Shown here: piece after piece, positions 1 through 61,517 of the stretch
How positions within the stretch are numbered: the stretch's first letter is position 1
Layout of the letters: every line of letters starts with the position of its first letter
From: Cyanobacteria bacterium SW_9_44_58
GTDB lineage: Bacteria; Cyanobacteriota; Cyanobacteriia; Cyanobacteriales; Rubidibacteraceae
Length of the DNA stretch: 61,517 nt
Assembly (NCBI GenBank): GCA_003021905.1
Contig: PXPI01000016.1
Location: forward strand, 1 to 61,517
Reading direction: 5' to 3'
Translations under genes and position numbers: made by a program
The notes under the pieces: model-generated
What the model saw: only the letters and a program-made list of their open reading frames with translations
Databases searched by the model: none
What the model was told of the DNA's origin: nothing

Positions 1-96
1 AAGGTTAGTGTTCGTTGATGAGGAGCGGTGTGATGGGAAACTATCACGCACCGTTCTGGAGCCGAGTCAGTAGGGCAACCTACTGGCTTAGGTAAC
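1..96 (+). mobile_element. 3' end of a group II intron (domains V and VI)
   Basis: Positions 23-56 fold as a canonical 34-nt domain V: AGC triad at 24-26, a GAAA tetraloop at 37-40, and a two-base bulge (CG) at domain positions 25-26, with all other bases paired, including G-U. Positions 62-92 then form a domain VI hairpin with a GCAA loop and an unpaired A at 90, the expected branch point. The element should end a few bases later; AC at 95-96 fits the usual AY ending. The intron body and any reverse transcriptase lie left of the window. It runs antisense to pheA, so it could not be spliced from the pheA mRNA. Confidence 0.88.
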
Positions 97-952
97 TAAT
101 CGATAAAACATCGTAGTTGCCGAAAATCTTTAAAACTTCAGTATATTGGGGTAAATCCGCCAAAGCCGCTTTCACATGAGGCTGGGCAGCATTGCCTTCA
201 ATATCAATAAAAAAGAGATATTCTCCCAACGACCGTTTGGTGGGTCGCGACTCAATGCGGGTTAAATTAATTTCTCGTTCGGCAAAAACAGCAAGGGGAC
301 GCACTAAAGCCCCTGGTTCATTCACCGGCGTGGTAAAGCCTAAAGAGAGATACGTACCGCTGGTGGCAGCTTCTAATCCCATGACCCAAAAGCGAGTGCA
401 ATTGTCAGGATAATCATTGAGAGACGACATTAAAATCGGCAAATTATATAGTTCAGAAGCCCGAGAAGACGCGATCGCGCCATTTTTTTCATTATTTTCA
501 TTATGGGGGTCTTGGGTTAGATATTGCAATGCCTCCACGGTGGAAGCAGTAGGAACTAATTGCACGTGAGGAAGATAGGTTTCCAACACGTTTTGACATT
601 GGGCAAGGGCTTGGGGATGTGAGTAAACGGTTTTGATCTCTTTTAGGGAAAATGCGTAAGACAGAAGCGAGTGAGTAATAGGCAGCACCAAAGCCTTTTG
701 AATTTGTAAAGTCTCCAGTTGCCACAGCGTATCGAGGGTAATCGTAACACTGCCCTCTGTGGAATTTTCCACGGGAACAACGGCAAAATCAGCTTCTTGT
801 TTGGCAACTGCTTGCAAGGTTTGGGCAATACTCGGATAAGGACATAAAATTGACTCCTGTCCTTGGCTTTGTTGCAACCATTGCGTATAAGCTAAGGCGG
901 CCGTTTCGGTATTAGTGCCAGGTGGCCCTAAATGGGCAATGGAGAAACTCAT
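80..952 (-). CDS. pheA: Prephenate dehydratase
   Basis: Converts prephenate to phenylpyruvate in cytoplasmic phenylalanine synthesis. The 290-residue protein has the monofunctional layout: a dehydratase domain (about residues 4-190) with the catalytic TRF motif at 186-188, then an ACT domain (about 205-283) with GALVRPL and ESRP at 234-237, the phenylalanine-binding feedback region. The natural protein probably ended near YDVLSI. The last five residues (SYLSQ) and the stop codon are read from the antisense group II intron that begins where pheA ends, so the C-terminus has been replaced. Catalytic and ACT motifs are intact and the enzyme should work. The start ATG is the only good one. Confidence 0.95.
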   Translation of the reverse strand: MSFSIAHLGPPGTNTETAALAYTQWLQQSQGQESILCPYPSIAQTLQAVAKQEADFAVVPVENSTEGSVTITLDTLWQLETLQIQKALVLPITHSLLSYAFSLKEIKTVYSHPQALAQCQNVLETYLPHVQLVPTASTVEALQYLTQDPHNENNEKNGAIASSRASELYNLPILMSSLNDYPDNCTRFWVMGLEAATSGTYLSLGFTTPVNEPGALVRPLAVFAEREINLTRIESRPTKRSLGEYLFFIDIEGNAAQPHVKAALADLPQYTEVLKIFGNYDVLSISYLSQ

Positions 953-1219
953 ATTCGTTGCTGTTGATTATTATGGGTTACTCTATATTCGCCTAAGCCC
1001 AATTTTAATGATGAATTCTCTTTCTTCCAGCAGAGTTAGCCCAGAACATTGTTTGTTGCCTTGGGCAGAGGAGACAAACGCCTTTTGCTTCATATACTAA
1101 TCATTAAACAATATAAACTTTTTTTAAATCCAAGGCTTCCTCATCAGCTCCTTTGGATAGGACAATGAGAGGATCGAATTAAAGTTTACGCTTACTGATA
1201 CCAATTTAAACCCATCTCT

Positions 1220-1807
1220 ATGAAAACGATACGATTTACTGCCTCCGAATCTGTTAATCTGAGTGTTCCTCAACAAGAGACACCGATTCAACATTATTTG
1301 CGTCAGCCGCGGCGTTTAGTGGCAACAATTGCCAATCCCAAATTAATGACGCCTCTGTCGGATAATCGGTTTCATCTGAAAATGCGTCCCTTGAATTTTC
1401 TCGATATGTACCGCTTCCAGCCCTCAGCAGTGCTAAAAGTGGTAAGTGACAATGGTACAGTAACGTTAACCTCTGAAAGTTGCGAGATTTTAGGGAACGA
1501 TTATATCAATGATCACTTTTCTCTCAGTTTAAAAGGAAAACTTTTTCCCATAGAACAAAATGGAACCACCTATCTTCGAGGGAGGGCAGATTTAATCGTT
1601 GATGTGGAATTGCCCCCTGCTTTGTGGTTGACGCCGCGTCCCATGCTGGAAACTACAGGCAATGGATTGCTAAAAAGCGTTTTGATGCGGATTAAGCAGA
1701 AATTAATGAGTCAGCTAATCTCTGATTATCGCCAGTGGGCAAACCAAAACAACACAACACCAGCAACCGACTCTTCTTGTTCCTCTCCAAAAACTGTCTT
1801 GAGTTAA
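1220..1807 (+). CDS. DUF1997 family protein
   Basis: A 195-residue soluble protein of a family conserved in cyanobacteria and plastids, with no established biochemical role. The recognisable core runs from about residue 20 (HYLRQPRRLV) to about residue 150 (the LPPALWLTPRPML region), a lipocalin- or START-like beta-rich layout. The C-terminal 35 residues are polar and low in complexity. The gene is divergent from pheA across a 267-bp gap in which I see no convincing promoter or RNA. It converges on the flippase gene with 60 bp between stops. Family assignment is from remembered sequence character. Confidence 0.72.
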   Translation: MKTIRFTASESVNLSVPQQETPIQHYLRQPRRLVATIANPKLMTPLSDNRFHLKMRPLNFLDMYRFQPSAVLKVVSDNGTVTLTSESCEILGNDYINDHFSLSLKGKLFPIEQNGTTYLRGRADLIVDVELPPALWLTPRPMLETTGNGLLKSVLMRIKQKLMSQLISDYRQWANQNNTTPATDSSCSSPKTVLS

Positions 1808-1867
1808 GTAAAGTCAGTAAAAAGCTTTCCTTTATAGGGATAAAAAAAGCGTTGACGTTTGCCAGAA

Positions 1868-2794
1868 TTATTTCATCATGTATTTTCCCATAAACGGTAA
1901 ACCGGCAACAGCAGGAATAAAATAGCGAGAGGTACAAAGCAATCCTAAAGCAGCAGCGGTAGGGGCATTTAAATAACTGCTGTAGAAAAATACCAGTGCC
2001 GCATCGCGGGTGCCAATTCCAGCAAACGTTAACGGGACCAATCCGGCTAAAATAGCTAAAGGAGCAAAGGCTAAATTGGCTAAAAATGGTGTCCAAGCTT
2101 TCAGGGCAAGAATAAATAGCCAGATTTGACACAAATGCAAAAACCAGAGAAAAATGGATGTTATGGCAACTAGAAAAAGCTGGGCGCGATCGCGCCAAAA
2201 GTAATTATGCATTTGTTCCCAAGAATTTTGTAAGTTGGTCAATTGATTTCTGATGTTTGGCGGTGCATACTGTTGTCCCCAGTTAAAGAAAGCATCAGCA
2301 AACCCGCGAGAACTAATTAATAAGATTCCCAGCAATAATCCTATCCCAACAACCGTGGTCATTCCCCAAAATAACCAATCTTTATTGGGATATAGAATTA
2401 GACCGAATACACACCAAAATAACAGGGAAAGTAAGTCGCACGTTTTTTCAAATACCACCAGGGATAAAGCCAATGATCCGGTTAATGCCCCTCGTTTCTG
2501 GATAAAATAAGCCTTAGCAATATCCCCCATCTTTGAGGGCAAAACCATGTTTAAAACACTCGCTGCTAAAATCAAACGGTTTCCCTCAGCAAATGTCAAC
2601 ATTGCTTGTTTTGGGGTCAGTTGCTGCAGTCGCCAAGCGGTTAACATGGTGATGGGAACAACCATGCCCAATCCTACGATCATCCAAGCGCGATGGCTGT
2701 TTTGGAAAACCTCTAACAAGGCAGCAAAATCAATTTTGACATAAAGAATAATGAGAATAATAAGACTAACAACAATCGAAATAAGTTTTTTCAT
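1868..2794 (-). CDS. YbhN/UPF0104-type membrane flippase-like protein
   Basis: A 308-residue polytopic membrane protein with about seven to eight hydrophobic helices. It matches the lysylphosphatidylglycerol synthase transmembrane (YbhN, UPF0104) family: the MVLPSKMGDIAKAYFI segment near residue 83 and the LTFAGIGTRDAALVFF segment near residue 255 are the signature loops. Relatives move or help assemble lipid-linked substrates; the substrate here is unknown. No catalytic aminoacyl-transfer domain follows, so this is not a full MprF. The start lies 11 nt after the stop of an upstream gene of which only a C-terminal stub survives (2806-2945), so it was probably the second gene of an operon and may now lack its original promoter. 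Confidence 0.82.
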   Translation of the reverse strand: MKKLISIVVSLIILIILYVKIDFAALLEVFQNSHRAWMIVGLGMVVPITMLTAWRLQQLTPKQAMLTFAEGNRLILAASVLNMVLPSKMGDIAKAYFIQKRGALTGSLALSLVVFEKTCDLLSLLFWCVFGLILYPNKDWLFWGMTTVVGIGLLLGILLISSRGFADAFFNWGQQYAPPNIRNQLTNLQNSWEQMHNYFWRDRAQLFLVAITSIFLWFLHLCQIWLFILALKAWTPFLANLAFAPLAILAGLVPLTFAGIGTRDAALVFFYSSYLNAPTAAALGLLCTSRYFIPAVAGLPFMGKYMMK

Positions 2795-2805
2795 ATAATT
2801 CGCTG

Positions 2806-2945
2806 TTAATATCGGTGTTCTATTTGTAACGGTTCTCCCTCTTTTAAATCTTTGAGTTCCTCACTTAAATATAACCAAGGCTGTAGTTGACTAGGTTGAA
2901 ATGTCCGACTCATAACAGCATAAATCGACGTTTGATCAGCACCAA
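2806..2945 (-). pseudogene. C-terminal stub of an unidentified gene cut by the adjacent IS scar
   Basis: Reading leftward there is an open frame that begins with VGIGADQTSIYAVMSR, continues with a polar, Glu- and Leu-rich stretch, and ends IEHRY before TAA at 2808-2806. It reads like the real C-terminus of a protein: balanced composition, and a stop placed 11 nt before the flippase ATG as in an operon. Nothing upstream belongs to it, because tnpB sequence starts within about 40 bp and beyond the IS lies the 3' end of coaX. The rest of the gene has been lost. I do not recognise the family; a membrane glycosyltransferase partner of the flippase is only a guess. Confidence 0.5.
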
Positions 2946-2956
2946 TTCCCACTTCG

Positions 2957-3935
2957 CGGAACTTGATTCCGCATCGGAAAGCGCACCTTGAGGTTGTCCT
3001 TTACGGAACTTTCTAGACTTGTTGCGGTTGAGTCGATTTAGTTGTTTCTCAACCTTTCGGTAAAACTGAGGGATGGGAACTGTATTGCCTTGGCTATCAG
3101 CTAGGAACACTTTTAAGCCAACATCAATTCCGACTGCTTTTTGAGAAGGAGTTAAAGGTTTTATAGTTACTCTCAGATCAAGGTTGATGCCAAATTGCAC
3201 ATAATACCCGTCGGCTTTGCGGAGAATCCGAACTCGTTTAATCTGTTCTGGAGAAAAGAAGTTTAAATCTCTCGAACCAATTAATTTGAGTTTTCCGATT
3301 TTCTTTTTGTCGCTGAAGGTAAGATACGTTTTACCGAAAATCACGGGTCTAAAGCCCATCCCTTTAGGGATTCCGTGATATAATAGAAGCGAGTAGGGAC
3401 GGGCAGTCCCGAACAAGGCTCGCTGAGGGGAAAGAAGCGGGGGTGATGTCAGGATTCGGTTCCGTGTCGCCTAGTTTCTCCCGTGGAAGCGAGAATCTCT
3501 TTCCTTCTAGGGAAGAGAGTGTCAAACTCTACAGAACGAGTTGTTTTAGAAAACTTCGGATAACCTTTTTTCCCTTTAATTTGTTTTTTACAATTGTCGT
3601 AAAACCGATTAATTGCTCTGAGAACTCGCTCCACCGCAGTTTGACAAGCATGAGAGTTAAGAGCCTTGACAAAATCAAACTCTTCTCTCAGTTGTGTGTT
3701 ATAGCGAAATAGCTCGGTTTTGCCTACTTTTCGATTATCCATCCAATAACGCAACACTTTATTCCGCACAAACTGAGTAGTGCGGATCGCTTCTTCAATA
3801 GCGAGAATTTGCGATGCAAGCTGGTTTAACTTTGTATTCGAGAATCAACATTTTGATACCGAGCTATCTAGTATCAAATTATAATACACGCACAAATGAA
3901 ACCGCCCTAGAAGGGCGGGGCTTGAATCCTGCTTT
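2957..3935 (-). mobile_element. Decayed IS200/IS605-family element (tnpB only)
   Basis: An IS605-type element on the minus strand. The left end (high coordinates) keeps two hairpins: 3852-3859 with 3871-3878 (TTTGATAC pairing GTATCAAA), just upstream of the tnpB start, and 3902-3918 (CCGCCC with GGGCGG). The second lies about 25 bp from the coaX stop. There is no tnpA. The right end is not recognisable apart from a perfect 6-bp hairpin, GCGGAA with TTCCGC, at 2957-2973, and the tnpB 3' half with any guide-RNA region is missing. Boundaries are approximate. Confidence 0.75.
2984..3851 (-). pseudogene. tnpB: tnpB (IS605 OrfB) pseudogene
   Basis: TnpB is the RNA-guided nuclease of IS200/IS605 elements. 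Three lesions are visible. The ATG at 3851 opens MLILEYKVK and then the frame shifts; the continuation LNQLASQILAIEEAIR and the following segment (to about 3527) is in another frame. Between about 3345 and 3527, roughly 170 nt that do not read as TnpB separate TTRSVEF from YLTFSDKKKIG, where relatives have only about a dozen residues. The frame then resumes through LKLIGSRDLNF and the RuvC-I region QKAVGIDVGLKVFLADS, but stops matching after RKGQPQ, so RuvC-II, the zinc ribbon and RuvC-III are absent. It cannot encode an active nuclease. Confidence 0.85.
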
Positions 3936-3941
3936 TAGAGG

Positions 3942-4685
3942 TCATTCCATCAGGTTGGCTAATCCTTGAAACATCAGCGTTTGATCAATAATCATCTTCT
4001 CAGCCAAGGCAGAATATTTCTGTTTTAAATACGAGTGCAACAAAATCGCATCTCCACCAGTTAAGACAACAACCCCATCTGAATATTGTTCCCGCCAAGC
4101 CGTGACATAATTGTAGATTCCCGTTATTGTTGTATGGATAATGCCGCTCGCAATCGCGTCTTTTGTCGAAGTTGCCCACAACGCCGGCAACCTATCCGGT
4201 AAACCGATTTCCGGCAGCGCATCGGTTTGTTGGGCTAATGCCTTCAATTGTAAGCCAAAACCGGGTAAAATTCCCCCGCCGAGGAAGTTATGCTGTTCCC
4301 CCACTGCCGTGTAGGTGAGCGCAGTTCCCCCATCAATGACTAGCACGGGATAGCCATAGGTTTCTCCTGCCCCATAGGCACATAAAGCGCGATCGGTGCC
4401 GAGGGTCGAATAAAGATTATCCAGGGGAATATCATTCAGAGTAACTACGGTTTTATGGGGATAATTTTCCCAAAGCTTCGTCTGTGGGGTGACAACTGAA
4501 ACCAGATAAATCCAAACCTCTTTTGGAAGTGATTGGGCAATGTCTTCTGGAAATAAATGGGTTGGCAATTGTTGATTGGGAATTGGTTGTTGCAGATGCG
4601 GTGTCTCCCAAGTTTTGAAGAGTGTATTGTTTTGAAAGCATCCCCAATGCAGGCGGGAATTGCCAATAATAAGTCCTAATATCAT
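3942..4685 (-). CDS. coaX: Type III pantothenate kinase
   Basis: Phosphorylates pantothenate, the first step of coenzyme A synthesis. About 247 residues, normal for CoaX. The N-terminal phosphate loop reads LIIGNSRLHWG, the IGNSR variant I associate with cyanobacterial CoaX rather than the usual DxGNT. The second ASKHA phosphate motif is LVIDGGTALTYT near residue 115, followed by GGGILPGFGLQLKAL, a CoaX signature. VVVLTGGDA near residue 210 is the adenosine motif. An upstream TTG at 4694 is possible, but the ATG at 4685 fits the family start. The IS200/IS605 scar begins only a few bases after its stop without damaging it. Confidence 0.92.
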   Translation of the reverse strand: MILGLIIGNSRLHWGCFQNNTLFKTWETPHLQQPIPNQQLPTHLFPEDIAQSLPKEVWIYLVSVVTPQTKLWENYPHKTVVTLNDIPLDNLYSTLGTDRALCAYGAGETYGYPVLVIDGGTALTYTAVGEQHNFLGGGILPGFGLQLKALAQQTDALPEIGLPDRLPALWATSTKDAIASGIIHTTITGIYNYVTAWREQYSDGVVVLTGGDAILLHSYLKQKYSALAEKMIIDQTLMFQGLANLME

Positions 4686-4720
4686 TGCTGACAAATTAAA
4701 TGATCATTAATGTCTCCCGT

Positions 4721-4726
4721 TATAAT
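4721..4726 (+). promoter_or_regulatory. Possible -10 element for holB
   Basis: A perfect TATAAT lies 35 nt upstream of the holB ATG in the 75-bp divergent gap with coaX. I see no matching -35 box at 16-18 nt, which is common for cyanobacterial type 2 promoters. This is a motif match only. Confidence 0.35.
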
Positions 4727-4760
4727 GCAAACGGGTCACTAATGCAGAGGTTTTCACGGG

Positions 4761-5747
4761 ATGACGGCTTTCTCGAAACTGATTGGTCAACAGCAAGCGG
4801 TAGAATTATTAACCAAAGCTGTTAGCAGTAATCGGATTGCACCTGCGTACTTGTTTAGCGGCCCTGTTGGGGTCGGCCGCTTCCTCGCAGCCATTGAATT
4901 TAGTATTTTATTATTAGCAAAAGAACATAATTCTACTCTGGTACGTCATAAAGTCGAGAGCCAAAATCATCCTGACTTCCTGCAAGTTGAACCGACTTAT
5001 CTTTATCAAGGAAAACGTTTCACCGAAGCCCAAGCCCAAGCGGAGGGATTAAAACGAAAAGCGCAGCCTCTGATTCGCGTGGAACAGATTCGTGAAATTA
5101 CAGCGTTTCTGTCTCGTCCACCCCTTGAAGCCTCTCGCGCGGTCGTTATTATTCAAGCGGCGCATACCATGGCAGAAGCTGCTGCCAATGCTTTGTTAAA
5201 AACTTTAGAAGAACCGGGACGCGCAACCATTATTTTAATTGCCCCCACTCCAGATTCCCTGTTGCCGACTTTAGTGTCTCGCTGTCAACGAATTCCTTTT
5301 TCTCGTTTGGCCGAGGCAGAACTCAAACAAGTCTTAGCTCAAACCGATCATAGCGGTATTATAGAACAGGAAACCATCCTCGCGATCGCGCAGGGAAGTC
5401 CTGGAGAAGCCATTGCTGCTGCAGAATACTTAGACAATATTCCGTCTAGTTTGCTGCAAGAATTGGAAAACTTAGTTCGCGGCGATAGCACATCCTCTTT
5501 AGAGAGCCTGGAATTGGCGTTTAATTTAGCCAAAAAAATCAGCAATACGCTAGAAGTTTCCACTCAAAATTGGTTAGTTAATTATCTAGAACAATGTTAC
5601 TGGAAACAACACTTAAACGGTCAATTTCCCCTGGAAATCAACGTTGCTTTACAACAACTAGAAACCGCGCGTCACATGCTTTTAAACTATGTTCAACCTA
5701 GATTGGTCTGGGAAGTCACGTTTTTACAGCTATTAAAAACAGCCTAA
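4761..5747 (+). CDS. holB: DNA polymerase III subunit delta' (clamp loader)
   Basis: Part of the clamp-loading complex that opens the beta sliding clamp. The 328 residues show the AAA+ fold. The Walker A position reads GPVGVGR (34-40), with Arg in place of the catalytic Lys, as expected for delta', which does not hydrolyse ATP. A sensor and lid region includes ANALLKTLEEP (143-152), and the SRC arginine-finger motif is at 173-175. The zinc-binding cysteines found in many delta' proteins are absent, as I recall for cyanobacterial ones. It is divergent from coaX, and a phosphatase gene follows 53 bp downstream on the same strand. Confidence 0.9.
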   Translation: MTAFSKLIGQQQAVELLTKAVSSNRIAPAYLFSGPVGVGRFLAAIEFSILLLAKEHNSTLVRHKVESQNHPDFLQVEPTYLYQGKRFTEAQAQAEGLKRKAQPLIRVEQIREITAFLSRPPLEASRAVVIIQAAHTMAEAAANALLKTLEEPGRATIILIAPTPDSLLPTLVSRCQRIPFSRLAEAELKQVLAQTDHSGIIEQETILAIAQGSPGEAIAAAEYLDNIPSSLLQELENLVRGDSTSSLESLELAFNLAKKISNTLEVSTQNWLVNYLEQCYWKQHLNGQFPLEINVALQQLETARHMLLNYVQPRLVWEVTFLQLLKTA

Positions 5748-5800
5748 TTTTCGTGTATTTCAATTACTATTTGGTATAGGTATACTTTGATTCATCTCTA

Positions 5801-6280
5801 ATGTCTGAACGTTTTTCCTGGATTATTCCCAATCGTCTTGCGGTGGGCTCTTTCCCAACACAAAGCTATGAAATTTCTTACTTAAGCCGCGCCGGAATTA
5901 CTTCTGTGTTATGTCTAACGGAACCTCAGGAAATTCCAGTTCCTCAACAAGTTTATAATCGATTTGTGTGGCGCAATATCGCGATTCCCGATGGGGCAAC
6001 TGGAGGCGTCCCCAAAGTTGAACAGTTTCAGCAAGCCTGCGCTATTTTATCCCGTTGGCATCACAACGGTCATGTTGTCTATGTTCACTGCTTAGCTGGC
6101 GTCGGACGCGCTCCTTCCATTTGTATTGCTTATCTAGCCCAAATGGAAGGGATTTCCTTACAAGAGGCCCTCGGCAAAGTTCAGGAAAGACATCCTCCCA
6201 CCTATCCCGATTCCGCACAGATTGAAGTGTTGCAAGCGTTTTTAGCCCTCTCGCAAGAGGAGAAGGCAAATGCGAAATGA
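5801..6280 (+). CDS. Dual-specificity / tyrosine-type protein phosphatase
   Basis: A 159-residue single-domain phosphatase. The P-loop reads HCLAGVGRAPS with catalytic Cys97 and Arg103 (HCxxGxxR). The general acid is probably the Asp of IPDGATGG near residue 64. Small cyanobacterial enzymes of this type resemble laforin- and DSP4-like phosphatases; the substrate (phosphoprotein or phosphoglucan) cannot be told from sequence. It sits 53 bp after holB, with a possible -10 TATACT at about 5780, so it may have its own promoter. It converges on gcvT with 7 bp between stops, too little for a separate terminator. Confidence 0.85.
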   Translation: MSERFSWIIPNRLAVGSFPTQSYEISYLSRAGITSVLCLTEPQEIPVPQQVYNRFVWRNIAIPDGATGGVPKVEQFQQACAILSRWHHNGHVVYVHCLAGVGRAPSICIAYLAQMEGISLQEALGKVQERHPPTYPDSAQIEVLQAFLALSQEEKANAK

Positions 6281-6287
6281 TCAACCG

Positions 6288-7439
6288 TTATTTTTTCGGT
6301 GGGGGATTATTCGTCCGATAGAAGGGTTTTTTCACCACTTCTGCCGGATAGGTGTTGCGGCGAATTTGCACTTCTAGGGATTGTCCCACTTGCGATAAGG
6401 ATTTGGGAACATACCCCAAAGCAATGGCTTTACCGAGAGTTGGGGATTGGGTGCCGCTGGTGACAACACCAACTTCCTCTCCTTGGGATAAGATGGGATA
6501 ATCATGGCGAGCAATGCCTCGTCCTTGCATTTCTAAGCCGACTAAGCGGCGTTTGACGCCGTTTGCTTTTTGTTGGGCCAACACCTCTCGCCCCATAAAA
6601 TCTCCTTTGCTATCCAAGTGGACTAACCAACTTAACCCCGCTTCCATGGGGGTAGTATTTTCATCAATATCCTGTCCATATAACGATAACGCCGCTTCCA
6701 GCCGCAGGGTATTTCTTGCCCCTAACCCGCAAGGGGTAACCCCTTGTGCGAGTAAAGTTTCCCATAATTTTCGTCCCGCCGTCACCGGAAGCATCATTTC
6801 CACACCATCTTCGCCGGTATAGCCGGTACGGGAAAGGAAAGCGCGTTCCCCAAAAAGAGAGACGTCTGTGTGACCGAAGGCTTTAAGAGCGGCAATATTG
6901 TCTTCTATAAAGGGCGTTAGCATGGAAATAGCTTTTGGCCCTTGTACCGCCATTAAAATCTGGTCTTGGGAAACATCTTCCAGTTGAACTGACGTTTGGG
7001 ACAACTGTTCCAGCAGCCAATTCTTATCTTTCTGCGTGGTGGCGGCATTAACAATGGCAACCGCGCGATTATTGCCCTGATAATAAAAAATAAAATCATC
7101 AATGATGCCGCCTTGGCGGTTCAGCAGCACCGTGTATTGCGATTGTCCCGCATCAAGGCGAGATAAGTCCGAGGGCACCAAAAATTGCAATTGTTCGGTT
7201 AAATTGTCACCGCTAAGTAAGAATTTCCCCATGTGAGAAATATCAAACATCCCCACACTGTCACGCACGGCTGCGTGTTCCGGTTTCAAGCCGGAAAATT
7301 GGACTGGCATTTCCCAACCCGCAAACTCGGTCATGCGAGCTCCTTGTTGGATGATTAAATCATAAAGGGGAGTTCGTCTCGTTTGATTCGATGTCGCTGT
7401 CACGATAAATGTTTTAACTTCGCTTAATCTACAGTTCAT
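6288..7439 (-). CDS. gcvT: Glycine cleavage system aminomethyltransferase (T protein)
   Basis: Transfers the aminomethyl carbon from the H protein to tetrahydrofolate, releasing ammonia, as part of glycine cleavage and photorespiration. Signature segments are TEFAGWEMPVQF near residue 37, FDISHMGKFLLSG near residue 65, SRTGYTGEDGVEM near residue 205 and the GLGARNTLRLEAAL folate region near residue 237. The C-terminal barrel ends with VKKPFY. The first 15 residues of the longest frame are not family-like; a GTG about 15 codons in may be the true start. The other glycine cleavage genes are not nearby. Confidence 0.95.
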   Translation of the reverse strand: MNCRLSEVKTFIVTATSNQTRRTPLYDLIIQQGARMTEFAGWEMPVQFSGLKPEHAAVRDSVGMFDISHMGKFLLSGDNLTEQLQFLVPSDLSRLDAGQSQYTVLLNRQGGIIDDFIFYYQGNNRAVAIVNAATTQKDKNWLLEQLSQTSVQLEDVSQDQILMAVQGPKAISMLTPFIEDNIAALKAFGHTDVSLFGERAFLSRTGYTGEDGVEMMLPVTAGRKLWETLLAQGVTPCGLGARNTLRLEAALSLYGQDIDENTTPMEAGLSWLVHLDSKGDFMGREVLAQQKANGVKRRLVGLEMQGRGIARHDYPILSQGEEVGVVTSGTQSPTLGKAIALGYVPKSLSQVGQSLEVQIRRNTYPAEVVKKPFYRTNNPPPKK

Positions 7440-7513
7440 TCAGTTTACCGTGATTGCCCCCCCATTCTCATCTTCACTGCAACCAATTCTAGAGAAAAAA
7501 TTACTAACCTCCC

Positions 7514-9268
7514 TTACATCCGTTCTAAAACCTCAATTCCCAGTAGGGATAATCCCAATTTCAGGGTGCGTGCGGTTAAATCCGCTAACATTAAGCGAGA
7601 CGTTCGTTTCGGTTCTTGGGCTTGTAAAACCGGACAGCGATCGTAGAATTGATTAAAGGTCTGACTCAGTTCAAAGAGATATTGACAGAGGCGATTCGGC
7701 AACAACTCTTGTTCCACTTCTTTGATGACATCACTGAGTTGCAGGATATGTTTGGCCAGGACAAATTCACTGTTATCTTCCAGGGAAATGGTTTGATTGC
7801 CTAAGGTGTTTAAATCAATCCCTCCTTTGCGACTAATCCCTTGCACGCGCACATAAGCATAGAGGAGATAGGGGGCGGTGTTCCCTTGCAGGGTGAGCAT
7901 TTTGTCGTAGCTAAAGACATAGTTGCTGGTGCGGTTGCGACTGAGATCCGCGTATTTTACGGCACTAATCCCCACGACTCGGGCGTTTTTTTGGATAAAT
8001 TTTTCACTTTCGCTGCGCCCTTCTTCCGCCAAGCGCCGTTCTAAATCTTGGCGCGATCGCGCGATCGCTTCATCTAACAAATCTTGCAGGCGCACTGTAT
8101 CCCCAGACCGGGTTTTCAGTTTCTTCCCATCTTCTCCCTGGACTAAACCAAAGGGAACATGCACCAATTCCACCTCCTCGGGAACCCAACCGGCGCGTTC
8201 GGCTACCTGAAAAACTTGGGCAAAATGATTCGCTTGTCCGGCATCGGTAACATAAATAATCCGTTGTGCCCCATCTTGCCGGATGCGATAGCGAATGGCA
8301 GCTAAATCGGTTGTGGCGTAGTTATAGCCCCCATCGCTTTTCTGCACAATTAAGGGCAGGGGTTCCCCGGACTTATTGGTAAAGCCTTCCAAAAAGACAC
8401 ATTTTGCCCCTTGATCTTCTTCCACTAAGCCTTTTTCTTCCAACTCCTGTACCGTTTCCCTGAGAAAGGGGTTATAAAAGGATTCACCGCGTTCGGTCAA
8501 CTCAACGCCCAGCAAATCATAAATCACCTGGAACTCCCGCCGCGATTGTTCACAAAGCAATTTCCAAGCGCGAACGCTATCTTCTGCCCCTTTTTGCAGT
8601 TTCACCACTTCTTCGCGGGCGTTTTTTTGGAACTGTTCATCCTCATCAAAGCGTTTTTTCGCCTCACGGTACAACGTCACCAAATCTCCCAAGGCTAAAG
8701 CGTCTGCTTTGGTTAACGCCTCGGGGGAAGCTTCTCGCAAGTAGGCAATCAGCATCCCAAACTGGGTTCCCCAGTCGCCAACATGGTTGAGACGGAACAC
8801 ATCATGGCCGCGAAATTCTAAAATCCGGGCAAGACAATCCCCAATAATGGTGGAACGCAGATGCCCCACGTGCATTTCTTTGGCAATATTGGGACTGGAA
8901 AAATCAACAATCACCCGTTGCGGGGTTTCCGCTTTTTCTACCGCCAGTTGGCTATCTTGGGCAATGGTTTGCAGTTGCGATTCTAAATAACTGGCTTTGA
9001 GTCTAAGATTAATAAATCCCGGTCCGGCAATTTCTGGGGGATGCGAGATGCTTTCAATCTCAAGATGATCCACAATCTGTTGCGCGGTATCTCTGGGCTT
9101 TTGTTTGAGTTCTTTGGCAAGAGAAAGGGCAATATTGGATTGATAGTCCCCAAACTCCGGTTTAGCGGCAGGTACAACCAAGGGATCGGTATCGGCATAG
9201 TCATCGCCGAAGGCCTTAACTAAAGCTTGGGAAACGTGTTGTCGCAGTTGTTCCAGCAGTGAGTACAT
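7514..9268 (-). CDS. argS: Arginyl-tRNA synthetase
   Basis: Charges tRNA-Arg. The 584 residues have the class Ia plan: an N-terminal Add1 domain with [10 protein letters not shown], the HIGH-type motif HVGH at 133-136, a Rossmann catalytic core, a KMSKS-equivalent region reading KKLKTRSGD near residue 390 (ArgRS typically lacks the second Lys), and a C-terminal DALR anticodon-binding domain with [10 protein letters not shown] and a terminal [14 protein letters not shown]. Two adjacent HIP1 octamers lie inside the gene. It precedes gcvT on the same strand by 74 bp. No clear Shine-Dalgarno is present. Confidence 0.97.
8053..8068. repeat. Two adjacent HIP1 octamers (GCGATCGC twice)
   Basis: Two copies of the cyanobacterial HIP1 palindrome abut without spacer inside argS, forming one longer palindromic block. 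The same arrangement occurs at 58347-58362 inside the beta-lactamase-like gene. Confidence 0.9.
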
Positions 9269-9347
9269 AGGAGTGATTAATAACTAAGCCTTCATAAATT
9301 AAGTCCTAATTTTACCAGTTCCAGGGATTGCCAGTCTTTAGGCGGCG

Positions 9348-9962
9348 TTACTGGTTATAGAGATAAATCCTCCGAATATCATCAGGCAATGCCGTTTCTA
9401 GAAGTTGATAGCCTTGTTGGAGGCCGCTTTGCACCTCTTCTTGGTTTAAGGATTCATTAATTTGTTCTAAGTAATCCGCAATCCGGGCTTCACTCCAACG
9501 GAAGGTTTGCGCCATCAACACCATTAAACGCACTAGCGAAGGCAGTTTATTCAGGGCAATTTCCAGGTGACACCAAAACGGCGGCGGGGCAGCTTGTAAG
9601 TCGTAATTAATGTTTTCGATGGGAGGAATTTCAATTTCGTTGAAAGCAATCCCTGTCATTTTGATCAACCAGCTTTGCAAGGAATTTTCCCCGGTTGTTT
9701 CCAGTTCGTTGGGATTTAAATCTTGCATTTGGTAGTATAAATACCGCCAGATCAGGGCAAACAAATAATCCGATTGCACGCGCGATCGCGTACTGTGTTG
9801 AACAATTGTATAAATCAGGGGACTATAGCGACAGAAAATTGCTGTAAAATACTTGCCCTGTTCGGGATATTGTTGCAACAGCGTTAGCAATTCCAAATCG
9901 CTATGCTGGAATAGCGGTTGGACAAGCGGATGGTTTGCTTCTGGAAAACGAGGAATCTGCAC
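9348..9962 (-). CDS. Atypical sigma-70-like protein conserved in cyanobacteria
   Basis: A 204-residue soluble protein. A region-2-like helical segment (RYSPLIYTIVQHSTRSR through YLFALIWRYLYYQM, about residues 45-80) and a region-4-like segment (LNKLPSLVRLMVLMAQ then WSEARIADYLEQ, about residues 135-170) are arranged as in a small sigma factor. The basic, well-conserved DNA-contact residues of true sigma factors are sparse, so promoter recognition is doubtful. The protein is of a type I recall as widespread in cyanobacteria. It is divergent from a VOC-family gene. No anti-sigma gene is adjacent. Confidence 0.6.
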   Translation of the reverse strand: MQIPRFPEANHPLVQPLFQHSDLELLTLLQQYPEQGKYFTAIFCRYSPLIYTIVQHSTRSRVQSDYLFALIWRYLYYQMQDLNPNELETTGENSLQSWLIKMTGIAFNEIEIPPIENINYDLQAAPPPFWCHLEIALNKLPSLVRLMVLMAQTFRWSEARIADYLEQINESLNQEEVQSGLQQGYQLLETALPDDIRRIYLYNQ

Positions 9963-10086
9963 GGCTTTTTGGCAACCAAGACAAATATCAAATAAAGTAA
10001 GCTAGCCTAGAGCTAGAGTGAAACCTGAGTATCGGTTATACCAATTGCACTTTACCGCATGCAACCTCGTTTGTCGGTAAATTTTA

Positions 10087-10686
10087 TTGTCATCTCGAAC
10101 TAATCTGCTTATGCTTTCTGGAATTCTAATGAATATTGCTTGGTTTGCTGCGTTTTTACCGGGACTGGATACGGTTTTTTCCACGCAAGGAATTATGGTG
10201 CTACTCTTAGTCGCCTATGCCGGGGCGATGTGGATGTTTCTAACCAGTGCCCCCAAGGTTCACACCATTATGGTATCGGATTTAGAAGTGGCTCGCCAAT
10301 TTTATGAGGGCGTTCTCAACTTATCCGTGGCAGAAGTTCCTCTCCATTATTATTACAATTATGAACAATCGTTAGGGGCAACCGGCATTGATCCGTTGTA
10401 TATGTCAGCCAATCCGGGAATGGCAACAACTTCCAGTTTCAGCGGTTCGGAAGGCCTGTGGTATCAACTGAAAAAAAACACTCAGCTACACATCATTGCC
10501 GGGGCAAATCACGGGCACAAAGATCGGCAGCGACATGTTTGCTTTGATCGCGATTGTTTAGAACAAATTTTAATGCAGGTGCAAGCAAGACGATTAAAAT
10601 TTAAAGTTCGTCGAACCAAACCGTTGAATTTTTTAGTAAAAGATTTGGATGAACGGGTGATTGAAATGGCAGAAGTTTCTAATTAG
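10087..10686 (+). CDS. Membrane-anchored glyoxalase/VOC-like protein
   Basis: The N-terminus carries two hydrophobic helices (about residues 8-30 and 34-53), then a vicinal-oxygen-chelate-like domain beginning KVHTIMVSDLEVARQFYEGVL. A second half includes HIIAGANHGHKDRQRHVCFD and ends with NFLVKDLDERVIEMAEV. The usual metal ligands are only partly evident, so enzymatic activity is uncertain. The start used here is a TTG at 10087; an ATG at 10111 removes eight residues and leaves both helices intact. I recall the family as conserved in cyanobacteria with no assigned function. It converges on DUF2237 with a hairpin between. Confidence 0.65.
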   Translation: MSSRTNLLMLSGILMNIAWFAAFLPGLDTVFSTQGIMVLLLVAYAGAMWMFLTSAPKVHTIMVSDLEVARQFYEGVLNLSVAEVPLHYYYNYEQSLGATGIDPLYMSANPGMATTSSFSGSEGLWYQLKKNTQLHIIAGANHGHKDRQRHVCFDRDCLEQILMQVQARRLKFKVRRTKPLNFLVKDLDERVIEMAEVSN

Positions 10687-10701
10687 TTTCTGCAACATCT
10701 A

Positions 10702-10741
10702 AAGAATGGAAAACTGATATGTTCATCAATCCTCCATTCTT
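10702..10741. terminator. T-less hairpin between convergent genes
   Basis: A perfect 9-bp inverted repeat (AAGAATGGA with TCCATTCTT) has a 22-nt loop that itself contains TGAT and ATCA. It lies between the stops of two convergent genes and has no T-run on either side. Confidence 0.4.
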
Positions 10742-10774
10742 GGACTCAATGATTCCTATTTTCTGGCTGGTAGA

Positions 10775-11203
10775 TTAATTTCCCATGGCAGATTCCTTAG
10801 CATATTGCTTCAAAATATCCAAAGAAATAACTTCGATTGCCCGAATATGAACGGATTCTAAAATCACTGGTGGGGCAACTCCTGCTTGTCTGGCTTCTTC
10901 CCAGCGAGAGGCGCATAAACACCAGCGATCGCCCGGTTTTAATCCTGGAAAATCAAACATGGGGCGTGGGGTGCTCAAATCATTGCCTTGGGATTTGGTA
11001 TATTCTAAAAATTCTTCTGTCATCTCGGCACAAACCACGTGCAGTCCGAAATCTTGCCCCCCTGTATTGCAGTAGCCATCTCGATAAAATCCGGTGGTGG
11101 GATTATTGCAACACAGTTGTAAGGGTTCTCCTAAAACGTTTTTCGCGTCACTCATTAATTGATTTAAGGATTTGTTGAAGTCTGCTACTTTCAATTTTGC
11201 CAA
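10775..11203 (-). CDS. DUF2237 family protein
   Basis: A 142-residue soluble protein that fits DUF2237 over its whole length. Diagnostic segments are PLQLCCNNPTTGFYRDGYC (about residues 27-45), the DFGLHVVCAEMTEEFLE stretch, and GDRWCLCASRWEEA (about residues 91-104). The conserved cysteines (CC, C, C, CLC) suggest metal binding or redox chemistry, but no function is established. It stands alone, divergent from the rlmL-like gene by 57 bp. Confidence 0.85.
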   Translation of the reverse strand: MAKLKVADFNKSLNQLMSDAKNVLGEPLQLCCNNPTTGFYRDGYCNTGGQDFGLHVVCAEMTEEFLEYTKSQGNDLSTPRPMFDFPGLKPGDRWCLCASRWEEARQAGVAPPVILESVHIRAIEVISLDILKQYAKESAMGN

Positions 11204-11260
11204 ATTTTGCAGCAGCTATCTAGTATGATTATTTTGCATTGCTAAAAGCTAATAAATAAA

Positions 11261-12385
11261 ATGACAGAATATTTTGCAACGATCGCGCGAAGTTTAGAAG
11301 AAACTGCTGCCAAAGAATTAACTGATTTAGGGGCGAAAAATGTGAAGCAAACCTTCACCGGCGTTTCTTTTGAAGGGGATCAAAAATTATTATATAAAGT
11401 AAATCTTTGGTCGCGCATGATTTTTCGCGTTCTCGTTCCCATTAAGAAGTTTCCTTGCAACAATGCCAAACAACTTTACCAGGAAATCCAAAAAATTAAT
11501 TGGGAAAGCTATCTTTCTCCAGAACAAACCTTAGCGGTTCATTGTACCGGTAAAAATCAAGAATTAAATCATACTCACTTTAGTGCCCTACAAGTGAAAA
11601 ACGCGATCGCGGATCAGCAAACGGCGAATTTTGGAAAACGATCCAATGTCGATTTAGAGGCGCCCGATTTAATCCTCAATCTTCACATTAAAAAGACACA
11701 TGCGATCTTAAGTTTAGATAGTACCGGCGAAAGTTTGCACCGTCGCGGCTATCGCCCGGCGATGGGCACTGCCCCCTTAAAAGAAACGTTTGCTTCGGCT
11801 TTATTAGCCATGACAGATTGGGAACCAACATTACCGTTGCTTGATCCCATGTGCGGATCAGGAACCTTCCCGATTGAAGCCGGATTAAAGGCTTTAAATA
11901 GGGCACCGGGATTGTTTAGAAATACCTTTGCCTTTGAAAAATGGCCGGATTTTAATCAGCAACTTTGGGAACAAGTGAAACAACAAGCAAAACAACAAGA
12001 ATTATCCCAACTGCCCGCCGGAATTTATGGGCGCGATCGCGATGGGGACGTTCTCCAGCAAGCCCAAACCAATGCTGAAAATTGTTACCTTGACCAACAC
12101 CTTAATTTCGCCCAAACCGAGCTTTTTCAACTAGAACCGCCAAGCGATAAAGGAATTATTATTTGCAATCCGCCCTATGGAAAACGCCTTGGCGACGTGA
12201 AACAATTAGGCAGTTTATATAAACAACTGGGCGATGTTTTGAAGCAACAATTTAAGGGTTGGGTTACCTATGTTTTATCGGGAAATAAAGAACTCACCAA
12301 ACAAATTGGGTTAAGAACCTCGCAACGCATTCCCGTTTATAACGGTTCGCTATATTGTACGCTGTTGAGATATGAATTGTTTTAG
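11261..12385 (+). CDS. THUMP-domain rRNA methyltransferase (RlmL/RlmK-L N-terminal type)
   Basis: An RNA N2-guanine methyltransferase resembling the N-terminal half of E. coli RlmL, which methylates G2445 of 23S rRNA. A THUMP RNA-binding domain spans about residues 50-150. The SAM-binding motif I is DPMCGSGT at 195-202, and the catalytic NPPY is at 303-306 (IICNPPYGKRLG). At 374 residues it lacks the second (RlmK) methyltransferase domain of the E. coli fusion, which is usual outside gamma-proteobacteria. It converges on thrC with 15 bp between stops, a gap occupied mainly by a HIP1 site. Confidence 0.85.
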   Translation: MTEYFATIARSLEETAAKELTDLGAKNVKQTFTGVSFEGDQKLLYKVNLWSRMIFRVLVPIKKFPCNNAKQLYQEIQKINWESYLSPEQTLAVHCTGKNQELNHTHFSALQVKNAIADQQTANFGKRSNVDLEAPDLILNLHIKKTHAILSLDSTGESLHRRGYRPAMGTAPLKETFASALLAMTDWEPTLPLLDPMCGSGTFPIEAGLKALNRAPGLFRNTFAFEKWPDFNQQLWEQVKQQAKQQELSQLPAGIYGRDRDGDVLQQAQTNAENCYLDQHLNFAQTELFQLEPPSDKGIIICNPPYGKRLGDVKQLGSLYKQLGDVLKQQFKGWVTYVLSGNKELTKQIGLRTSQRIPVYNGSLYCTLLRYELF

Positions 12386-12400
12386 GGCGCGATCGCAGCT

Positions 12401-13516
12401 TTAAAATCCCATTGCTTTCGCCACTTCATCTAAACTTGAAGGAATCCCTGCCTTAACCTGGCTTTGGGCATGATCGATGGCGCTTTGGGGATCTTTTAAT
12501 CCATTGCCGGTCAATACACAAACCACAGTGGTATTACTGGGAATTTGATCCTGAAACTTTAATAACCCTGCCACAGAAGCAGCACTGGCCGGTTCGCAAA
12601 ATACCCCTTCTTCTCGCGCCAATAACCGATAAGCATCTAAAATTTCCTCATCGCTTACCGCATTAAATTCACCTTGACTTGCCTCTTGTACTGCCAACGC
12701 CCGTTGCCAGTTGGCAGGATTGCCAATGCGAATTGCCGTCGCTACGGTATTGGGAGATTTAACCGGATGCCCTTGGACAATGGGCGCAGCTTCCGCTGCC
12801 TGAAATCCCATCATTCGCGGCAGTTTTTCACATTTATTGTGTTGATGGTATTGACAAAAGCCCATCCAATAAGCAGAGATATTCCCCGCATTGCCTACAG
12901 GAATGCAAAGCCAGTCTGGGGCATCTCCTAAACGATCCACGATTTCAAACGCGGCAGTTTTTTGTCCTTCTAGACGATAGGGATTGACGGAGTTTACCAG
13001 GGTTACCGGATAGTCTTGGGCAATCCCTTTGACAATGTTTAAGCAATCATCAAAGTTGCCGTCAATGGCAATAACTTCCGCCCCGTAGAGAAGGGCTTGC
13101 GCTAACTTGCCCAGGGCCAAATACCCATCAGGAATCAGGACAAAGGGTTTCAAACCGGCACGCACCGCATAAGCGGATGCAGAGGCTGAGGTATTGCCGG
13201 TGCTGGCGCAAATAACCGCCTTTGCCCCGGCTTCTTTGGCTTTGGAAATTGCCATGGTCATGCCGCGGTCTTTGAAGCTTCCGGTGGGATTCAAACCGTC
13301 ATATTTAACATAAACACTGACCCCGCGCCCAATACGTTCTGAGAGGCTAAAGGCGGGAACAAGCGGTGTATTGCCTTCTAGGAGAGTAACCACCGGGGTA
13401 GTGGCATCAATGGGTAAAAAGGGACGATAGGCTTCAATCAGACCAGACCAACTTGTCTGATCTTGGACGCGATTTTGAGGTTGGTAAGGGCTAACTGGCG
13501 AAACTCTTGTGGTCAC
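12401..13516 (-). CDS. thrC: Threonine synthase
   Basis: Converts O-phosphohomoserine to threonine with PLP. The catalytic lysine lies in [11 protein letters not shown] (about residue 90 in the short form), the phosphate-binding loop is [15 protein letters not shown], and the C-terminal PLP contact is VLTGNGLKD. The longest frame begins with a TTG at 13555, but a GTG at 13516 has AAGGA five bases upstream and gives [12 protein letters not shown], closer to the family start, so I prefer it. The transcript leader (13517-13796) contains mutually exclusive complementary segments described under findings. It follows crhR on the same strand. Confidence 0.93.
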
Positions 13517-13796
13517 GGGTTCCTTGTTTTGTAATTTCAACTTGCTACGCAACAACCCAGGAATGGCGCAAGACGCAACGCAAAATGAACAGCAAGGTTG
13601 GTCGCTTTGTCGCGTTTGGCATTAGCTCTGATTGAAGCTATTTTGGACAATCAACCAACCTGTATGGAGATGCCCCCTACATTATGATCTCGCAAGACCT
13701 GATGATGTAGGTTGATCCCTGGAATATTGTTGCCCTCAATCTACCATAAAATATCGGTACTTGTGGTTTTAACATTGAACAAAAATTAAGAAACCG

Positions 13797-15191
13797 TTAA
13801 GCTTTTGTTGAACGAACAGAGGGTTTGGACGTCCGCTTATTTCGAGGTTTGGGTTTGGGGCGATCGCTGGGGGGATCTTGCCAGTTTTCATCAAGCCAAT
13901 TCGGGCGGTTTTGATCGTAAATCATTTGTAAGGCCGCCGCCGCGATCGCGTGAGCATCGTATTCATCGCTCAATTCCCGCACCAGCGGAAGGAAAGAGGC
14001 CATCCGTTCCCCGCCGAGGCTGCTGTGTAAGTCTTCCCGCAGTTTTTCCAAGCGTTGGGCTTCAATTTCAGCGCGATTGGGAATGGAAAGGATATTCAGC
14101 CGCTGACGCAGCCGCCGCTCAATTTGACGGAGCGTATTGCGATCGCGATATTGGCTTAAACTGATGGCAATGCCGGTTTTGCCGGCGCGTCCGGTTCTGC
14201 CGATGCGGTGGATATAGGTTTCCACATTATCGGGCAAGTCGAAGTTAATGACATGGGAGAGGTTTTCCACATCCAAGCCGCGGGCGGCAATATCCGTTGC
14301 TATGACTAAACGGACTTGACTTTTCCGAAAACGGTGCACTAACCGTTCCCGTTGACCTTGGCTTAAGTCCCCATGATATTCATCAACACTGTAACCTGCT
14401 GCTTGTAACTCCTGGGTGATTTCAGTGGCTGTGCGTTTTGTCCGAACAAAAATCAGCGCCGATTCCGGATTTTCCACCGCTAAAATCGGCTTGAGGGCTT
14501 GCCCTTTGGTCCAACCCCGAGGCACTTTATAAACCCGTTGATCAATCTGCTTCGGTGTGCCTTTGGGCTGTTCCACTCGCAAATTGACGGGATTATCCAT
14601 GAACTCGTTAATCAAGTCCTGGATCTGTTTGGGCATGGTTGCAGAAAAACAAGCCGTTTGCCGTTGTTCCGGAGCTTGTTTCAGGATTTCCCGGACATCG
14701 TCGATAAAGCCCATGCTGAGCATTTCATCCGCTTCATCGAGGACGACATATTGTAAAGTCTGCAAGCGGAGGGCTTTACGATTTAGTAGATCAATAATCC
14801 GTCCAGGGGTTCCCACAACGACTTGGGTTCCTCGTTTAAGGCTTTGAATTTGGCGTTCAATGGATTGACCCCCACACACGGTTAAAATTCTTACCTCGCG
14901 ATCGTGAGAAAAATCTTTAATGGCATTGGCAACTTGTTGCGCCAGTTCTCGCGTGGGCGTCAAAATTAACGCTTGGACAACACTCTGTTCAAGGTTAATG
15001 CGTTCTAAAATCGGAAGTGAAAACGCTGCGGTTTTCCCGGTTCCCGTTTGAGACTGACCGACAACATCGTTTCCCTTGAGAATTTCAGGAATGGCTTGTG
15101 TCTGGACATCAGTGGGCTGCTCGAAGCCTAGTTTCTCTAGCTGATTTGCTCTTGCTTCCGAGAGTCCTAGACTTTGAAAAGAAATGGTCAT
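13797..15191 (-). CDS. crhR: DEAD-box RNA helicase, CrhR/CsdA type
   Basis: A cold- and redox-responsive RNA helicase family in cyanobacteria that remodels mRNA and ribosome structures. All helicase motifs are present: PTDVQTQAIP (Q), QTGTGKT (I), PTRELAQQ (Ia), GTPGR (Ib), DEAD (II), SAT (III), and HRIGRTGR (VI). A CsdA-like C-terminal segment (LREDLHSSLGGE through ALQMIYDQNRP) and a basic, Pro/Lys-rich tail follow. About 464 residues from the ATG at 15191; an upstream TTG at 15209 is less likely. Known relatives are autoregulated through their 5' UTR; I cannot confirm this here. Confidence 0.9.
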   Translation of the reverse strand: MTISFQSLGLSEARANQLEKLGFEQPTDVQTQAIPEILKGNDVVGQSQTGTGKTAAFSLPILERINLEQSVVQALILTPTRELAQQVANAIKDFSHDREVRILTVCGGQSIERQIQSLKRGTQVVVGTPGRIIDLLNRKALRLQTLQYVVLDEADEMLSMGFIDDVREILKQAPEQRQTACFSATMPKQIQDLINEFMDNPVNLRVEQPKGTPKQIDQRVYKVPRGWTKGQALKPILAVENPESALIFVRTKRTATEITQELQAAGYSVDEYHGDLSQGQRERLVHRFRKSQVRLVIATDIAARGLDVENLSHVINFDLPDNVETYIHRIGRTGRAGKTGIAISLSQYRDRNTLRQIERRLRQRLNILSIPNRAEIEAQRLEKLREDLHSSLGGERMASFLPLVRELSDEYDAHAIAAAALQMIYDQNRPNWLDENWQDPPSDRPKPKPRNKRTSKPSVRSTKA

Positions 15192-15377
15192 AAGGATGCT
15201 ATTTCGCAATATTTTGTTACCTTCATAATAGCTTACCGTTTATCCCGATGTTTAAATCAGTTTTTTTTGAAAAATTTGCGATCTCCTTGCTGAAAGCGTT
15301 GTTCGCGGCCAGACAATCCCCACTTGGTTGTTCTTAAAATTGATCCAGACGCAACAATAGCACTTAGGGCAATCAAG

Positions 15378-16565
15378 ATGGGTTCTTCTGAATACACAGT
15401 ACGTTGGCAACAGCAGATTCAAAATGTGTCTCCAAGCCAGTGGAATGCCTTGGCTTTACCCCTTTCCACGCCGTTTTTGGAATGGGAGTGGCTTCACAAC
15501 TTAGAACAATCAGGAAGTGTAACCCCCCGTCGCGGATGGCAGCCCTGTCATTTAACAATTTGGAATCATCAAACATTAGCCGCGGCGGCCCCCTTGTACT
15601 TGAAAGGGCATAGTTATGGGGAATTTGTGTTTGACCAGCAATGGGCGAATTTTGCTTATCGGTTGGGCGTTGAGTACTATCCGAAATTATTGGGAATGAC
15701 GCCTTTTACCCCCGCAGTGGGCTATCGGTTTTTGATTTCCCCGGACGAAGATGAAGCAATGCTTACCAAAATGATGGTAAACGCGATTGAGGAATTTTGC
15801 CGTCAGCAACAGATTGCCGGTTGTCATTTCCTATTTGTGGATCCTGATTGGAAGCCTCTGTTAGAACAATTTGGGTTTCGTGCTTGGCAACACCATAGTT
15901 ACATTTGGGAAAATTCCGGCTTAAATCGTTTTGATGATTATCTCCAATTGTTTAATGCCAATCAACGCCGCAATATTAAACGGGAACGCAAGAAAGTAGA
16001 AAAAGCAGGATTAAAGATGAAAGTTCATGCCGGAGAAGACATTCCCCATTGGATGTTTCCGTTAATTTATCAGTTTTATAGCAACACTTGCGATCAATTT
16101 TTCGGCATGAGCAAATATCTCAATCGTAAGTTTTTTGAGGGATTGTATCCCAATTATGCCAAGCGGGTTGTCGTCTTTGCCGCTTATACCGAAGACAATC
16201 CTCGTCCGGTGGGGTTATCGTTTTGCGTCCGCAAAGGGGAGAATCTTTATGGTCGCTATTGGGGCTGTTTTGAAGAGTTTGACTGTTTACATTTTGAAGC
16301 TTGTTATTATCAACCCATTGAATGGTCCATCGCGCAAGGAATTCACATGTTTGACCCTGGGGCAGGAGGCAGTCATAAACGCCGCCGGGGATTTGCCGCT
16401 AAACCGAATTACAGTTTGCATTGTTTCTATAATCCGCGGATGAGCCAAATTTTAAATGCCTACATTGATGAAATTAATGAAATGGAGCAAGCAGAAATTG
16501 ATGCCATTAATCAAGATTTACCCTTTACGAAGAAAGAAATTGAACTTGATCCCAACCGCGTATAA
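15378..16565 (+). CDS. DUF482 / peptidogalycan-type GNAT-fold protein
   Basis: A protein of about 395 residues of the DUF482 (FemAB-like, peptidogalycan biosynthesis) family, an acyltransferase fold. Signature segments are FLEWEWLHNLEQSGSV near the N-terminus, NFAYRLGVEYYPKLLGMTPFTP, FNANQRRNIKRERKK, and the C-terminal FDPGAGGSHKRRRGF loop. The substrate is unknown; an aminoacyl or acyl transfer role is inferred from fold only. A TTG at 15324 gives 18 extra residues that do not look conserved, so I use the ATG at 15378. It is divergent from crhR. Confidence 0.8.
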   Translation: MGSSEYTVRWQQQIQNVSPSQWNALALPLSTPFLEWEWLHNLEQSGSVTPRRGWQPCHLTIWNHQTLAAAAPLYLKGHSYGEFVFDQQWANFAYRLGVEYYPKLLGMTPFTPAVGYRFLISPDEDEAMLTKMMVNAIEEFCRQQQIAGCHFLFVDPDWKPLLEQFGFRAWQHHSYIWENSGLNRFDDYLQLFNANQRRNIKRERKKVEKAGLKMKVHAGEDIPHWMFPLIYQFYSNTCDQFFGMSKYLNRKFFEGLYPNYAKRVVVFAAYTEDNPRPVGLSFCVRKGENLYGRYWGCFEEFDCLHFEACYYQPIEWSIAQGIHMFDPGAGGSHKRRRGFAAKPNYSLHCFYNPRMSQILNAYIDEINEMEQAEIDAINQDLPFTKKEIELDPNRV

Positions 16566-16656
16566 GTTCAGAGGGTGACCAACGAATAATGGAACGCGAT
16601 CCCAAAATAACGGATAACCGATCATTACTTCGCTGGCCACTGGTTACTGTACACTT

Positions 16657-16860
16657 TTAAATTGTCGTGTACCCCAACATTCCTCGCAGGGTAAAGAACA
16701 CAAGAAAGAAGCCGCTAACAAGAATCCCAATTAAAGCGGTAGCCGTAACCGGACGATTAAAAAGCGGTTTCAACCGTTCAAAAAGGGCAAAGAAAATGCC
16801 TAAACTAAAACTGATTAAATAGCGAGGATAACGCGAAACGTTTTTAAAAAACTCTCCCAT
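16657..16860 (-). CDS. Ycf33-like DUF751 small membrane protein
   Basis: A 67-residue protein beginning MGEFFKNVSRYPRYLI, with two hydrophobic helices (about 13-32 and 42-62). This pattern and length fit DUF751, which includes plastid Ycf33. Its role is not established; genomic conservation suggests a thylakoid or membrane function. The ATG at 16860 is preceded by GGAGG at a rather long spacing of 11 nt. It converges on the DUF482 gene and is divergent from clpB. Confidence 0.75.
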   Translation of the reverse strand: MGEFFKNVSRYPRYLISFSLGIFFALFERLKPLFNRPVTATALIGILVSGFFLVFFTLRGMLGYTTI

Positions 16861-16922
16861 AGTTAATATTACCTCCAATAACGCTTTTTCATTTCTATTT
16901 TAAGGGGCGAAACGATCGGAAT

Positions 16923-17002
16923 GGTTGAAAACCAACCCTGTGAAGTAGGGGTTTCAACCGGATTATTCGCATAAAACTCACTAAGATCGTTAGTAAGTGA
17001 GT
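16923..17002 (+). promoter_or_regulatory. Structured region upstream of clpB
   Basis: Two inverted repeats lie in tandem within 130 bp of the clpB start. The first is GGTTGAAA (16923-16930) with TTTCAACC (16952-16959), containing an inner CCCT/AGGG pair. The second is ACTCACT (16976-16982) with AGTGAGT (16996-17002), which can also fold as ACTAA with TTAGT. The second has the size and position of a heat-shock operator but does not match the CIRCE consensus. Function is inferred. Confidence 0.45.
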
Positions 17003-17052
17003 AATCAACAAGTTAAATAACAGGCCTAGTTTTCGTTAGGGAGGTAACTATT

Positions 17053-19719
17053 ATGCAACCAACCAATCCCAATCAATTTACCGAAAAAGCCTGGGAAGCG
17101 ATTGTGCGGCTTCCCGAAATTGCGAAACAAAACCAGCAGCAACAAATTGAAAGCGAGCATTTATTAAAATCATTGCTGGAACAAGATAGCTTAGCCAGCA
17201 GTATTTTTACCAAGGCTAATGTCAGTGTGGAACGCATGCGATCGCGCGTTGACGATTATATCGCCAAACAACCCAAAATTTCCAATACGGGGAGTTCCAT
17301 TTACTTGGGCCGCAGTTTGGATACCCTATTCGATCGCGCTGAGAATTATCGCACCAGCCTCGAAGATGAATATATCTCCATAGAACATCTTATCCTGGCA
17401 CTCGCTAAGGATGATCGCTTCGGCAAAAGCCTGTACCAAGAGTTTGGCCTCAATGAGGAAAAACTGAAAGAAGTGATTAAAGACATTCGCGGTTCGCAAA
17501 AAGTCACTGACCAAAATCCCGAAGGCAAATATGAAGCCCTGGAAAAATATGGACGCGACTTAACCGAATGGGCGCGTCAAGGGAAACTTGATCCGGTTAT
17601 CGGGCGCGATGATGAAATTCGGCGAACAGTCCAGATTTTATCCCGTCGCACCAAAAACAACCCGGTTCTAATTGGCGATCCCGGTGTTGGTAAAACTGCC
17701 ATTGTGGAAGGCTTGGCCCAGCGCATTGTTAGCCGGGATGTCCCCGAATCCTTGCGCGATCGGCGTTTAATTGCCTTAGATATGGGTGCATTGGTGGCGG
17801 GGGCAAAATATCGCGGCGAATTTGAAGAACGCCTGAAAGCGGTGCTGAAAGAAGTCACCGATTCCGACGGGCAAATCATCATGTTCATTGATGAAATTCA
17901 TACCGTTGTCGGCGCCGGTGCCACCCAAGGCGCTATGGATGCTGGCAACTTGCTAAAACCCATGCTTGCCCGAGGCGAATTGCGTTGTATCGGGGCAACC
18001 ACCCTAGATGAGTTTCGGAAAAACATCGAGAAAGATGCGGCCCTAGAACGGCGGTTCCAAGCGGTTTATGTAGATGAACCCAATGTTACCGACACCATTT
18101 CCATCTTGCGCGGTTTGAAAGAACGGTACGAAGTTCATCACGGGGTGAAAATCTCTGACCGTTGTCTAGTCGCAGCTGCCATGTTATCCGATCGGTATAT
18201 CAGCGATCGCTATCTTCCCGATAAAGCCATTGATTTAGTGGACGAAGCCGCAGCTAAACTAAAAATGGAAATTACCTCGAAACCTGAGGAACTTGATGAA
18301 ATTGACCGTAAGATTTTGCAACTGGAAATGGAACGCCTGTCCTTGCAAAAAGAACAGGATACGGCTTCCCAAGAACGGTTGGATAGCCTGGATAAAGAAC
18401 TCGCCGATCTTAAAGAAGAACAAGACCAACTCAATGCCCAATGGCAGTCGGAAAAAGAGATTATTGACCAAATTCGGAGTATCAAAGAAACCATTGACCA
18501 AGTTAACTTGGAAATCCAGCAAGCTGAACGGGATTATGACCTGAATCGCGCTGCGGAACTCCGTTATGGCCGTTTAACCGAACTGCAGCGGCAATGGCAA
18601 GAAGCGGAAGACAAACTCGAAGAAATGCAAAGCAGAGGCCGGACACTGTTGCGGGAAGAAGTGGCCGAAGCCGACGTTGCCGAAATCATCTCCAAGTGGA
18701 CAGGTATCCCCATCAGCAAGTTGATGGCCTCTGAGAAAGAAAAACTGTTGCATCTGGAAGATGAACTCCATGAACGGGTCATTGGTCAAGAAGAAGCCGT
18801 TCGTGCCGTTTCCGAAGCCATCCAACGCTCTCGCGCCGGCTTAGCGGATCCCAATCGTCCCACATCCAGCTTCATTTTCTTGGGTCCCACTGGCGTCGGT
18901 AAAACCGAATTGGCCAAAGCCCTAGCCTCTAACCTCTTTGATACGGAAAGTGCGCTGGTCCGAGTGGACATGTCGGAATACATGGAGAAACATTCCGTGT
19001 CCCGTCTCATCGGTGCCCCTCCGGGCTATGTCGGTCACGAAGAAGGGGGCCAACTCACCGAACCCATTCGTCGTCGTCCCTACTCGGTGATCCTCTTTGA
19101 TGAGATCGAAAAAGCCCATCCCGATGTTTTCCACATCATGCTGCAAATTCTTGATGATGGCCGTCTCACCGATTCCCAAGGACGAGTGGTGGATTTCAAG
19201 AATACGATCATTATCATGACCAGCAACATCGGGTCTGACTTGATTCTCGATATTTCCGGCGATGACTCGCGCTATGATGAAATGCGCAATCGCGTCATGG
19301 CTGCTATGCGCGAGAACTTCCGACCGGAGTTCCTGAACCGCATCGATGAAATCATCATCTTCCACGCCTTACAAAAAGAACAGTTGCGGGAGATCGTCAA
19401 GTTGCAAACCCAATATCTGGAAGAGCGTCTCAAGGAACAAAAACTCTCCTTGAAACTTTCGGAAGAGGCATTGGACTTTTTAGGAGAAGTCGGCTACGAT
19501 CCCGTCTATGGTGCGCGACCCCTTCGACGGGCGGTGCAACGCTATCTGGAAACGCCCATTGCCCAAGCTTTACTGCGAGGGGAATATAGCGAGGGCGATA
19601 CCCTGTTTGCCGATGTTGGCGATGAACGGTTAACCTTTAAGCGCTTACCCCGAGAAATGTTTAGCGAGAGTGATTTGCAAGCCCCGGAATCCGGTTCTGA
19701 GGAAGCTGTAACCTCCTAA
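17053..19719 (+). CDS. clpB: ATP-dependent disaggregase ClpB
   Basis: A hexameric AAA+ chaperone that threads aggregated protein together with DnaK. The 888 residues give the full plan: an N domain with two repeats (1-145), NBD1 with Walker A GDPGVGKT (208-215) and Walker B FIDEIH, a long coiled-coil M domain (about 405-530, rich in Glu, Leu and Gln), and NBD2 with GPTGVGKT near residue 615, [12 protein letters not shown] and a C-terminal sensor region. The M domain distinguishes it from ClpC and ClpA. The Shine-Dalgarno GGGAGGT lies 8-9 nt before the ATG. Inverted repeats upstream and a strong terminator downstream mark a single-gene unit. Confidence 0.96.
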
Positions 19720-19743
19720 AATAAACTAAGTCCTAGTTTGATC

Positions 19744-19783
19744 AGCAGGTTGGGTACCAGATCTTTATCCAATCTGCTTTTTT
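19744..19783 (+). terminator. Rho-independent terminator of clpB
   Basis: A 12-bp stem (19744-19755 with 19767-19778, all paired allowing G-U) has an 11-nt loop and is followed by a T-run. The T-run overlaps the stop codon of the convergent HAD gene. Confidence 0.85.
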
Positions 19784-20432
19784 AATCGGTTTGCCGCTTT
19801 AATAAGAATCCCTGCATACCCACGGCTTTTGCCGCTTCGTAGTCTTCACTGCGACTGTCGCCGATGTGCCAAGTCTGTTCAGGAAGAACGTTATATTGCG
19901 CGATCGCGCTTTGGAAAATTTTGGCATCGGGTTTGGCGGCACCCACTTCTGAGGAGATGGTAATAGTGCTGAAAAACCGTTTGAGATCCAGTGCTGTTAA
20001 TACTTGATAGAGACGAGAATCAAAGTTGGAAATAATGCCTAATGGGATATCTTGCTCGCGCCACCGTTGCAAACAGGGAATCACATCCGGATAAACTTTC
20101 CAGGGATTAGCTGTCGCAAAGTGATTATAAAGACGTTTAAAAAAGACATCAAAGTCTAAAAATTGGTTGGCAACCCCCACTTTCCGGAAGGTCTGTTTTG
20201 TTATGTCATACCACCACTCCCATTCTTTTTGGGGGATTTCCCGGGCAGGAACGCCAGGAAAGGCGGGAGAAGGGGCATGTTTGAACACTTCCCTAAATGC
20301 CGCATCCACCTGTTGGGAATCGGTCAAAACGCCAAAGCTGCGCGCGATCGCGCTATAAACTTCACCGACACTGCCTCTGACGCCGAACAAGGTTCCCACG
20401 GCGTCAAAAAAAATTGCCTTGGGTTGTGTCAT
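19782..20432 (-). CDS. HAD-superfamily hydrolase
   Basis: A 216-residue haloacid-dehalogenase-like hydrolase. Motif I is FFDAVGTLFG (nucleophile Asp; the second DxD acid is replaced by Val, as in HDHD3/REG-2-like members). Motif II is ISNFDS, motif III the Lys of GAAKPDAKIF, and motif IV GDSRSEDYEAA. An alpha-helical C1 cap lies between motifs I and II. The loss of the second motif-I acid makes phosphatase activity uncertain. The ATG at 20432 follows GAGGCGG and lies 7 bp after the ndbB stop, so the two are co-transcribed; a TTG at 20447 would overlap ndbB. Confidence 0.82.
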   Translation of the reverse strand: MTQPKAIFFDAVGTLFGVRGSVGEVYSAIARSFGVLTDSQQVDAAFREVFKHAPSPAFPGVPAREIPQKEWEWWYDITKQTFRKVGVANQFLDFDVFFKRLYNHFATANPWKVYPDVIPCLQRWREQDIPLGIISNFDSRLYQVLTALDLKRFFSTITISSEVGAAKPDAKIFQSAIAQYNVLPEQTWHIGDSRSEDYEAAKAVGMQGFLLKRQTD

Positions 20433-20439
20433 ACCGCCT

Positions 20440-21630
20440 CTAAGCAAAGAGTTTGGACAAGGGTTGAGTAACCCAATTGGAAGCGACCGTGAATTGATGT
20501 TCCGGGGTGGGCATTCGCGAGAGATAAGCGAGCCGCCGCGCTAAGTAGGCCGCCATGCCGTCCAGCTTCACGCCTTCTGAAGTCAAGCTGGCATTATCCG
20601 TGCCTAGCACTAGCATTTCTCCTAGATTATAGTATTTGAAAGTCAACAGCGGCCGCCCCGTCAGAGATGCCCAGACATTCCAAGCACAGTAATCCGATTG
20701 TTGAAAGGCAACTTGGGCCGTTGCTGGAACTGCTTGACCGCTGGCATCACAACAATTTGCTAGGTCTCCTACAGCAAAAATTGCCGGATTTCCTTTCACT
20801 TGCAGGGTGGGTTCCACTTGAATCTTCCCTCCTTCATTATGGGGCAATTCGAGATTCTTCACCAAATCCGACACAGTGATTCCCACTGTCCAAATGACAA
20901 CATCAACTGGGAGGGTATCGCTTTGGCCTTTATACAGAAGCGTTATTTCATTTTCGGCAATGCTTTCTACTGTGGTTTCGGTATCAAGCCAAACTTGGCG
21001 ATCTTCTAGGGCTTTTTGCGCCGTTTTGCGGTTAAACTCAGCAGAAGTCTTCAAAATCATCCCGCCCCGTTCCACAATCCGGATACGGGCCCGTTCTCCC
21101 ACGCGATCGCGCAGTTTGCAAGCCACTTCCACCCCGCTATAGCCGCCGCCGACAATGGCAATGCGAATTTTATCGCGATCCTGTTTTTCCAACTCACGCA
21201 GCTTTTCTTCTAAAGCATAGGCATCTTGCAAGCTGTGGAAGGGAAACGCAAATTCCGAAGCACCGGGCACCATTTCCATGGGGGTTCTTCCTCCCATCGC
21301 CAAGACTAAGGAATCGTAGCTTAAGGACTCTTGTTGGGCAAGTTGAACCTGTTGCCTTGCCACATCAATACCAGTGACAGTTCCCTGGACAAAGTTAATT
21401 TTGGTGTTGGCTAACACTTCGGTAAACGGCGGGGCAATTTCCCAACTTTGCAATTCACCTGTCAGTAGTTCGTAGAGAAGCGGGGTAAATAAAAAGCGAT
21501 CGCGCTGATCCACTAACGTAATTTCGGGAAAGGGTTGGTTATCCCAAGGGAGTTCATTCAGACGCAGCGCGGTGTATAAACCGCCAAATCCTCCCCCTAA
21601 AATACAGATGCGACTTCTCGATTCACTCAT
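20440..21630 (-). CDS. ndbB: Type II NAD(P)H dehydrogenase, NdbB/NDC1-like
   Basis: A single-subunit flavoprotein that oxidises NAD(P)H and reduces quinones at the membrane without proton pumping. FAD-binding GGGFGGLYTALRL is near residue 12, the second dinucleotide motif IVGGGYSGVEVACKL near residue 158, and the FAD C-terminal motif FAVGDLANC near residue 290. The RDRFLFTPLLYELLTGEL segment fits the NdbB/NDC1 branch, whose plant member acts in phylloquinone synthesis; that sub-family call is from memory. 396 residues. It heads an operon with the HAD gene. Confidence 0.85.
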   Translation of the reverse strand: MSESRSRICILGGGFGGLYTALRLNELPWDNQPFPEITLVDQRDRFLFTPLLYELLTGELQSWEIAPPFTEVLANTKINFVQGTVTGIDVARQQVQLAQQESLSYDSLVLAMGGRTPMEMVPGASEFAFPFHSLQDAYALEEKLRELEKQDRDKIRIAIVGGGYSGVEVACKLRDRVGERARIRIVERGGMILKTSAEFNRKTAQKALEDRQVWLDTETTVESIAENEITLLYKGQSDTLPVDVVIWTVGITVSDLVKNLELPHNEGGKIQVEPTLQVKGNPAIFAVGDLANCCDASGQAVPATAQVAFQQSDYCAWNVWASLTGRPLLTFKYYNLGEMLVLGTDNASLTSEGVKLDGMAAYLARRLAYLSRMPTPEHQFTVASNWVTQPLSKLFA

Positions 21631-21727
21631 TTGGCTTGATTGACGCTAATAGACCCATTTTCAACAATTGTAACGTTCCCTTAACTGCTGCCGCCAAATC
21701 TGGAAAAATTCTTTCTTGGTCTTTGTT

Positions 21728-23532
21728 TCAGGGAGAAGCTTCTATCAGTTGCTGTTGAACGTTGCGGCGGAACTGATCAAAGGCTTGGCCAACGGCGGGC
21801 AGATGCCAATAGGCAAGACTCATTCCCCCCATCATTAACGCTAGAATTAACAATAATAAACTCGCGCCGCCTTGTTGTTTTTTCCTGACTGGCAGGGGGA
21901 AGGCAGTCGGTTGTTGTTCCTGATCGTCCGGCCCCTCAGTTGCTTCGGAAAATGTCAGAGCAACAGGCTGCTGCAATGATGGCTCTACTTCGCATTTCAT
22001 TAAAGAAACGGTCACATTATCATGGCCGTTGAGGGTATTGGCTAAATGAATCAGTCGTTGCGCTACGCGATTCAAATCAGTTTGTTCCTCTAAAATCGGT
22101 AAAATTTCTTGTTCCCAATACAGTTCTACTAAACCATTGTCGCTTAAACCATCGGAACACAATAAAAAGACGCAATCTTCATCCATGATCAAGCGTTGCG
22201 TGGTGGGATCCAAAATATGGGAAGCATTCATTCCCAATGCCTGTACTAATGCCCCAGCAGACCGCTGTTGTAGGGCTTCCCGATATAACATATGCCCTAA
22301 GCGGGTTTGCCGCGAAGCAAGATCGTCATCTAACGTCAGTTGGCAACAGCCGCCGCGAGTAATTAAATAAACGCGAGAATCTCCCACATGAGTGACATAC
22401 ATTTCATGATTATGGGCAAAAGCCATAACCAAGGTAGTTCCCATGCGTTGTTGCGACCTTCGGTGGCTGGCGTCATTTTCCTGACAAATTAAATGATTAA
22501 CCGAGCTCACCGCTTTTTCAATTTGTTCTGTTAAATTCCGGGAATTGCTGGCCTCTTGCAGATTTTTTTTCAGTTGTTGATGTAAATTCTGAATCACAAG
22601 ATTAGAAGCAACTTCGCCCCATAATGTCCCCCAACACCATCACAGACTATCGCAAGGGCAGTTTGATGAGAACGGGAAGGCAAGGGGTTTTGTTGTTGAT
22701 AGTAAGCATCTTCATTATGAGAGCGACTGGGACCGGCATCAGAAGCCACAGCAATTTGATAAGACCGCGATTGCAATCGCGCAGTTGTTGCTAACCCTTC
22801 TTCTAAGTGATTAACTAACCTCTCACTGCTGTCTAACTTTCCTGCGATCAAACGATGACAGAGTTGTTCCAAAAAAGACTGCGTTTCCGGCTGCGATTCT
22901 GAAACGAACGTTGACCAAAACTGTCCTAGCTCATTTAAGGCGACTTCTGTTTCATCAAATTCCAATTCCTGCAGCTGAATGATCCCGCTATTGACCCGAA
23001 CTAACCCCGGATTAATCAGCGTTGTCGCTACCCCTTGCACTTGTAGGGGCTGCCAAAGCTGAGCAATTTGCCAAAGCCAATTGAATTGACGAGTCGCAGT
23101 TCCCTGTTGCCAAACTTCATTTAAAGGCGGTAAAAACTTCCCTTGGGCAAATTGAGCTTGGACCCGAGAGGAAAAGGTTTCGTATTCCAGCAGCCAAACC
23201 TGGGACTCTTTCCCGGAAATCACGCCATATACTTTGGGAACATGTAGGCGATAGGGACTTAATTTTAAGTAAGGCTTGAGCCAAGAGGGAATTTGATCCG
23301 GCAGGTGAGGGGAAAGACCAGGCTGTGTATCTAAAACCAGTTTGGGGGTTATTACCAGATAGCGATTGGCAAGGAAGTCTTGAACCAATTCTGAGTTAAG
23401 GGACGTTCCCGCTACCCACAGATATCGTTTGATAAGCGGGGTCTGGCACCGACAGCAAACTTGGCAATTCAGACTGTTTGCCGTTTGACAACGGGGAAGC
23501 GAACAATGGAGAAGTTTTCGCGAGTCGTCCAT
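21728..23532 (-). pseudogene. PP2C-family Ser/Thr phosphatase split by a frameshift
   Basis: Two frames form one protein of about 600 residues. The first (23532 to 22594) has a Cys-rich N-terminus, a long middle region, and the start of the PP2C domain: GPSRSHNEDAYY and VCDGVGGH. It then runs into a stop. Moving frame by one base at a four-G run (22617-22620, minus strand) continues GEVASNLVIQNL and the rest of the domain: GTTLVMAF, VGDSRVYLI, CSDGLSDNGL, HDNVTVSL, then a C-terminal membrane helix (SLLLLILALMMGGM). One missing G restores the whole protein. Either the gene is newly inactivated, the base is a sequencing error, or frameshifting occurs. The downstream half could start at a GTG (22597) but would lack the metal-binding Asp residues. 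Confidence 0.88.
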
Positions 23533-23594
23533 TAATGAAAGTTGTTTGATACCGTTAGAAAAATCCTAGTCCAGAAGAAGATAATTCTGGCAAA

Positions 23595-23954
23595 TTAGCC
23601 TTTGTATTGTTCTTCTGAACCGGGACTTTCCACTTTCGGGACCCCCATACTGTAGTTGAGAACCCGACTGTTCATGTTATAGCTAATTTCCCCATTAAGG
23701 AGAAGATTGCGGATAAAATGTTCCAAATCCGAACCAATCCGCCGCAGATTATATTCAGTTAAGTCTTGGCCGCTATAGGATTCTACAAGTTCATCAAATT
23801 TTCGATAAACCTGGTTTAACGTTTCTTCTGTCCAGTTAAATTCGTTGTCTGGATCAACATCCAAGGTCAGAACATTATTGCTTTCCACTAACTCGTTATT
23901 TTCAATTTCTGCCGTATAAATGCGAATATGACGGGTTGTCGATTTATATAACAT
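23595..23954 (-). CDS. ndhM: NAD(P)H-quinone oxidoreductase subunit M
   Basis: A hydrophilic peripheral-arm subunit of the photosynthetic complex I (NDH-1), on the cytoplasmic side of thylakoids, found only in oxygenic phototrophs. The 119-residue sequence matches NdhM throughout: KSTTRHIRIYTAEI at the N-terminus, LTLDVDPDNEFNW in the middle, and YSGQDLTEYNLRRIGSDLE with YNMNSRVLNYSMGVP toward the end. As usual in cyanobacteria, it is not next to other ndh genes. It lies 62 bp before the start of the PP2C gene, same strand. Confidence 0.96.
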   Translation of the reverse strand: MLYKSTTRHIRIYTAEIENNELVESNNVLTLDVDPDNEFNWTEETLNQVYRKFDELVESYSGQDLTEYNLRRIGSDLEHFIRNLLLNGEISYNMNSRVLNYSMGVPKVESPGSEEQYKG

Positions 23955-24043
23955 AATCGTTTGAGCGCGATGGTTATACCGAAAATCATCATCTTTGCTT
24001 TTTTAAATTTAACAGGTTTTCTCTTTCATGCTGAGTCCGAATT

Positions 24044-25183
24044 TCAAGGGCAATCAATTTGCCCAAGAAGTGTCGCTTGTTTTGCCCCTGTCACTTGGGG
24101 GAGATTTCCGGGGAAGCGATCCCAGTAACGCCAATAGGCAAGCACGGCAAACGCGATCGCTTCTTTAAAGTTACTATCAAGTCCCGCTTCATCGGTTGAT
24201 TGGATTGTCACCTCTGGGAAATAGTGTTGCAATCGCCGGCGCAAATAATGATTCCTGCTGCCGCCGCCGCACAACAGAATTGTCTCAGGAAGAGCGGGTA
24301 AAAACCGATGATAGTCTTGTTTGATGGCGCAAACCGTTAATTCGGTTAAGGTGGCCAGAAAATCCGCTGGGGAGAGGCCATAATATTGCGCATTCTCCCA
24401 AGCGCGATCGAGATAGGCTTTGCCGAATAATTCCCGTCCCGTGGATTTTGGGGGGGATTGCTGGAAAAACGGATCTTGCAGCCATTGCTGCACTAATTCT
24501 TGATGCGGGGTTCCCTGGCTGGCCCATCGTCCGTCTTTATCATAGCGTTTTTGCCCATTGGTCAGACCTTGTACGGCTAAATCCAGCAAACTGTTGCCAG
24601 GACCATTATCCCAGCCGCAGACTTGGGTTTCCCAATGGGGTTGGCTGCACGGCGGCAGATAGGTAACGTTGCTAATTCCCCCGATATTTTGGACACAACG
24701 GCTAAAGCGAGGGTGCCCCAGCAAACAAGCATCAACTTTGGGAACTAAGGGCGCCCCTTGGCCGCCTTGGGCAACATCGGCAGCGCGAAAGTTGCTAACC
24801 GTGGGCTTTTGCGTCAAATGGGCAATCATGGCCCCGCGTCCCAATTGCACACTGTAGCCCAGAGAATCTTGAGGCGGGCGATGGCATACGGTTTGACCGT
24901 GAGACCCAATCAGTTCAGCAGTGAGGTTGTTTGCTTGTTGCAGCCTTTGGGCGCATTGGGCAAAATACTGCGCGATCGCGTCGTCAAGTTCGCAAAACTC
25001 GCCAATGGTTAATGCTTTTCCGGCACAAACCGTTAGAATGTCGCTTTGCAACTGTTCCGGATAGGGATAGGTTTCGCCGGCTAATAACGTGACCTGAATA
25101 TTGTCTCGTTGTCCGGCAATATCAACTAACGCGGCATCAACGCCATCAACGGAGGTGCCGCTCATTAAACCAATCGCTTTCAT
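24044..25183 (-). CDS. anmK: Anhydro-N-acetylmuramic acid kinase
   Basis: Phosphorylates and opens 1,6-anhydro-MurNAc released during peptidoglycan recycling. The 379 residues begin MKAIGLMSGTSVDGVDAAL, the ASKHA nucleotide motif. LIGSHGQTVCHRPP near residue 90, the VNFRAADVA-type segment SNFRAADVAQGGQGAPLVPK near residue 130, CGWDNGPGNSLLD near residue 188 and LLCGGGSRNHYLRRRL near residue 300 follow. It is 7 bp after the DUF3370 gene on the same strand, so translation may be coupled. Confidence 0.94.
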   Translation of the reverse strand: MKAIGLMSGTSVDGVDAALVDIAGQRDNIQVTLLAGETYPYPEQLQSDILTVCAGKALTIGEFCELDDAIAQYFAQCAQRLQQANNLTAELIGSHGQTVCHRPPQDSLGYSVQLGRGAMIAHLTQKPTVSNFRAADVAQGGQGAPLVPKVDACLLGHPRFSRCVQNIGGISNVTYLPPCSQPHWETQVCGWDNGPGNSLLDLAVQGLTNGQKRYDKDGRWASQGTPHQELVQQWLQDPFFQQSPPKSTGRELFGKAYLDRAWENAQYYGLSPADFLATLTELTVCAIKQDYHRFLPALPETILLCGGGSRNHYLRRRLQHYFPEVTIQSTDEAGLDSNFKEAIAFAVLAYWRYWDRFPGNLPQVTGAKQATLLGQIDCP

Positions 25184-25190
25184 AACTGAA

Positions 25191-26531
25191 TCAGTCTTGG
25201 GTGTGAATCGTCAAAACTTGCGGAGGTGTGGCATCAGGAGGATATCGAAATTGCACCGTAACTTGGCGTTGCTGTTTTGGCGGGATAGTTAAGGTTGCTA
25301 GCGGTTCTCCCCGTTCACCGCGATGTTGTACCAAATGAAAATAACGCGTTTTCTCGTTGCCTGCTGGCGTTTCATAAGCCACTTTGACAGTGCCGCGAAA
25401 GAACACCTGGGAGGAAGGAGAATCGAGAAACTGCAAGCCATTATTTAATTCATCTTGTTTAATTGGGGTATCAAACGTCAGTGTTACCTCGCGCGATCGC
25501 GCCGCAGGATTCTGCAACCGGAAGGTTAAATCATATTCTACACCATAATTGCCATGGGCTTGATAAGCTGTATCAGAATAGCGTACTAACATCGGCGCAC
25601 TTTGCACTTGTTCCGTTCCCAACCGTCCGCCCCATAAAGTGCTGATGCCATAAGCAACGGCTTCCCCAGGCGAGGGAAGCGTAACATCCACTGTTGTTTC
25701 CCATCGGAAACCGCGAGAAACGCCTGCAACCCGTCCATAAACCAAAGATTTGTTGCTATTGGGAGGCGTTGGCGCTTGATCTCTGGGGGTGACTAACCCT
25801 TGCTGCTGAAGTAAGGCTTTCCACTCCGATAAACTGGGAGAACGTTCAGCACCTGTGGGCGTTTTCGAGGCATACTGGGCTAAGCTGGCGACATAAACCT
25901 TGCCGTCGCTTTTTAAACGAACATAAGTAGAACGGCCATTCAGCGGCGGTTCAAACGGTTTTACCGGAATGGGGGCATTGAGCAACAGACGGCTGCGCTG
26001 GGGGAGAATGGTTAACGTGGCAGGGAACAGGGGTTGCCGCTTATCTCTGAGCAGATCATTCATCACGCGGCTTCCCGGTCCAGCATACACATTTCCGGCA
26101 GGATTGGGAACGGGAGACGGGAGTTCAATAAACGGCGCATCGGGCTGACTAAGATAGCTTGCCCCTGAGAGAACATTAACAGTGACCGTTTCCGAGGTAG
26201 GATTGCGGAGTAAAATGCCTAAATAGAGGGTTTTTAAATCTCCCGGTTTCGGCGGTTTCGCCACATGATGGGCAAAAATATCAAACCGCCCTTGCAATGG
26301 AAAATTCAAATGGGCATGGGGAGAGGCTTTGTTGGTTGGAGGAAACGTCGAGAGTAAAATCCCTTCTCCTTGCACTAATTCGGGACTGTTACTATTAAAA
26401 ACGGGAATTTCATTTAATTTCCCCGGAAGCGGTTTGACTGTTTGTTGGGCAATCAGTTGCGGATAACTGACAACAGGGGAAGCAGCGAAAAGCAGCGGGG
26501 CTGAGGTTAATAAGGAAACCAGAATACGCAT
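25191..26531 (-). CDS. DUF3370 secreted or periplasmic protein
   Basis: A 446-residue cyanobacterial protein with a signal peptide (a hydrophobic stretch of about 15 residues, then a likely cleavage near VVSYP-QL). The mature part is beta-rich and follows DUF3370: an N-terminal segment KPLPGKLNEIPVFNSN, then VYAGPGSRVMNDLLR near residue 140, ATTVDVTLPSPGEAVAYG-like text near residue 290, and a C-terminal RYFHLVQHRGERGEPLA with PKQQRQVTVQFRYPPDATPP. No catalytic motif is evident. It is followed closely by anmK, a cell-wall recycling gene, which hints at an envelope role; this is inference. Confidence 0.75.
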   Translation of the reverse strand: MRILVSLLTSAPLLFAASPVVSYPQLIAQQTVKPLPGKLNEIPVFNSNSPELVQGEGILLSTFPPTNKASPHAHLNFPLQGRFDIFAHHVAKPPKPGDLKTLYLGILLRNPTSETVTVNVLSGASYLSQPDAPFIELPSPVPNPAGNVYAGPGSRVMNDLLRDKRQPLFPATLTILPQRSRLLLNAPIPVKPFEPPLNGRSTYVRLKSDGKVYVASLAQYASKTPTGAERSPSLSEWKALLQQQGLVTPRDQAPTPPNSNKSLVYGRVAGVSRGFRWETTVDVTLPSPGEAVAYGISTLWGGRLGTEQVQSAPMLVRYSDTAYQAHGNYGVEYDLTFRLQNPAARSREVTLTFDTPIKQDELNNGLQFLDSPSSQVFFRGTVKVAYETPAGNEKTRYFHLVQHRGERGEPLATLTIPPKQQRQVTVQFRYPPDATPPQVLTIHTQD

Positions 26532-26571
26532 AACATAATTGACGATACTTACGAGTTATTAGGAGGAGTTA

Positions 26572-27201
26572 TTGAAAGAGCCATTAATTGCACTAATTGA
26601 TTATGATATGGGAAACTTGCACTCAGCGGCCAAGGGATTGGAAAAAGTCGGTGCCACTGTGAAAGTTACCGATTCCACACAGATCATTGCTGATGCTGAT
26701 GCCGTGGTAATTCCGGGAGATGGAGCCTTTGATCCAGCCATTAAACATTTGCGCCAACGGGAACTGATGGAACCGCTTCAGGGCGCGATCGCGCAGGGAA
26801 AGCCGTTTTTAGGAATTTGTCTAGGGCTGCAAGTTTTATTTGAAAGCTCTGAGGAAGGGACAGAAACGGGATTAGGGGTTATTCCCGGAACGGTACGTCA
26901 ATTTCAACCGGAACCGAATTTAACTATCCCCCACATGGGTTGGAACCACTTAGAATTGAGGCAGCCTCATCATCCCCTGTGGCGCGATTTACCGGAAAAT
27001 CCCATGGTTTACTTTGTTCATTCCTATTATGTTGAACCCAGTGACGCCGAAGTATCTGCAGCGATGGTGACTCACGGCAGTCAAACCGTTACCAGCGCGA
27101 TCGCGCAGGATCATCTCATGGCGGTGCAGTTCCATCCTGAAAAGTCATCCCACATTGGGCTGCAAATTCTGTCCAATTTTGTCAATTTCACAATGCAATA
27201 A
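26572..27201 (+). CDS. hisH: Imidazole glycerol phosphate synthase, glutaminase subunit
   Basis: Supplies ammonia to HisF in histidine synthesis. 209 residues. A class I amidotransferase with the nucleophile Cys83 in FLGICLGLQ and the catalytic His and Glu in VQFHPEKSS near residue 190. The start is TTG, chosen because AGGAGG lies five bases before it and no ATG is available before the conserved IALIDYDMGNLHS. A C5/G5 hairpin (27205-27222, no T-run) follows the stop and separates it from the convergent MFS gene. Other his genes are not adjacent. Confidence 0.93.
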   Translation: MKEPLIALIDYDMGNLHSAAKGLEKVGATVKVTDSTQIIADADAVVIPGDGAFDPAIKHLRQRELMEPLQGAIAQGKPFLGICLGLQVLFESSEEGTETGLGVIPGTVRQFQPEPNLTIPHMGWNHLELRQPHHPLWRDLPENPMVYFVHSYYVEPSDAEVSAAMVTHGSQTVTSAIAQDHLMAVQFHPEKSSHIGLQILSNFVNFTMQ

Positions 27202-27204
27202 CTT

Positions 27205-27222
27205 ACCCCCCATACAGGGGGT
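27205..27222. terminator. G/C-rich T-less hairpin between hisH and the MFS gene
   Basis: ACCCCC pairs with GGGGGT around a six-base loop, four bases after the hisH stop. No T-run follows on either strand. Confidence 0.4.
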
Positions 27223-27306
27223 CAGAGGTGAGAATTAAAGGGATCTGGCAAAATTTGGTTTAAACAATCCCTAAGAAATGGAGAACGCTTTGTCCGTTGA
27301 CATGAG

Positions 27307-28671
27307 TTACTCTGCTACTGCTTCAACAACAGTGCTATGACCCCCATCAGAGCGACTGAGCACCACAATCCAGCAAGCAACCATCGCAACGGTAAGGATG
27401 ATGATATAGGGCAAGAACATTCGCAATCCTAGCCCTTCTGCCATATTGCCTGCCAGCAATGGGAAAATTGCTTTCCCTAAACTGCTAAAGCTAGCAATGA
27501 AACTGATGGAACCGGTTAGCAAGTGACCAGGCACCACATTCGATAGGAAGGCAAATCCTGTGGGTAAAATCGGACCCAGGCAAAATCCGGTTAGTAACAG
27601 CCCAAAGCCATTGGTAATGGTCAAATCAGTAGCATTAAATGCTAAAAGTCCCACAATTGTCCCTATTAAACAGATATTGATTGTTCCTTTGTTGCCTAAT
27701 TTATTCGATACCGGCGCAATACAAAGTCGTCCAACGGTTGATGCTAGCCAATAGCCGCTGACCAACCAACCTGCTAGAACTGCATCCTCGTGGCGATACT
27801 CGGTGAGAAAGGTGTAACTCCAATTGCCCAAGGTCATTTCTGAACCTGCATAAAACAGTAGAAAGAAGGCAAACAACCAGACAAAACGGTATTTTAGAAG
27901 AGTATCTTTGGGTTGATTGTCATGATTTTTGGAACTGGTTTCCGCTGCAGCTTGTTGAGCGTCGGCTTTGCTAAATAACCAGCGAACACTGATTAGCAGT
28001 CCCAAAGTTAGGGCACCAATTCCAAAGTAAACCCAACTCCAACTAAAGTCGGCTTCTAATAATTGCGACACAACGAAAGGACTCAGTAGGGCACCAATTC
28101 CATAGAAGCCGTGAAGATAGTTGAGAAGGGCCGTTTTATTCGGCAAGTTAGCCAAATGAGTATTTAAAGTGGCTTCAAGAATAGCGGCACCAAATCCTAA
28201 TAGGAAAGGAACGCTGAGAAGAATGTAAATTGGCGGTTGCAACGCAAATCCGACAATACCGGTAAGGAAAATCAGGTTGCCAAATCCTAGAAATTTGACA
28301 TTCCCGAGTTTTTTGGATAAGTAGTTGCTGTTTAGCGCTGCCACTAAATAGCCGATGGAGCCAGCGAGGAAAACCAAGCTAAGTATCCCTTTATCGACAT
28401 TGTAATCGTTTCCCCAACGCGGCAGTAAAACACCAATGGCAGCATCATTTGCTCCAAGAAGGATAAAGGTAAGGAATGCAAACCCAATTTGCAGTTTAAC
28501 TCGCAAACTGCTAGTTAATTGTTCAGTTGGCGTTTGTAAATTTTTATCAACGGCTTTGTCATCTTCGGTCGGGCCTTCTGTATCATTGGTTAGTATAGAA
28601 TCAGATTTGGGTGAGGTTTCTTGCGCTTCCGCTGAATCGTGTGTAGCTAAATCTGTATCTGTGTCAGCCAT
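27307..28671 (-). CDS. Major facilitator superfamily transporter, FucP-like
   Basis: About 454 residues with a polar, acidic N-terminal tail of about 55 residues, then roughly 12 hydrophobic helices split by a loop near residue 255-275 (QQAAAETSSKNHDNQPK). The overall pattern, including the ANDAAIGVLLPRWGNDY start and LNTHLANLPNKTALLNYLHGFYGIGALLSP, fits the fucose permease-like and YfkF-like group of MFS carriers. The substrate is unknown. The ATG at 28671 is preferred over 28695 because AGGAGG lies eight bases upstream of it and inside the longer frame. Confidence 0.8.
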   Translation of the reverse strand: MADTDTDLATHDSAEAQETSPKSDSILTNDTEGPTEDDKAVDKNLQTPTEQLTSSLRVKLQIGFAFLTFILLGANDAAIGVLLPRWGNDYNVDKGILSLVFLAGSIGYLVAALNSNYLSKKLGNVKFLGFGNLIFLTGIVGFALQPPIYILLSVPFLLGFGAAILEATLNTHLANLPNKTALLNYLHGFYGIGALLSPFVVSQLLEADFSWSWVYFGIGALTLGLLISVRWLFSKADAQQAAAETSSKNHDNQPKDTLLKYRFVWLFAFFLLFYAGSEMTLGNWSYTFLTEYRHEDAVLAGWLVSGYWLASTVGRLCIAPVSNKLGNKGTINICLIGTIVGLLAFNATDLTITNGFGLLLTGFCLGPILPTGFAFLSNVVPGHLLTGSISFIASFSSLGKAIFPLLAGNMAEGLGLRMFLPYIIILTVAMVACWIVVLSRSDGGHSTVVEAVAE

Positions 28672-28910
28672 GGCATCATCCTCCTTAATTGACATTCAGG
28701 CTCCATCATTCCACTTCCAGAAATTATTCTAGAAAGTCGGTGCTTCTATTGTCGGGAGGGGTTGCAGGCATTAAAGATAATTATTTTTGAAGTTATTCCC
28801 CAATTGCATCAATAACTGCAATGGGCAAGGGGATTTCTCATCGTATTAGAGCTAGCGGCCTTAAACAACAGCTTGGCTCAGGGGATTGTCCTGAAAACGC
28901 AGTATTCACT

Positions 28911-29708
28911 TTAACTGTTGCCACGTAGAAGTTGAATCGATTGGGCAGTTAAAAAGAGACCGAGCACAATATAACTGGCAAAAACGACTAAGCTTGTTGT
29001 ATCTAAAGTCCCTTGAACAAGCGTATCGTAGTTGGACAATAAAGAAATATGTTCGAACACTTCTCCTAAGGCACCGGTAAAGCGATTGGCAATTAAATCG
29101 GTTACCCACAAAAACAAGACGATGGCAAAGGTGATAACGGCAGCAAAAATGGTGCTGTCAGTTAAAGAAGAGATAAACATTCCCAACGAAAGAATTGCTC
29201 CTGCCAAGAGAATTAAAGCCAGGTGGGCAATTAACGGAACGGCAGGGGGAACGGGAGAATTCGCCGCATTAAAAATAAAAATTTCGTAACCTAAAATCGG
29301 GATAATCATCACTGTAAAAAATGCCAGTGCGCCCAATAGTTTTCCCACAGCAATTACCCAATTGGTAAGGGGAGAAGTGGCAAGAAGTTCCAGGGTTCCC
29401 CGTTTACGTTCTTCTGTATATAATCCCATAGAAAGAACAGGAAGAATAAATAAGACCAGCGACCCTAAAAAACCAAAATAAATTTTAATAAATTGATAAG
29501 CCACATCAATGGGAGGCGTGGGAATGCTTTGTTGTTCCCGTTGACTTACTTGCTGGATAATTCCTTCTGGGCCTAATAAAATAGAGACGAAAAAGAAGCC
29601 TGAAAGCAGCCAAAATACAGTCGCGATTAAATAGGCTAAGGGGGATGTTAAATAGCTTTGTAATTCCCGACGGAAAATGGCAAGCAGGTTATTTAGAAGA
29701 ATCATCAT
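28911..29708 (-). CDS. ABC-2 type exporter permease
   Basis: A 265-residue integral membrane subunit with about six helices. It begins with a cytoplasmic amphipathic segment (LLAIFRRELQSYLTSPLAYL) and contains the ABC-2 hallmark MGLYTEERKRGTLELLATSPLTNW (about residues 90-113; the first 20 define it). It matches the GldF/NatB-like permease type. The cognate ATPase gene is 9 bp upstream on the same strand. The third gene often found with this pair (a GldG-like periplasmic protein) is not present; downstream there is a 239-bp gap to the MFS start in which I see nothing convincing. Confidence 0.85.
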   Translation of the reverse strand: MMILLNNLLAIFRRELQSYLTSPLAYLIATVFWLLSGFFFVSILLGPEGIIQQVSQREQQSIPTPPIDVAYQFIKIYFGFLGSLVLFILPVLSMGLYTEERKRGTLELLATSPLTNWVIAVGKLLGALAFFTVMIIPILGYEIFIFNAANSPVPPAVPLIAHLALILLAGAILSLGMFISSLTDSTIFAAVITFAIVLFLWVTDLIANRFTGALGEVFEHISLLSNYDTLVQGTLDTTSLVVFASYIVLGLFLTAQSIQLLRGNS

Positions 29709-29717
29709 CAGTTGTTT

Positions 29718-30674
29718 CTAATTCGTATTGGTCGTCGGTTGATCTTGAGCGGTCAATTCTAGGAAGACGTCTTCTAAAGTCGGTCGATCGCGCTGCATTT
29801 CGTATAGATGAAAGCCGGCGTTAACAACAACAGTGGCAATTTTATCCCCTGGTTCGGTATTGGGAAGACAAGTAATTTTGACAGTCAAACGCTCTCGGTT
29901 TTCTTGAGGAGAAATTGTAACAGAAGCAACTTCTTCTAAGGAATTGAGGAGATTTTCCAGTTCTTCGGCTTCTCCGGCAACATCTAGGGTATAGCCGCCC
30001 CCTCCGGCTAATTCGGCGGTTAAATTGTCTGGCGTGTTCGTGGCAACCACGCTGCCGTTGGAAATGATGGTTACGCGATCGCAGGTCATGCTCACTTCCG
30101 ATAAGATATGGGTGGAAAGAATAATGGTATGATCCCCTGCTAAATTTTGAATTAGATTTCGCACTTCAATCATTTGCCGGGGATCCAAGCCGATGGTGGG
30201 TTCGTCTAAAACAATGACTGGGGGATTATGAACAATCGCTTGAGCGACGCCCACCCGTTGGCGATATCCTTTTGATAATTTGCGAATTAAAGTATGGCGT
30301 TTTTCTTCTAGGAAACAGCGTTCAAGGGCGCGATTGATTTGCTGAGCGCGATCGCGCCGGGAAACCCCTTTAATTTGCGTCACAAAGGCTAAAAACCCTT
30401 GCACAGTCATATCCAGATATAAGGGGGGATGTTCCGGTAAATAACCAATTCGTTTGCGGACATCAAGGGAATGCTGATGCACTTCATAGCTGCCGATTTT
30501 TGCGGTTCCCGTACTAGCTGAAAGATACCCGGTCAAAATCCGCATTGTTGTTGTTTTACCGGCGCCATTTGGTCCTAAAAACCCCAAAATTTCCCCTTCT
30601 TTCACAGAAAAGGTAACATCAGTAATGGCAGGAGTTGAACCAAAGGATTTACTGAGATTTTCAACTTCAATCAT
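29718..30674 (-). CDS. ABC-2 type exporter ATPase (GldA/CcmA type)
   Basis: 318 residues. Walker A GPNGAGKTT near residue 35, ABC signature LSKGYRQRVGVAQA near residue 133, Walker B VIVLDEPTIGLD near residue 155, and the H-loop STHILSE. A C-terminal extension (about residues 220-318) with an ETEL-type regulatory region ends DRPTLEDVFLELT. It powers the adjacent permease. Its start lies only 27 bp from that of the divergent porin, so regulatory sequences must overlap coding DNA. Confidence 0.9.
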   Translation of the reverse strand: MIEVENLSKSFGSTPAITDVTFSVKEGEILGFLGPNGAGKTTTMRILTGYLSASTGTAKIGSYEVHQHSLDVRKRIGYLPEHPPLYLDMTVQGFLAFVTQIKGVSRRDRAQQINRALERCFLEEKRHTLIRKLSKGYRQRVGVAQAIVHNPPVIVLDEPTIGLDPRQMIEVRNLIQNLAGDHTIILSTHILSEVSMTCDRVTIISNGSVVATNTPDNLTAELAGGGGYTLDVAGEAEELENLLNSLEEVASVTISPQENRERLTVKITCLPNTEPGDKIATVVVNAGFHLYEMQRDRPTLEDVFLELTAQDQPTTNTN

Positions 30675-30701
30675 AGATACAGGGAGGGGAAATCATTTGT
30701 T

Positions 30702-32213
30702 ATGCATCGCTGTTATCTCATTTTAATTACCCTAACGATTACTTTACTTGCTAGTATTTCAAAAAGCAATGCCCAAGCTGATGCCTCTCTTTCTTCACCC
30801 ATTATTCCAGTGAGCGAATTAAAAGATGTTGAACCTGGCGACTGGGCATTTTCGGCTTTACAGCAGCTGCAACAACGCTATCAATGCATTGAAGGCTATC
30901 CTAACCAAACCTTTCGCGGGAGACAAGGCATTAATCGCTATGAATTCGCCGCTTTTTTAAATCGGTGTTTAACTCAATTAGAAAAAAGCATTCGGGCAGA
31001 AGAACAGGCAGCCATTCAACGGTTGCAAACGGAATTTGCTCAGGAGTTGGCCATTTTGCGAGGAAAAGCGGATGCCACAACCGCCCGAGTGCGTGAACTG
31101 GAAATTACGCAGTTTTCCCCTACAACCAAGTTGCAGGGAGTGGTGAATTTTGTTGCCGCTAATAGCGCCCAAGCTGGAGAAGACAGCGGCGTTGTCTTGC
31201 AAGCGCGATCGCGCCTCAATTTTAACACCAGTTTCACCGGTCGCGATTTGCTTCTCACCTGCTTCACAGTAGGCAATAGCATTCCCCCCGACTTAGCCGA
31301 TGGCAGCAGCGAATTTACCCAAACCCATCAATGGCGCGGCAATACCAACAACAACCTCACCCTCAGCAAGCTTAGTTATCGCTTTCCTCTCGGGGAAAAC
31401 GCGATCGCGATGTTAACGCCCCGAGGCGGCTATCATGCCGACTATAACAGCCCTGCGGTCAATCCCTTTTTTGAAGACGCTAACGCGGGAACCACCACCC
31501 TCTCCACGTTTGCCCAACGGAATCCCATTCTCAGTTTAGGCGGGGGAAGCGGGGTGGCAATTTCCTATGCTATGAATCTAGATCTTCTTATTGGGGCAGG
31601 TTATTATGCCCCCAAGGCAAGTCAGCCCGAAAGCGGTTTATTTAACGGTTCTTACAGCGCTGGCTTGCGAGTAAAATGGGAGGCAGCAGATGATCTCTCT
31701 TTTGGGGTAAACTACTTACATAGTTACTTTGAACAAGGAGAATTCGGTTTTAATGACGGTCTCGCTGATGCCTCGACAGTAGTTGGTACAGCAGTAGTGA
31801 ATAATACCCTAGCCCAATTTCCGACTGTCACCAACGCCTATGGGATTGAAATGTTGTGGCAAGCCCATCCTAAATTAGCCTTTGGCGGCCGGTTGGGTTA
31901 TACTGACGTTAAAGCGCTTAGTCAGGGAGATGGAGAAATTTGGAATTACTCCTTCTCTGTTGTTTTGCCAAAGTTGGGTCAAGGCAATAACTTGGCTGGC
32001 CTGATTATTGGCGCTCAACCTTATTTAGGCAGTCTAGAAGGAACTTCCCAACTTAATAATCAGATTCCTTGGCATTTAGAAGGATTTTATCGATGGCAAG
32101 TTAGCGATCAAGTTTCAATTACCCCAGGTATCATTTGGCATCCCAATCCCAATCAAGATCCCACTGAAACTGATGTTGTAACAGGCACAATGAAAATGAC
32201 AGTCACATTTTAA
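30702..32213 (+). CDS. SLH-domain outer-membrane porin (OprB / iron-uptake porin type)
   Basis: A 503-residue outer-membrane protein. A signal peptide (ILITLTITLLASISKSNAQA) precedes an SLH domain (about residues 36-95; EPGDWAFSALQQL, FRGRQGINRYEFA) that anchors to peptidoglycan. A short coiled-coil follows (EEQAAIQRLQTEFAQELAIL), and then a beta-barrel of alternating strands ending in an aromatic residue (MKMTVTF), as required for outer-membrane assembly. Such porins are the main solute or iron channels of cyanobacteria. AGGGAGGGG lies 12 nt before the ATG. A weak terminator follows. Confidence 0.88.
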   Translation: MHRCYLILITLTITLLASISKSNAQADASLSSPIIPVSELKDVEPGDWAFSALQQLQQRYQCIEGYPNQTFRGRQGINRYEFAAFLNRCLTQLEKSIRAEEQAAIQRLQTEFAQELAILRGKADATTARVRELEITQFSPTTKLQGVVNFVAANSAQAGEDSGVVLQARSRLNFNTSFTGRDLLLTCFTVGNSIPPDLADGSSEFTQTHQWRGNTNNNLTLSKLSYRFPLGENAIAMLTPRGGYHADYNSPAVNPFFEDANAGTTTLSTFAQRNPILSLGGGSGVAISYAMNLDLLIGAGYYAPKASQPESGLFNGSYSAGLRVKWEAADDLSFGVNYLHSYFEQGEFGFNDGLADASTVVGTAVVNNTLAQFPTVTNAYGIEMLWQAHPKLAFGGRLGYTDVKALSQGDGEIWNYSFSVVLPKLGQGNNLAGLIIGAQPYLGSLEGTSQLNNQIPWHLEGFYRWQVSDQVSITPGIIWHPNPNQDPTETDVVTGTMKMTVTF

Positions 32214-32216
32214 TTG

Positions 32217-32245
32217 CGATTTTAATCAAAATCGAGGGCTTTTTA
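32217..32245 (+). terminator. Probable terminator of the porin gene
   Basis: CGATTTT pairs with AAAATCG around a four-base loop and is followed, after AGGGC, by five T. Confidence 0.55.
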
Positions 32246-32368
32246 TTATCAAAGAAAAAAAAATATTGATCTCATCTATGAGCCATCAGTAAATTATGAA
32301 TAAGTAATTAATTACATTTCTTCTAAACTGATTTAAAGGAATGTTAAGTGTTTTTAGTTAGGGTTGTG

Positions 32369-32872
32369 ATGCAACAACTTATTGAAGTATTAATTGAAAA
32401 TTATGGCTTTGAACTTAGCAATGAAACACCGCAAGAATTAGCCGTGCGGTGGTTAGAAGAATATGACGCCCATTGGGTTCGGTTAGCCATTATTGAAGCC
32501 CTTTACTTAGGACGCTATAAAGCCGTTTCTGTGGAACAAATTCTCACTCTCTGGTCGAGTCGCGGTCAACCGAAATTTCACTTTACCCATGAATTTGAAA
32601 GATTAATCTGTCGTCGCTTGCCCACTGCCCTGCGTCAACTTGCTAGAGAAGGGGAACAACAACCGATTTCTGCAGTTGAAGCAACTTCACCAGCAGCGAG
32701 GGAACAGCACAAGGAAGAGGCAATTGATGTTGACGAAGCGGATGAAGAAGATGAGGAACATGAGGAATCAGAAAATAATCATCCCTTTAGTATTAACCGC
32801 TTTACCCCTTTACTTGACCGCTCTCGCTTTTACTCCAAATTGAAAGCCGTTGCTGATGATCAAAGCAATTAA
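32369..32872 (+). CDS. Conserved hypothetical protein with acidic linker
   Basis: 167 residues from the ATG at 32369 (a GTG at 32348 would add seven). The N-terminal 90 residues are helical (QQLIEVLIENYGFEL, ETPQELAVRWLEEYDAHWVRLAIIEAL with YLGRYKAVSVEQIL), suggesting a small DNA- or protein-binding domain. A long acidic stretch (about 115-145, mostly Glu and Asp) separates it from a short C-terminal motif, INRFTPLLDRSRFYSKL. I recall the layout as common in cyanobacteria but cannot name a function. Its stop overlaps the cpcS-like stop by four bases, tail to tail. Confidence 0.6.
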   Translation: MQQLIEVLIENYGFELSNETPQELAVRWLEEYDAHWVRLAIIEALYLGRYKAVSVEQILTLWSSRGQPKFHFTHEFERLICRRLPTALRQLAREGEQQPISAVEATSPAAREQHKEEAIDVDEADEEDEEHEESENNHPFSINRFTPLLDRSRFYSKLKAVADDQSN

Positions 32873-33414
32873 GCATTAAGGCGTCGAATTTCGGAATAAA
32901 ACATCACCCATCCTTGTTCGCCGGTTTCGTTTTCTTCCCAAACCGTTCGCAACCGTAAGTTGGGATGAGCAAACCACAAGCGTTCTTTAATTAAACCATT
33001 GGTATTGTTAAATGTGGAAAGGGTTAATGCCTCATCCTCTCCCATAACAAAATTGCCAACAATTGGCGATTGGTCGCGATTAACAAGTTTTTGGATCAAT
33101 TGACCTTTTTGGAGTTGTTCATCATCCGGAATCAGAACAATCAAACTAGCGCCTTTTTCCCCCACTGATTGATTATCCCAACTGATTTTTGCCCCTGCTA
33201 AATTTCGGTTTTCTTCTTGTTGTACCGGATTGCCATTGATTCGAGCCGAAGCTTGGCGACATAAATCGACAACCGTATTATCATCTTGATTCAGCAATTC
33301 CACAGTTAATTCCGCTTTCCCATTTTCCACTTTTTTTTGGGCGAGATCATAGCGGGTGCGTTGGGTAAACCACTTGCCTTCACTTTGTTCAAAAAAGGTT
33401 TTAATGTTAGTCAT
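32869..33414 (-). CDS. Phycobiliprotein lyase, CpcS/CpeS family
   Basis: A lipocalin-fold chaperone that attaches phycocyanobilin or a related bilin to cysteines of phycobiliproteins. 181 residues, near the family norm. Family features are an N-terminal FFEQSEGKWFTQRTRYDL, VGNFVMGEDEALTLST in the middle barrel and RLWFAHPNLRLRTV followed by a C-terminal FYSEIRR. I cannot decide between CpcS, CpcU and CpeS. It is the third gene of a vanY-nblB-cpcS series on the minus strand (32 bp after the NblB-like stop). Confidence 0.82.
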   Translation of the reverse strand: MTNIKTFFEQSEGKWFTQRTRYDLAQKKVENGKAELTVELLNQDDNTVVDLCRQASARINGNPVQQEENRNLAGAKISWDNQSVGEKGASLIVLIPDDEQLQKGQLIQKLVNRDQSPIVGNFVMGEDEALTLSTFNNTNGLIKERLWFAHPNLRLRTVWEENETGEQGWVMFYSEIRRLNA

Positions 33415-33446
33415 GGTTGGTCATGTAATCGCTAAGTTCAAGTCAA

Positions 33447-34112
33447 TTAAGTGTTGAGTTTTTCCAGAGAAAGTGCAGCTGCCTGACTCACTTGGGGATG
33501 GCTATCTTTTTGTAAATAATTCAAAGCAGAAATACTCTGTTCTTCGGCAGGCAAATTGCCAAGAGCTTCTGCAAGACGTTGACGCACTATCCAATCCTCG
33601 GATTGCACAAAGCGTAACATTCGGTCTAAAGAATCGCTGCTTTTGATTTCTCCCAAAGCCGCGATCGCGGCTTGCTGTAAAACAACTTCCTCACTGTTGA
33701 GGGCTTGTTGTAAAACGGCTTTTGCTTCGGGATTTTGCAAATTGCCCAAAGACACCGCCGCACTAAAGCGAACCAGCCAGTGAGTATCTTCATAAAACAA
33801 TCGTACCAACGGCTCAAAGGCCCGCGGATCTTGGAGGTAGCCAAAAGCCCCAGCCGCATCAGCCCGAATGCCGTAATCGTCATCTTCTAGAAATTCTAAA
33901 AGAAGCGAAAAGGATTCAGCAGTGGGTTTCAACCCTAAGGCAAACACGGCCATAGACCGAATTTGTAAACTCTCATCATATAAAACTTTTTTAATTAAGG
34001 GAACTGCACTTTCGGGTTCCACATCTCTCAATTGGGCCAATGCCACCATCCGATCGCGCTGATTGGAACTTTCAAGTTGTTGAGCCAGTTCCGCTAACTT
34101 AACGTTACTCAT
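33447..34112 (-). CDS. HEAT-repeat protein, NblB/CpcE-like
   Basis: 221 residues made almost wholly of HEAT-like (PBS lyase) repeats, for example LAQLRDVEPESAVPLIKKVL, MAVFALGLKPTAESFSLLLE, AAGAFGYLQDPRAFEPLVRL and AAIAALGEIKSSDSLDRMLR. The length and repeat type match NblB, needed for phycobilisome degradation under starvation, better than the CpcE/CpcF lyases. The position next to a CpcS-type lyase supports a phycobiliprotein role. The start overlaps the vanY stop (ATGA), so the two are translationally coupled. Confidence 0.78.
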   Translation of the reverse strand: MSNVKLAELAQQLESSNQRDRMVALAQLRDVEPESAVPLIKKVLYDESLQIRSMAVFALGLKPTAESFSLLLEFLEDDDYGIRADAAGAFGYLQDPRAFEPLVRLFYEDTHWLVRFSAAVSLGNLQNPEAKAVLQQALNSEEVVLQQAAIAALGEIKSSDSLDRMLRFVQSEDWIVRQRLAEALGNLPAEEQSISALNYLQKDSHPQVSQAAALSLEKLNT

Positions 34113-34939
34113 GATTGTTTATCTTGATAAAATGTTTCTAAACTTGATTTATTGCCCACATATCGCCAATGCCAGGGTTCATAGCCAATTTCTTCATGAT
34201 CCTTGGGAAACGAGAGTTCAAAGCTGTAGCGAGGGGCATTTTCTTTTAACCAACGAAATGCCTCGGTTTTAGCAAAACTTTTTTTCACATGGGTAGCAGG
34301 GGCATTCCCATCGCCGATATCAATGGCATAACCGGTATGATGTTCACTATAGCCTGGCGGCGCACTTACTTCAGCGCGTTCGGTCGTCACTTGTCCCCGT
34401 TTCGCTTTAATCCCAAAAAATAGATATTCCTGTTCTTCCACTGAACGAAATCCGGACAAAGGAACTAACGAGACGCCATCTCGGCGCGCGGCTGCTTGCA
34501 TTTCCAGAAACGCTTTTGCGGCTGGGGTTCTTAATTTAATCCGACCATCTGCTGTTAGGGCTGTTAAAGTCTCAGCGGGGGCTTGTTGATAAGGTAAATG
34601 TCCTAGCAACTCCTTACTCGTTTCAGTGTTAGCCGATGTTTTGTCCAAAGAAGACAGCGATTTCGGCGAACTGCTATTTTCTTGATTTTCTTCAGCGATG
34701 GCCGATTCTTTTTCCGGTGAATCAGACACACTCTCTTCCGATTGCGGCGCCGAGGTGACATTGGGTTCAGAATTTTGATCCCATAAATAACCCCCTGCAA
34801 TAGCCACAAGCAGGCTTAATCCCAAGCCGCTGCCAAGTAAAAGCCATAAGCGGCTGCGTTTTGTCTCAGGAACAGGAGTGACATCTCTCAGGGCTTCTGG
34901 AATTTCATCAGGGGAAGATTGATTGTTCCCGACAGACAA
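34109..34939 (-). CDS. VanY-type D-alanyl-D-alanine carboxypeptidase, membrane-anchored
   Basis: Trims the terminal D-Ala of peptidoglycan stem peptides. 276 residues: a short cytoplasmic start, one membrane helix (about 31-50, LLLGSGLGLSLLVAIAGGYL), a Ser/Glu-rich linker (about 55-105), then the zinc peptidase domain. The metal and catalytic motifs SEHHTGYAIDIGD and WHWRYVG are intact. It heads the vanY-nblB-cpcS series. The promoter should lie in the 418-bp gap to doxX. Confidence 0.87.
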   Translation of the reverse strand: MSVGNNQSSPDEIPEALRDVTPVPETKRSRLWLLLGSGLGLSLLVAIAGGYLWDQNSEPNVTSAPQSEESVSDSPEKESAIAEENQENSSSPKSLSSLDKTSANTETSKELLGHLPYQQAPAETLTALTADGRIKLRTPAAKAFLEMQAAARRDGVSLVPLSGFRSVEEQEYLFFGIKAKRGQVTTERAEVSAPPGYSEHHTGYAIDIGDGNAPATHVKKSFAKTEAFRWLKENAPRYSFELSFPKDHEEIGYEPWHWRYVGNKSSLETFYQDKQS

Positions 34940-35357
34940 GATTTCTCCTCCAAGACCGTGATGGGCATCTCTTAGTTTAGCAAAAGGTAGAAATACAAGA
35001 CTTTAGGCTTAGTGTTTCCACTTTCTTAAAATTCTCTGAGAAAGAAAACCAATTTTACTAAGTTTTATTGCGATTTATTTATTTTTATTTTATATTATTA
35101 ATTAAAGGATCAAGAAAACTTAATACTATCTCTCAACAATCAAAGTCGCTAGGGTCATCAATGATGCTTTCTTTCTGAAATAGAAGGCGCTTCCTATTGC
35201 CATTGGTCAAATTAATTAAAAAAACGACTCTACAGTCTATCGAAGGAGGAGAAGCGAAAACAACAGTTGGGAGTTGTCAAATTATGACCCTTGGCTAATT
35301 TGACACTTTGGCGCGCAATCCTTTTATGCCAGTGATCAAAGGTAAAACTTAAAAAGC
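34940..35357. other. 418-bp divergent intergenic region, vanY and doxX
   Basis: AT-rich, with no open frame of note and no RNA I can name. The doxX-proximal third carries a perfect 10-bp inverted repeat (35275-35305), and the half-site TCAAATTA occurs again at 35208-35215. A good Shine-Dalgarno (AAGGAGGAG, about 35243-35251) has no start codon at usable distance apart from a six-codon TTG frame. Confidence 0.5.
35275..35305 (+). promoter_or_regulatory. Perfect 10-bp inverted repeat upstream of doxX
   Basis: TGTCAAATTA (35275-35284) and TAATTTGACA (35296-35305) are exact reverse complements separated by 11 bp, ending 52 bp before the doxX ATG. The spacing fits an operator for a dimeric regulator; a transcribed hairpin is the alternative. 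Confidence 0.5.
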
Positions 35358-35900
35358 ATGTTTCAAACCATACGCGATTTATCAGCAAAACTTTTTCGTT
35401 CTAATTTCAGCCCCAACTACTGGTCTCAATTGGCTTGGGCTGTTTTACGAGTCGTCGTTGGGATTATGATGATTCACAATGGCATTGATAAACTTTCTGA
35501 CATTGAGAATTTTGCCACCGCTTATGTGGAAGTCATTGGTCTTCCTTTTCCCATTTTCTTCAGCTATGTGGCAGGTTACACAGAATTAATCGGGGCGCCG
35601 CTGGTGGCGTTAGGGTTCTTAACTCGTCCGGCGGCTTTAGGTTTATTGGGAACTATGGCAGTTGCCATGTACCACCATATTTTAGTTGCAGGTTTCAGCA
35701 TCCCCTATTTAGAACTATCTGCAATTTATGCCAGTTGCTTTCTCTTCTTTTTCATCAATGGTGCCGGCTTGTTCTCTGTGGATACCTTGATCAGCAGTTG
35801 GTTAAGCAGCCGAACCTTTGCTCTGGAAGAGCAGCCTGAATCCATCCGCCAAGATAGTCAACAGGCTGCTGACAAAAGCGAAGAAAAAGTTACCTCTTAA
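35358..35900 (+). CDS. DoxX-family membrane protein
   Basis: 180 residues with four hydrophobic helices, as in DoxX/DoxD. Characteristic text is AVLRVVVGIMMIHNGIDKL at the first helix and FFSYVAGYTELIGAPLVALG at the second. Members occur in thiosulfate:quinone oxidoreductase and in oxidative-stress membrane complexes; the role here is open. The C-terminal 35 residues are polar and cytoplasmic. It is a single-gene unit, with a palindrome upstream and a strong terminator downstream. Confidence 0.82.
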   Translation: MFQTIRDLSAKLFRSNFSPNYWSQLAWAVLRVVVGIMMIHNGIDKLSDIENFATAYVEVIGLPFPIFFSYVAGYTELIGAPLVALGFLTRPAALGLLGTMAVAMYHHILVAGFSIPYLELSAIYASCFLFFFINGAGLFSVDTLISSWLSSRTFALEEQPESIRQDSQQAADKSEEKVTS

Positions 35901-35933
35901 TAGCGTTTCACCACTACTGAAATAACGAATTCG

Positions 35934-35966
35934 AGAGCGATCTTACCAGATTGCTCTCTTTTTTTA
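35934..35966 (+). terminator. Rho-independent terminator of doxX
   Basis: A 10-bp stem, GAGAGCGATC with GATTGCTCTC (one G-U), and a six-base loop are followed by seven T. Confidence 0.88.
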
Positions 35967-36037
35967 AGAAAACAAATTTCTTGCATTCTGTCAAAGATTA
36001 AACTGTCTTAACACAATTCCCTGCTTTGATTGATGAA

Positions 36038-36352
36038 TCAATAATTGCTTAAAAACTTCCTGGCATCAGCAGGACTCAGGTTTTGACATCCCACAGCGGC
36101 AACTTGGAATAAGTCGCCTTCGACGAAAATTTTAATGCGTTTTGCTAAACGCAACTTAATAATGGGGAGTTCTAATAACGGGATTAAATCACTTACAGTA
36201 TGGGCAATTTCTTCATTGGGACAATCAATTCGAAAATTTCCCCAACGACGATTGACTTTACAATTTCCTAAAATTCTTAACTGTTGAGATTCGGATTGAC
36301 TTTCTCGATAATAGTCCCAAATCAATCGTGTTAGTTGTGAATATCGTTTCAT
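36038..36352 (-). CDS. Hypothetical protein (104 aa)
   Basis: A basic 104-residue protein with no membrane helix: MKRYSQLTRLIWDYYRES at the start, a beta-rich middle (LRILGNCKVNRRWGNFRID), then SDLIPLLELPIIKLRLAKRI. I do not recognise the family. Codon use and HIP1-like background resemble its neighbours. It sits alone between doxX (convergent) and ycf23 (divergent). It is probably real, because the frame fills the space and starts with an ATG in a plausible context. Confidence 0.5.
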   Translation of the reverse strand: MKRYSQLTRLIWDYYRESQSESQQLRILGNCKVNRRWGNFRIDCPNEEIAHTVSDLIPLLELPIIKLRLAKRIKIFVEGDLFQVAAVGCQNLSPADARKFLSNY

Positions 36353-36663
36353 GGCACACCTAATTTTGGCTCAACAACGATGGCTGCTTGTTATTTTTAT
36401 TAAATCTAACTGTTTGACTTGCTCGCCAACTTTGTAAGAAGATTTAATCATAAGTTGCAAATAGTTACGTTTTTGAAAGCGATTGCATCTCCTGTATCAG
36501 AAAAACAATAAGACCGAATTTCTCCGGTTGTCCTGTAAAGATAATGTAAGATTCACAACATCGCTCTGATTCAATAGCAGGGACTTGAGACTCCCTTGGT
36601 CAACCCTTGGCAGCAATTAGCTATAATGCCTCCAGATTCAGGAGTGTTTAAGGAAAATTAAAG
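36353..36663. other. 311-bp divergent intergenic region before ycf23
   Basis: No gene or RNA recognised. The right end holds a perfect -10 hexamer (36622-36627). The rest is AT-rich without inverted repeats longer than six bases that I could find. Confidence 0.5.
36622..36627 (+). promoter_or_regulatory. Probable -10 element for ycf23
   Basis: TATAAT lies 37 bp before the ATG; transcription would start near 36634. The nearest -35-like hexamer, TTGGTC, is 20 bp upstream, longer than ideal. Confidence 0.45.
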
Positions 36664-37422
36664 ATGACGATGCAGTCCAATTTAGAAACAGCATTTCGCC
36701 AACAAAATGCGCTAAAAGTAATTAGCGGATTAAATCATTTTGAGCGCGATCGCGTCGCGCAAGTCATCAAAGCCGCAACAGCAGGAGGGGCAACATTTGT
36801 CGATATTGCTGCTGATCCCGAATTAGTCAAAATGGGGAAACAACTCAGCAAGCTTCCCATTTGTATTTCGGCAGTAGAACCGGAACGCTTTGCCGCCTGT
36901 GTGGAAGCAGGGGCAGATCTAATTGAAATTGGCAATTTTGACACTTTTTATGCCCAAGGGCGACGCTTTGATGCTGAAGATGTATTAGCGTTAACCCAAA
37001 AAACCCGTCAGTTACTCTCCGAGATTACTCTCTCAGTAACGGTTCCTCACATTCTTCCCCTAGATGAACAAGCAGAACTTGCTATTAGCTTAGTCAATGC
37101 CGGTGCCGACATCATCCAAACTGAAGGGGGAACTAGCAGCAACCCTAGCCATAGCGGCACCTTGGGCTTAATTGAAAAAGCAGCGCCCACCCTGGCAGCT
37201 GCTTCGACAATTTCTCAAGCAGTTTCGGTTCCTGTGTTATGCGCTTCCGGTTTATCCAATGTTACCGTTCCCATGGCAGTGGCTGCTGGGGCTTCCGGTG
37301 TTGGTGTCGGTTCTGCAGTGAATCAACTCAATGATGAAGTCGCCATGATTGCCACGGTGCGCAGTTTAGCAGAAGCTTTATCCACAGTGCAGCGTCGCCG
37401 TGCCGTACCTTCTCAAAATTAA
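36664..37422 (+). CDS. ycf23: Ycf23 / DUF561 TIM-barrel protein
   Basis: 252 residues of the DUF561 family, which includes plastid Ycf23, an apparent phosphate-binding TIM barrel of unknown reaction. Diagnostic text is LKVISGLNHFERDRVAQVI, FVDIAADPELVKMG, IEIGNFDTFYAQGRRFDA and DIIQTEGGTSSNPSHSGTLG, with a C-terminal phosphate loop (ASGVGVGSAVN). AAGGAAA lies about eight bases before the ATG. It is a single gene, with a -10 box upstream and a long G/C hairpin downstream. Confidence 0.9.
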   Translation: MTMQSNLETAFRQQNALKVISGLNHFERDRVAQVIKAATAGGATFVDIAADPELVKMGKQLSKLPICISAVEPERFAACVEAGADLIEIGNFDTFYAQGRRFDAEDVLALTQKTRQLLSEITLSVTVPHILPLDEQAELAISLVNAGADIIQTEGGTSSNPSHSGTLGLIEKAAPTLAAASTISQAVSVPVLCASGLSNVTVPMAVAAGASGVGVGSAVNQLNDEVAMIATVRSLAEALSTVQRRRAVPSQN

Positions 37423-37433
37423 TTTTCCCTTAT

Positions 37434-37468
37434 AACAAGGGGGATGAGCATTGCCCATCCCCCTTGTT
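37434..37468. terminator. 13-bp hairpin between ycf23 and hsp20
   Basis: AACAAGGGGGATG pairs perfectly with CATCCCCCTTGTT around a nine-base loop between two convergent stops. There is no clear T-run on either side. Confidence 0.55.
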
Positions 37469-37484
37469 GTCTAGCAATGGCGAT

Positions 37485-37952
37485 TTAGTTATTAGAATTC
37501 AAAGCCGGGTTAGATTGGCTGCCAAGGTTGATTTTTACAGAACGGTTCACTGCCTCTTCGACTTTGGGTAAGTGTAGCGTCAAAACACCGTTTTGATAGT
37601 CGGCCTCGACTTTATCTTGCTGAATACTTACCGGTAAGTTGATGGTGCGGCTAAATGTACCGTATTGGAACTCAGAGTGATAGATTCCTTGGCCGTTGTC
37701 TTGTTGTTCGTGGCGATATTCACCACTGATGGTAACCAGATCCCGCGTTGCGCTAATATCTAAATCATCAGCATTAACGCCAGGAATTTGGGCTTTGAGA
37801 ACTAAATTTTCACCAGCGTCATGCAGTTCTACTGCCGGTTGCCAGGGTTGTTCTCTGAGGGCATTGGCCTCGTTAATTTCGTCAAATAAACGATCCATTT
37901 GACGACGGAAGGATTGCATTTCTGCATAAGGATTCCAGCGTACCAGTGCCAT
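37485..37952 (-). CDS. hspA: Small heat-shock protein, Hsp20/alpha-crystallin family
   Basis: An ATP-independent holdase chaperone. From the ATG at 37952 it has 155 residues, in the Class A/Hsp17 range. The alpha-crystallin domain runs from about residue 40 (WQPAVELHDAGENLVLKAQI) to about 140, with the hallmark GVLTLHLPKVEE near residue 125. AGGAGGT lies seven to eight bases before this ATG, which rules out the longer frame from 37976. Synechocystis hsp17 has an RNA thermosensor in its 5' UTR; the leader here (37953-38030) is AT-rich, but I cannot show a matching fold. Confidence 0.92.
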   Translation of the reverse strand: MALVRWNPYAEMQSFRRQMDRLFDEINEANALREQPWQPAVELHDAGENLVLKAQIPGVNADDLDISATRDLVTISGEYRHEQQDNGQGIYHSEFQYGTFSRTINLPVSIQQDKVEADYQNGVLTLHLPKVEEAVNRSVKINLGSQSNPALNSNN

Positions 37953-38076
37953 ACAGCGTTCACCTCCTAGTTGCAAATAAGGATATTAACTGCTTGTTGC
38001 ATCTGATAGGGTTGATTAACGGTTAGAACACTTGCTTTTTTGATTAAGCATCATCTCTAACCTTTCAATTCTGACT

Positions 38077-38190
38077 ATGGCAAAGGGCTTAGGGATTGTC
38101 GGTGGGGTTTCTACGACAATTGGCATAGGTTTTACCGTATCTCCCAGTTTCTTTGGGAAAATAGTAACGATTAATTTAGGAAAGAGGTAA
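38077..38190 (+). CDS. Possible 37-codon leader ORF upstream of purN
   Basis: An open frame MAKGLGIVGGVSTTIG continuing to a Lys-Arg end; its stop lies two bases before the purN TTG, and the purN Shine-Dalgarno is inside it. It is Gly-rich and mildly hydrophobic. It has no Shine-Dalgarno of its own. The tight spacing would suit translational coupling, but the frame could equally be chance. Confidence 0.22.
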   Translation: MAKGLGIVGGVSTTIGIGFTVSPSFFGKIVTINLGKR

Positions 38191-38192
38191 TT

Positions 38193-38825
38193 TTGACTGA
38201 GTTTGTTGTGATTTCTCCGGATGTCTCTTTAGTCGATCTTCAGTTATCGCAGCCTTTGTCTTTGGGAGTGCTGGCTTCCGGGAAGGGAAGCAATTTGGTT
38301 GCTGTTGCCGACGCGATCGCGCAAGGAAAACTCAATGCCGCTATCAAGGTTGTTATCTATAATAAAGCCCAAGCCCAAGTCAAAGAAAAAGCCGCAGAAT
38401 TGGGAATTCCCTCAGTTTTCTGCAACCATCGGGATTATCCCAACCGGGAAGCGTTTGATCAAGTTTTGGTAGATACCTTGAAAGCCTATCAAGTGCATTG
38501 GGTGATTATGGCAGGATGGATGCGGGTGGTTACCCCCGTGTTAATCAATGCCTTTCCTGACCATGTGATTAACATTCATCCCAGTTTATTACCCAGTTTT
38601 AAAGGAATTAACGGGGTAGAACAAGCCCTAGCTGCCGGGGTCAAAATTACAGGCTGTACGGTGCATTTAGTGCGCCCGGAAGTGGATAGCGGTCCGATTT
38701 TAATGCAGGCAGCGGTCCCGATCTTTGCCCAAGATACCTGTGAGGGGTTACACCAACGAATTCAGCAACAAGAACATCAAATTCTACCCGGCGCGATCGC
38801 GCTAGCGGCGCAGCAGGAAAATTAA
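38193..38825 (+). CDS. purN: Phosphoribosylglycinamide formyltransferase
   Basis: Transfers a formyl group from 10-formyl-THF to GAR in purine synthesis. 210 residues. LGVLASGKGSNLVAV near residue 25 is the GAR-binding loop. The catalytic triad is the Asn and His of VINIHPSLLPSFKG and the Asp of RPEVDSGPIL. The start is a TTG with AGAGGT six bases upstream; no ATG precedes the conserved region. About 20 residues precede the core, longer than in E. coli but acceptable. It converges on the sugar nucleotidyltransferase gene with a C6/G6 hairpin between. Confidence 0.93.
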   Translation: MTEFVVISPDVSLVDLQLSQPLSLGVLASGKGSNLVAVADAIAQGKLNAAIKVVIYNKAQAQVKEKAAELGIPSVFCNHRDYPNREAFDQVLVDTLKAYQVHWVIMAGWMRVVTPVLINAFPDHVINIHPSLLPSFKGINGVEQALAAGVKITGCTVHLVRPEVDSGPILMQAAVPIFAQDTCEGLHQRIQQQEHQILPGAIALAAQQEN

Positions 38826-38837
38826 GAGGCGATGCTG

Positions 38838-38862
38838 TCCCCCCTTCAGAATCCCGGGGGGA
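38838..38862. terminator. C6/G6 T-less hairpin between purN and the nucleotidyltransferase gene
   Basis: TCCCCCC pairs with GGGGGGA around an 11-base loop, between two convergent stops. No T-run is present. Confidence 0.45.
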
Positions 38863-38871
38863 AACTTGCAA

Positions 38872-40032
38872 TTACTCACCTGTCAGCAACTGCGCGATCG
38901 CCTCTTGTTCTTCCAACTCAAATTGCGGCGGGGTTTGTCGCGAATCTGTAATTAGCCAATCCAATGCGGCCGCTTGTACATCAATGGTGGTTCCCGTTTT
39001 ATCCACACAGTAACGTCCAAACACCAGTTTATCCACTAATCTCACTTTGGGGCCGAGGCGAGAATATTCAAAGATGACGCTGTTTTTGACCGTTGCCCCG
39101 CTACAAATCCAACAGTTGGGACCAATCATGGTCGGCCCGACAATTGTGGCGCCATCTTCGATGCGAGTCATGCCGCCAATATAAACGGGTCCGGTAATAT
39201 TCACTTTATCCCAATTGACAGCCACATTCAGTCCGGTATAAATTCCCGGTGCCACCTCTTTTCCAGGAATTTCTACATTTTTAATTTCTCCTAACAGAAC
39301 CCCTCGAATGGCATGCCAATAATCGGGAACTTTGCCAATATCTACCCATTGAAAATCCATATTAACCGCATAGAAAGGGGCCCCTTTATCGACTAATTTC
39401 GGGAAGAGATCGCTGCCGAGGTCATAAACTTGATTGGGGGGAATATAATCAATCACTTCCGGTTCTAGAATATAAATTCCGGTATTAATTTTGGTGCTGA
39501 GGGCTTCTTCCACCGAGGGTTTTTCTTGGAAAGCCGTGATACGATTCTCCTCGTCTGTGACCACTACCCCATAGCTGGACACTTTGTCTGCAGGAACCTC
39601 TTTAGTAACCACAGTCGCGATCGCGCCTTTTTGTTGATGTTGCTTAACCGCTTCCGTTAAGTCTAAATCAATGAGCGCATCCCCACACAACACAACAAAG
39701 GTATCATCAAAAAATTTATTAAAATCTTGAATACGGCGAATGCCGCCAGCAGACCCCAGGGCTTCTCCCACTAATTCGCCATCGACGATGCGTCCTTCAA
39801 AGGAATAAGCAATATCAACGCCAAAGCGTTGACCATCCCGGAAATAGCTTTCAATTTCGTGGGCGAGATGGCTAACATTGACCATAATTTCATCAAAGCC
39901 GTGTTGCCGTAATAGTTCCAACAAGAATTCCATTACCGGCTTTTGTAGAATTGGGATAAGCGGCTTGGGAATTGTATAGGTGATTGGGCGGACACGAGTT
40001 CCTTTCCCGGCGGCCAAAATCATGGCTTTCAT
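38872..40032 (-). CDS. Sugar-phosphate nucleotidyltransferase (mannose-1-phosphate guanylyltransferase type)
   Basis: Makes an NDP-sugar, probably GDP-mannose, for polysaccharide or glycan synthesis. The N-terminal Rossmann-like domain opens AMILAAGKGTRVRPITYT with PKPLIPI, the nucleotide-binding signature. VLCGDALIDLD near residue 115 holds the metal-binding Asp, and FQEKPS and NTGIYILEPEV follow. A C-terminal left-handed beta-helix (about residues 260-345, IGGMTRIEDGATIVGPTMIG) is present. At 386 residues it is shorter than the 840-residue fused enzyme of some cyanobacteria. The start is clear, with GAGGAGT upstream. Confidence 0.87.
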   Translation of the reverse strand: MKAMILAAGKGTRVRPITYTIPKPLIPILQKPVMEFLLELLRQHGFDEIMVNVSHLAHEIESYFRDGQRFGVDIAYSFEGRIVDGELVGEALGSAGGIRRIQDFNKFFDDTFVVLCGDALIDLDLTEAVKQHQQKGAIATVVTKEVPADKVSSYGVVVTDEENRITAFQEKPSVEEALSTKINTGIYILEPEVIDYIPPNQVYDLGSDLFPKLVDKGAPFYAVNMDFQWVDIGKVPDYWHAIRGVLLGEIKNVEIPGKEVAPGIYTGLNVAVNWDKVNITGPVYIGGMTRIEDGATIVGPTMIGPNCWICSGATVKNSVIFEYSRLGPKVRLVDKLVFGRYCVDKTGTTIDVQAAALDWLITDSRQTPPQFELEEQEAIAQLLTGE

Positions 40033-40239
40033 GGGCGTTTACTCCTCAACTTGATGGATTTACGAATTCCCCTTACCCCCACAGATAAGAGGAGAGTTTG
40101 TTAAACTGCATTGTAGCGATTGTTTCCCGGACGCTGTTGTTCTAACGCTACAAAAAACCCTTAATACCAACCCCTTTTTTTTAACTAGGTAAGTGATTGA
40201 TCATTTAAATTTATTCTCTCATAATTACTCAAATAATCG

Positions 40240-41034
40240 TTAATGATCATTATTTTCCTCCACAATAAAGCATAAATTAATATCTTGATAAAACGCTTGT
40301 TGAGACAATTCTACTTTTGATTGTGCCGACAACAGAAGCAACGCCCAAAATATCCCAACGCGATTGGATTTGGTTGTCATGGTTTCACTGCCTGTTCCTT
40401 TTTCTTGTTGCCACCACGCTACCAATTGCTCTAGACTGAGCCAAGTTTCACCTTGAGTCAATTGAGGCGCCCCTTCCTTTAAAAATTGTTCCAGTTCTGT
40501 TGCCAATTCTGTTAAGTTTTCATTATGCGCCAAATGGGAGATCATCTGCGCCGTTTCTCGTTTTGAAGCAGAGCGCGATGATTGCGTTTTGTTAGAAGCC
40601 GAATCATCAATTTGACCGGCTAAATCCTTCAGTTGCGCAATTAATTCTGACAGCGTCACCCGGCGTTTTTGGGGAGGAGGGGCACTCCCTCGCCGACGGA
40701 TATGACGTTCCAATTTTTGAGGCAGTTTCCGCCGTTGATGATCGCCTTCGGCTTCTGATTGGGGATTCTCTTCTTCTTGAGGCACTGCTTCTGGCTGTTC
40801 TTCTCCTAGGGCTTCTAGGGTATCTGCTTTGAGCGACACCAACATGGAAGCCCATAAAAAAGCCTGCCCCGACTGCAGTAAATTAGCCTGATTCAGATGC
40901 CATTGATTGAAATCCTGAAAAAAGCGATCAATCACTTTAATGACATCCACATCCCAAGGATCAATTTCGCCTCGTTGGGCTAAATCAATTAATAGACTAA
41001 TGGTAGCATCGGCAGGATTGACCTCCGCCGTCAT
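40240..41034 (-). CDS. scpA: Segregation and condensation protein A
   Basis: The kleisin subunit that bridges SMC heads for chromosome condensation. About 264 residues. N-terminal DATISLLIDLAQRGEIDPWDVDVIKV and LWASMLVSLKADTL are the family signature; the C-terminal winged-helix segment includes VGIFWALLLLSAQSKVELSQ. A charged linker (about residues 85-130) is typical. The ATG at 41034 has AAGGAG upstream at an acceptable spacing; the longer frame begins with TTG. scpB is not in the window. Confidence 0.88.
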   Translation of the reverse strand: MTAEVNPADATISLLIDLAQRGEIDPWDVDVIKVIDRFFQDFNQWHLNQANLLQSGQAFLWASMLVSLKADTLEALGEEQPEAVPQEEENPQSEAEGDHQRRKLPQKLERHIRRRGSAPPPQKRRVTLSELIAQLKDLAGQIDDSASNKTQSSRSASKRETAQMISHLAHNENLTELATELEQFLKEGAPQLTQGETWLSLEQLVAWWQQEKGTGSETMTTKSNRVGIFWALLLLSAQSKVELSQQAFYQDINLCFIVEENNDH

Positions 41035-41139
41035 GGAATTCAATCTCCTTAAACTATCATTATCGGATAAATGAGGGTTAATAGCATTTTCCTGAGTTCA
41101 CGACAAAGATGGGTTAAGTTAATGTTGAACAATGACGGC

Positions 41140-41493
41140 TTATGATTCCGGTTGCGAGTTTTCTTCTCCTTGAGGAAGACGTTTCTGTTGTTCCTCTAAT
41201 TGAACTTTATAGTTTTCTAAATCTTGGCTGAGATTTTCTACTTCTTTTTCTTTCTTTTTCAATTCTCGTTTTTGGCCAAAGGTGGCAATTTGACGCGCTA
41301 AGCGACTCCAAATACTATACAACCAAGCCAGGCTAGCACCGATTCCCATGGCTAAAATAAGTTCAATGGCAAGGGGCGCTTGCACTTCATAGCCTGGAAG
41401 GATTTGAATGGTTACCAGTTTGGTATTTTCGATGCTAAAGAGAACGAGGGCTAAGCCACTGGCAAAAATCACCACAAAATTAAGAATACGCAT
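41140..41493 (-). CDS. LapA-domain (DUF1049) membrane protein
   Basis: 117 residues: two N-terminal membrane helices (about 4-22 and 42-62) joined by IENTKLVTIQILPGYEVQAP, then a cytoplasmic coiled-coil (about 68-105, ELKKKEKEVENLSQDLENYK) and a short acidic tail. This is the LapA/YciS layout; E. coli LapA helps tune lipopolysaccharide synthesis. It is 105 bp upstream of... the scpA stop is not shared, and it follows scpA in the transcript direction. Function in cyanobacteria is unproven. Confidence 0.78.
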   Translation of the reverse strand: MRILNFVVIFASGLALVLFSIENTKLVTIQILPGYEVQAPLAIELILAMGIGASLAWLYSIWSRLARQIATFGQKRELKKKEKEVENLSQDLENYKVQLEEQQKRLPQGEENSQPES

Positions 41494-41574
41494 TGCTCAC
41501 TCACTTGCTTGTCACTTTCTGAGAGATATCATGACAGAAATTGGGTATCTGTAAAGCATTATTTTGGTTTCGGG

Positions 41575-42765
41575 TTAAAATTTTTCTAATTTTTGTAACA
41601 ATCGCCAGCACAGCCATAGGGCGCGAGGCACATGAAAACAGCCTTTATACGGCCCACCCTTAAAGCGATGGGTTACGTCTCCTTGGCGGTTGAGATAGCC
41701 GAACCATTCTCCATATTTGGGATCGCAGAAATGTTGAAAAATATAGCGATCCACTTGTTTAAAGGCGTGCCAGTCTTCGATTTCTCCAGTGACATAAAAA
41801 TTTAACAAATGGGCATATAGTGCTTCACAGTGAACCCACCACAACTTCATAAACCATTCTAGCGGGGTGGGACTATAGCCTTTGGCATCTAGAAAATAGT
41901 AAATTCCCCCATAGTCAGTATCCCAGCCTCTTTCAAAGGACCAGCGAATAATATTGGCTGCGGTTTCCGATAAGGATGGGCGTTGTAGCGTTTGCGCCCA
42001 ATGTTGGAGAAACCAACCGGCTTCTATAGCATGTCCTGGATTTAACAATCTTCCCTCGCTGCTATCAATAAAATCGCCCTCTGAGGTAACCGTTTCATAA
42101 ACAATTTGGGTGTCAGGATGAATATGCAGCTGTAAATTGCGAATACAGTCTTCAATTTCTCGCTGATAGGGGTTGGTATCTTCGGCAGCCACTTCTGCAA
42201 TGACGTTTAATAAAATCATGGGAACCGCTAAACTCTGAGTTGACATTTGTCCCGAATAATTGGGCCGTCTCACCTTGGTCCAATCATATGCCCATTCCCA
42301 AACCTTTTCCAATTCCAATTTGGCTTCTTTTAAGTATTTCGGTTGATCACTGGCGCGGGAAAATTCCGCTAATCCCATAATATAAAAACATTCGGAAAAA
42401 ATCTTGCGTTGTAAATACAGGGGATTTCCTTCCGGGCTTAAAGAAAAATAAACTCTGCGATCATCGCGGATGCCATATTGCTTTAAAAAGTTTGCACCTA
42501 AGCGAGCAATTTTAAACCACTCTTGTTTTTGCTCAACGTCACGGTAAAATTTACTAAAAATCCAAACTTGCCTCCCTTGTAACCAAACATGTTTGGTTTG
42601 GTCATAAATTTTTCCATCTTGATCTAAACAATTAAAATAGCCGCCATTTTTATAATCGGGAGAGTATTTTCCCCAAAATGGGATAACCCGGTTAAACAAT
42701 TCTTGTTCATATTTTTCCCGGTATTGCTTAAATTTCGAGGAATTAATTGGCAGTTTGTTAGTCAT
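41575..42765 (-). CDS. N-acylglucosamine 2-epimerase family protein
   Basis: 396 residues of the AGE family, an (alpha/alpha)6 barrel. Hallmarks are KHVWLQGRQVWIFSKFY near residue 57, the GRLLNPGHAIEAGWFLQHWA stretch near residue 238 with its catalytic His, and the C-terminal RFKGGPYKGCFHVPRALWLC with the second His. Cyanobacterial relatives interconvert GlcNAc and ManNAc; some family members act on mannose or cellobiose, so the substrate is not certain. It stands alone, 81 bp before lapA. Confidence 0.88.
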   Translation of the reverse strand: MTNKLPINSSKFKQYREKYEQELFNRVIPFWGKYSPDYKNGGYFNCLDQDGKIYDQTKHVWLQGRQVWIFSKFYRDVEQKQEWFKIARLGANFLKQYGIRDDRRVYFSLSPEGNPLYLQRKIFSECFYIMGLAEFSRASDQPKYLKEAKLELEKVWEWAYDWTKVRRPNYSGQMSTQSLAVPMILLNVIAEVAAEDTNPYQREIEDCIRNLQLHIHPDTQIVYETVTSEGDFIDSSEGRLLNPGHAIEAGWFLQHWAQTLQRPSLSETAANIIRWSFERGWDTDYGGIYYFLDAKGYSPTPLEWFMKLWWVHCEALYAHLLNFYVTGEIEDWHAFKQVDRYIFQHFCDPKYGEWFGYLNRQGDVTHRFKGGPYKGCFHVPRALWLCWRLLQKLEKF

Positions 42766-43079
42766 TTTTGTTCAATTATTAATCAGATATCTTTTTGGTT
42801 AGTAACAAATAAAAATAAAACAAGTTATAAGTGCTATAATTGATCTACAGGAGAAGTGGTAAAAATCACCGTAAGCAGTTATGCAGAATAATTTTCCTAT
42901 TTCGCAACCTAAATCATCCCACAGCTTGGACTTTCGAGTTTTAGTATGGGCAATTAATTTTGCATAGGTGCTTAAAACACTTTGGAAGACAGTTGCGTGT
43001 TGGTAGAGAACCATTAAGAATCACCGCTTAATTGTTTAATTTACCTCAGTAATGGTCACTTATTAATAGCAATGATCAA
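42766..43079. other. 314-bp divergent intergenic region
   Basis: No gene recognised. A 71-codon minus-strand frame (42799-43014) has no Shine-Dalgarno and an unusual composition; it could be a remnant but I cannot support it. No strong hairpin or promoter is visible. Confidence 0.4.
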
Positions 43080-43835
43080 ATGATCAATCATCCCGTTTCC
43101 GCCTCTAATGAACTAACCAATCAAAGTACTGAAGAACTCAAACAGCAGTTGATTCAGTTAGCTAAGCCCCGCGATGGCGATTCTCTGTCTCAGAAAAATC
43201 AGTTCTACCAAAATACTCTCTCCCCCCTTTTTGAGGAGTTAGCAACACGAAACCCAGTAACTGATGTTGAACAACAGGCTGATCTGGTTGTTGGGGTTTG
43301 GACGCCAATTTGGTCAACGATTCCCTTCCAAGATATGTTGCCGGGGCGACGCCGAGAGCAATCTTATCAAATCTTTCGCGAAGATGGCTATTATGCCAAC
43401 ATTGCCCGCTATACGCCAGGGATGGAATTACCGCTATTGCGCAGTTTTTCCTTTAATCTGTTGGTCTATGACTTAATGCTGATTCAGAAATATGAAATCA
43501 ACCAACAACAGTGGCAAATTGAGAACGTTAGTATTAAGCAAGCGGTCAGAATAGGGGCATCCAAGCTAACGCAACAGAAAGCCCAGGCATGGTTTGACAA
43601 AGTGATGGCATCTCCTCTCGATACTTCCCAATCGGATGCAATGCTGCTTAAGTTACCCTTCTCGAAAAAAGCTAAGCAAAAAGCATCAAAACAATTACAA
43701 GGGGCAACCAAAGCAAAACCCAAGCTAGAACACCTCTATATGGATGAAAACTTTCGCTTGGTTAAATCCCAACGGGAGAGTAAGCAACGCCCCTCTTATA
43801 CGATTACGGTACGGGCAGAAAAATATGAGTGTTGA
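43080..43835 (+). CDS. Hypothetical protein, possible PAP/fibrillin-like domain
   Basis: 251 residues. An N-terminal helical region (NQSTEELKQQLIQLAKPRDG) is followed by a beta-rich segment that contains LVVGVWTPIWSTIPFQDMLP and GYYANIARYTPGM, resembling the lipocalin-like plastid-lipid-associated (fibrillin) fold. A Lys/Ala-rich stretch (about 195-220) precedes a conserved-looking C-terminus (EHLYMDENFRLVKSQ). The fibrillin assignment is tentative. If right, it would bind lipid or pigment at thylakoids. A TCCAAC/GTTGGA hairpin (43839-43860) follows the stop. Confidence 0.5.
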   Translation: MINHPVSASNELTNQSTEELKQQLIQLAKPRDGDSLSQKNQFYQNTLSPLFEELATRNPVTDVEQQADLVVGVWTPIWSTIPFQDMLPGRRREQSYQIFREDGYYANIARYTPGMELPLLRSFSFNLLVYDLMLIQKYEINQQQWQIENVSIKQAVRIGASKLTQQKAQAWFDKVMASPLDTSQSDAMLLKLPFSKKAKQKASKQLQGATKAKPKLEHLYMDENFRLVKSQRESKQRPSYTITVRAEKYEC

Positions 43836-43838
43836 TGC

Positions 43839-43860
43839 TCCAACATCTAAAGAAGTTGGA
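43839..43860. terminator. Short hairpin between convergent genes
   Basis: TCCAAC pairs with GTTGGA around a ten-base loop, a few bases after the preceding stop and before the convergent chorismate lyase stop. It is weak, followed by TTCTTAATTCC. Confidence 0.35.
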
Positions 43861-43958
43861 TTCTTAATTCCTCGAGACACCTTACGGTTTCATGATAAGC
43901 GATTGCGCTTTTCTAGCACACCAATTGCCCAACTCTACACATCTGCGATCAATTGTTG

Positions 43959-44543
43959 TTAATTTAAATATTTGTTGAGATAAGGGGAAAATACTTCATA
44001 AATTAGGGTAAGCGGTTGACCATTGTGCCAGAATAAATAATGCCGTCCCCAAAAGGGACCGGTTTGGTTAAAGGCTTGCTCCAATTCTGGGGAATCGCCG
44101 TAATAAATTCCTTGGATGTCGCGGTAGAGTTCCGTATGCAACTGCGATAAGTTATCCCAAATCGGTAAAGAACGGTTTTGGAGATAGTCATCCACCTCTT
44201 GAGCATCCCACCAAGAGACCGCATAGGCTAGCCGTTGCCCGGAAGCAGTGTGCAGCCAAACCTGACGGCGCAACCGGGGGGTTGGTACAGCCTCAATATC
44301 TGCTGGGGCGCGATCGCGTTTATTCCCAATGGGGGACATATCCAGAACATCCACCTCAATGGGTTCTCGGGTTAAGAGTCTTAGATGGCGAGTGGGAGAG
44401 CCATCTCCTAATAATAAAATTTGCCAGGCTGGGGCAAGTTGTTCATGAGGAAGCCCCGTTTTGACAACTTCTTCGCAACCTTGCCAAAGGGGTTGCAGGG
44501 CGTACCAGCTTGTCTCTAACGTCGGTGTTGTTTGCCAGTCCAA
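43959..44543 (-). CDS. Chorismate lyase (Ycf21-like)
   Basis: Releases pyruvate from chorismate to give 4-hydroxybenzoate, the plastoquinone ring precursor in cyanobacteria. 194 residues. Family text is LLLGDGSPTRHLRLLTREPIE, RRQVWLHTASGQRLAYAVSWW near residue 93, and the C-terminal GRHYLFWHNGQPLTLIYEVFSP. This matches the DUF98/Ycf21 form rather than E. coli UbiC. It is a single gene; the next upstream feature on the same strand is tRNA-Leu. Confidence 0.85.
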   Translation of the reverse strand: MDWQTTPTLETSWYALQPLWQGCEEVVKTGLPHEQLAPAWQILLLGDGSPTRHLRLLTREPIEVDVLDMSPIGNKRDRAPADIEAVPTPRLRRQVWLHTASGQRLAYAVSWWDAQEVDDYLQNRSLPIWDNLSQLHTELYRDIQGIYYGDSPELEQAFNQTGPFWGRHYLFWHNGQPLTLIYEVFSPYLNKYLN

Positions 44544-44649
44544 AATCTTAGTATTGATTATTTACAAAACTTAATCCCTATTCCCTATGATAGCGGTTAA
44601 TGAAACTTTGCAGCGTCCCCTTACGGTAACAATCAATAAAAAAAGAAAA

Positions 44650-44732
44650 TGCGGATGGCGAGACTCGAACTCGCAAGGCGCAAGGCCACACGCCCCTCAA
44701 GCGTGCGTGTCTACCAATTCCACCACATCCGC
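44650..44732 (-). tRNA. tRNA-Leu (anticodon GAG)
   Basis: An 83-nt class II tRNA. Acceptor stem GCGGATG with CATCCGC, discriminator A at 44650, D-arm GGTGGAATTGGTAGACACG, anticodon stem CACGC/GCGTG with loop TTGAGGG giving GAG (reads CUC and CUU), a long variable arm, and a T-arm with GTTCGAGTC. CCA is not encoded. A T-rich tract right after the 3' end (minus strand) would serve as terminator. Confidence 0.97.
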
Positions 44733-44896
44733 AAGGACATAGCTTTTTTACAAGCCTTTATTAGCTTAACATATTGGTTCCATTTTCGGGAAGAGCCAAT
44801 GGGAAAAGTTTCTTCATTTCTCTTATAACCTACTGTTCCCGTCTTCCGATATGCTAGTTAACGGTGATCGTTAAAATGTTTTAGGAGTTGTTATTA

Positions 44897-45244
44897 ATGG
44901 TTGGCTTTATCAAAAACTTATTTAGTCAAAAGGATAATTATTACGTACAACTAGAGGAAGAGCAAACTGCAAAGACTGAACAACAGCAAACCCAATCGCA
45001 AGTTCAGCAACAGCAATCAGAACAAGCGGACAACCAGCAGTCTCAACCTCAATCTGCCCCCAATCCCGTTTTACAGCAATCTTTCTCTTTTCAAAACAAT
45101 GGTCAACCGAAACAATTGAAAGGAGAAACCTTTGCACCCACTTATCTCATGCCCAAAGCAACCCCATTCCGCCGTCGCCCAGGGGCAAATATGGAAAGTT
45201 TTAAGGAATTGGCTCGTCAGGTTAATACTGGTTCCAATCAATAG
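44897..45244 (+). CDS. Gln-rich hypothetical protein
   Basis: 115 residues from the ATG at 44897 (AGGAG ten bases upstream; a TTG at 44888 is less likely). The N-terminus MVGFIKNLFSQKD is followed by a low-complexity Gln/Ser/Glu region (about residues 20-55) and an ordered-looking C-terminus with FAPTYLMPKATPFRRRPG and MESFKELARQV. The overall form resembles small cyanobacterial proteins I recall as conserved at their C-terminus. No function assigned. A long hairpin follows the stop. Confidence 0.6.
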   Translation: MVGFIKNLFSQKDNYYVQLEEEQTAKTEQQQTQSQVQQQQSEQADNQQSQPQSAPNPVLQQSFSFQNNGQPKQLKGETFAPTYLMPKATPFRRRPGANMESFKELARQVNTGSNQ

Positions 45245-45260
45245 GGCTAGTCTTTAAAAG

Positions 45261-45306
45261 CAGGAGAGAAAACATTTCACGGTGATTGAGTTGTTTTCTT
45301 CTCCTG
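45261..45306 (+). terminator. 14-bp hairpin after the Gln-rich gene
   Basis: 45261-45274 pairs with 45292-45306 with one bulged T: CAGGAGAGAAAACA against TGTTTTCTTCTCCTG. The loop is 17 nt and no terminal T-run follows. Confidence 0.5.
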
Positions 45307-45372
45307 TTGAAAGTTATATAAGCTAACAAATAGTATCGTTCCTTTAGACAGATGCTGGTTGCGAAGCGGTGA

Positions 45373-45836
45373 TCAAATTAAGAACAGGAACAACGCAAAC
45401 ATTGAATCGCTACTGTATTGTTTGAGTTCAACGGAATAATAAACGGTGTAGCGCAAACAACAAAAAAGCGCGATCGCGATGGGCGCAACTAATTTATTAG
45501 ACGAATAGTCATAAGCGAATTTATAAAACAGAAAAATCGCAATAATTCCTGATATTAACGGAAATAATCGCAACGATATTCATTATTCCCAAAAACTTGA
45601 ATTGCTAATTTTTCAATCCACAAAAAGCCAGGGGGAGCAGCTTGATTATAATCAAGGGGCTGTAATAGTTCTTGATAAGACCGTTCAACTAAATTTAGGG
45701 CAAGATTAACTTCATCAAACCAAAGAGAGCGATTGCTAATATATAATCGCAACCGAACTAGAATTCCTAGCGCGATCGCGCTATAGGCAACAATATTTAA
45801 ACGTTTAATAAACTGATGCTCATCAAGCTTTTTCAT
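45373..45836 (-). pseudogene. N-terminal fragment of a family-39-like membrane glycosyltransferase
   Basis: Two frames join into one sequence. The first, from the ATG at 45836, has an N-terminal membrane helix and the motif SLWFDEVNLALNLVERS, then YNQAAPPGFLWIEKLAIQVF; the WFDE and APPGF loops fit polyprenyl-phosphate-dependent glycosyltransferases of the ArnT/PMT type. Near 45575 one base is missing (GAATATCG where GAATATTCG would keep frame), and the other frame continues LRLFPLISGIIAIFLFYKFA and then YYSVELKQYSSD. It ends at 45373 after about 155 residues; full proteins have 450 or more. The gene is frameshifted and truncated at its 3' end. Confidence 0.7.
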
Positions 45837-45941
45837 TTCAGTAACTTGTTTTTCAGTGGCATGCTTCGGAACGTTTAATAATATTTAAGTCGCGATCGTG
45901 CTTTGAAGTTTTCCCTTAGATAACTAAGAAATTATCTTGCT

Positions 45942-46538
45942 CTAATGATAGTTGTTGCCACTCCCAGGGGAAATCGATTCAGGAGAAACTTTCAGTTTTT
46001 CAATAACGTTTTGGGCTTGTTGGTAAGTGTTCAAATTCCCTTGTTCTTTGGCAAGACTCGCTCCTTTTTCAAAGTCCGCGATCGCGCTTTCAATATTGCC
46101 TAACTCTGCTTTAACATAACCGCGATTAAAATATAATAACGCATATTCGGGATCAATTTTTATTGCTTTATTATAGTCAGCAAGTGCCTTGTCATACTGC
46201 CCTAATCGAAAATACATTGTTCCCCGAAAATTGTAGGCATCAACATTATTTGGATCTAGTTCAATTACATGAGTAAAATCATCAATAGCTTTATCATACT
46301 TTTGTAAATGATTATAAGCTAACCCCCGCTGTAAATAACGTTCAGGATCATTGGGATCTTCCTTAATCGCTTCCTTAATGGCTTTCATCACAGCAGGATT
46401 AACATGAGCCATAAAAAAATTTTGTTTTGAATCAAAGAATTCTTGCTTTGATGATCTAGATATATAATCAAATGCAAAACCAGGCTGAATCGATAATATA
46501 ATTAATCCCAAACTTACTAAAAAACTTCTTATAATCAT
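45942..46538 (-). CDS. Secreted TPR-repeat protein
   Basis: 198 residues with a signal peptide (SFLVSLGLIILSIQPGFAF) and four consecutive TPR-like repeats from about residue 60: DPERYLQRGLAYNHLQKYDKA, then DAYNFRGTMYFRLGQYDKAL, ALLYFNRGYVKAELGNIESA, and a shorter last one. It is a scaffold for protein interaction in the periplasm or lumen; the partner is unknown. It lies in the decay zone but is intact. An AT-rich 290-bp gap with TTAATGTTAATGTTAACG repeats precedes it. Confidence 0.82.
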   Translation of the reverse strand: MIIRSFLVSLGLIILSIQPGFAFDYISRSSKQEFFDSKQNFFMAHVNPAVMKAIKEAIKEDPNDPERYLQRGLAYNHLQKYDKAIDDFTHVIELDPNNVDAYNFRGTMYFRLGQYDKALADYNKAIKIDPEYALLYFNRGYVKAELGNIESAIADFEKGASLAKEQGNLNTYQQAQNVIEKLKVSPESISPGSGNNYH

Positions 46539-46828
46539 AAGTTATTTTTTCCAAAATTAATGTTAATGTTAACGTTAAATTCTGTGACTGAAACGAAAAA
46601 GAAAATTAATTCTGATGGATTTCGTTAGGTTCTGATGTGTATTTATCATTACAGATAATAGCTGTCGAATTATTTCTCTCTTATAGGAAGTTTTTAGAAA
46701 ACTCAAATAACAGCATAGGGGCAACACCTATACTTCCATTTTAGGCATTCTCCCGTTAATAAATCAGACTTATGTCAAAAAATCAGTCAGTTGCTGATTA
46801 ATGATACTTCTTTTCAAATCAATCAAGG

Positions 46829-48298
46829 TTAATCATTATGCGCATGTTCGAATTTATAAACATAAAATAACCTTGAGAATTTTTGCAAAAAATATCCCCC
46901 TAAACCTAGCAAAGTACCGCTTCCCATTAATAGCCAAAAACTCCAATGAGGTGCAATTAACCAAATTTCGTCGCTATTTAAAGCGCTTTGGGCACTCAAT
47001 CTGGCATCAAGCATAATCCCTAAAAACAAGCAAATTGCTGCCGAAATATAGCTAAAATTAGTCACCCTTTTAATATTGTTTAAAGCTCGTTGACAAACCT
47101 GACAATCTTTAGTGTGTGTTGTCCAAACATCAAATAGCTTATTTTTGTCCGCTTCTGCTGGCGGCAACTTATCATACCCAAACCAAGGAATTTTCCCTCC
47201 GGCTCGTTTCAAAAGCCACTGACGAAATGCGATTACCATTTTATCTTGCGGGTTTGGCGTATAAAATAAACTCATATAATTGTTTGGAGATCTCTGAGCC
47301 AATAATTTTTCTTGGTGATGGAGAAATACTAAATCTTGATGCAGAAATAATGACGCTAAAATATGAGTTAACCAGGTTGGCAGAGATGCTCCAAAGATCG
47401 AAAAACCCTTTGGCAATTTTCCTTGGTTGTTTTTAACAAATACTTGACAAGCAATATGGCGACACTACCCAGGATGGGTAGGAATAGCATATAATGCCAA
47501 AATTAATTGACTGCCATCTTGATAAGTAGAAGCAATTCTCATGTAACAAGGAGGCTGAAAATCATGTACCGTTTCTTGTAAATTTTCTGCTACCGGTGTT
47601 ACGGAAAAAGAAAATCCTTCTTGAGTTGAAGGCTTTCTAATCGGTATCATGTCATAGTATTTATCATCGCTATAACGATTCCCTTGTAAACCGTGATGAG
47701 AAAAGGGAACATGAGCCGGATCTGACACATTTTCCATAAAAAAGTCCCAACCATAAGGCAAATCCCTAATTGTCCAAGGAGATTTGACAACATTATCGGA
47801 ATTTTCTTCCAATTCCGGCGTTAATCGCGGTTTTTGCAATTGACTTTCTTCCAATGCTTGTGAACCGGATTCTCCCCAAACCCAGATTAAACCTTGCGCA
47901 ACTTGAGTGGGATAAACTGTTAGGCAAGCTTGAAAATGAGCGCAGTTACTTGCTTCTGTTTCTGCATCTGAAGACTGGGGGATTTTGACGCATTTTCCTT
48001 CTCCACTGAATCGCCAACCATGATAAGCACAGGAAAGGGTTCCATCGGCTTCGATTCTCCCTTCCGATAGCGGTACGCCACGATGTGGACAAACATTTTC
48101 CCAACAATGCCAATTGCTGTCATCGTCTTGCCATAGAACTAATTCCTTGCCCAATAATTGAATGGAATGGGGCTTGCTAGAGTCGATAAAATTGGCAACA
48201 GCAACTGGATACCATTGTTTGGTCCATTGGAATTGTTCTACTGGTTCTGATTGTTGTAGGTGATTTACCGTTTGTTGATCCTTAAGTTCTGAAGTCAT
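46829..48298 (-). pseudogene. PaO/Tic55-like Rieske oxygenase with one in-frame amber codon
   Basis: The full frame would encode about 489 residues. An N-terminal Rieske centre (CPHRG near residue 70 and CAYHGW about 20 residues on), a mononuclear iron site (NVSDPAHVPFSHHGL), the C-terminal CxxC of the PaO family (TKDCQVCQRAL), and two membrane helices at the end are all intact. A single TAG at 47467-47465 sits in PTHPG-stop-CRHIACQVFVKNN. The frame is open on both sides, and no other damage is visible. Relatives carry Trp or another residue there, and TGG to TAG is one change. This looks recent or tolerated by readthrough. Enzymes of this family oxidise chlorophyll breakdown products or other cyclic substrates. 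Confidence 0.88.
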
Positions 48299-48366
48299 GA
48301 TTCAATTTTGTTATTTACGATATCTCATGAACTCATTCATGAATACATGTATGTTTGAATCTCACT

Positions 48367-49695
48367 TTAACGAATTTTTTCAAACTTCACTTTCAAACCA
48401 TCACGGGGACGAGGAACTGGTACTGTTGTTAATTCCGTATCTTGATTAGGAACTAATTCCCATTGATAATTACGGACTAAATGAGCCGCAAATAGTTTCA
48501 TTTCCAAACGAGCAAATTCTTTCCCAAGACATTCTCGCATACCGCCGCCAAAGGGAATATAATTATAAGTTTTGCCTGGATTATAGGGTTGTTCAGGATT
48601 AAACCGTTCTGGATTATAGGTTTGCGGTTTGGGATAAACTGTTTCTTCTTGATGCGTTTGATTAATTTGACAGAGAACATTCCACCCTTTGGGAATGAAA
48701 TAACCATTAAATTCACAATCTTCTGTTACTTCCCGAAAAACACCGCCAACAGGAGGAATAAGACGCAATACTTCTTGCAATATTTGTTCCAAATAAGTCA
48801 TTTGTTTCAAGCTTTCCAAAGTAACTGGTTCTGAGGTAGAAAATTGTTCTTGTTCCTCTCTCACTTTCTGTAAAATTTCTGGGTGTTGTGCCATTAGCAT
48901 ACAAAAAGAGGTTAACCCAGAGGTTAATGTTTCATGTCCCGCAAACAGTAATAGTAGGATTTGGTCTTTCAGTTCATCAACACTTAATTTATTGCCCTCT
49001 TCATCTTCGGCTTTCATTAAAGTTCCCAAGGCATCATTGCCAGGGTCGCTTCTATTTTGACGTTCTTTAATAATTTGATCGAGTTGGTTCAGGATTTTGT
49101 TTCGACAATTTAAAGCACGACCAAACTTTGTCCAAGGAAGTGAAATGGGAATTGAAAATAATCCATTTGACCAAGTTTCAAATAAGTGACGGAGTTGGGT
49201 TTGTGAACCATTTTCTAACCCAACAAATAATTGAAAAGCAATATCAAACGTATAGTTCCTAAGTTGAGGATACCAACTCAAATATTGTTGTTTTTCCCAA
49301 CTCGTGAGAAACTTTTGAGTGATCTCTTCCATGGTTTCGATATAACTGCTTAAAGCACGAGGCTTAAAAGCTTGCGCAAGAAGTTTCCGGCGTTGTTTAT
49401 GTTCATGTCCGGTTTGAATGGTGAGAGATAAAGGCCCTAGCAAAATACGAATGCTGCGTGGCCAACTTGAAGTAAAATATTTGTTTTCATTAGTCAAAAT
49501 AAATTGCGTTGCTTTTTCTCCTTTAAAGACAATTGTCGGCTTACCAAAGAGACGCGTTTTAAAGACGGAACCGTATTTTTCATTCCGTTTATTGACAAAA
49601 TCTTTATCCCGCAAAAATGCTATCGTTTCGCCAATAAAAGGTAAACCAAAGTTTCCTGGCGGAAGAGATTGTGTCGTTGCTGTTTGAGTTGTCAT
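48367..49695 (-). CDS. Cytochrome P450, CYP120-like
   Basis: 442 residues, intact. I-helix LLLLFAGHETLTSG near residue 247, K-helix ExxR (EVLR) near residue 311, and the heme-binding FGGGMRECLG with its cysteine near residue 390. The N-terminus LPPGNFGLPFIGETIAFL is proline-rich like CYP26/CYP120 proteins, soluble without a membrane helix. CYP120A1 of Synechocystis hydroxylates retinoids; a retinoid or apocarotenoid substrate is inferred here. It follows, on the same strand, nothing but a short gap (68 bp) to the Rieske gene, so they may form an operon; no ferredoxin gene is adjacent. Confidence 0.88.
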   Translation of the reverse strand: MTTQTATTQSLPPGNFGLPFIGETIAFLRDKDFVNKRNEKYGSVFKTRLFGKPTIVFKGEKATQFILTNENKYFTSSWPRSIRILLGPLSLTIQTGHEHKQRRKLLAQAFKPRALSSYIETMEEITQKFLTSWEKQQYLSWYPQLRNYTFDIAFQLFVGLENGSQTQLRHLFETWSNGLFSIPISLPWTKFGRALNCRNKILNQLDQIIKERQNRSDPGNDALGTLMKAEDEEGNKLSVDELKDQILLLLFAGHETLTSGLTSFCMLMAQHPEILQKVREEQEQFSTSEPVTLESLKQMTYLEQILQEVLRLIPPVGGVFREVTEDCEFNGYFIPKGWNVLCQINQTHQEETVYPKPQTYNPERFNPEQPYNPGKTYNYIPFGGGMRECLGKEFARLEMKLFAAHLVRNYQWELVPNQDTELTTVPVPRPRDGLKVKFEKIR

Positions 49696-49718
49696 ATCTC
49701 TAAATTCCCTAAATTCCG

Positions 49719-50362
49719 TTGCTTTCTATTAAACAGGGTAACGAATCAATCCCGCTGACTATGTTGTTCGTAACGAATGCCCCAACGATGCATTTCATTA
49801 ATAATGGTTGGATTCAACCGGGTGCAGGTTTTCCCACTCATGGCCATCAAGATATGGAAATTATAACTTATGTTCTAGAAGGGACATTAAAACATCAAGA
49901 TAATCTTGGCAATGGCTCAATTATTTATCCAGGAGATGTTCAGAAAATGAGTGCTGGAACTGGAATTTTACATAGTGAGTTTAATCCTTCAAAAACGGAT
50001 CCCGTTCATTTATTACAAATCTGGATTATTCCTGATAAAAAAGGTATCAAACCTACTTATGAACAGCGTAATTTTAGCATTGATCAAAAACTGGGAAAAT
50101 TAAATTTAATTGCATCGCAGAGGGGGATTGCGTTCCTATCCAACAAGATGTAAATTGTTATTCAAGTATGTTAACAAGTGGGTATATTGTAACTTATAAT
50201 ATTGTTCGGCAACGCCACGTTTGGCTACAAGTTGTTAAAGGGGCGGTAACTCTGAATGATACGCCGTTAAGTACCAGTGACGCTGCTGGAGTGACTGGGG
50301 AAAATGCACTAATTATTCAAGCCACAGAGGATGCAGAGATTTTATTGTTCGATTTAGCTTGA
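49719..50362 (+). pseudogene. Pirin-family gene, N-terminally damaged and frameshifted
   Basis: The metal-binding cupin core is clear: [20 protein letters not shown] (the His residues and Glu of pirin), then [18 protein letters not shown]. Upstream of INNGWIQPG the usual HGWLDSYHTFSF region is not readable. After LNLIASQ the frame breaks at a five-G run near 50118-50122; the next frame continues [25 protein letters not shown] and AEILLFDLA, a normal pirin C-terminus. The protein is therefore broken in at least two places. Pirins are cupin-type regulators or quercetinases. Confidence 0.8.
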
Positions 50363-50409
50363 ACGATGGCGCAGCAGTCCCTCAGATCGCATTTTAGTCC
50401 GTGGAGAGT

Positions 50410-52359
50410 TCAAGATTCCATTTCTGCCAGTTCTAACCAACGGGCTGTTGCATCTTCAATGGATTGTTCCAGGGTAGCCACTTGTTCCGATAGTTGTTGC
50501 AGTTCACTATATTTTTCTGAGGGCGTATTATAGAGAGTTTGCTCTAATTCCGCTTTTTCAGCTTCCAATTGGGGAATTGTTGTTTCCAATTCTTGCAATT
50601 CTCGTCGTTCCCAGTTGGAGAGGCGGCGAGATTTTTGTGGGGTGTCTTGCTTGGCTTTGCCATTTTTTTCTTTTTTGGCTTTACCGTTAACCTCGGAGTT
50701 CGGTTTTTGGGTTTTTGCAGCCGATTTTTTCTGGTTAAGTCTCGCCTCTTCTGCTTCTTTATAGTCTAAATATGTGGAGTAATTTCCCGGATAGGATTTA
50801 ACATTGCCGCCTTCTGAAAAAGCAAAGATTTGTTTGACACTGCGATCAAGAAAATAGCGATCGTGGGAAACTGTAATGACACACCCATTGAATTCTTGCA
50901 GATAGTCTTCTAAAATACTTAAGGTTTGCACATCCAAATCATTGGTTGGTTCATCCAAAATCAACACATTGGGCGCACTCATTAACACTTTCAGCAGAAA
51001 TAAACGTCGTTTTTCACCGCCAGAAAGTTGATCCAGAGGCAGATATTGTTGATTCGGCGGGAATAAAAAGCGTTCCAACATTTGCGAGGCGCTGATAAAT
51101 GTTCCATCTGCGGTTTCAACATATTCTGCAATATCTTTAAGGTATTCAATCACTCGTTGATTTTCATTTTTTGCCTGAAGAAGGTTGTCGGAATGTTGGT
51201 CGAAATAACCGATTTGAATGGTGGCACCAATTTCAACTTTCCCTGAATCAGGTTCTAGACGCCCGGTAACAATATTAAGAAAAGTTGATTTTCCGATGCC
51301 ATTGGGACCAATAATGCCAATGCGATCCTGGGGATGAAATTCATAGGTAAAGTTATTAATTAAAACCCGATCTTCATAAGATTTGCTAATATTTTCCACT
51401 TCAATTACTTTTTTTCCAATGCGGCGACTGGGTGTGTAAATTTCAACATTGCCTTTGCTTTCTTTAAACTCTTGATTTTGCAGTTGTTCCACTGCTTGAA
51501 TCCGAGCTTTTTGTTTAGTTCCTCTTGCTTTAGGCGCTTGTTTTAACCAAGCTAATTCTTTGCGTAAAACGGTTTTATGTTTTTGGATGCGATTGGCTTC
51601 TTCCGCTTCAATTTCTGCTTTCTTTTCTAAATAGTAAGAATAATTGCCGTCGAAGGTGTATAAATCGCTGCGATCGATTTCTAAAATGCGATTAGTGACC
51701 CGATCTAAAAAATAGCGATCGTGAGTAACTAATAACAATGCGCCCCGAAAGTTTCTTAAATAATCTTGCAACCATTCCACAGAATCAGCATCTAAATGGT
51801 TGGTGGGTTCGTCCATTAATAGCACATCCGGGTCGGACAATAAGGCGGCAGTTAAGGCAAGACGTTTGCGCTCTCCTCCCGATAAATTTTTGACTGGGGC
51901 GTGGAGATCGTGCAATCCTAATTTATCTAAAATAATTTTCGCTTTGGTTTCTAAATCCCACGTTCCTAAGGCATCCATTTTTTGGGCAACCGTGGAAAAT
52001 CGAGAAAGCAACTGATTATTATTGGGATCATAAGCCAGTTTTTCCGATAGCCATTCGTACTCTTTAATAAGTTCAATTTGTTCTCCGCTGCTGGCAAAAA
52101 CTTGTTCTAAAACCGTATTATTTTCATCGACTTCTGGTTGCTGGGGAAGATAAACCGATCGCGCATTATTATTAACTGAAAATTCGCCGCTATCAATGGG
52201 TTCAATCCCTGCTAAAATTTTGAGAAGGGTTGATTTTCCCGAGCCGTTGGTACCAATTAATCCGACTTTGTCGCTTTCTTCAATACTAAAGGTTGCATCT
52301 CGTAAGATCTCTTTAATGCCAAAGTCTTTTTTGACGGATTTGAGCGTAAAAATGGACAT
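50410..52359 (-). CDS. ABC-F family ATPase, Uup-like
   Basis: 649 residues, two ABC domains without membrane segments. Domain 1: Walker A GTNGSGKST, signature LSGGERKRLALT, Walker B VLLMDEPTNHLD. Domain 2: GPNGIGKST, LSGGEKRRLFLLK, VLILDEPTNDLD. An interdomain linker (EANRIQKHKTVLRKELAWLK) matches the P-site tRNA-interaction arm of ABC-F factors, and a C-terminal Lys-rich stretch with coiled coil (about 555-645) marks the Uup type. Such proteins act on stalled ribosomes or branched DNA; the exact role is unknown. Divergent from the hydrolase gene. Confidence 0.9.
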   Translation of the reverse strand: MSIFTLKSVKKDFGIKEILRDATFSIEESDKVGLIGTNGSGKSTLLKILAGIEPIDSGEFSVNNNARSVYLPQQPEVDENNTVLEQVFASSGEQIELIKEYEWLSEKLAYDPNNNQLLSRFSTVAQKMDALGTWDLETKAKIILDKLGLHDLHAPVKNLSGGERKRLALTAALLSDPDVLLMDEPTNHLDADSVEWLQDYLRNFRGALLLVTHDRYFLDRVTNRILEIDRSDLYTFDGNYSYYLEKKAEIEAEEANRIQKHKTVLRKELAWLKQAPKARGTKQKARIQAVEQLQNQEFKESKGNVEIYTPSRRIGKKVIEVENISKSYEDRVLINNFTYEFHPQDRIGIIGPNGIGKSTFLNIVTGRLEPDSGKVEIGATIQIGYFDQHSDNLLQAKNENQRVIEYLKDIAEYVETADGTFISASQMLERFLFPPNQQYLPLDQLSGGEKRRLFLLKVLMSAPNVLILDEPTNDLDVQTLSILEDYLQEFNGCVITVSHDRYFLDRSVKQIFAFSEGGNVKSYPGNYSTYLDYKEAEEARLNQKKSAAKTQKPNSEVNGKAKKEKNGKAKQDTPQKSRRLSNWERRELQELETTIPQLEAEKAELEQTLYNTPSEKYSELQQLSEQVATLEQSIEDATARWLELAEMES

Positions 52360-52486
52360 ACTTTAATTCAAAATGATAAGAATACTTCCTAATTTTTCTG
52401 TCTCGTCTTCATATTAGCAAGCGCAACGGCAACCTTGGTTTCGGTATGATAGAGAAAAACCGTTACTCCTGTTGAAAAATCTTCTC

Positions 52487-53386
52487 ATGACGCAATCGCT
52501 AGCGAAAAACACTGCTTTAACTGCCTATGATTGGCAATGGCAAGGCTATGGAATTGCTTACACTGTGCAAGGGCAAGGACAGCCCTTATTATTAATTCAT
52601 GGGTTTGGCGCTTCCATGGGGCATTGGCGAAACAATATTCCTCCCTTAGCTGATGCTGGCTATCAAGTTTTCGCAGTGGACTTGTTAGGGTTTGGCGGTT
52701 CCGAGAAACCGGCTTTAAACTATAGCGTTGAGTTATGGCAACAGCAACTCTACGATTTCTGGAAGCATCACATTAATCAGCAGACTGTATTTGTGGGAAA
52801 CTCCATTGGCGGGCTGCTTGCTTTAAACATGATTGCCCGATTTCCTGAAATAAGCGCCGGCGGGGTATTAATTAATAGTGCCGGCGGGTTGAACCATCGT
52901 CCTGAAGAGTTGAAGTTTCCGCTTAATGCAGTGATGGGAATGTTTACCAAACTAGTAAGCACTCCAAAAATCGGGGAATTTGTGTTCAACCAAGTTCGGC
53001 GGAAATCTCAAATTCGGAACACCCTAAAACAAGTCTACCACGATCGCGCTGCCATTACTGAAGAATTAGTGGAATTACTCCACCAACCGTCTTGTTATCC
53101 TGGGGCGCAACAAGTGTTTGCCTCGGTTTTAACAGCCCCGCCAGGGCCAAAACCTGAGACCCTATTGCCGCACCGGCAATGTCCCCTACTGGTATTATGG
53201 GGAGAACAAGACCCTTGGACCCCCATTGAAGGGGCAAAACTGTATCAAGACCTCAGTGAAACTGATCCCCGCGTTGAATTTTACCCCATTTCCCAAGCCG
53301 GACATTGCGCCCATGATGAAAAACCGGAGCAGGTAAATGATTTAATGATTAACTGGTTAAATCGTTGTATTCGCTCCGGCAAATGA
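52487..53386 (+). CDS. Alpha/beta hydrolase resembling pheophytinase
   Basis: 299 residues from the ATG at 52487. The oxyanion motif is IHGFGASMGHWRNN, the nucleophile elbow GNSIGG with its Ser, the acid in WGEQDPWTP, and the catalytic His in SQAGHCAHDEKPE. The GHCAHDE form and IHGFGAS together resemble plant pheophytinase (PPH) and its cyanobacterial relatives, which dephytylate pheophytin; that link is inference from motif resemblance. The family is otherwise broad. Not in an operon: divergent from the ABC-F gene and 140 bp before DUF3727. Confidence 0.82.
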   Translation: MTQSLAKNTALTAYDWQWQGYGIAYTVQGQGQPLLLIHGFGASMGHWRNNIPPLADAGYQVFAVDLLGFGGSEKPALNYSVELWQQQLYDFWKHHINQQTVFVGNSIGGLLALNMIARFPEISAGGVLINSAGGLNHRPEELKFPLNAVMGMFTKLVSTPKIGEFVFNQVRRKSQIRNTLKQVYHDRAAITEELVELLHQPSCYPGAQQVFASVLTAPPGPKPETLLPHRQCPLLVLWGEQDPWTPIEGAKLYQDLSETDPRVEFYPISQAGHCAHDEKPEQVNDLMINWLNRCIRSGK

Positions 53387-53526
53387 TTCAAACAGGAATA
53401 GGCAAAAAAAGTATTTTCTCTCATTGCCATTCCTTTTCAAACTAATTAATGAATTCTCATTTTTTGATCGTTTGATGAGGCATCGCGGTGTGATATTTTG
53501 AAGAATGCCATACTCTCTGGTCTGCT

Positions 53527-54087
53527 ATGTCTTCATCCTATTTTTCTCAAGATCAACCTGATTCTTCTCCCGAAATTAAAGAGCTCGTTGATGAACAGGG
53601 GCGATCGCTGTACTGTTATGTTGAGCAGTCATTTACCTCCAAAGGCGTTCAATATTATCTCCTCATGCCGATAGACTCCCCTATTTCAATTATTTTCTGG
53701 GATGAAGACGATGAGGCAGAACAAGCTATCCTATTAGAGGAGAAAGAAGAAATCGATCCCCTGTTCCCTAAGGCAGAAGCGAGTTTAGCCGAACAAAATC
53801 TGACGCTCAAGCGAACGTCCTTTACCCTGACGGTTGCTGGAGAATTGCCGGAACCGGAAGACGACGACATTCTGACTTTAGAAATTGAAACGGAACGGGA
53901 TGAGGAAGCGGAAGAATTTCAACTTCTGGCAACATTTTTCCACAATGACTTTGCATATGGCATTTATACCCCTTTAGTTCCCTTACTCTTTTTTGCCAAA
54001 GCAAAACCCGATGGGGAGTTGGAATTGCTTTCTCTAGATGAGTTGAAAAAAATTCAACCGATTCTTGAGGAATGGATGTTTAATTAA
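53527..54087 (+). CDS. DUF3727 family protein
   Basis: 186 residues, acidic. The segment VDEQGRSLYCYVEQSFTSKG, YYLLMPIDSPISIIFW and a C-terminal YGIYTPLVPLLFFAKAKPDG fit DUF3727, a cyanobacterial and plant family often described as DUF1292-like at the N-terminus. It is strongly acidic in the middle (EEKEEIDPLF, EPEDDDILTLEIETERDE). No catalytic motif is seen. No terminator is evident in the 242-bp gap before alaS. Confidence 0.78.
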   Translation: MSSSYFSQDQPDSSPEIKELVDEQGRSLYCYVEQSFTSKGVQYYLLMPIDSPISIIFWDEDDEAEQAILLEEKEEIDPLFPKAEASLAEQNLTLKRTSFTLTVAGELPEPEDDDILTLEIETERDEEAEEFQLLATFFHNDFAYGIYTPLVPLLFFAKAKPDGELELLSLDELKKIQPILEEWMFN

Positions 54088-54329
54088 CTGTGCCATTGCT
54101 TATTCGTCATTGGTTTCTTAACTTTTTTTCTAGAAAATTTGGCGGCGCGATCGCGCTTTCTAAGGGCAATGATTGCCACTGACGCAGAAACACTGTTTCC
54201 CATATGGTTTTTTAACCTTCAATGCGACTTTCATTGCTCACTATCCCTGAAGGTTCAATGGAGAGGATGTCAAAATAGAAAGAACAGATAATGATTGATT
54301 GTATTGTAGTTGATATCAAATAAGGACTA

Positions 54330-56969
54330 ATGCCTAACTCTCCTCAATATCTTAGCGGCAACCAAATTCGCCAAACTTTCTTAGATTTTTACGCCAAACG
54401 GGGACATGAAATTCTACCCAGCGCCTCTCTGATTCCCGAAGATCCCACAGTATTACTCACCATTGCGGGAATGCTTCCCTTTAAGCCCATCTTCCTAGGG
54501 CAAAAAAAAGCGCCCTGCGATCGCGCCACCACCTCGCAAAAGTGTATCCGCACCAATGATATTGAGAATGTGGGACGCACCAAACGTCACCATACCTTCT
54601 TTGAGATGTTAGGAAACTTTAGCTTTGGCGACTATTTCAAATCGGAAGCCATTCAATGGGCGTGGGAACTGGCGACAAAAGGATTCGGTCTCGATGCGAA
54701 CCGGCTGATTCCCAGTGTTTATGAAGAAGACGAGGAAGCGTTTGCCATTTGGCGCGATGAAATTGGGATTCCCAGCCATCGCATTCAACGCATGGGAGAA
54801 GATGAAAATTTCTGGGCTGCCGGTCCCACTGGTCCTTGCGGCCCTTGTTCCGAATTGTTTTATGATTTTCATCCCGAGTTGGGAGATGAAAATATTGACG
54901 TCGAAGACGATTCCCGCTTCATTGAGTTTTATAATTTGGTCTTCATGCAGTTTAATCGGGATAGTGAGGGAAATTTAACCCCCCTGCAAAATCAAAATAT
55001 TGATACAGGATTGGGATTGGAACGGATGGCGCAAATCCTGCAACAAGTTCCCAATAACTACGAAACGGACTTAATTTTCCCGATTATTCAAACCGCTGCC
55101 GACATTGCCGACATTGATTACGACAAGGCTAATGAAAGCCAAAAAGTTTCTCTCAAAGTCATTGGGGATCATGTTCGCGCTGTGGTTCACATGATTGCCG
55201 ACGGCATTACCGCCTCGAATTTAGGACGAGGCTATATTCTGCGCCATCTTATTCGCCGCGTCGTGCGTCATGGGCGCTTATTAGGCATTACCCGGCAATT
55301 TACTCAAGATGTAGCAGAAACGGCGATTTCCCTAATGGAAGCGCATTATTCCAACTTGCGCGAGGGAGAAGCTTTAATTAAACAGGAGTTGCAACGAGAA
55401 GAAGCCCGTTTCTTGGAAACCCTAGAGAGAGGGGAAAAATTATTAGGGGAAATTCTGCAGAAAGAAACCCAGCAAATTTCCGGGGAAGATGCGTTTGTGC
55501 TGTATGATACCTATGGTTTTCCCTTGGAATTAACCCAAGAAATTGCCCATGAAAAAGGATTAACGGTGGATCTTGATGCCTTTGAACGGGAAATGGAAAA
55601 ACAGCGCCAGCGTTCCCAAGCGGCCCAGGAAACGATTGATTTAACGGTTCAGGGAAGCATTGATCAGTTAGCGCAACAGGTGCATCCCACTGAGTTTGTG
55701 GGCTACACCGATCCCCATTCTCCCGCGAAAGTGGAGGCGGTGTTAATTGATGGCCAAACAGTGCAAGAAGCGGAAGCTGGGAATCAAGTGCAGTTGCTGC
55801 TGGACCAAACCCCCTTTTATGCTGAATCAGGGGGACAGATCGGCGATCGCGGCTATCTCTCGGGAGATAATCTGTTAGTGCGCATTGAAGATGTGCAAAT
55901 CGAATCCGGTCTCTTTGTCCATTTTGGCCGCATTGAACGCGGCATTTTGCGAGTCGGGGATAGCATTACCGCAACCATCGATCGCGCTTGTCGCCGTCGC
56001 GCGCAAGCCCATCATACGGCAACTCACCTATTACACGCAGCCTTAAAACAAATCATTGATCCCTCAGTTTCTCAAGCAGGGTCATTAGTGGCATTTGACC
56101 GCTTACGGTTTGATTTTAACTGTCCCCGTCAGATTCAACCGGAAGAGTTGCAGCAAGTGGAAGATACCATTAATACCTGGATTGCGGAAGCCCATGATAC
56201 CCAATCCGATGTCATGCCCTTTGAAGAAGCCAAAGAAAAAGGCGCGATCGCGATGTTTGGGGAAAAATATGACGATGTGGTTCGCGTGATCGATGTTCCC
56301 GGTGTCTCCATGGAGTTATGCGGGGGGACCCACGTCAACAACACTGCTGAAATTGGACTGTTTAAAATTATCTCAGAAACCGGCATTTCTTCTGGCATCC
56401 GTCGCATCGAAGCGGTTGCTGGACCTGCGGTTTTGGAATATCTCAATCAACGGGATGCCATTGTCCGCGATCTCAGCAAACAATTCAAAGCGCAACCTGA
56501 AGAAATCCCGGAACGGATTCAGAATTTACAGTCGGAACTGAAAGCGGCACAAAAGCAACTGGCATCGGTGAAACAGGAACTTGCCCTTGCTAAGTCGGAT
56601 CAGCTATTAAGCGATGCGGAATCCGTGGGAGAGTTCCATCTCTTAGTCGCCCAAGTGGAAGAAATGGATGCCAAAGCGCTTCAAACAGCTGCAGAACGGT
56701 TGCAACAGAAACTCGGCGATGCAGCGGTGGTGTTGGGATCGGTTCCTGAAGAAGGCAAAGTTAGTTTAGTGGCTGTCTTTAGTCCTAGCATCAATGAAAA
56801 AGGCTTAAAAGCCGGCGATTTTATCGGCAGCATTGCCAAAATCTGCGGCGGCGGCGGCGGCGGTCGCCCCAACCTTGCCCAAGCTGGCGGTAAAGATGCC
56901 TCGAAGTTGCCGGAAGCATTAGAAGCTGCGCAAACTCAGCTGCGAGAAGAGCTAGGCAAGGCGAATTAG
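54330..56969 (+). CDS. alaS: Alanyl-tRNA synthetase
   Basis: Charges tRNA-Ala and edits mischarged Ser. 879 residues. The class II catalytic core begins [20 protein letters not shown] with [20 protein letters not shown] (motif 2). The editing domain has [11 protein letters not shown] and CGGTHV (zinc ligands). A coiled coil (about residues 730-770) and the C-Ala domain with [15 protein letters not shown] complete the plan. The gene is intact. A short hairpin CCCC/GGGG followed by T5 lies 3-25 bp after the stop. Confidence 0.97.
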
Positions 56970-57010
56970 CTGCCCCGGATCAATGGGGAATTTTTCTCCG
57001 TGCATTAAGA

Positions 57011-57976
57011 CTACCCTTTTAACCAAGGCTGGCTGACGCGTTCCAACACCTGAGTGTCTTCCGGATCAAGTTGCCAACCCAAAGCACCAGCATTCTGTTG
57101 CGCTTGCTTGGCATTTTTGGCACCTGGAATTGGGATCGCCCCTTGGCTCATGAGCCAGTTTAAAGCAACTTGGGCTGGCGTTTTTTGGTATTTTTCGCCT
57201 AATTTTTGCAAGGAATTGATAACTGGCGAAATTTTATTGATGCCAGAGGGTTTAAACTTGGGATCTAAACGGCGGGCGCCAGCAGGGTTTTCCTGACCTG
57301 TATATTTTCCGGTCAGCAAGCCTTGAGCAAGAGGACTATAAGCAATAATGGCAACGCCTAATTCTTGGGCGGTTTGCCAAATCCCGCTGCTTTCAATTTT
57401 ACGGTTTAATAGGGAATATTGAACTTGGTTGCTGGCGAGGGGCACACCGCGTTTTTGCAAATATTCATGGGCTTTCCGCATTTGGCCAGCAGAGTAGTTG
57501 CTAACGCCAACTGCTTCAATACGCCCTTGTTGGAATTCTTCTGCCAAAGCATCCATTAGGGTTTCTTGATTCATAAAGAAGCTAAAAGGAGTATGGACTT
57601 GATATAAGGGGATGCTGTCAACTTGCAGCCGTTCCAGGCTTTTGGTTAGGGCTTCTCGGACGGATTCACGGGAAACTCGCCAGGGCAAGGGAAAATATTT
57701 GGTCGCGATCGCGACTTCCGTATTATTTTCTTGGGCAAATTGACCTAATAAACGTTCCGATTCCCCTAATCCATATACTTCTGCCGTATCAAACAAGGTA
57801 ATATTGGCTTCAACCGATGCTTGAAAAGCCTCTCGCACTTGGCTTTGGTCATATCCTTTCCCATAATCCCAAAATAAACTATCTCCCCAAGACCACGTTC
57901 CCACGCCGAGGGGCGTGACTTGTGGGCCATTGCTGCCTAACGATACGGTAGCCGGTACGGTAGAAGTCGTATTCAT
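57011..57976 (-). CDS. Aldo/keto reductase
   Basis: 321 residues, a TIM-barrel NADPH-dependent reductase. Catalytic Asp, Tyr, Lys and His are represented by LFDTAEVYGLGESE, AIATKYFP and YQVHTPFSF, though the His is in the QVHTP strand as is usual. SNYSAGQMRKAHEYL and IPIPGAKNAKQAQQNAGAL form the cofactor phosphate site. It resembles the plant and cyanobacterial AKR group close to pyridoxal reductase and potassium channel beta subunits. Substrate unknown. It stands alone and converges on alaS. Confidence 0.9.
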   Translation of the reverse strand: MNTTSTVPATVSLGSNGPQVTPLGVGTWSWGDSLFWDYGKGYDQSQVREAFQASVEANITLFDTAEVYGLGESERLLGQFAQENNTEVAIATKYFPLPWRVSRESVREALTKSLERLQVDSIPLYQVHTPFSFFMNQETLMDALAEEFQQGRIEAVGVSNYSAGQMRKAHEYLQKRGVPLASNQVQYSLLNRKIESSGIWQTAQELGVAIIAYSPLAQGLLTGKYTGQENPAGARRLDPKFKPSGINKISPVINSLQKLGEKYQKTPAQVALNWLMSQGAIPIPGAKNAKQAQQNAGALGWQLDPEDTQVLERVSQPWLKG

Positions 57977-58076
57977 TAATTTCTTGTTGATCGCGATCGA
58001 TTGCTTAATTTTCTAGCGTTTTGGCGATAAATCCTTCTTCCTTTATGGTAAATCAAGTGTCATTCGTCATTGGTTT

Positions 58077-59393
58077 CTATTTAATAAAAGAGTTTTTCTC
58101 TTGCTTTTGAAAGTATTGATAGGTTTCCTGGGAATAGCGACGGATTAATTCCTTAGCTTGATTATCATTTGGGGGACGTTCTACCATAACGGCAACTAAA
58201 TAGCGCTTGCCAGTGTGGGAGTCAATTATCCCAACATCCCCGACTAAAGAGGCAATGCTGCCGGTTTTATGGGCAATGCTTGCCCTTTGATCTAAGCCTT
58301 GAACAAGCAAGGAGTTGTTCTGGGTTTTACCCAGGATCTGAAAAATGCGATCGCGCGATCGCGCTGATACCAACTCTCCTTGACTTAATTGGGCCAGTAG
58401 CGTTACCAACTCTTTTGGGCTAGTGGTATTGGTTCTTTCAAAATCCGGCAATGGGTTGCGAAGGCGGGTATGTTCCAATCCCCATTGGACAAACAATCGA
58501 TTTAAAGCCTCTTTTCCTCCCAACCGCTTAATAATCATATTTGCGGCAGTATTATCGCTATCAATAATCATCTTGGCTGCGGCTTCTAATGCCAAATATT
58601 CGGTTCCCACGGGTTGATTTTGCATTTTCCCGGAACCGCCAGCTTTTACCGCTTCGGTGATGGTTAGGGATTCATCAAGCTGGAGTTTCCCTTCCTCCCA
58701 AGCCTGAAAAAAGGCAATTAGAATGGGAATCTTAATCATGCTGGCAGCGGAAAGGCGACTTTCCCCTTGGAAATTGACATACTTGCCACTGTCTAAATCC
58801 ACAACAAATGCTGCCGGATTCAATTGCGGCTGTTGGCTAGCTAAGGTTTGAAAGGTTTGTTTCAGGGAAGCTGCTTGTTGCTTTAGAGGCAACTTCGATA
58901 GAGAAGAAGATGGGGTTTCCTTTGTCTGGAGGGGAGAGGTTGTAACTTCCGTCGCGGTAGAAAAAGACGACTGGACCAGATACTTGTCCCGATCCAACAA
59001 TGATAAAACCGTTCCCGCGATCGCGCCGATTCCCACTGCTAAAATAAGCAAGCGGAGAATGAGCAAAAAAGAGCGTTCTATTCCGGAACGGGAACTCCCT
59101 GCGGTGACGGGTTGCGATGGTTGAGACTGACGAGGAAAGGCAATAATATTGCTTTCTTGTTTCACCCGTTTTCTCGCTCGTTTTTCCGCCTGTTTTTGCC
59201 GTTCCCGTGCTTGACGGCGACGTTCGGATAAATCTCTCGTTGTGCGGCGACGAGACGATTTTTTGGAACCTGCAGCGGGTTTGCGCTTAGTTGGAGAGCG
59301 TTTCTTCTTTTGGGGGGGAGATTGACGGCGAGAAGAAACGTTTTTCTTTTGAGGTCTCCCTTGCGCTACGCGATATTCATTATTCCACACCAC
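58077..59393 (-). CDS. Class A beta-lactamase-fold serine hydrolase, membrane-anchored
   Basis: 438 residues. A very basic cytoplasmic tail (about 1-80, rich in Arg, Lys and Ser) precedes a membrane helix (about 108-132), a Ser/Thr linker, and the periplasmic hydrolase domain. Motifs: S218-M-I-K221 (SxxK), S279-D-N281 (SDN), K376-T-G-S379 (KTGS). The Glu166 general base of true beta-lactamases is not at the expected place; the aligned segment reads HTRLRNPLPDFERTNTT. So antibiotic hydrolysis is doubtful, and a peptidoglycan or PBP-like role is more likely. The start is GTG at 59393. It lies 5 bp after the trmJ-type gene. Confidence 0.83.
   Translation of the reverse strand: MVWNNEYRVAQGRPQKKNVSSRRQSPPQKKKRSPTKRKPAAGSKKSSRRRTTRDLSERRRQARERQKQAEKRARKRVKQESNIIAFPRQSQPSQPVTAGSSRSGIERSFLLILRLLILAVGIGAIAGTVLSLLDRDKYLVQSSFSTATEVTTSPLQTKETPSSSLSKLPLKQQAASLKQTFQTLASQQPQLNPAAFVVDLDSGKYVNFQGESRLSAASMIKIPILIAFFQAWEEGKLQLDESLTITEAVKAGGSGKMQNQPVGTEYLALEAAAKMIIDSDNTAANMIIKRLGGKEALNRLFVQWGLEHTRLRNPLPDFERTNTTSPKELVTLLAQLSQGELVSARSRDRIFQILGKTQNNSLLVQGLDQRASIAHKTGSIASLVGDVGIIDSHTGKRYLVAVMVERPPNDNQAKELIRRYSQETYQYFQKQEKNSFIK
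58347..58362. repeat. Two adjacent HIP1 octamers (GCGATCGC twice)
   Basis: Directly abutting copies, flanked by further CGC on the right, inside the beta-lactamase-like gene. This is the same arrangement as at 8053-8068. Confidence 0.9.
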
Positions 59394-59398
59394 AATAA

Positions 59399-60145
59399 TT
59401 ACTCCTCATTGACCACATTTTTATTATGAATTGCCCATTCCGTTTGTCTAAGAATTCCTCGCAACAGGGCTAATTCTTCTGGGGTTAGATTAGCACGATT
59501 AAAAATCTGACGAAATTTTTTCATGCGTGCCGAGGCAGTGTGGGGATACAAAAAGCCAATTTTGAGCAAAACTTGTTCTAAATGTTGATAATAACCTTCT
59601 AAGGCTTCTAGGGGGGCCGTTTCTTGAGGAGAGGCTGCTAAATTCTCCGTCGCTGTTGTTACCAGTTGTTGCAACTCATAGCTGCAAATGGCAACTGCCG
59701 TTGCTAAATTTAAGGAAGTATAAGTTCCTGCCGTTGGAATATAAAGACAGTGTTGGGCATGGGTTAATTCTTCGTTGGTTAAACCGCTGTCTTCTCGTCC
59801 AAAAATGAGTGCAGAAGGAACGGAAAGAAGTTTGGGAAGCGCTTCCCGGGGTGGCTGTAGGGGCATGGAGAGCGTCCGTTCCCGGGCAGTGGTGGCGACT
59901 GCTTGCTGACATCCCGCTAAGGCATCTGGCAACGAATCAACCGTTTGCGCATTTGCCAAAATCTCTCCTCCATGTACTGCCATTTGTTGGGCTTGGGCGC
60001 TGCGGGGAGCGCATTGGGGATTGACTAACATTAATTGTTCTAGCCCCATGTTTTTCATCACCCGCGCGATCGCGCCCACATTTAATGCCCCGGCAGGTTC
60101 CACCAGCACAATTCGGATGTTGCTTAAAGAAGAATATTGCGCCAT
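59399..60145 (-). CDS. TrmJ-type SPOUT RNA methyltransferase
   Basis: 248 residues, the TrmH/SpoU superfamily. Motif 1 is VEPAGALNVGAIARVMKNMG (about residues 15-34), motif 2 LIFGREDSGLTNEELTHA, and motif 3 YIPTAGTYTSLNLATAVAIC, forming the knotted SAM site. The length and C-terminal helical region match TrmJ, which makes the 2'-O-methyl at position 32 of certain tRNAs; the target in cyanobacteria is inferred. The start ATG is clear. The beta-lactamase-like gene is co-transcribed. Confidence 0.88.
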   Translation of the reverse strand: MAQYSSLSNIRIVLVEPAGALNVGAIARVMKNMGLEQLMLVNPQCAPRSAQAQQMAVHGGEILANAQTVDSLPDALAGCQQAVATTARERTLSMPLQPPREALPKLLSVPSALIFGREDSGLTNEELTHAQHCLYIPTAGTYTSLNLATAVAICSYELQQLVTTATENLAASPQETAPLEALEGYYQHLEQVLLKIGFLYPHTASARMKKFRQIFNRANLTPEELALLRGILRQTEWAIHNKNVVNEE

Positions 60146-60215
60146 GAAGGGAGTTCTTCTCTATGATTGATTCATCGGTATTTTAATCGTTTCCGACCAA
60201 CATTCACAAATCAAT

Positions 60216-60255
60216 ATAAAAAGGCAAGCAAAGCCCAATTCTCGCTTTACCTGCC
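60216..60255 (-). terminator. Rho-independent terminator of the rhodanese operon
   Basis: On the minus strand, a 12-bp stem (60255-60244 with 60234-60223, two G-U pairs, nine-base loop) is followed by five T. It lies 27 bp after the rhodanese stop. Confidence 0.85.
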
Positions 60256-60281
60256 AACTCTAACAAGATGAAATTGTCCAA

Positions 60282-60779
60282 TTACCCATTATTTAAAGAT
60301 TTGCCTGCTTCTTTCCATCCTTGAACACTGGGAGGATACCCTAAAACATTGTTGTAACCTAAAAGATGTAATGCTGTTACCCCGATCGTGGTACGATAGC
60401 CAACAGAACAATATAAAATCACTGGTCGATCTTTGGGGATTTTGCTTTGCAGTTTAGCTAGATCCCGCACGGGGATATTAATAGCATTGAGAATATGTCC
60501 TTTTGCATATTCTAGGGGTTCACGGACATCAATTAACTGTGCATCCTCATTATTCACTAATTTTTCCAGTTCATCTTCATTTTTAACGGTATAATATTGC
60601 CTGGGAATATTGGTCAGAAATCCATTGACTGCTGTTTCTACCTCTGAGGAAGCGTTGGTTGCTATGGCGTTATTTTGAGGGAAAATCAAGGGCATAATCC
60701 GACTCCCCCCTCCTAACCATAGAAAAACACTGAGACAAACCGCAATTAGGCCTTTGAACATTTGAGTTACTGTTAACAT
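60282..60779 (-). CDS. Rhodanese-like domain protein, secreted or membrane-anchored
   Basis: 165 residues from the ATG at 60779 (a TTG at 60794 would directly abut the upstream stop). The N-terminal hydrophobic stretch (GLIAVCLSVFLWLGGGS) is a signal anchor or signal peptide. The rhodanese domain has LIDVREPLEYAKGHILNAIN and the active-site loop YCSVGYRT with the catalytic Cys, followed by a C-terminal LGYNNVLGYPPSVQGW. It likely transfers sulfane sulfur or acts as a thiol-based sensor in the periplasm or lumen. It follows the DUF3122 gene without a gap and ends at a terminator, forming an operon. Confidence 0.85.
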   Translation of the reverse strand: MLTVTQMFKGLIAVCLSVFLWLGGGSRIMPLIFPQNNAIATNASSEVETAVNGFLTNIPRQYYTVKNEDELEKLVNNEDAQLIDVREPLEYAKGHILNAINIPVRDLAKLQSKIPKDRPVILYCSVGYRTTIGVTALHLLGYNNVLGYPPSVQGWKEAGKSLNNG

Positions 60780-60794
60780 AAGTTTCAATTCCAA

Positions 60795-61259
60795 TTACAA
60801 TTTGGCTTTCGCTGCAACTTTTTTCCATTCTTGAATGGATAAGGGAGATACAGCTAACTTAACCTCTTGATCATTTTTAGTGGGGATAGAAAATACAATT
60901 TCTAATTCCTTGGGCAACTTAGAAATAATGGCGTCAAAATCATATTGGCCGATGTTTCCAGGAGGATTGCCATTGGCAAACGCTTCTTCCGAAACATCTT
61001 CTGCCTTGAAGGTTTGGCCCGTAGGAATCATAACAGTTAAGAGTTGAGGATGAGCAATTTCGGTTGCACCGGGAAAACCGGAAAGACGAATTTTAAAGTG
61101 ATTTTCGCCCTCTTGAGTAATGCGTTTAAACGCGATCGCTTGCCAAGTTTGATTATTGCGATCAAATAATTTCTGCCGAGATTGATAAACGACTTGGTTC
61201 TCATCTTCTTGCAGTTTCCGAATTTCGGCATTAGCCGGTTGAGAGAACATCCCATTCAA
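60795..61259 (-). CDS. DUF3122 family protein, N-terminus atypical
   Basis: 154 residues from a TTG start. The mature core matches DUF3122: AEIRKLQEDENQVVYQSRQK, QTWQAIAFKRI and LIVMIPTGQ-like LTVMIPTGQTFKAEDVS near the middle. Relatives begin with a hydrophobic signal peptide; here the frame starts NGMFSQPANA-EIRK, which looks like the end of such a peptide (cleavage at ANA). Upstream in frame the sequence is polar until TAA, with no hydrophobic segment. The gene seems to have lost most of its signal sequence, perhaps by a frameshift. It is coupled to the rhodanese gene. Confidence 0.75.
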   Translation of the reverse strand: MNGMFSQPANAEIRKLQEDENQVVYQSRQKLFDRNNQTWQAIAFKRITQEGENHFKIRLSGFPGATEIAHPQLLTVMIPTGQTFKAEDVSEEAFANGNPPGNIGQYDFDAIISKLPKELEIVFSIPTKNDQEVKLAVSPLSIQEWKKVAAKAKL

Positions 61260-61379
61260 CCCTATACATATTTTATTAGGGCGCGATCGGTTTCCCGAAA
61301 GTGAAGCTTATGTCATTCGTAAATTGGCTTGATGTTGAAATAACAAATATCTTTTGCAACTTTAGTACTTTATAATTAC

Positions 61380-61394
61380 TCAAGGTCACCTTGA
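61380..61394. promoter_or_regulatory. Perfect odd palindrome downstream of a -10 box
   Basis: TCAAGGT and ACCTTGA flank a single central C. A perfect TATAAT lies just upstream (61371-61376) on the + strand, so the palindrome would cover the transcription start of a rightward promoter. An IS630-type element now begins about 35 bp further on. Confidence 0.45.
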
Positions 61395-61428
61395 TATTAA
61401 ACTAATTTTTTATCAAGAATTAATTATA

Positions 61429-61517
61429 GCAATTCTCAGACCAATAAGGTACACTGAGAAGGAAAGACAGTAGATTAAAATAAGCGTGTCCATGCAACCT
61501 TATTCAATTGATTTTCG
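61429..61517 (+). mobile_element. Left end of an IS630-family insertion sequence
   Basis: After the TA at 61427-61428 (IS630 elements insert at TA), the sequence contains TTCTCAG (61433-61439) and CTGAGAA (61454-61460), a 7-bp subterminal inverted repeat, followed by a transposase start. The other end lies outside the window. Confidence 0.65.
61492..61517 (+). CDS. IS630-type transposase, first codons only
   Basis: ATG opens MQPYSIDFR and runs off the right edge. IS630/Tc1-like transposases commonly start with this PYSxDFR or DLR text, the beginning of a helix-turn-helix domain. Only about nine residues are visible, so the call rests on this motif and on the inverted repeat upstream. Confidence 0.6.

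What the first reader, a model, noticed from the sequence alone, without database searches (positions are those of the whole stretch)
46829..48298. Single amber codon in an otherwise intact PaO-like Rieske oxygenase
TAG at 47465-47467 interrupts a frame that is open on both sides, with Rieske, mononuclear iron, CxxC and membrane segments all preserved. That is unusual for a decaying gene and fits a very recent mutation or readthrough. The N-terminal piece has both metal sites but lacks the CxxC and the membrane anchor, so it could also be a soluble variant.
Basis: seen in the sequence. Interest (0 to 1): 0.6.

Follow-up and report, generated by a model that had tools for sequence, protein, structure and literature searches.

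The report
Freshly broken PaO-like Rieske oxygenase gene
In this cyanobacterial genome a membrane-anchored iron oxygenase gene, related to plant chlorophyll-breakdown enzymes, was cut short by a single-letter change that turned a tryptophan codon into a stop; it looks like ordinary, recent gene loss rather than a special decoding trick.

Summary
On the minus strand, window 48298-46829 encodes a 489-codon PaO-like Rieske oxygenase interrupted only by TAG at codon 278 (47467-47465). In 73 of 74 distinct intact cyanobacterial homologues this codon is TGG (Trp), so one G-to-A change explains it. Conserved sites downstream of the stop have not decayed more than those upstream (2/55 versus 5/90 changed), so the mutation is young. 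No suppressor tRNA was found among 36 tRNA genes, RF1 is present, and 8 of 41 long ORFs in the window end in TAG. No relative has a stop at this codon, but several carry stops or frameshifts at other codons, so the family is lost repeatedly. A neighbouring single-copy pirin gene is also broken, and three genus mates lack the oxygenase beside the same P450. Best reading: a recently inactivated accessory gene. A sequencing error at the base cannot be excluded without reads. Ordinary; low interest.

The parts
46829..48298 (-). PaO-like Rieske oxygenase gene (489 codons plus stop), interrupted by one in-frame TAG
   Evidence: full-length homologues
47465..47467 (-). TAG, codon 278; TGG in 73 of 74 intact relatives, CAG in one
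47468..48298 (-). N-terminal open part (277 aa): Rieske cluster site and the two iron-binding His, no third iron ligand
46832..47464 (-). C-terminal open part (211 codons): rest of PaO domain, invariant D322 (aligned with iron ligand Asp280 of SxtT), CxxC, two long C-terminal helices
47474..47476 (-). codon 275 CAT (His); Arg in 73 of 74 relatives, mostly CGT; a second G-to-A type change 9 bases from the stop
48367..49695 (-). cytochrome P450, intact, upstream neighbour in the same direction; conserved in several genus mates
45942..46538 (-). TPR protein, downstream neighbour; directly follows the P450 in genus mate G002, with no oxygenase between
49719..50317 (+). pirin pseudogene: start region lost and a frameshift near 50117-50129

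Best explanation
A recently inactivated accessory gene. A full-length, membrane-anchored PaO-like Rieske non-heme iron oxygenase in this cyanobacterial lineage suffered one nonsense mutation (TGG to TAG, Trp278). Translation now ends inside the catalytic domain, giving a 277-residue fragment with the Rieske cluster site and two iron-binding His but without the Asp ligand, the rest of the fold, the CxxC and the anchor. The fragment is expected to be inactive. Shown: the codon, its identity in relatives, the motifs, the absence of extra decay, the broken neighbour. Inferred: that the base is real and fixed, that the protein is dead, and that loss was tolerated because the enzyme is dispensable here.
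For: Codon 278 is TGG in 73/74 relatives. No other stop or frameshift in 489 codons. Departures at sites conserved in at least 97% of relatives: 5/90 before and 2/55 after the stop; the total of 7 lies near what the protein's general divergence predicts, 4.6 with residual SD 2.2. Simulated neutral decay of 2.7% would leave an 11% chance of no further stop and add about 8.5 conserved-site changes, so inactivation is younger than a few percent of neutral divergence. The stop precedes invariant D322, aligned with iron ligand Asp280 of SxtT (PMC7293229). The gene is sporadic: 65 of 391 genomes of the order, and no close homologue in the 8 other genomes of its family. Other members carry independent stops (Q108, W141, W372) or frameshifts; the 36%-identical paralogue shows 0 stops in 114 matches against 4 in 68 here (Fisher p 0.018). 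The adjacent pirin is a pseudogene with two lesions.
Against: No reads and no second isolate were available, so a base-call or assembly error remains possible. Absence of decay fits a functional gene read wrongly, or read through, as well as a very young pseudogene. Transcription was not measured. The P450 next door is intact, so the whole neighbourhood is not decaying.
Confidence: 0.82

Rival explanations
1. Sequencing or assembly error, or a minor population variant called into the consensus; the real gene is intact.
For: The change is one base and the rest of the gene is intact with no excess decay; no reads are available.
Against: Single wrong substitutions are uncommon in a consensus; the adjacent pirin carries unrelated lesions, so gene breakage in this region is not limited to one doubtful base.
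Confidence: 0.09
2. Programmed or suppressed readthrough: the TAG is translated some of the time, giving a short soluble and a long anchored form.
For: The frame downstream is undecayed.
Against: No CTA anticodon among 36 tRNA genes found; RF1 present; 8 of 41 long ORFs in the window end in TAG; no relative has a stop at this codon, and the stops of other relatives lie elsewhere. The tRNA set found lacks a few expected members (for example Asn-GTT, Ile-GAT, Ala-TGC), so it is not complete.
Confidence: 0.04
3. The 277-residue fragment is a functional soluble variant.
For: It keeps the Rieske cluster site and the two His of the iron site.
Against: It lacks the invariant Asp ligand and the last part of the catalytic sheet. 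If only the short form were selected, the part after the stop should decay faster; it has not.
Confidence: 0.03
4. Split enzyme: the C-terminal piece is made from an internal start and the two halves assemble.
For: A TTG start follows an AAGGA-like stretch at about 47416; PMC9615114 reports a CAO homologue made of two chains in Micromonas.
Against: The TTG codes for Leu in the GKLP stretch, whose Lys and Pro columns are conserved in the family, so start and AAGGA are explained by coding; the first 16 codons after the stop would be lost, including part of a strand of the sheet.
Confidence: 0.02

Closest known systems
Cyanobacterial PaO-like Rieske oxygenases (PF00355 + PF08417), e.g. in Nostoc, Anabaena, Planktothrix, Moorena
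   Same: Full-length homology over 489 residues at 55-64% identity; Rieske, iron-binding, CxxC and C-terminal helices
   Different: This copy has an in-frame TAG at codon 278 and R275H
Plant PAO / TIC55 / PTC52 / CAO family
   Same: Rieske CxHx17Cx2H, Nx2Dx2Hx4H, C-terminal CxxC (motifs of PTC52 as given in PMC6530659)
   Different: Substrate unknown; prokaryotic; truncated here
SxtT / GxtA (PDB 6wn3, 6wnc)
   Same: Closest solved folds (TM-score by target 0.67-0.76); Asp280 aligns with D322
   Different: No PaO C-terminal extension, different substrate, about 20-24% identity
Single-nonsense pseudogenes in bacterial genomes
   Same: One premature stop, intact remainder, sporadic accessory gene, decayed neighbour
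   Different: Nothing notable

Membership tests
PaO-like Rieske oxygenase | Rieske [2Fe-2S] motif CxH-x16/17-CxxH | tested here: met
   C70, H72, C90, H93 invariant; PF00355 9e-26
PaO-like Rieske oxygenase | Mononuclear iron site: N-x2-D-x2-H-x4-H plus a C-terminal Asp | tested here: met
   N190, D193, H196, H201 and D322 present in the full frame; in the translated 277-residue product D322 is missing
PaO-like Rieske oxygenase | PF08417 domain | tested here: met
   78 bits over the full frame against cut-off 27; the N-terminal piece alone scores 24.2, below the cut-off
PaO-like Rieske oxygenase | C-terminal CxxC and membrane helices | tested here: met
   C399/C402 invariant, long helices 400-439 and 452-478 in the model; membrane insertion itself not tested; all lie after the stop
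Pheophorbide a oxygenase (activity) | Oxygenation of pheophorbide a | not testable with these tools
   No substrate data
Readthrough / recoded gene | Suppressor tRNA, or a stop conserved at the same codon in relatives | tested here: not met
   No CTA anticodon in 36 tRNA genes; no stop at this codon in 74 relatives
Pseudogene | Premature stop removing essential residues, with an intact ancestral form in relatives | tested here: met

The most novel reading that the evidence does not exclude
The TAG is translated at a useful rate by an undetected amber suppressor or readthrough mechanism, making a short and a full-length oxygenase from one gene.
Probability: 0.04. Interest if true: 0.5.

Novelty: new member of a known kind. 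Interest (0 to 1): 0.13.

Why it matters
It matters little on its own: one more recent gene loss. Seen across relatives, this PaO-like oxygenase is carried by about one in six genomes of the order and is broken at different places in several of them, while a paralogue is never seen with a stop. That suggests a conditionally useful enzyme that is lost readily, which could help to find its unknown role.

Tried and rejected
A conserved P450-oxygenase operon was sought: the P450 is not beside the gene in other cyanobacteria apart from weak 27-28% hits. Foreign origin was examined: the tree puts the gene on a long branch (0.62, median 0.084) in an unresolved group next to other long branches, so origin cannot be read; GC at third positions is low (0.30) but about that of the neighbouring P450 and TPR genes (0.27), so it does not mark the gene as foreign. 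Conserved readthrough was rejected because no stop recurs at the same codon. The soluble variant was rejected because D322 is missing. dN/dS was not attempted: the nearest relatives are only about 64% identical, so synonymous sites are expected to be saturated.

Full report
What is there. On the minus strand, 48298-46829 is one gene of 489 codons with a single in-frame stop, TAG at 47467-47465, codon 278. Pfam finds a Rieske domain and a PaO domain; the PaO domain is divided by the stop, profile 1-35 before and 37-86 after. So the two frames are halves of one gene.

What the stop replaced. The order-wide search and the public genome contigs gave many full-length cyanobacterial homologues. In 74 distinct intact ones, codon 278 is TGG in 73 and CAG in one. 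One G-to-A change makes TAG. Codon 275, nine bases upstream, is CAT (His) where 73 of 74 have Arg, mostly CGT, a second change of the same type.

How old. At sites conserved in at least 97% of relatives the protein departs at 5 of 90 before the stop and 2 of 55 after it. Seven departures in all compare with 4.6 predicted from its general divergence, residual SD 2.2. There is no second stop or frameshift. Simulation shows that 2.7% neutral substitution would leave an 11% chance of no new stop and add about 8.5 conserved-site changes. The lesion is therefore young, or the gene is not really broken.

Is it decoded? ARAGORN on the tRNA loci found by covariance search shows no CTA anticodon among 36 genes; a few expected tRNAs are absent from the set, so it is not complete. 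RF1 is present. Eight of 41 long ORFs in the window end in TAG. No relative has a stop at codon 278. Other relatives have stops at Q108 (L052), W141 (L067) and W372 (L065), frameshifts with stops (L126, L127), or other breaks (L075, L083, L087, L092). Some of these are metagenome or raw long-read assemblies, so individual cases may be errors. As a control, the 36%-identical paralogue of the same genome had no stop in 114 matches over the same 391 genomes, against 4 in 68 for this family (Fisher p 0.018).

Could the short product work? The family has an invariant Asp at 322. A profile search aligns it with Asp280 of SxtT (a weak second segment, but in register with the same D-x-x-x-L-H-x-Q pattern), which PMC7293229 names with His164 and His169 as the iron ligands. 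The AlphaFold model (mean pLDDT 81.8) has a strand at 279-288 and a helix at 308-336 that carries D322; the model is weaker at 300-350. Foldseek ranks SxtT/GxtA first. The 277-residue product therefore lacks the third iron ligand and part of the catalytic domain.

Setting. The gene lies between a P450 and a TPR gene in the same direction. In genus mate G002 the P450 is followed directly by the TPR gene with no oxygenase between; G001 and G005 also have the P450 without the oxygenase. None of the other genomes of the genus or family has a close homologue. The pirin gene divergent from the P450 has lost its start region and carries a frameshift, and is the only copy in the genome; in G002 the P450 lacks its N-terminal part and pirin is a remnant. 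The window's genome, 2.94 Mb, is smaller than those of four of its five genus mates (3.5-4.8 Mb), the fifth being an incomplete assembly. Loss of accessory genes at this locus has thus happened more than once. Whether the oxygenase was gained in this lineage or lost from the others cannot be told.

Verdict. Readthrough and a soluble variant are unlikely. The one open technical question is whether reads support the base.

Noticed in passing
49719-50317 (+): Pirin pseudogene: about 38 N-terminal codons and roughly 500 bases upstream missing relative to genus mate G001, plus a frameshift near 50117-50129; no other copy in the genome.
   Followed up: yes
L149 (G002), about 6000-7980: In this genus mate the P450 has lost its N-terminal part, pirin is a remnant, and the P450 is followed at once by the TPR gene.
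   Followed up: partly
L052, L065, L067, L126, L127, L075, L083, L087, L092: Independent stops, frameshifts or interruptions in the same oxygenase family in other cyanobacteria, each at a different place.
   Followed up: partly
45942-49695: TPR, oxygenase and P450 genes have markedly lower GC at third positions (0.27-0.32) than most genes of the window (about 0.42).
   Followed up: no
21-96 (+): Rfam match to a group II intron (RF00029) at the window's left edge.
   Followed up: no
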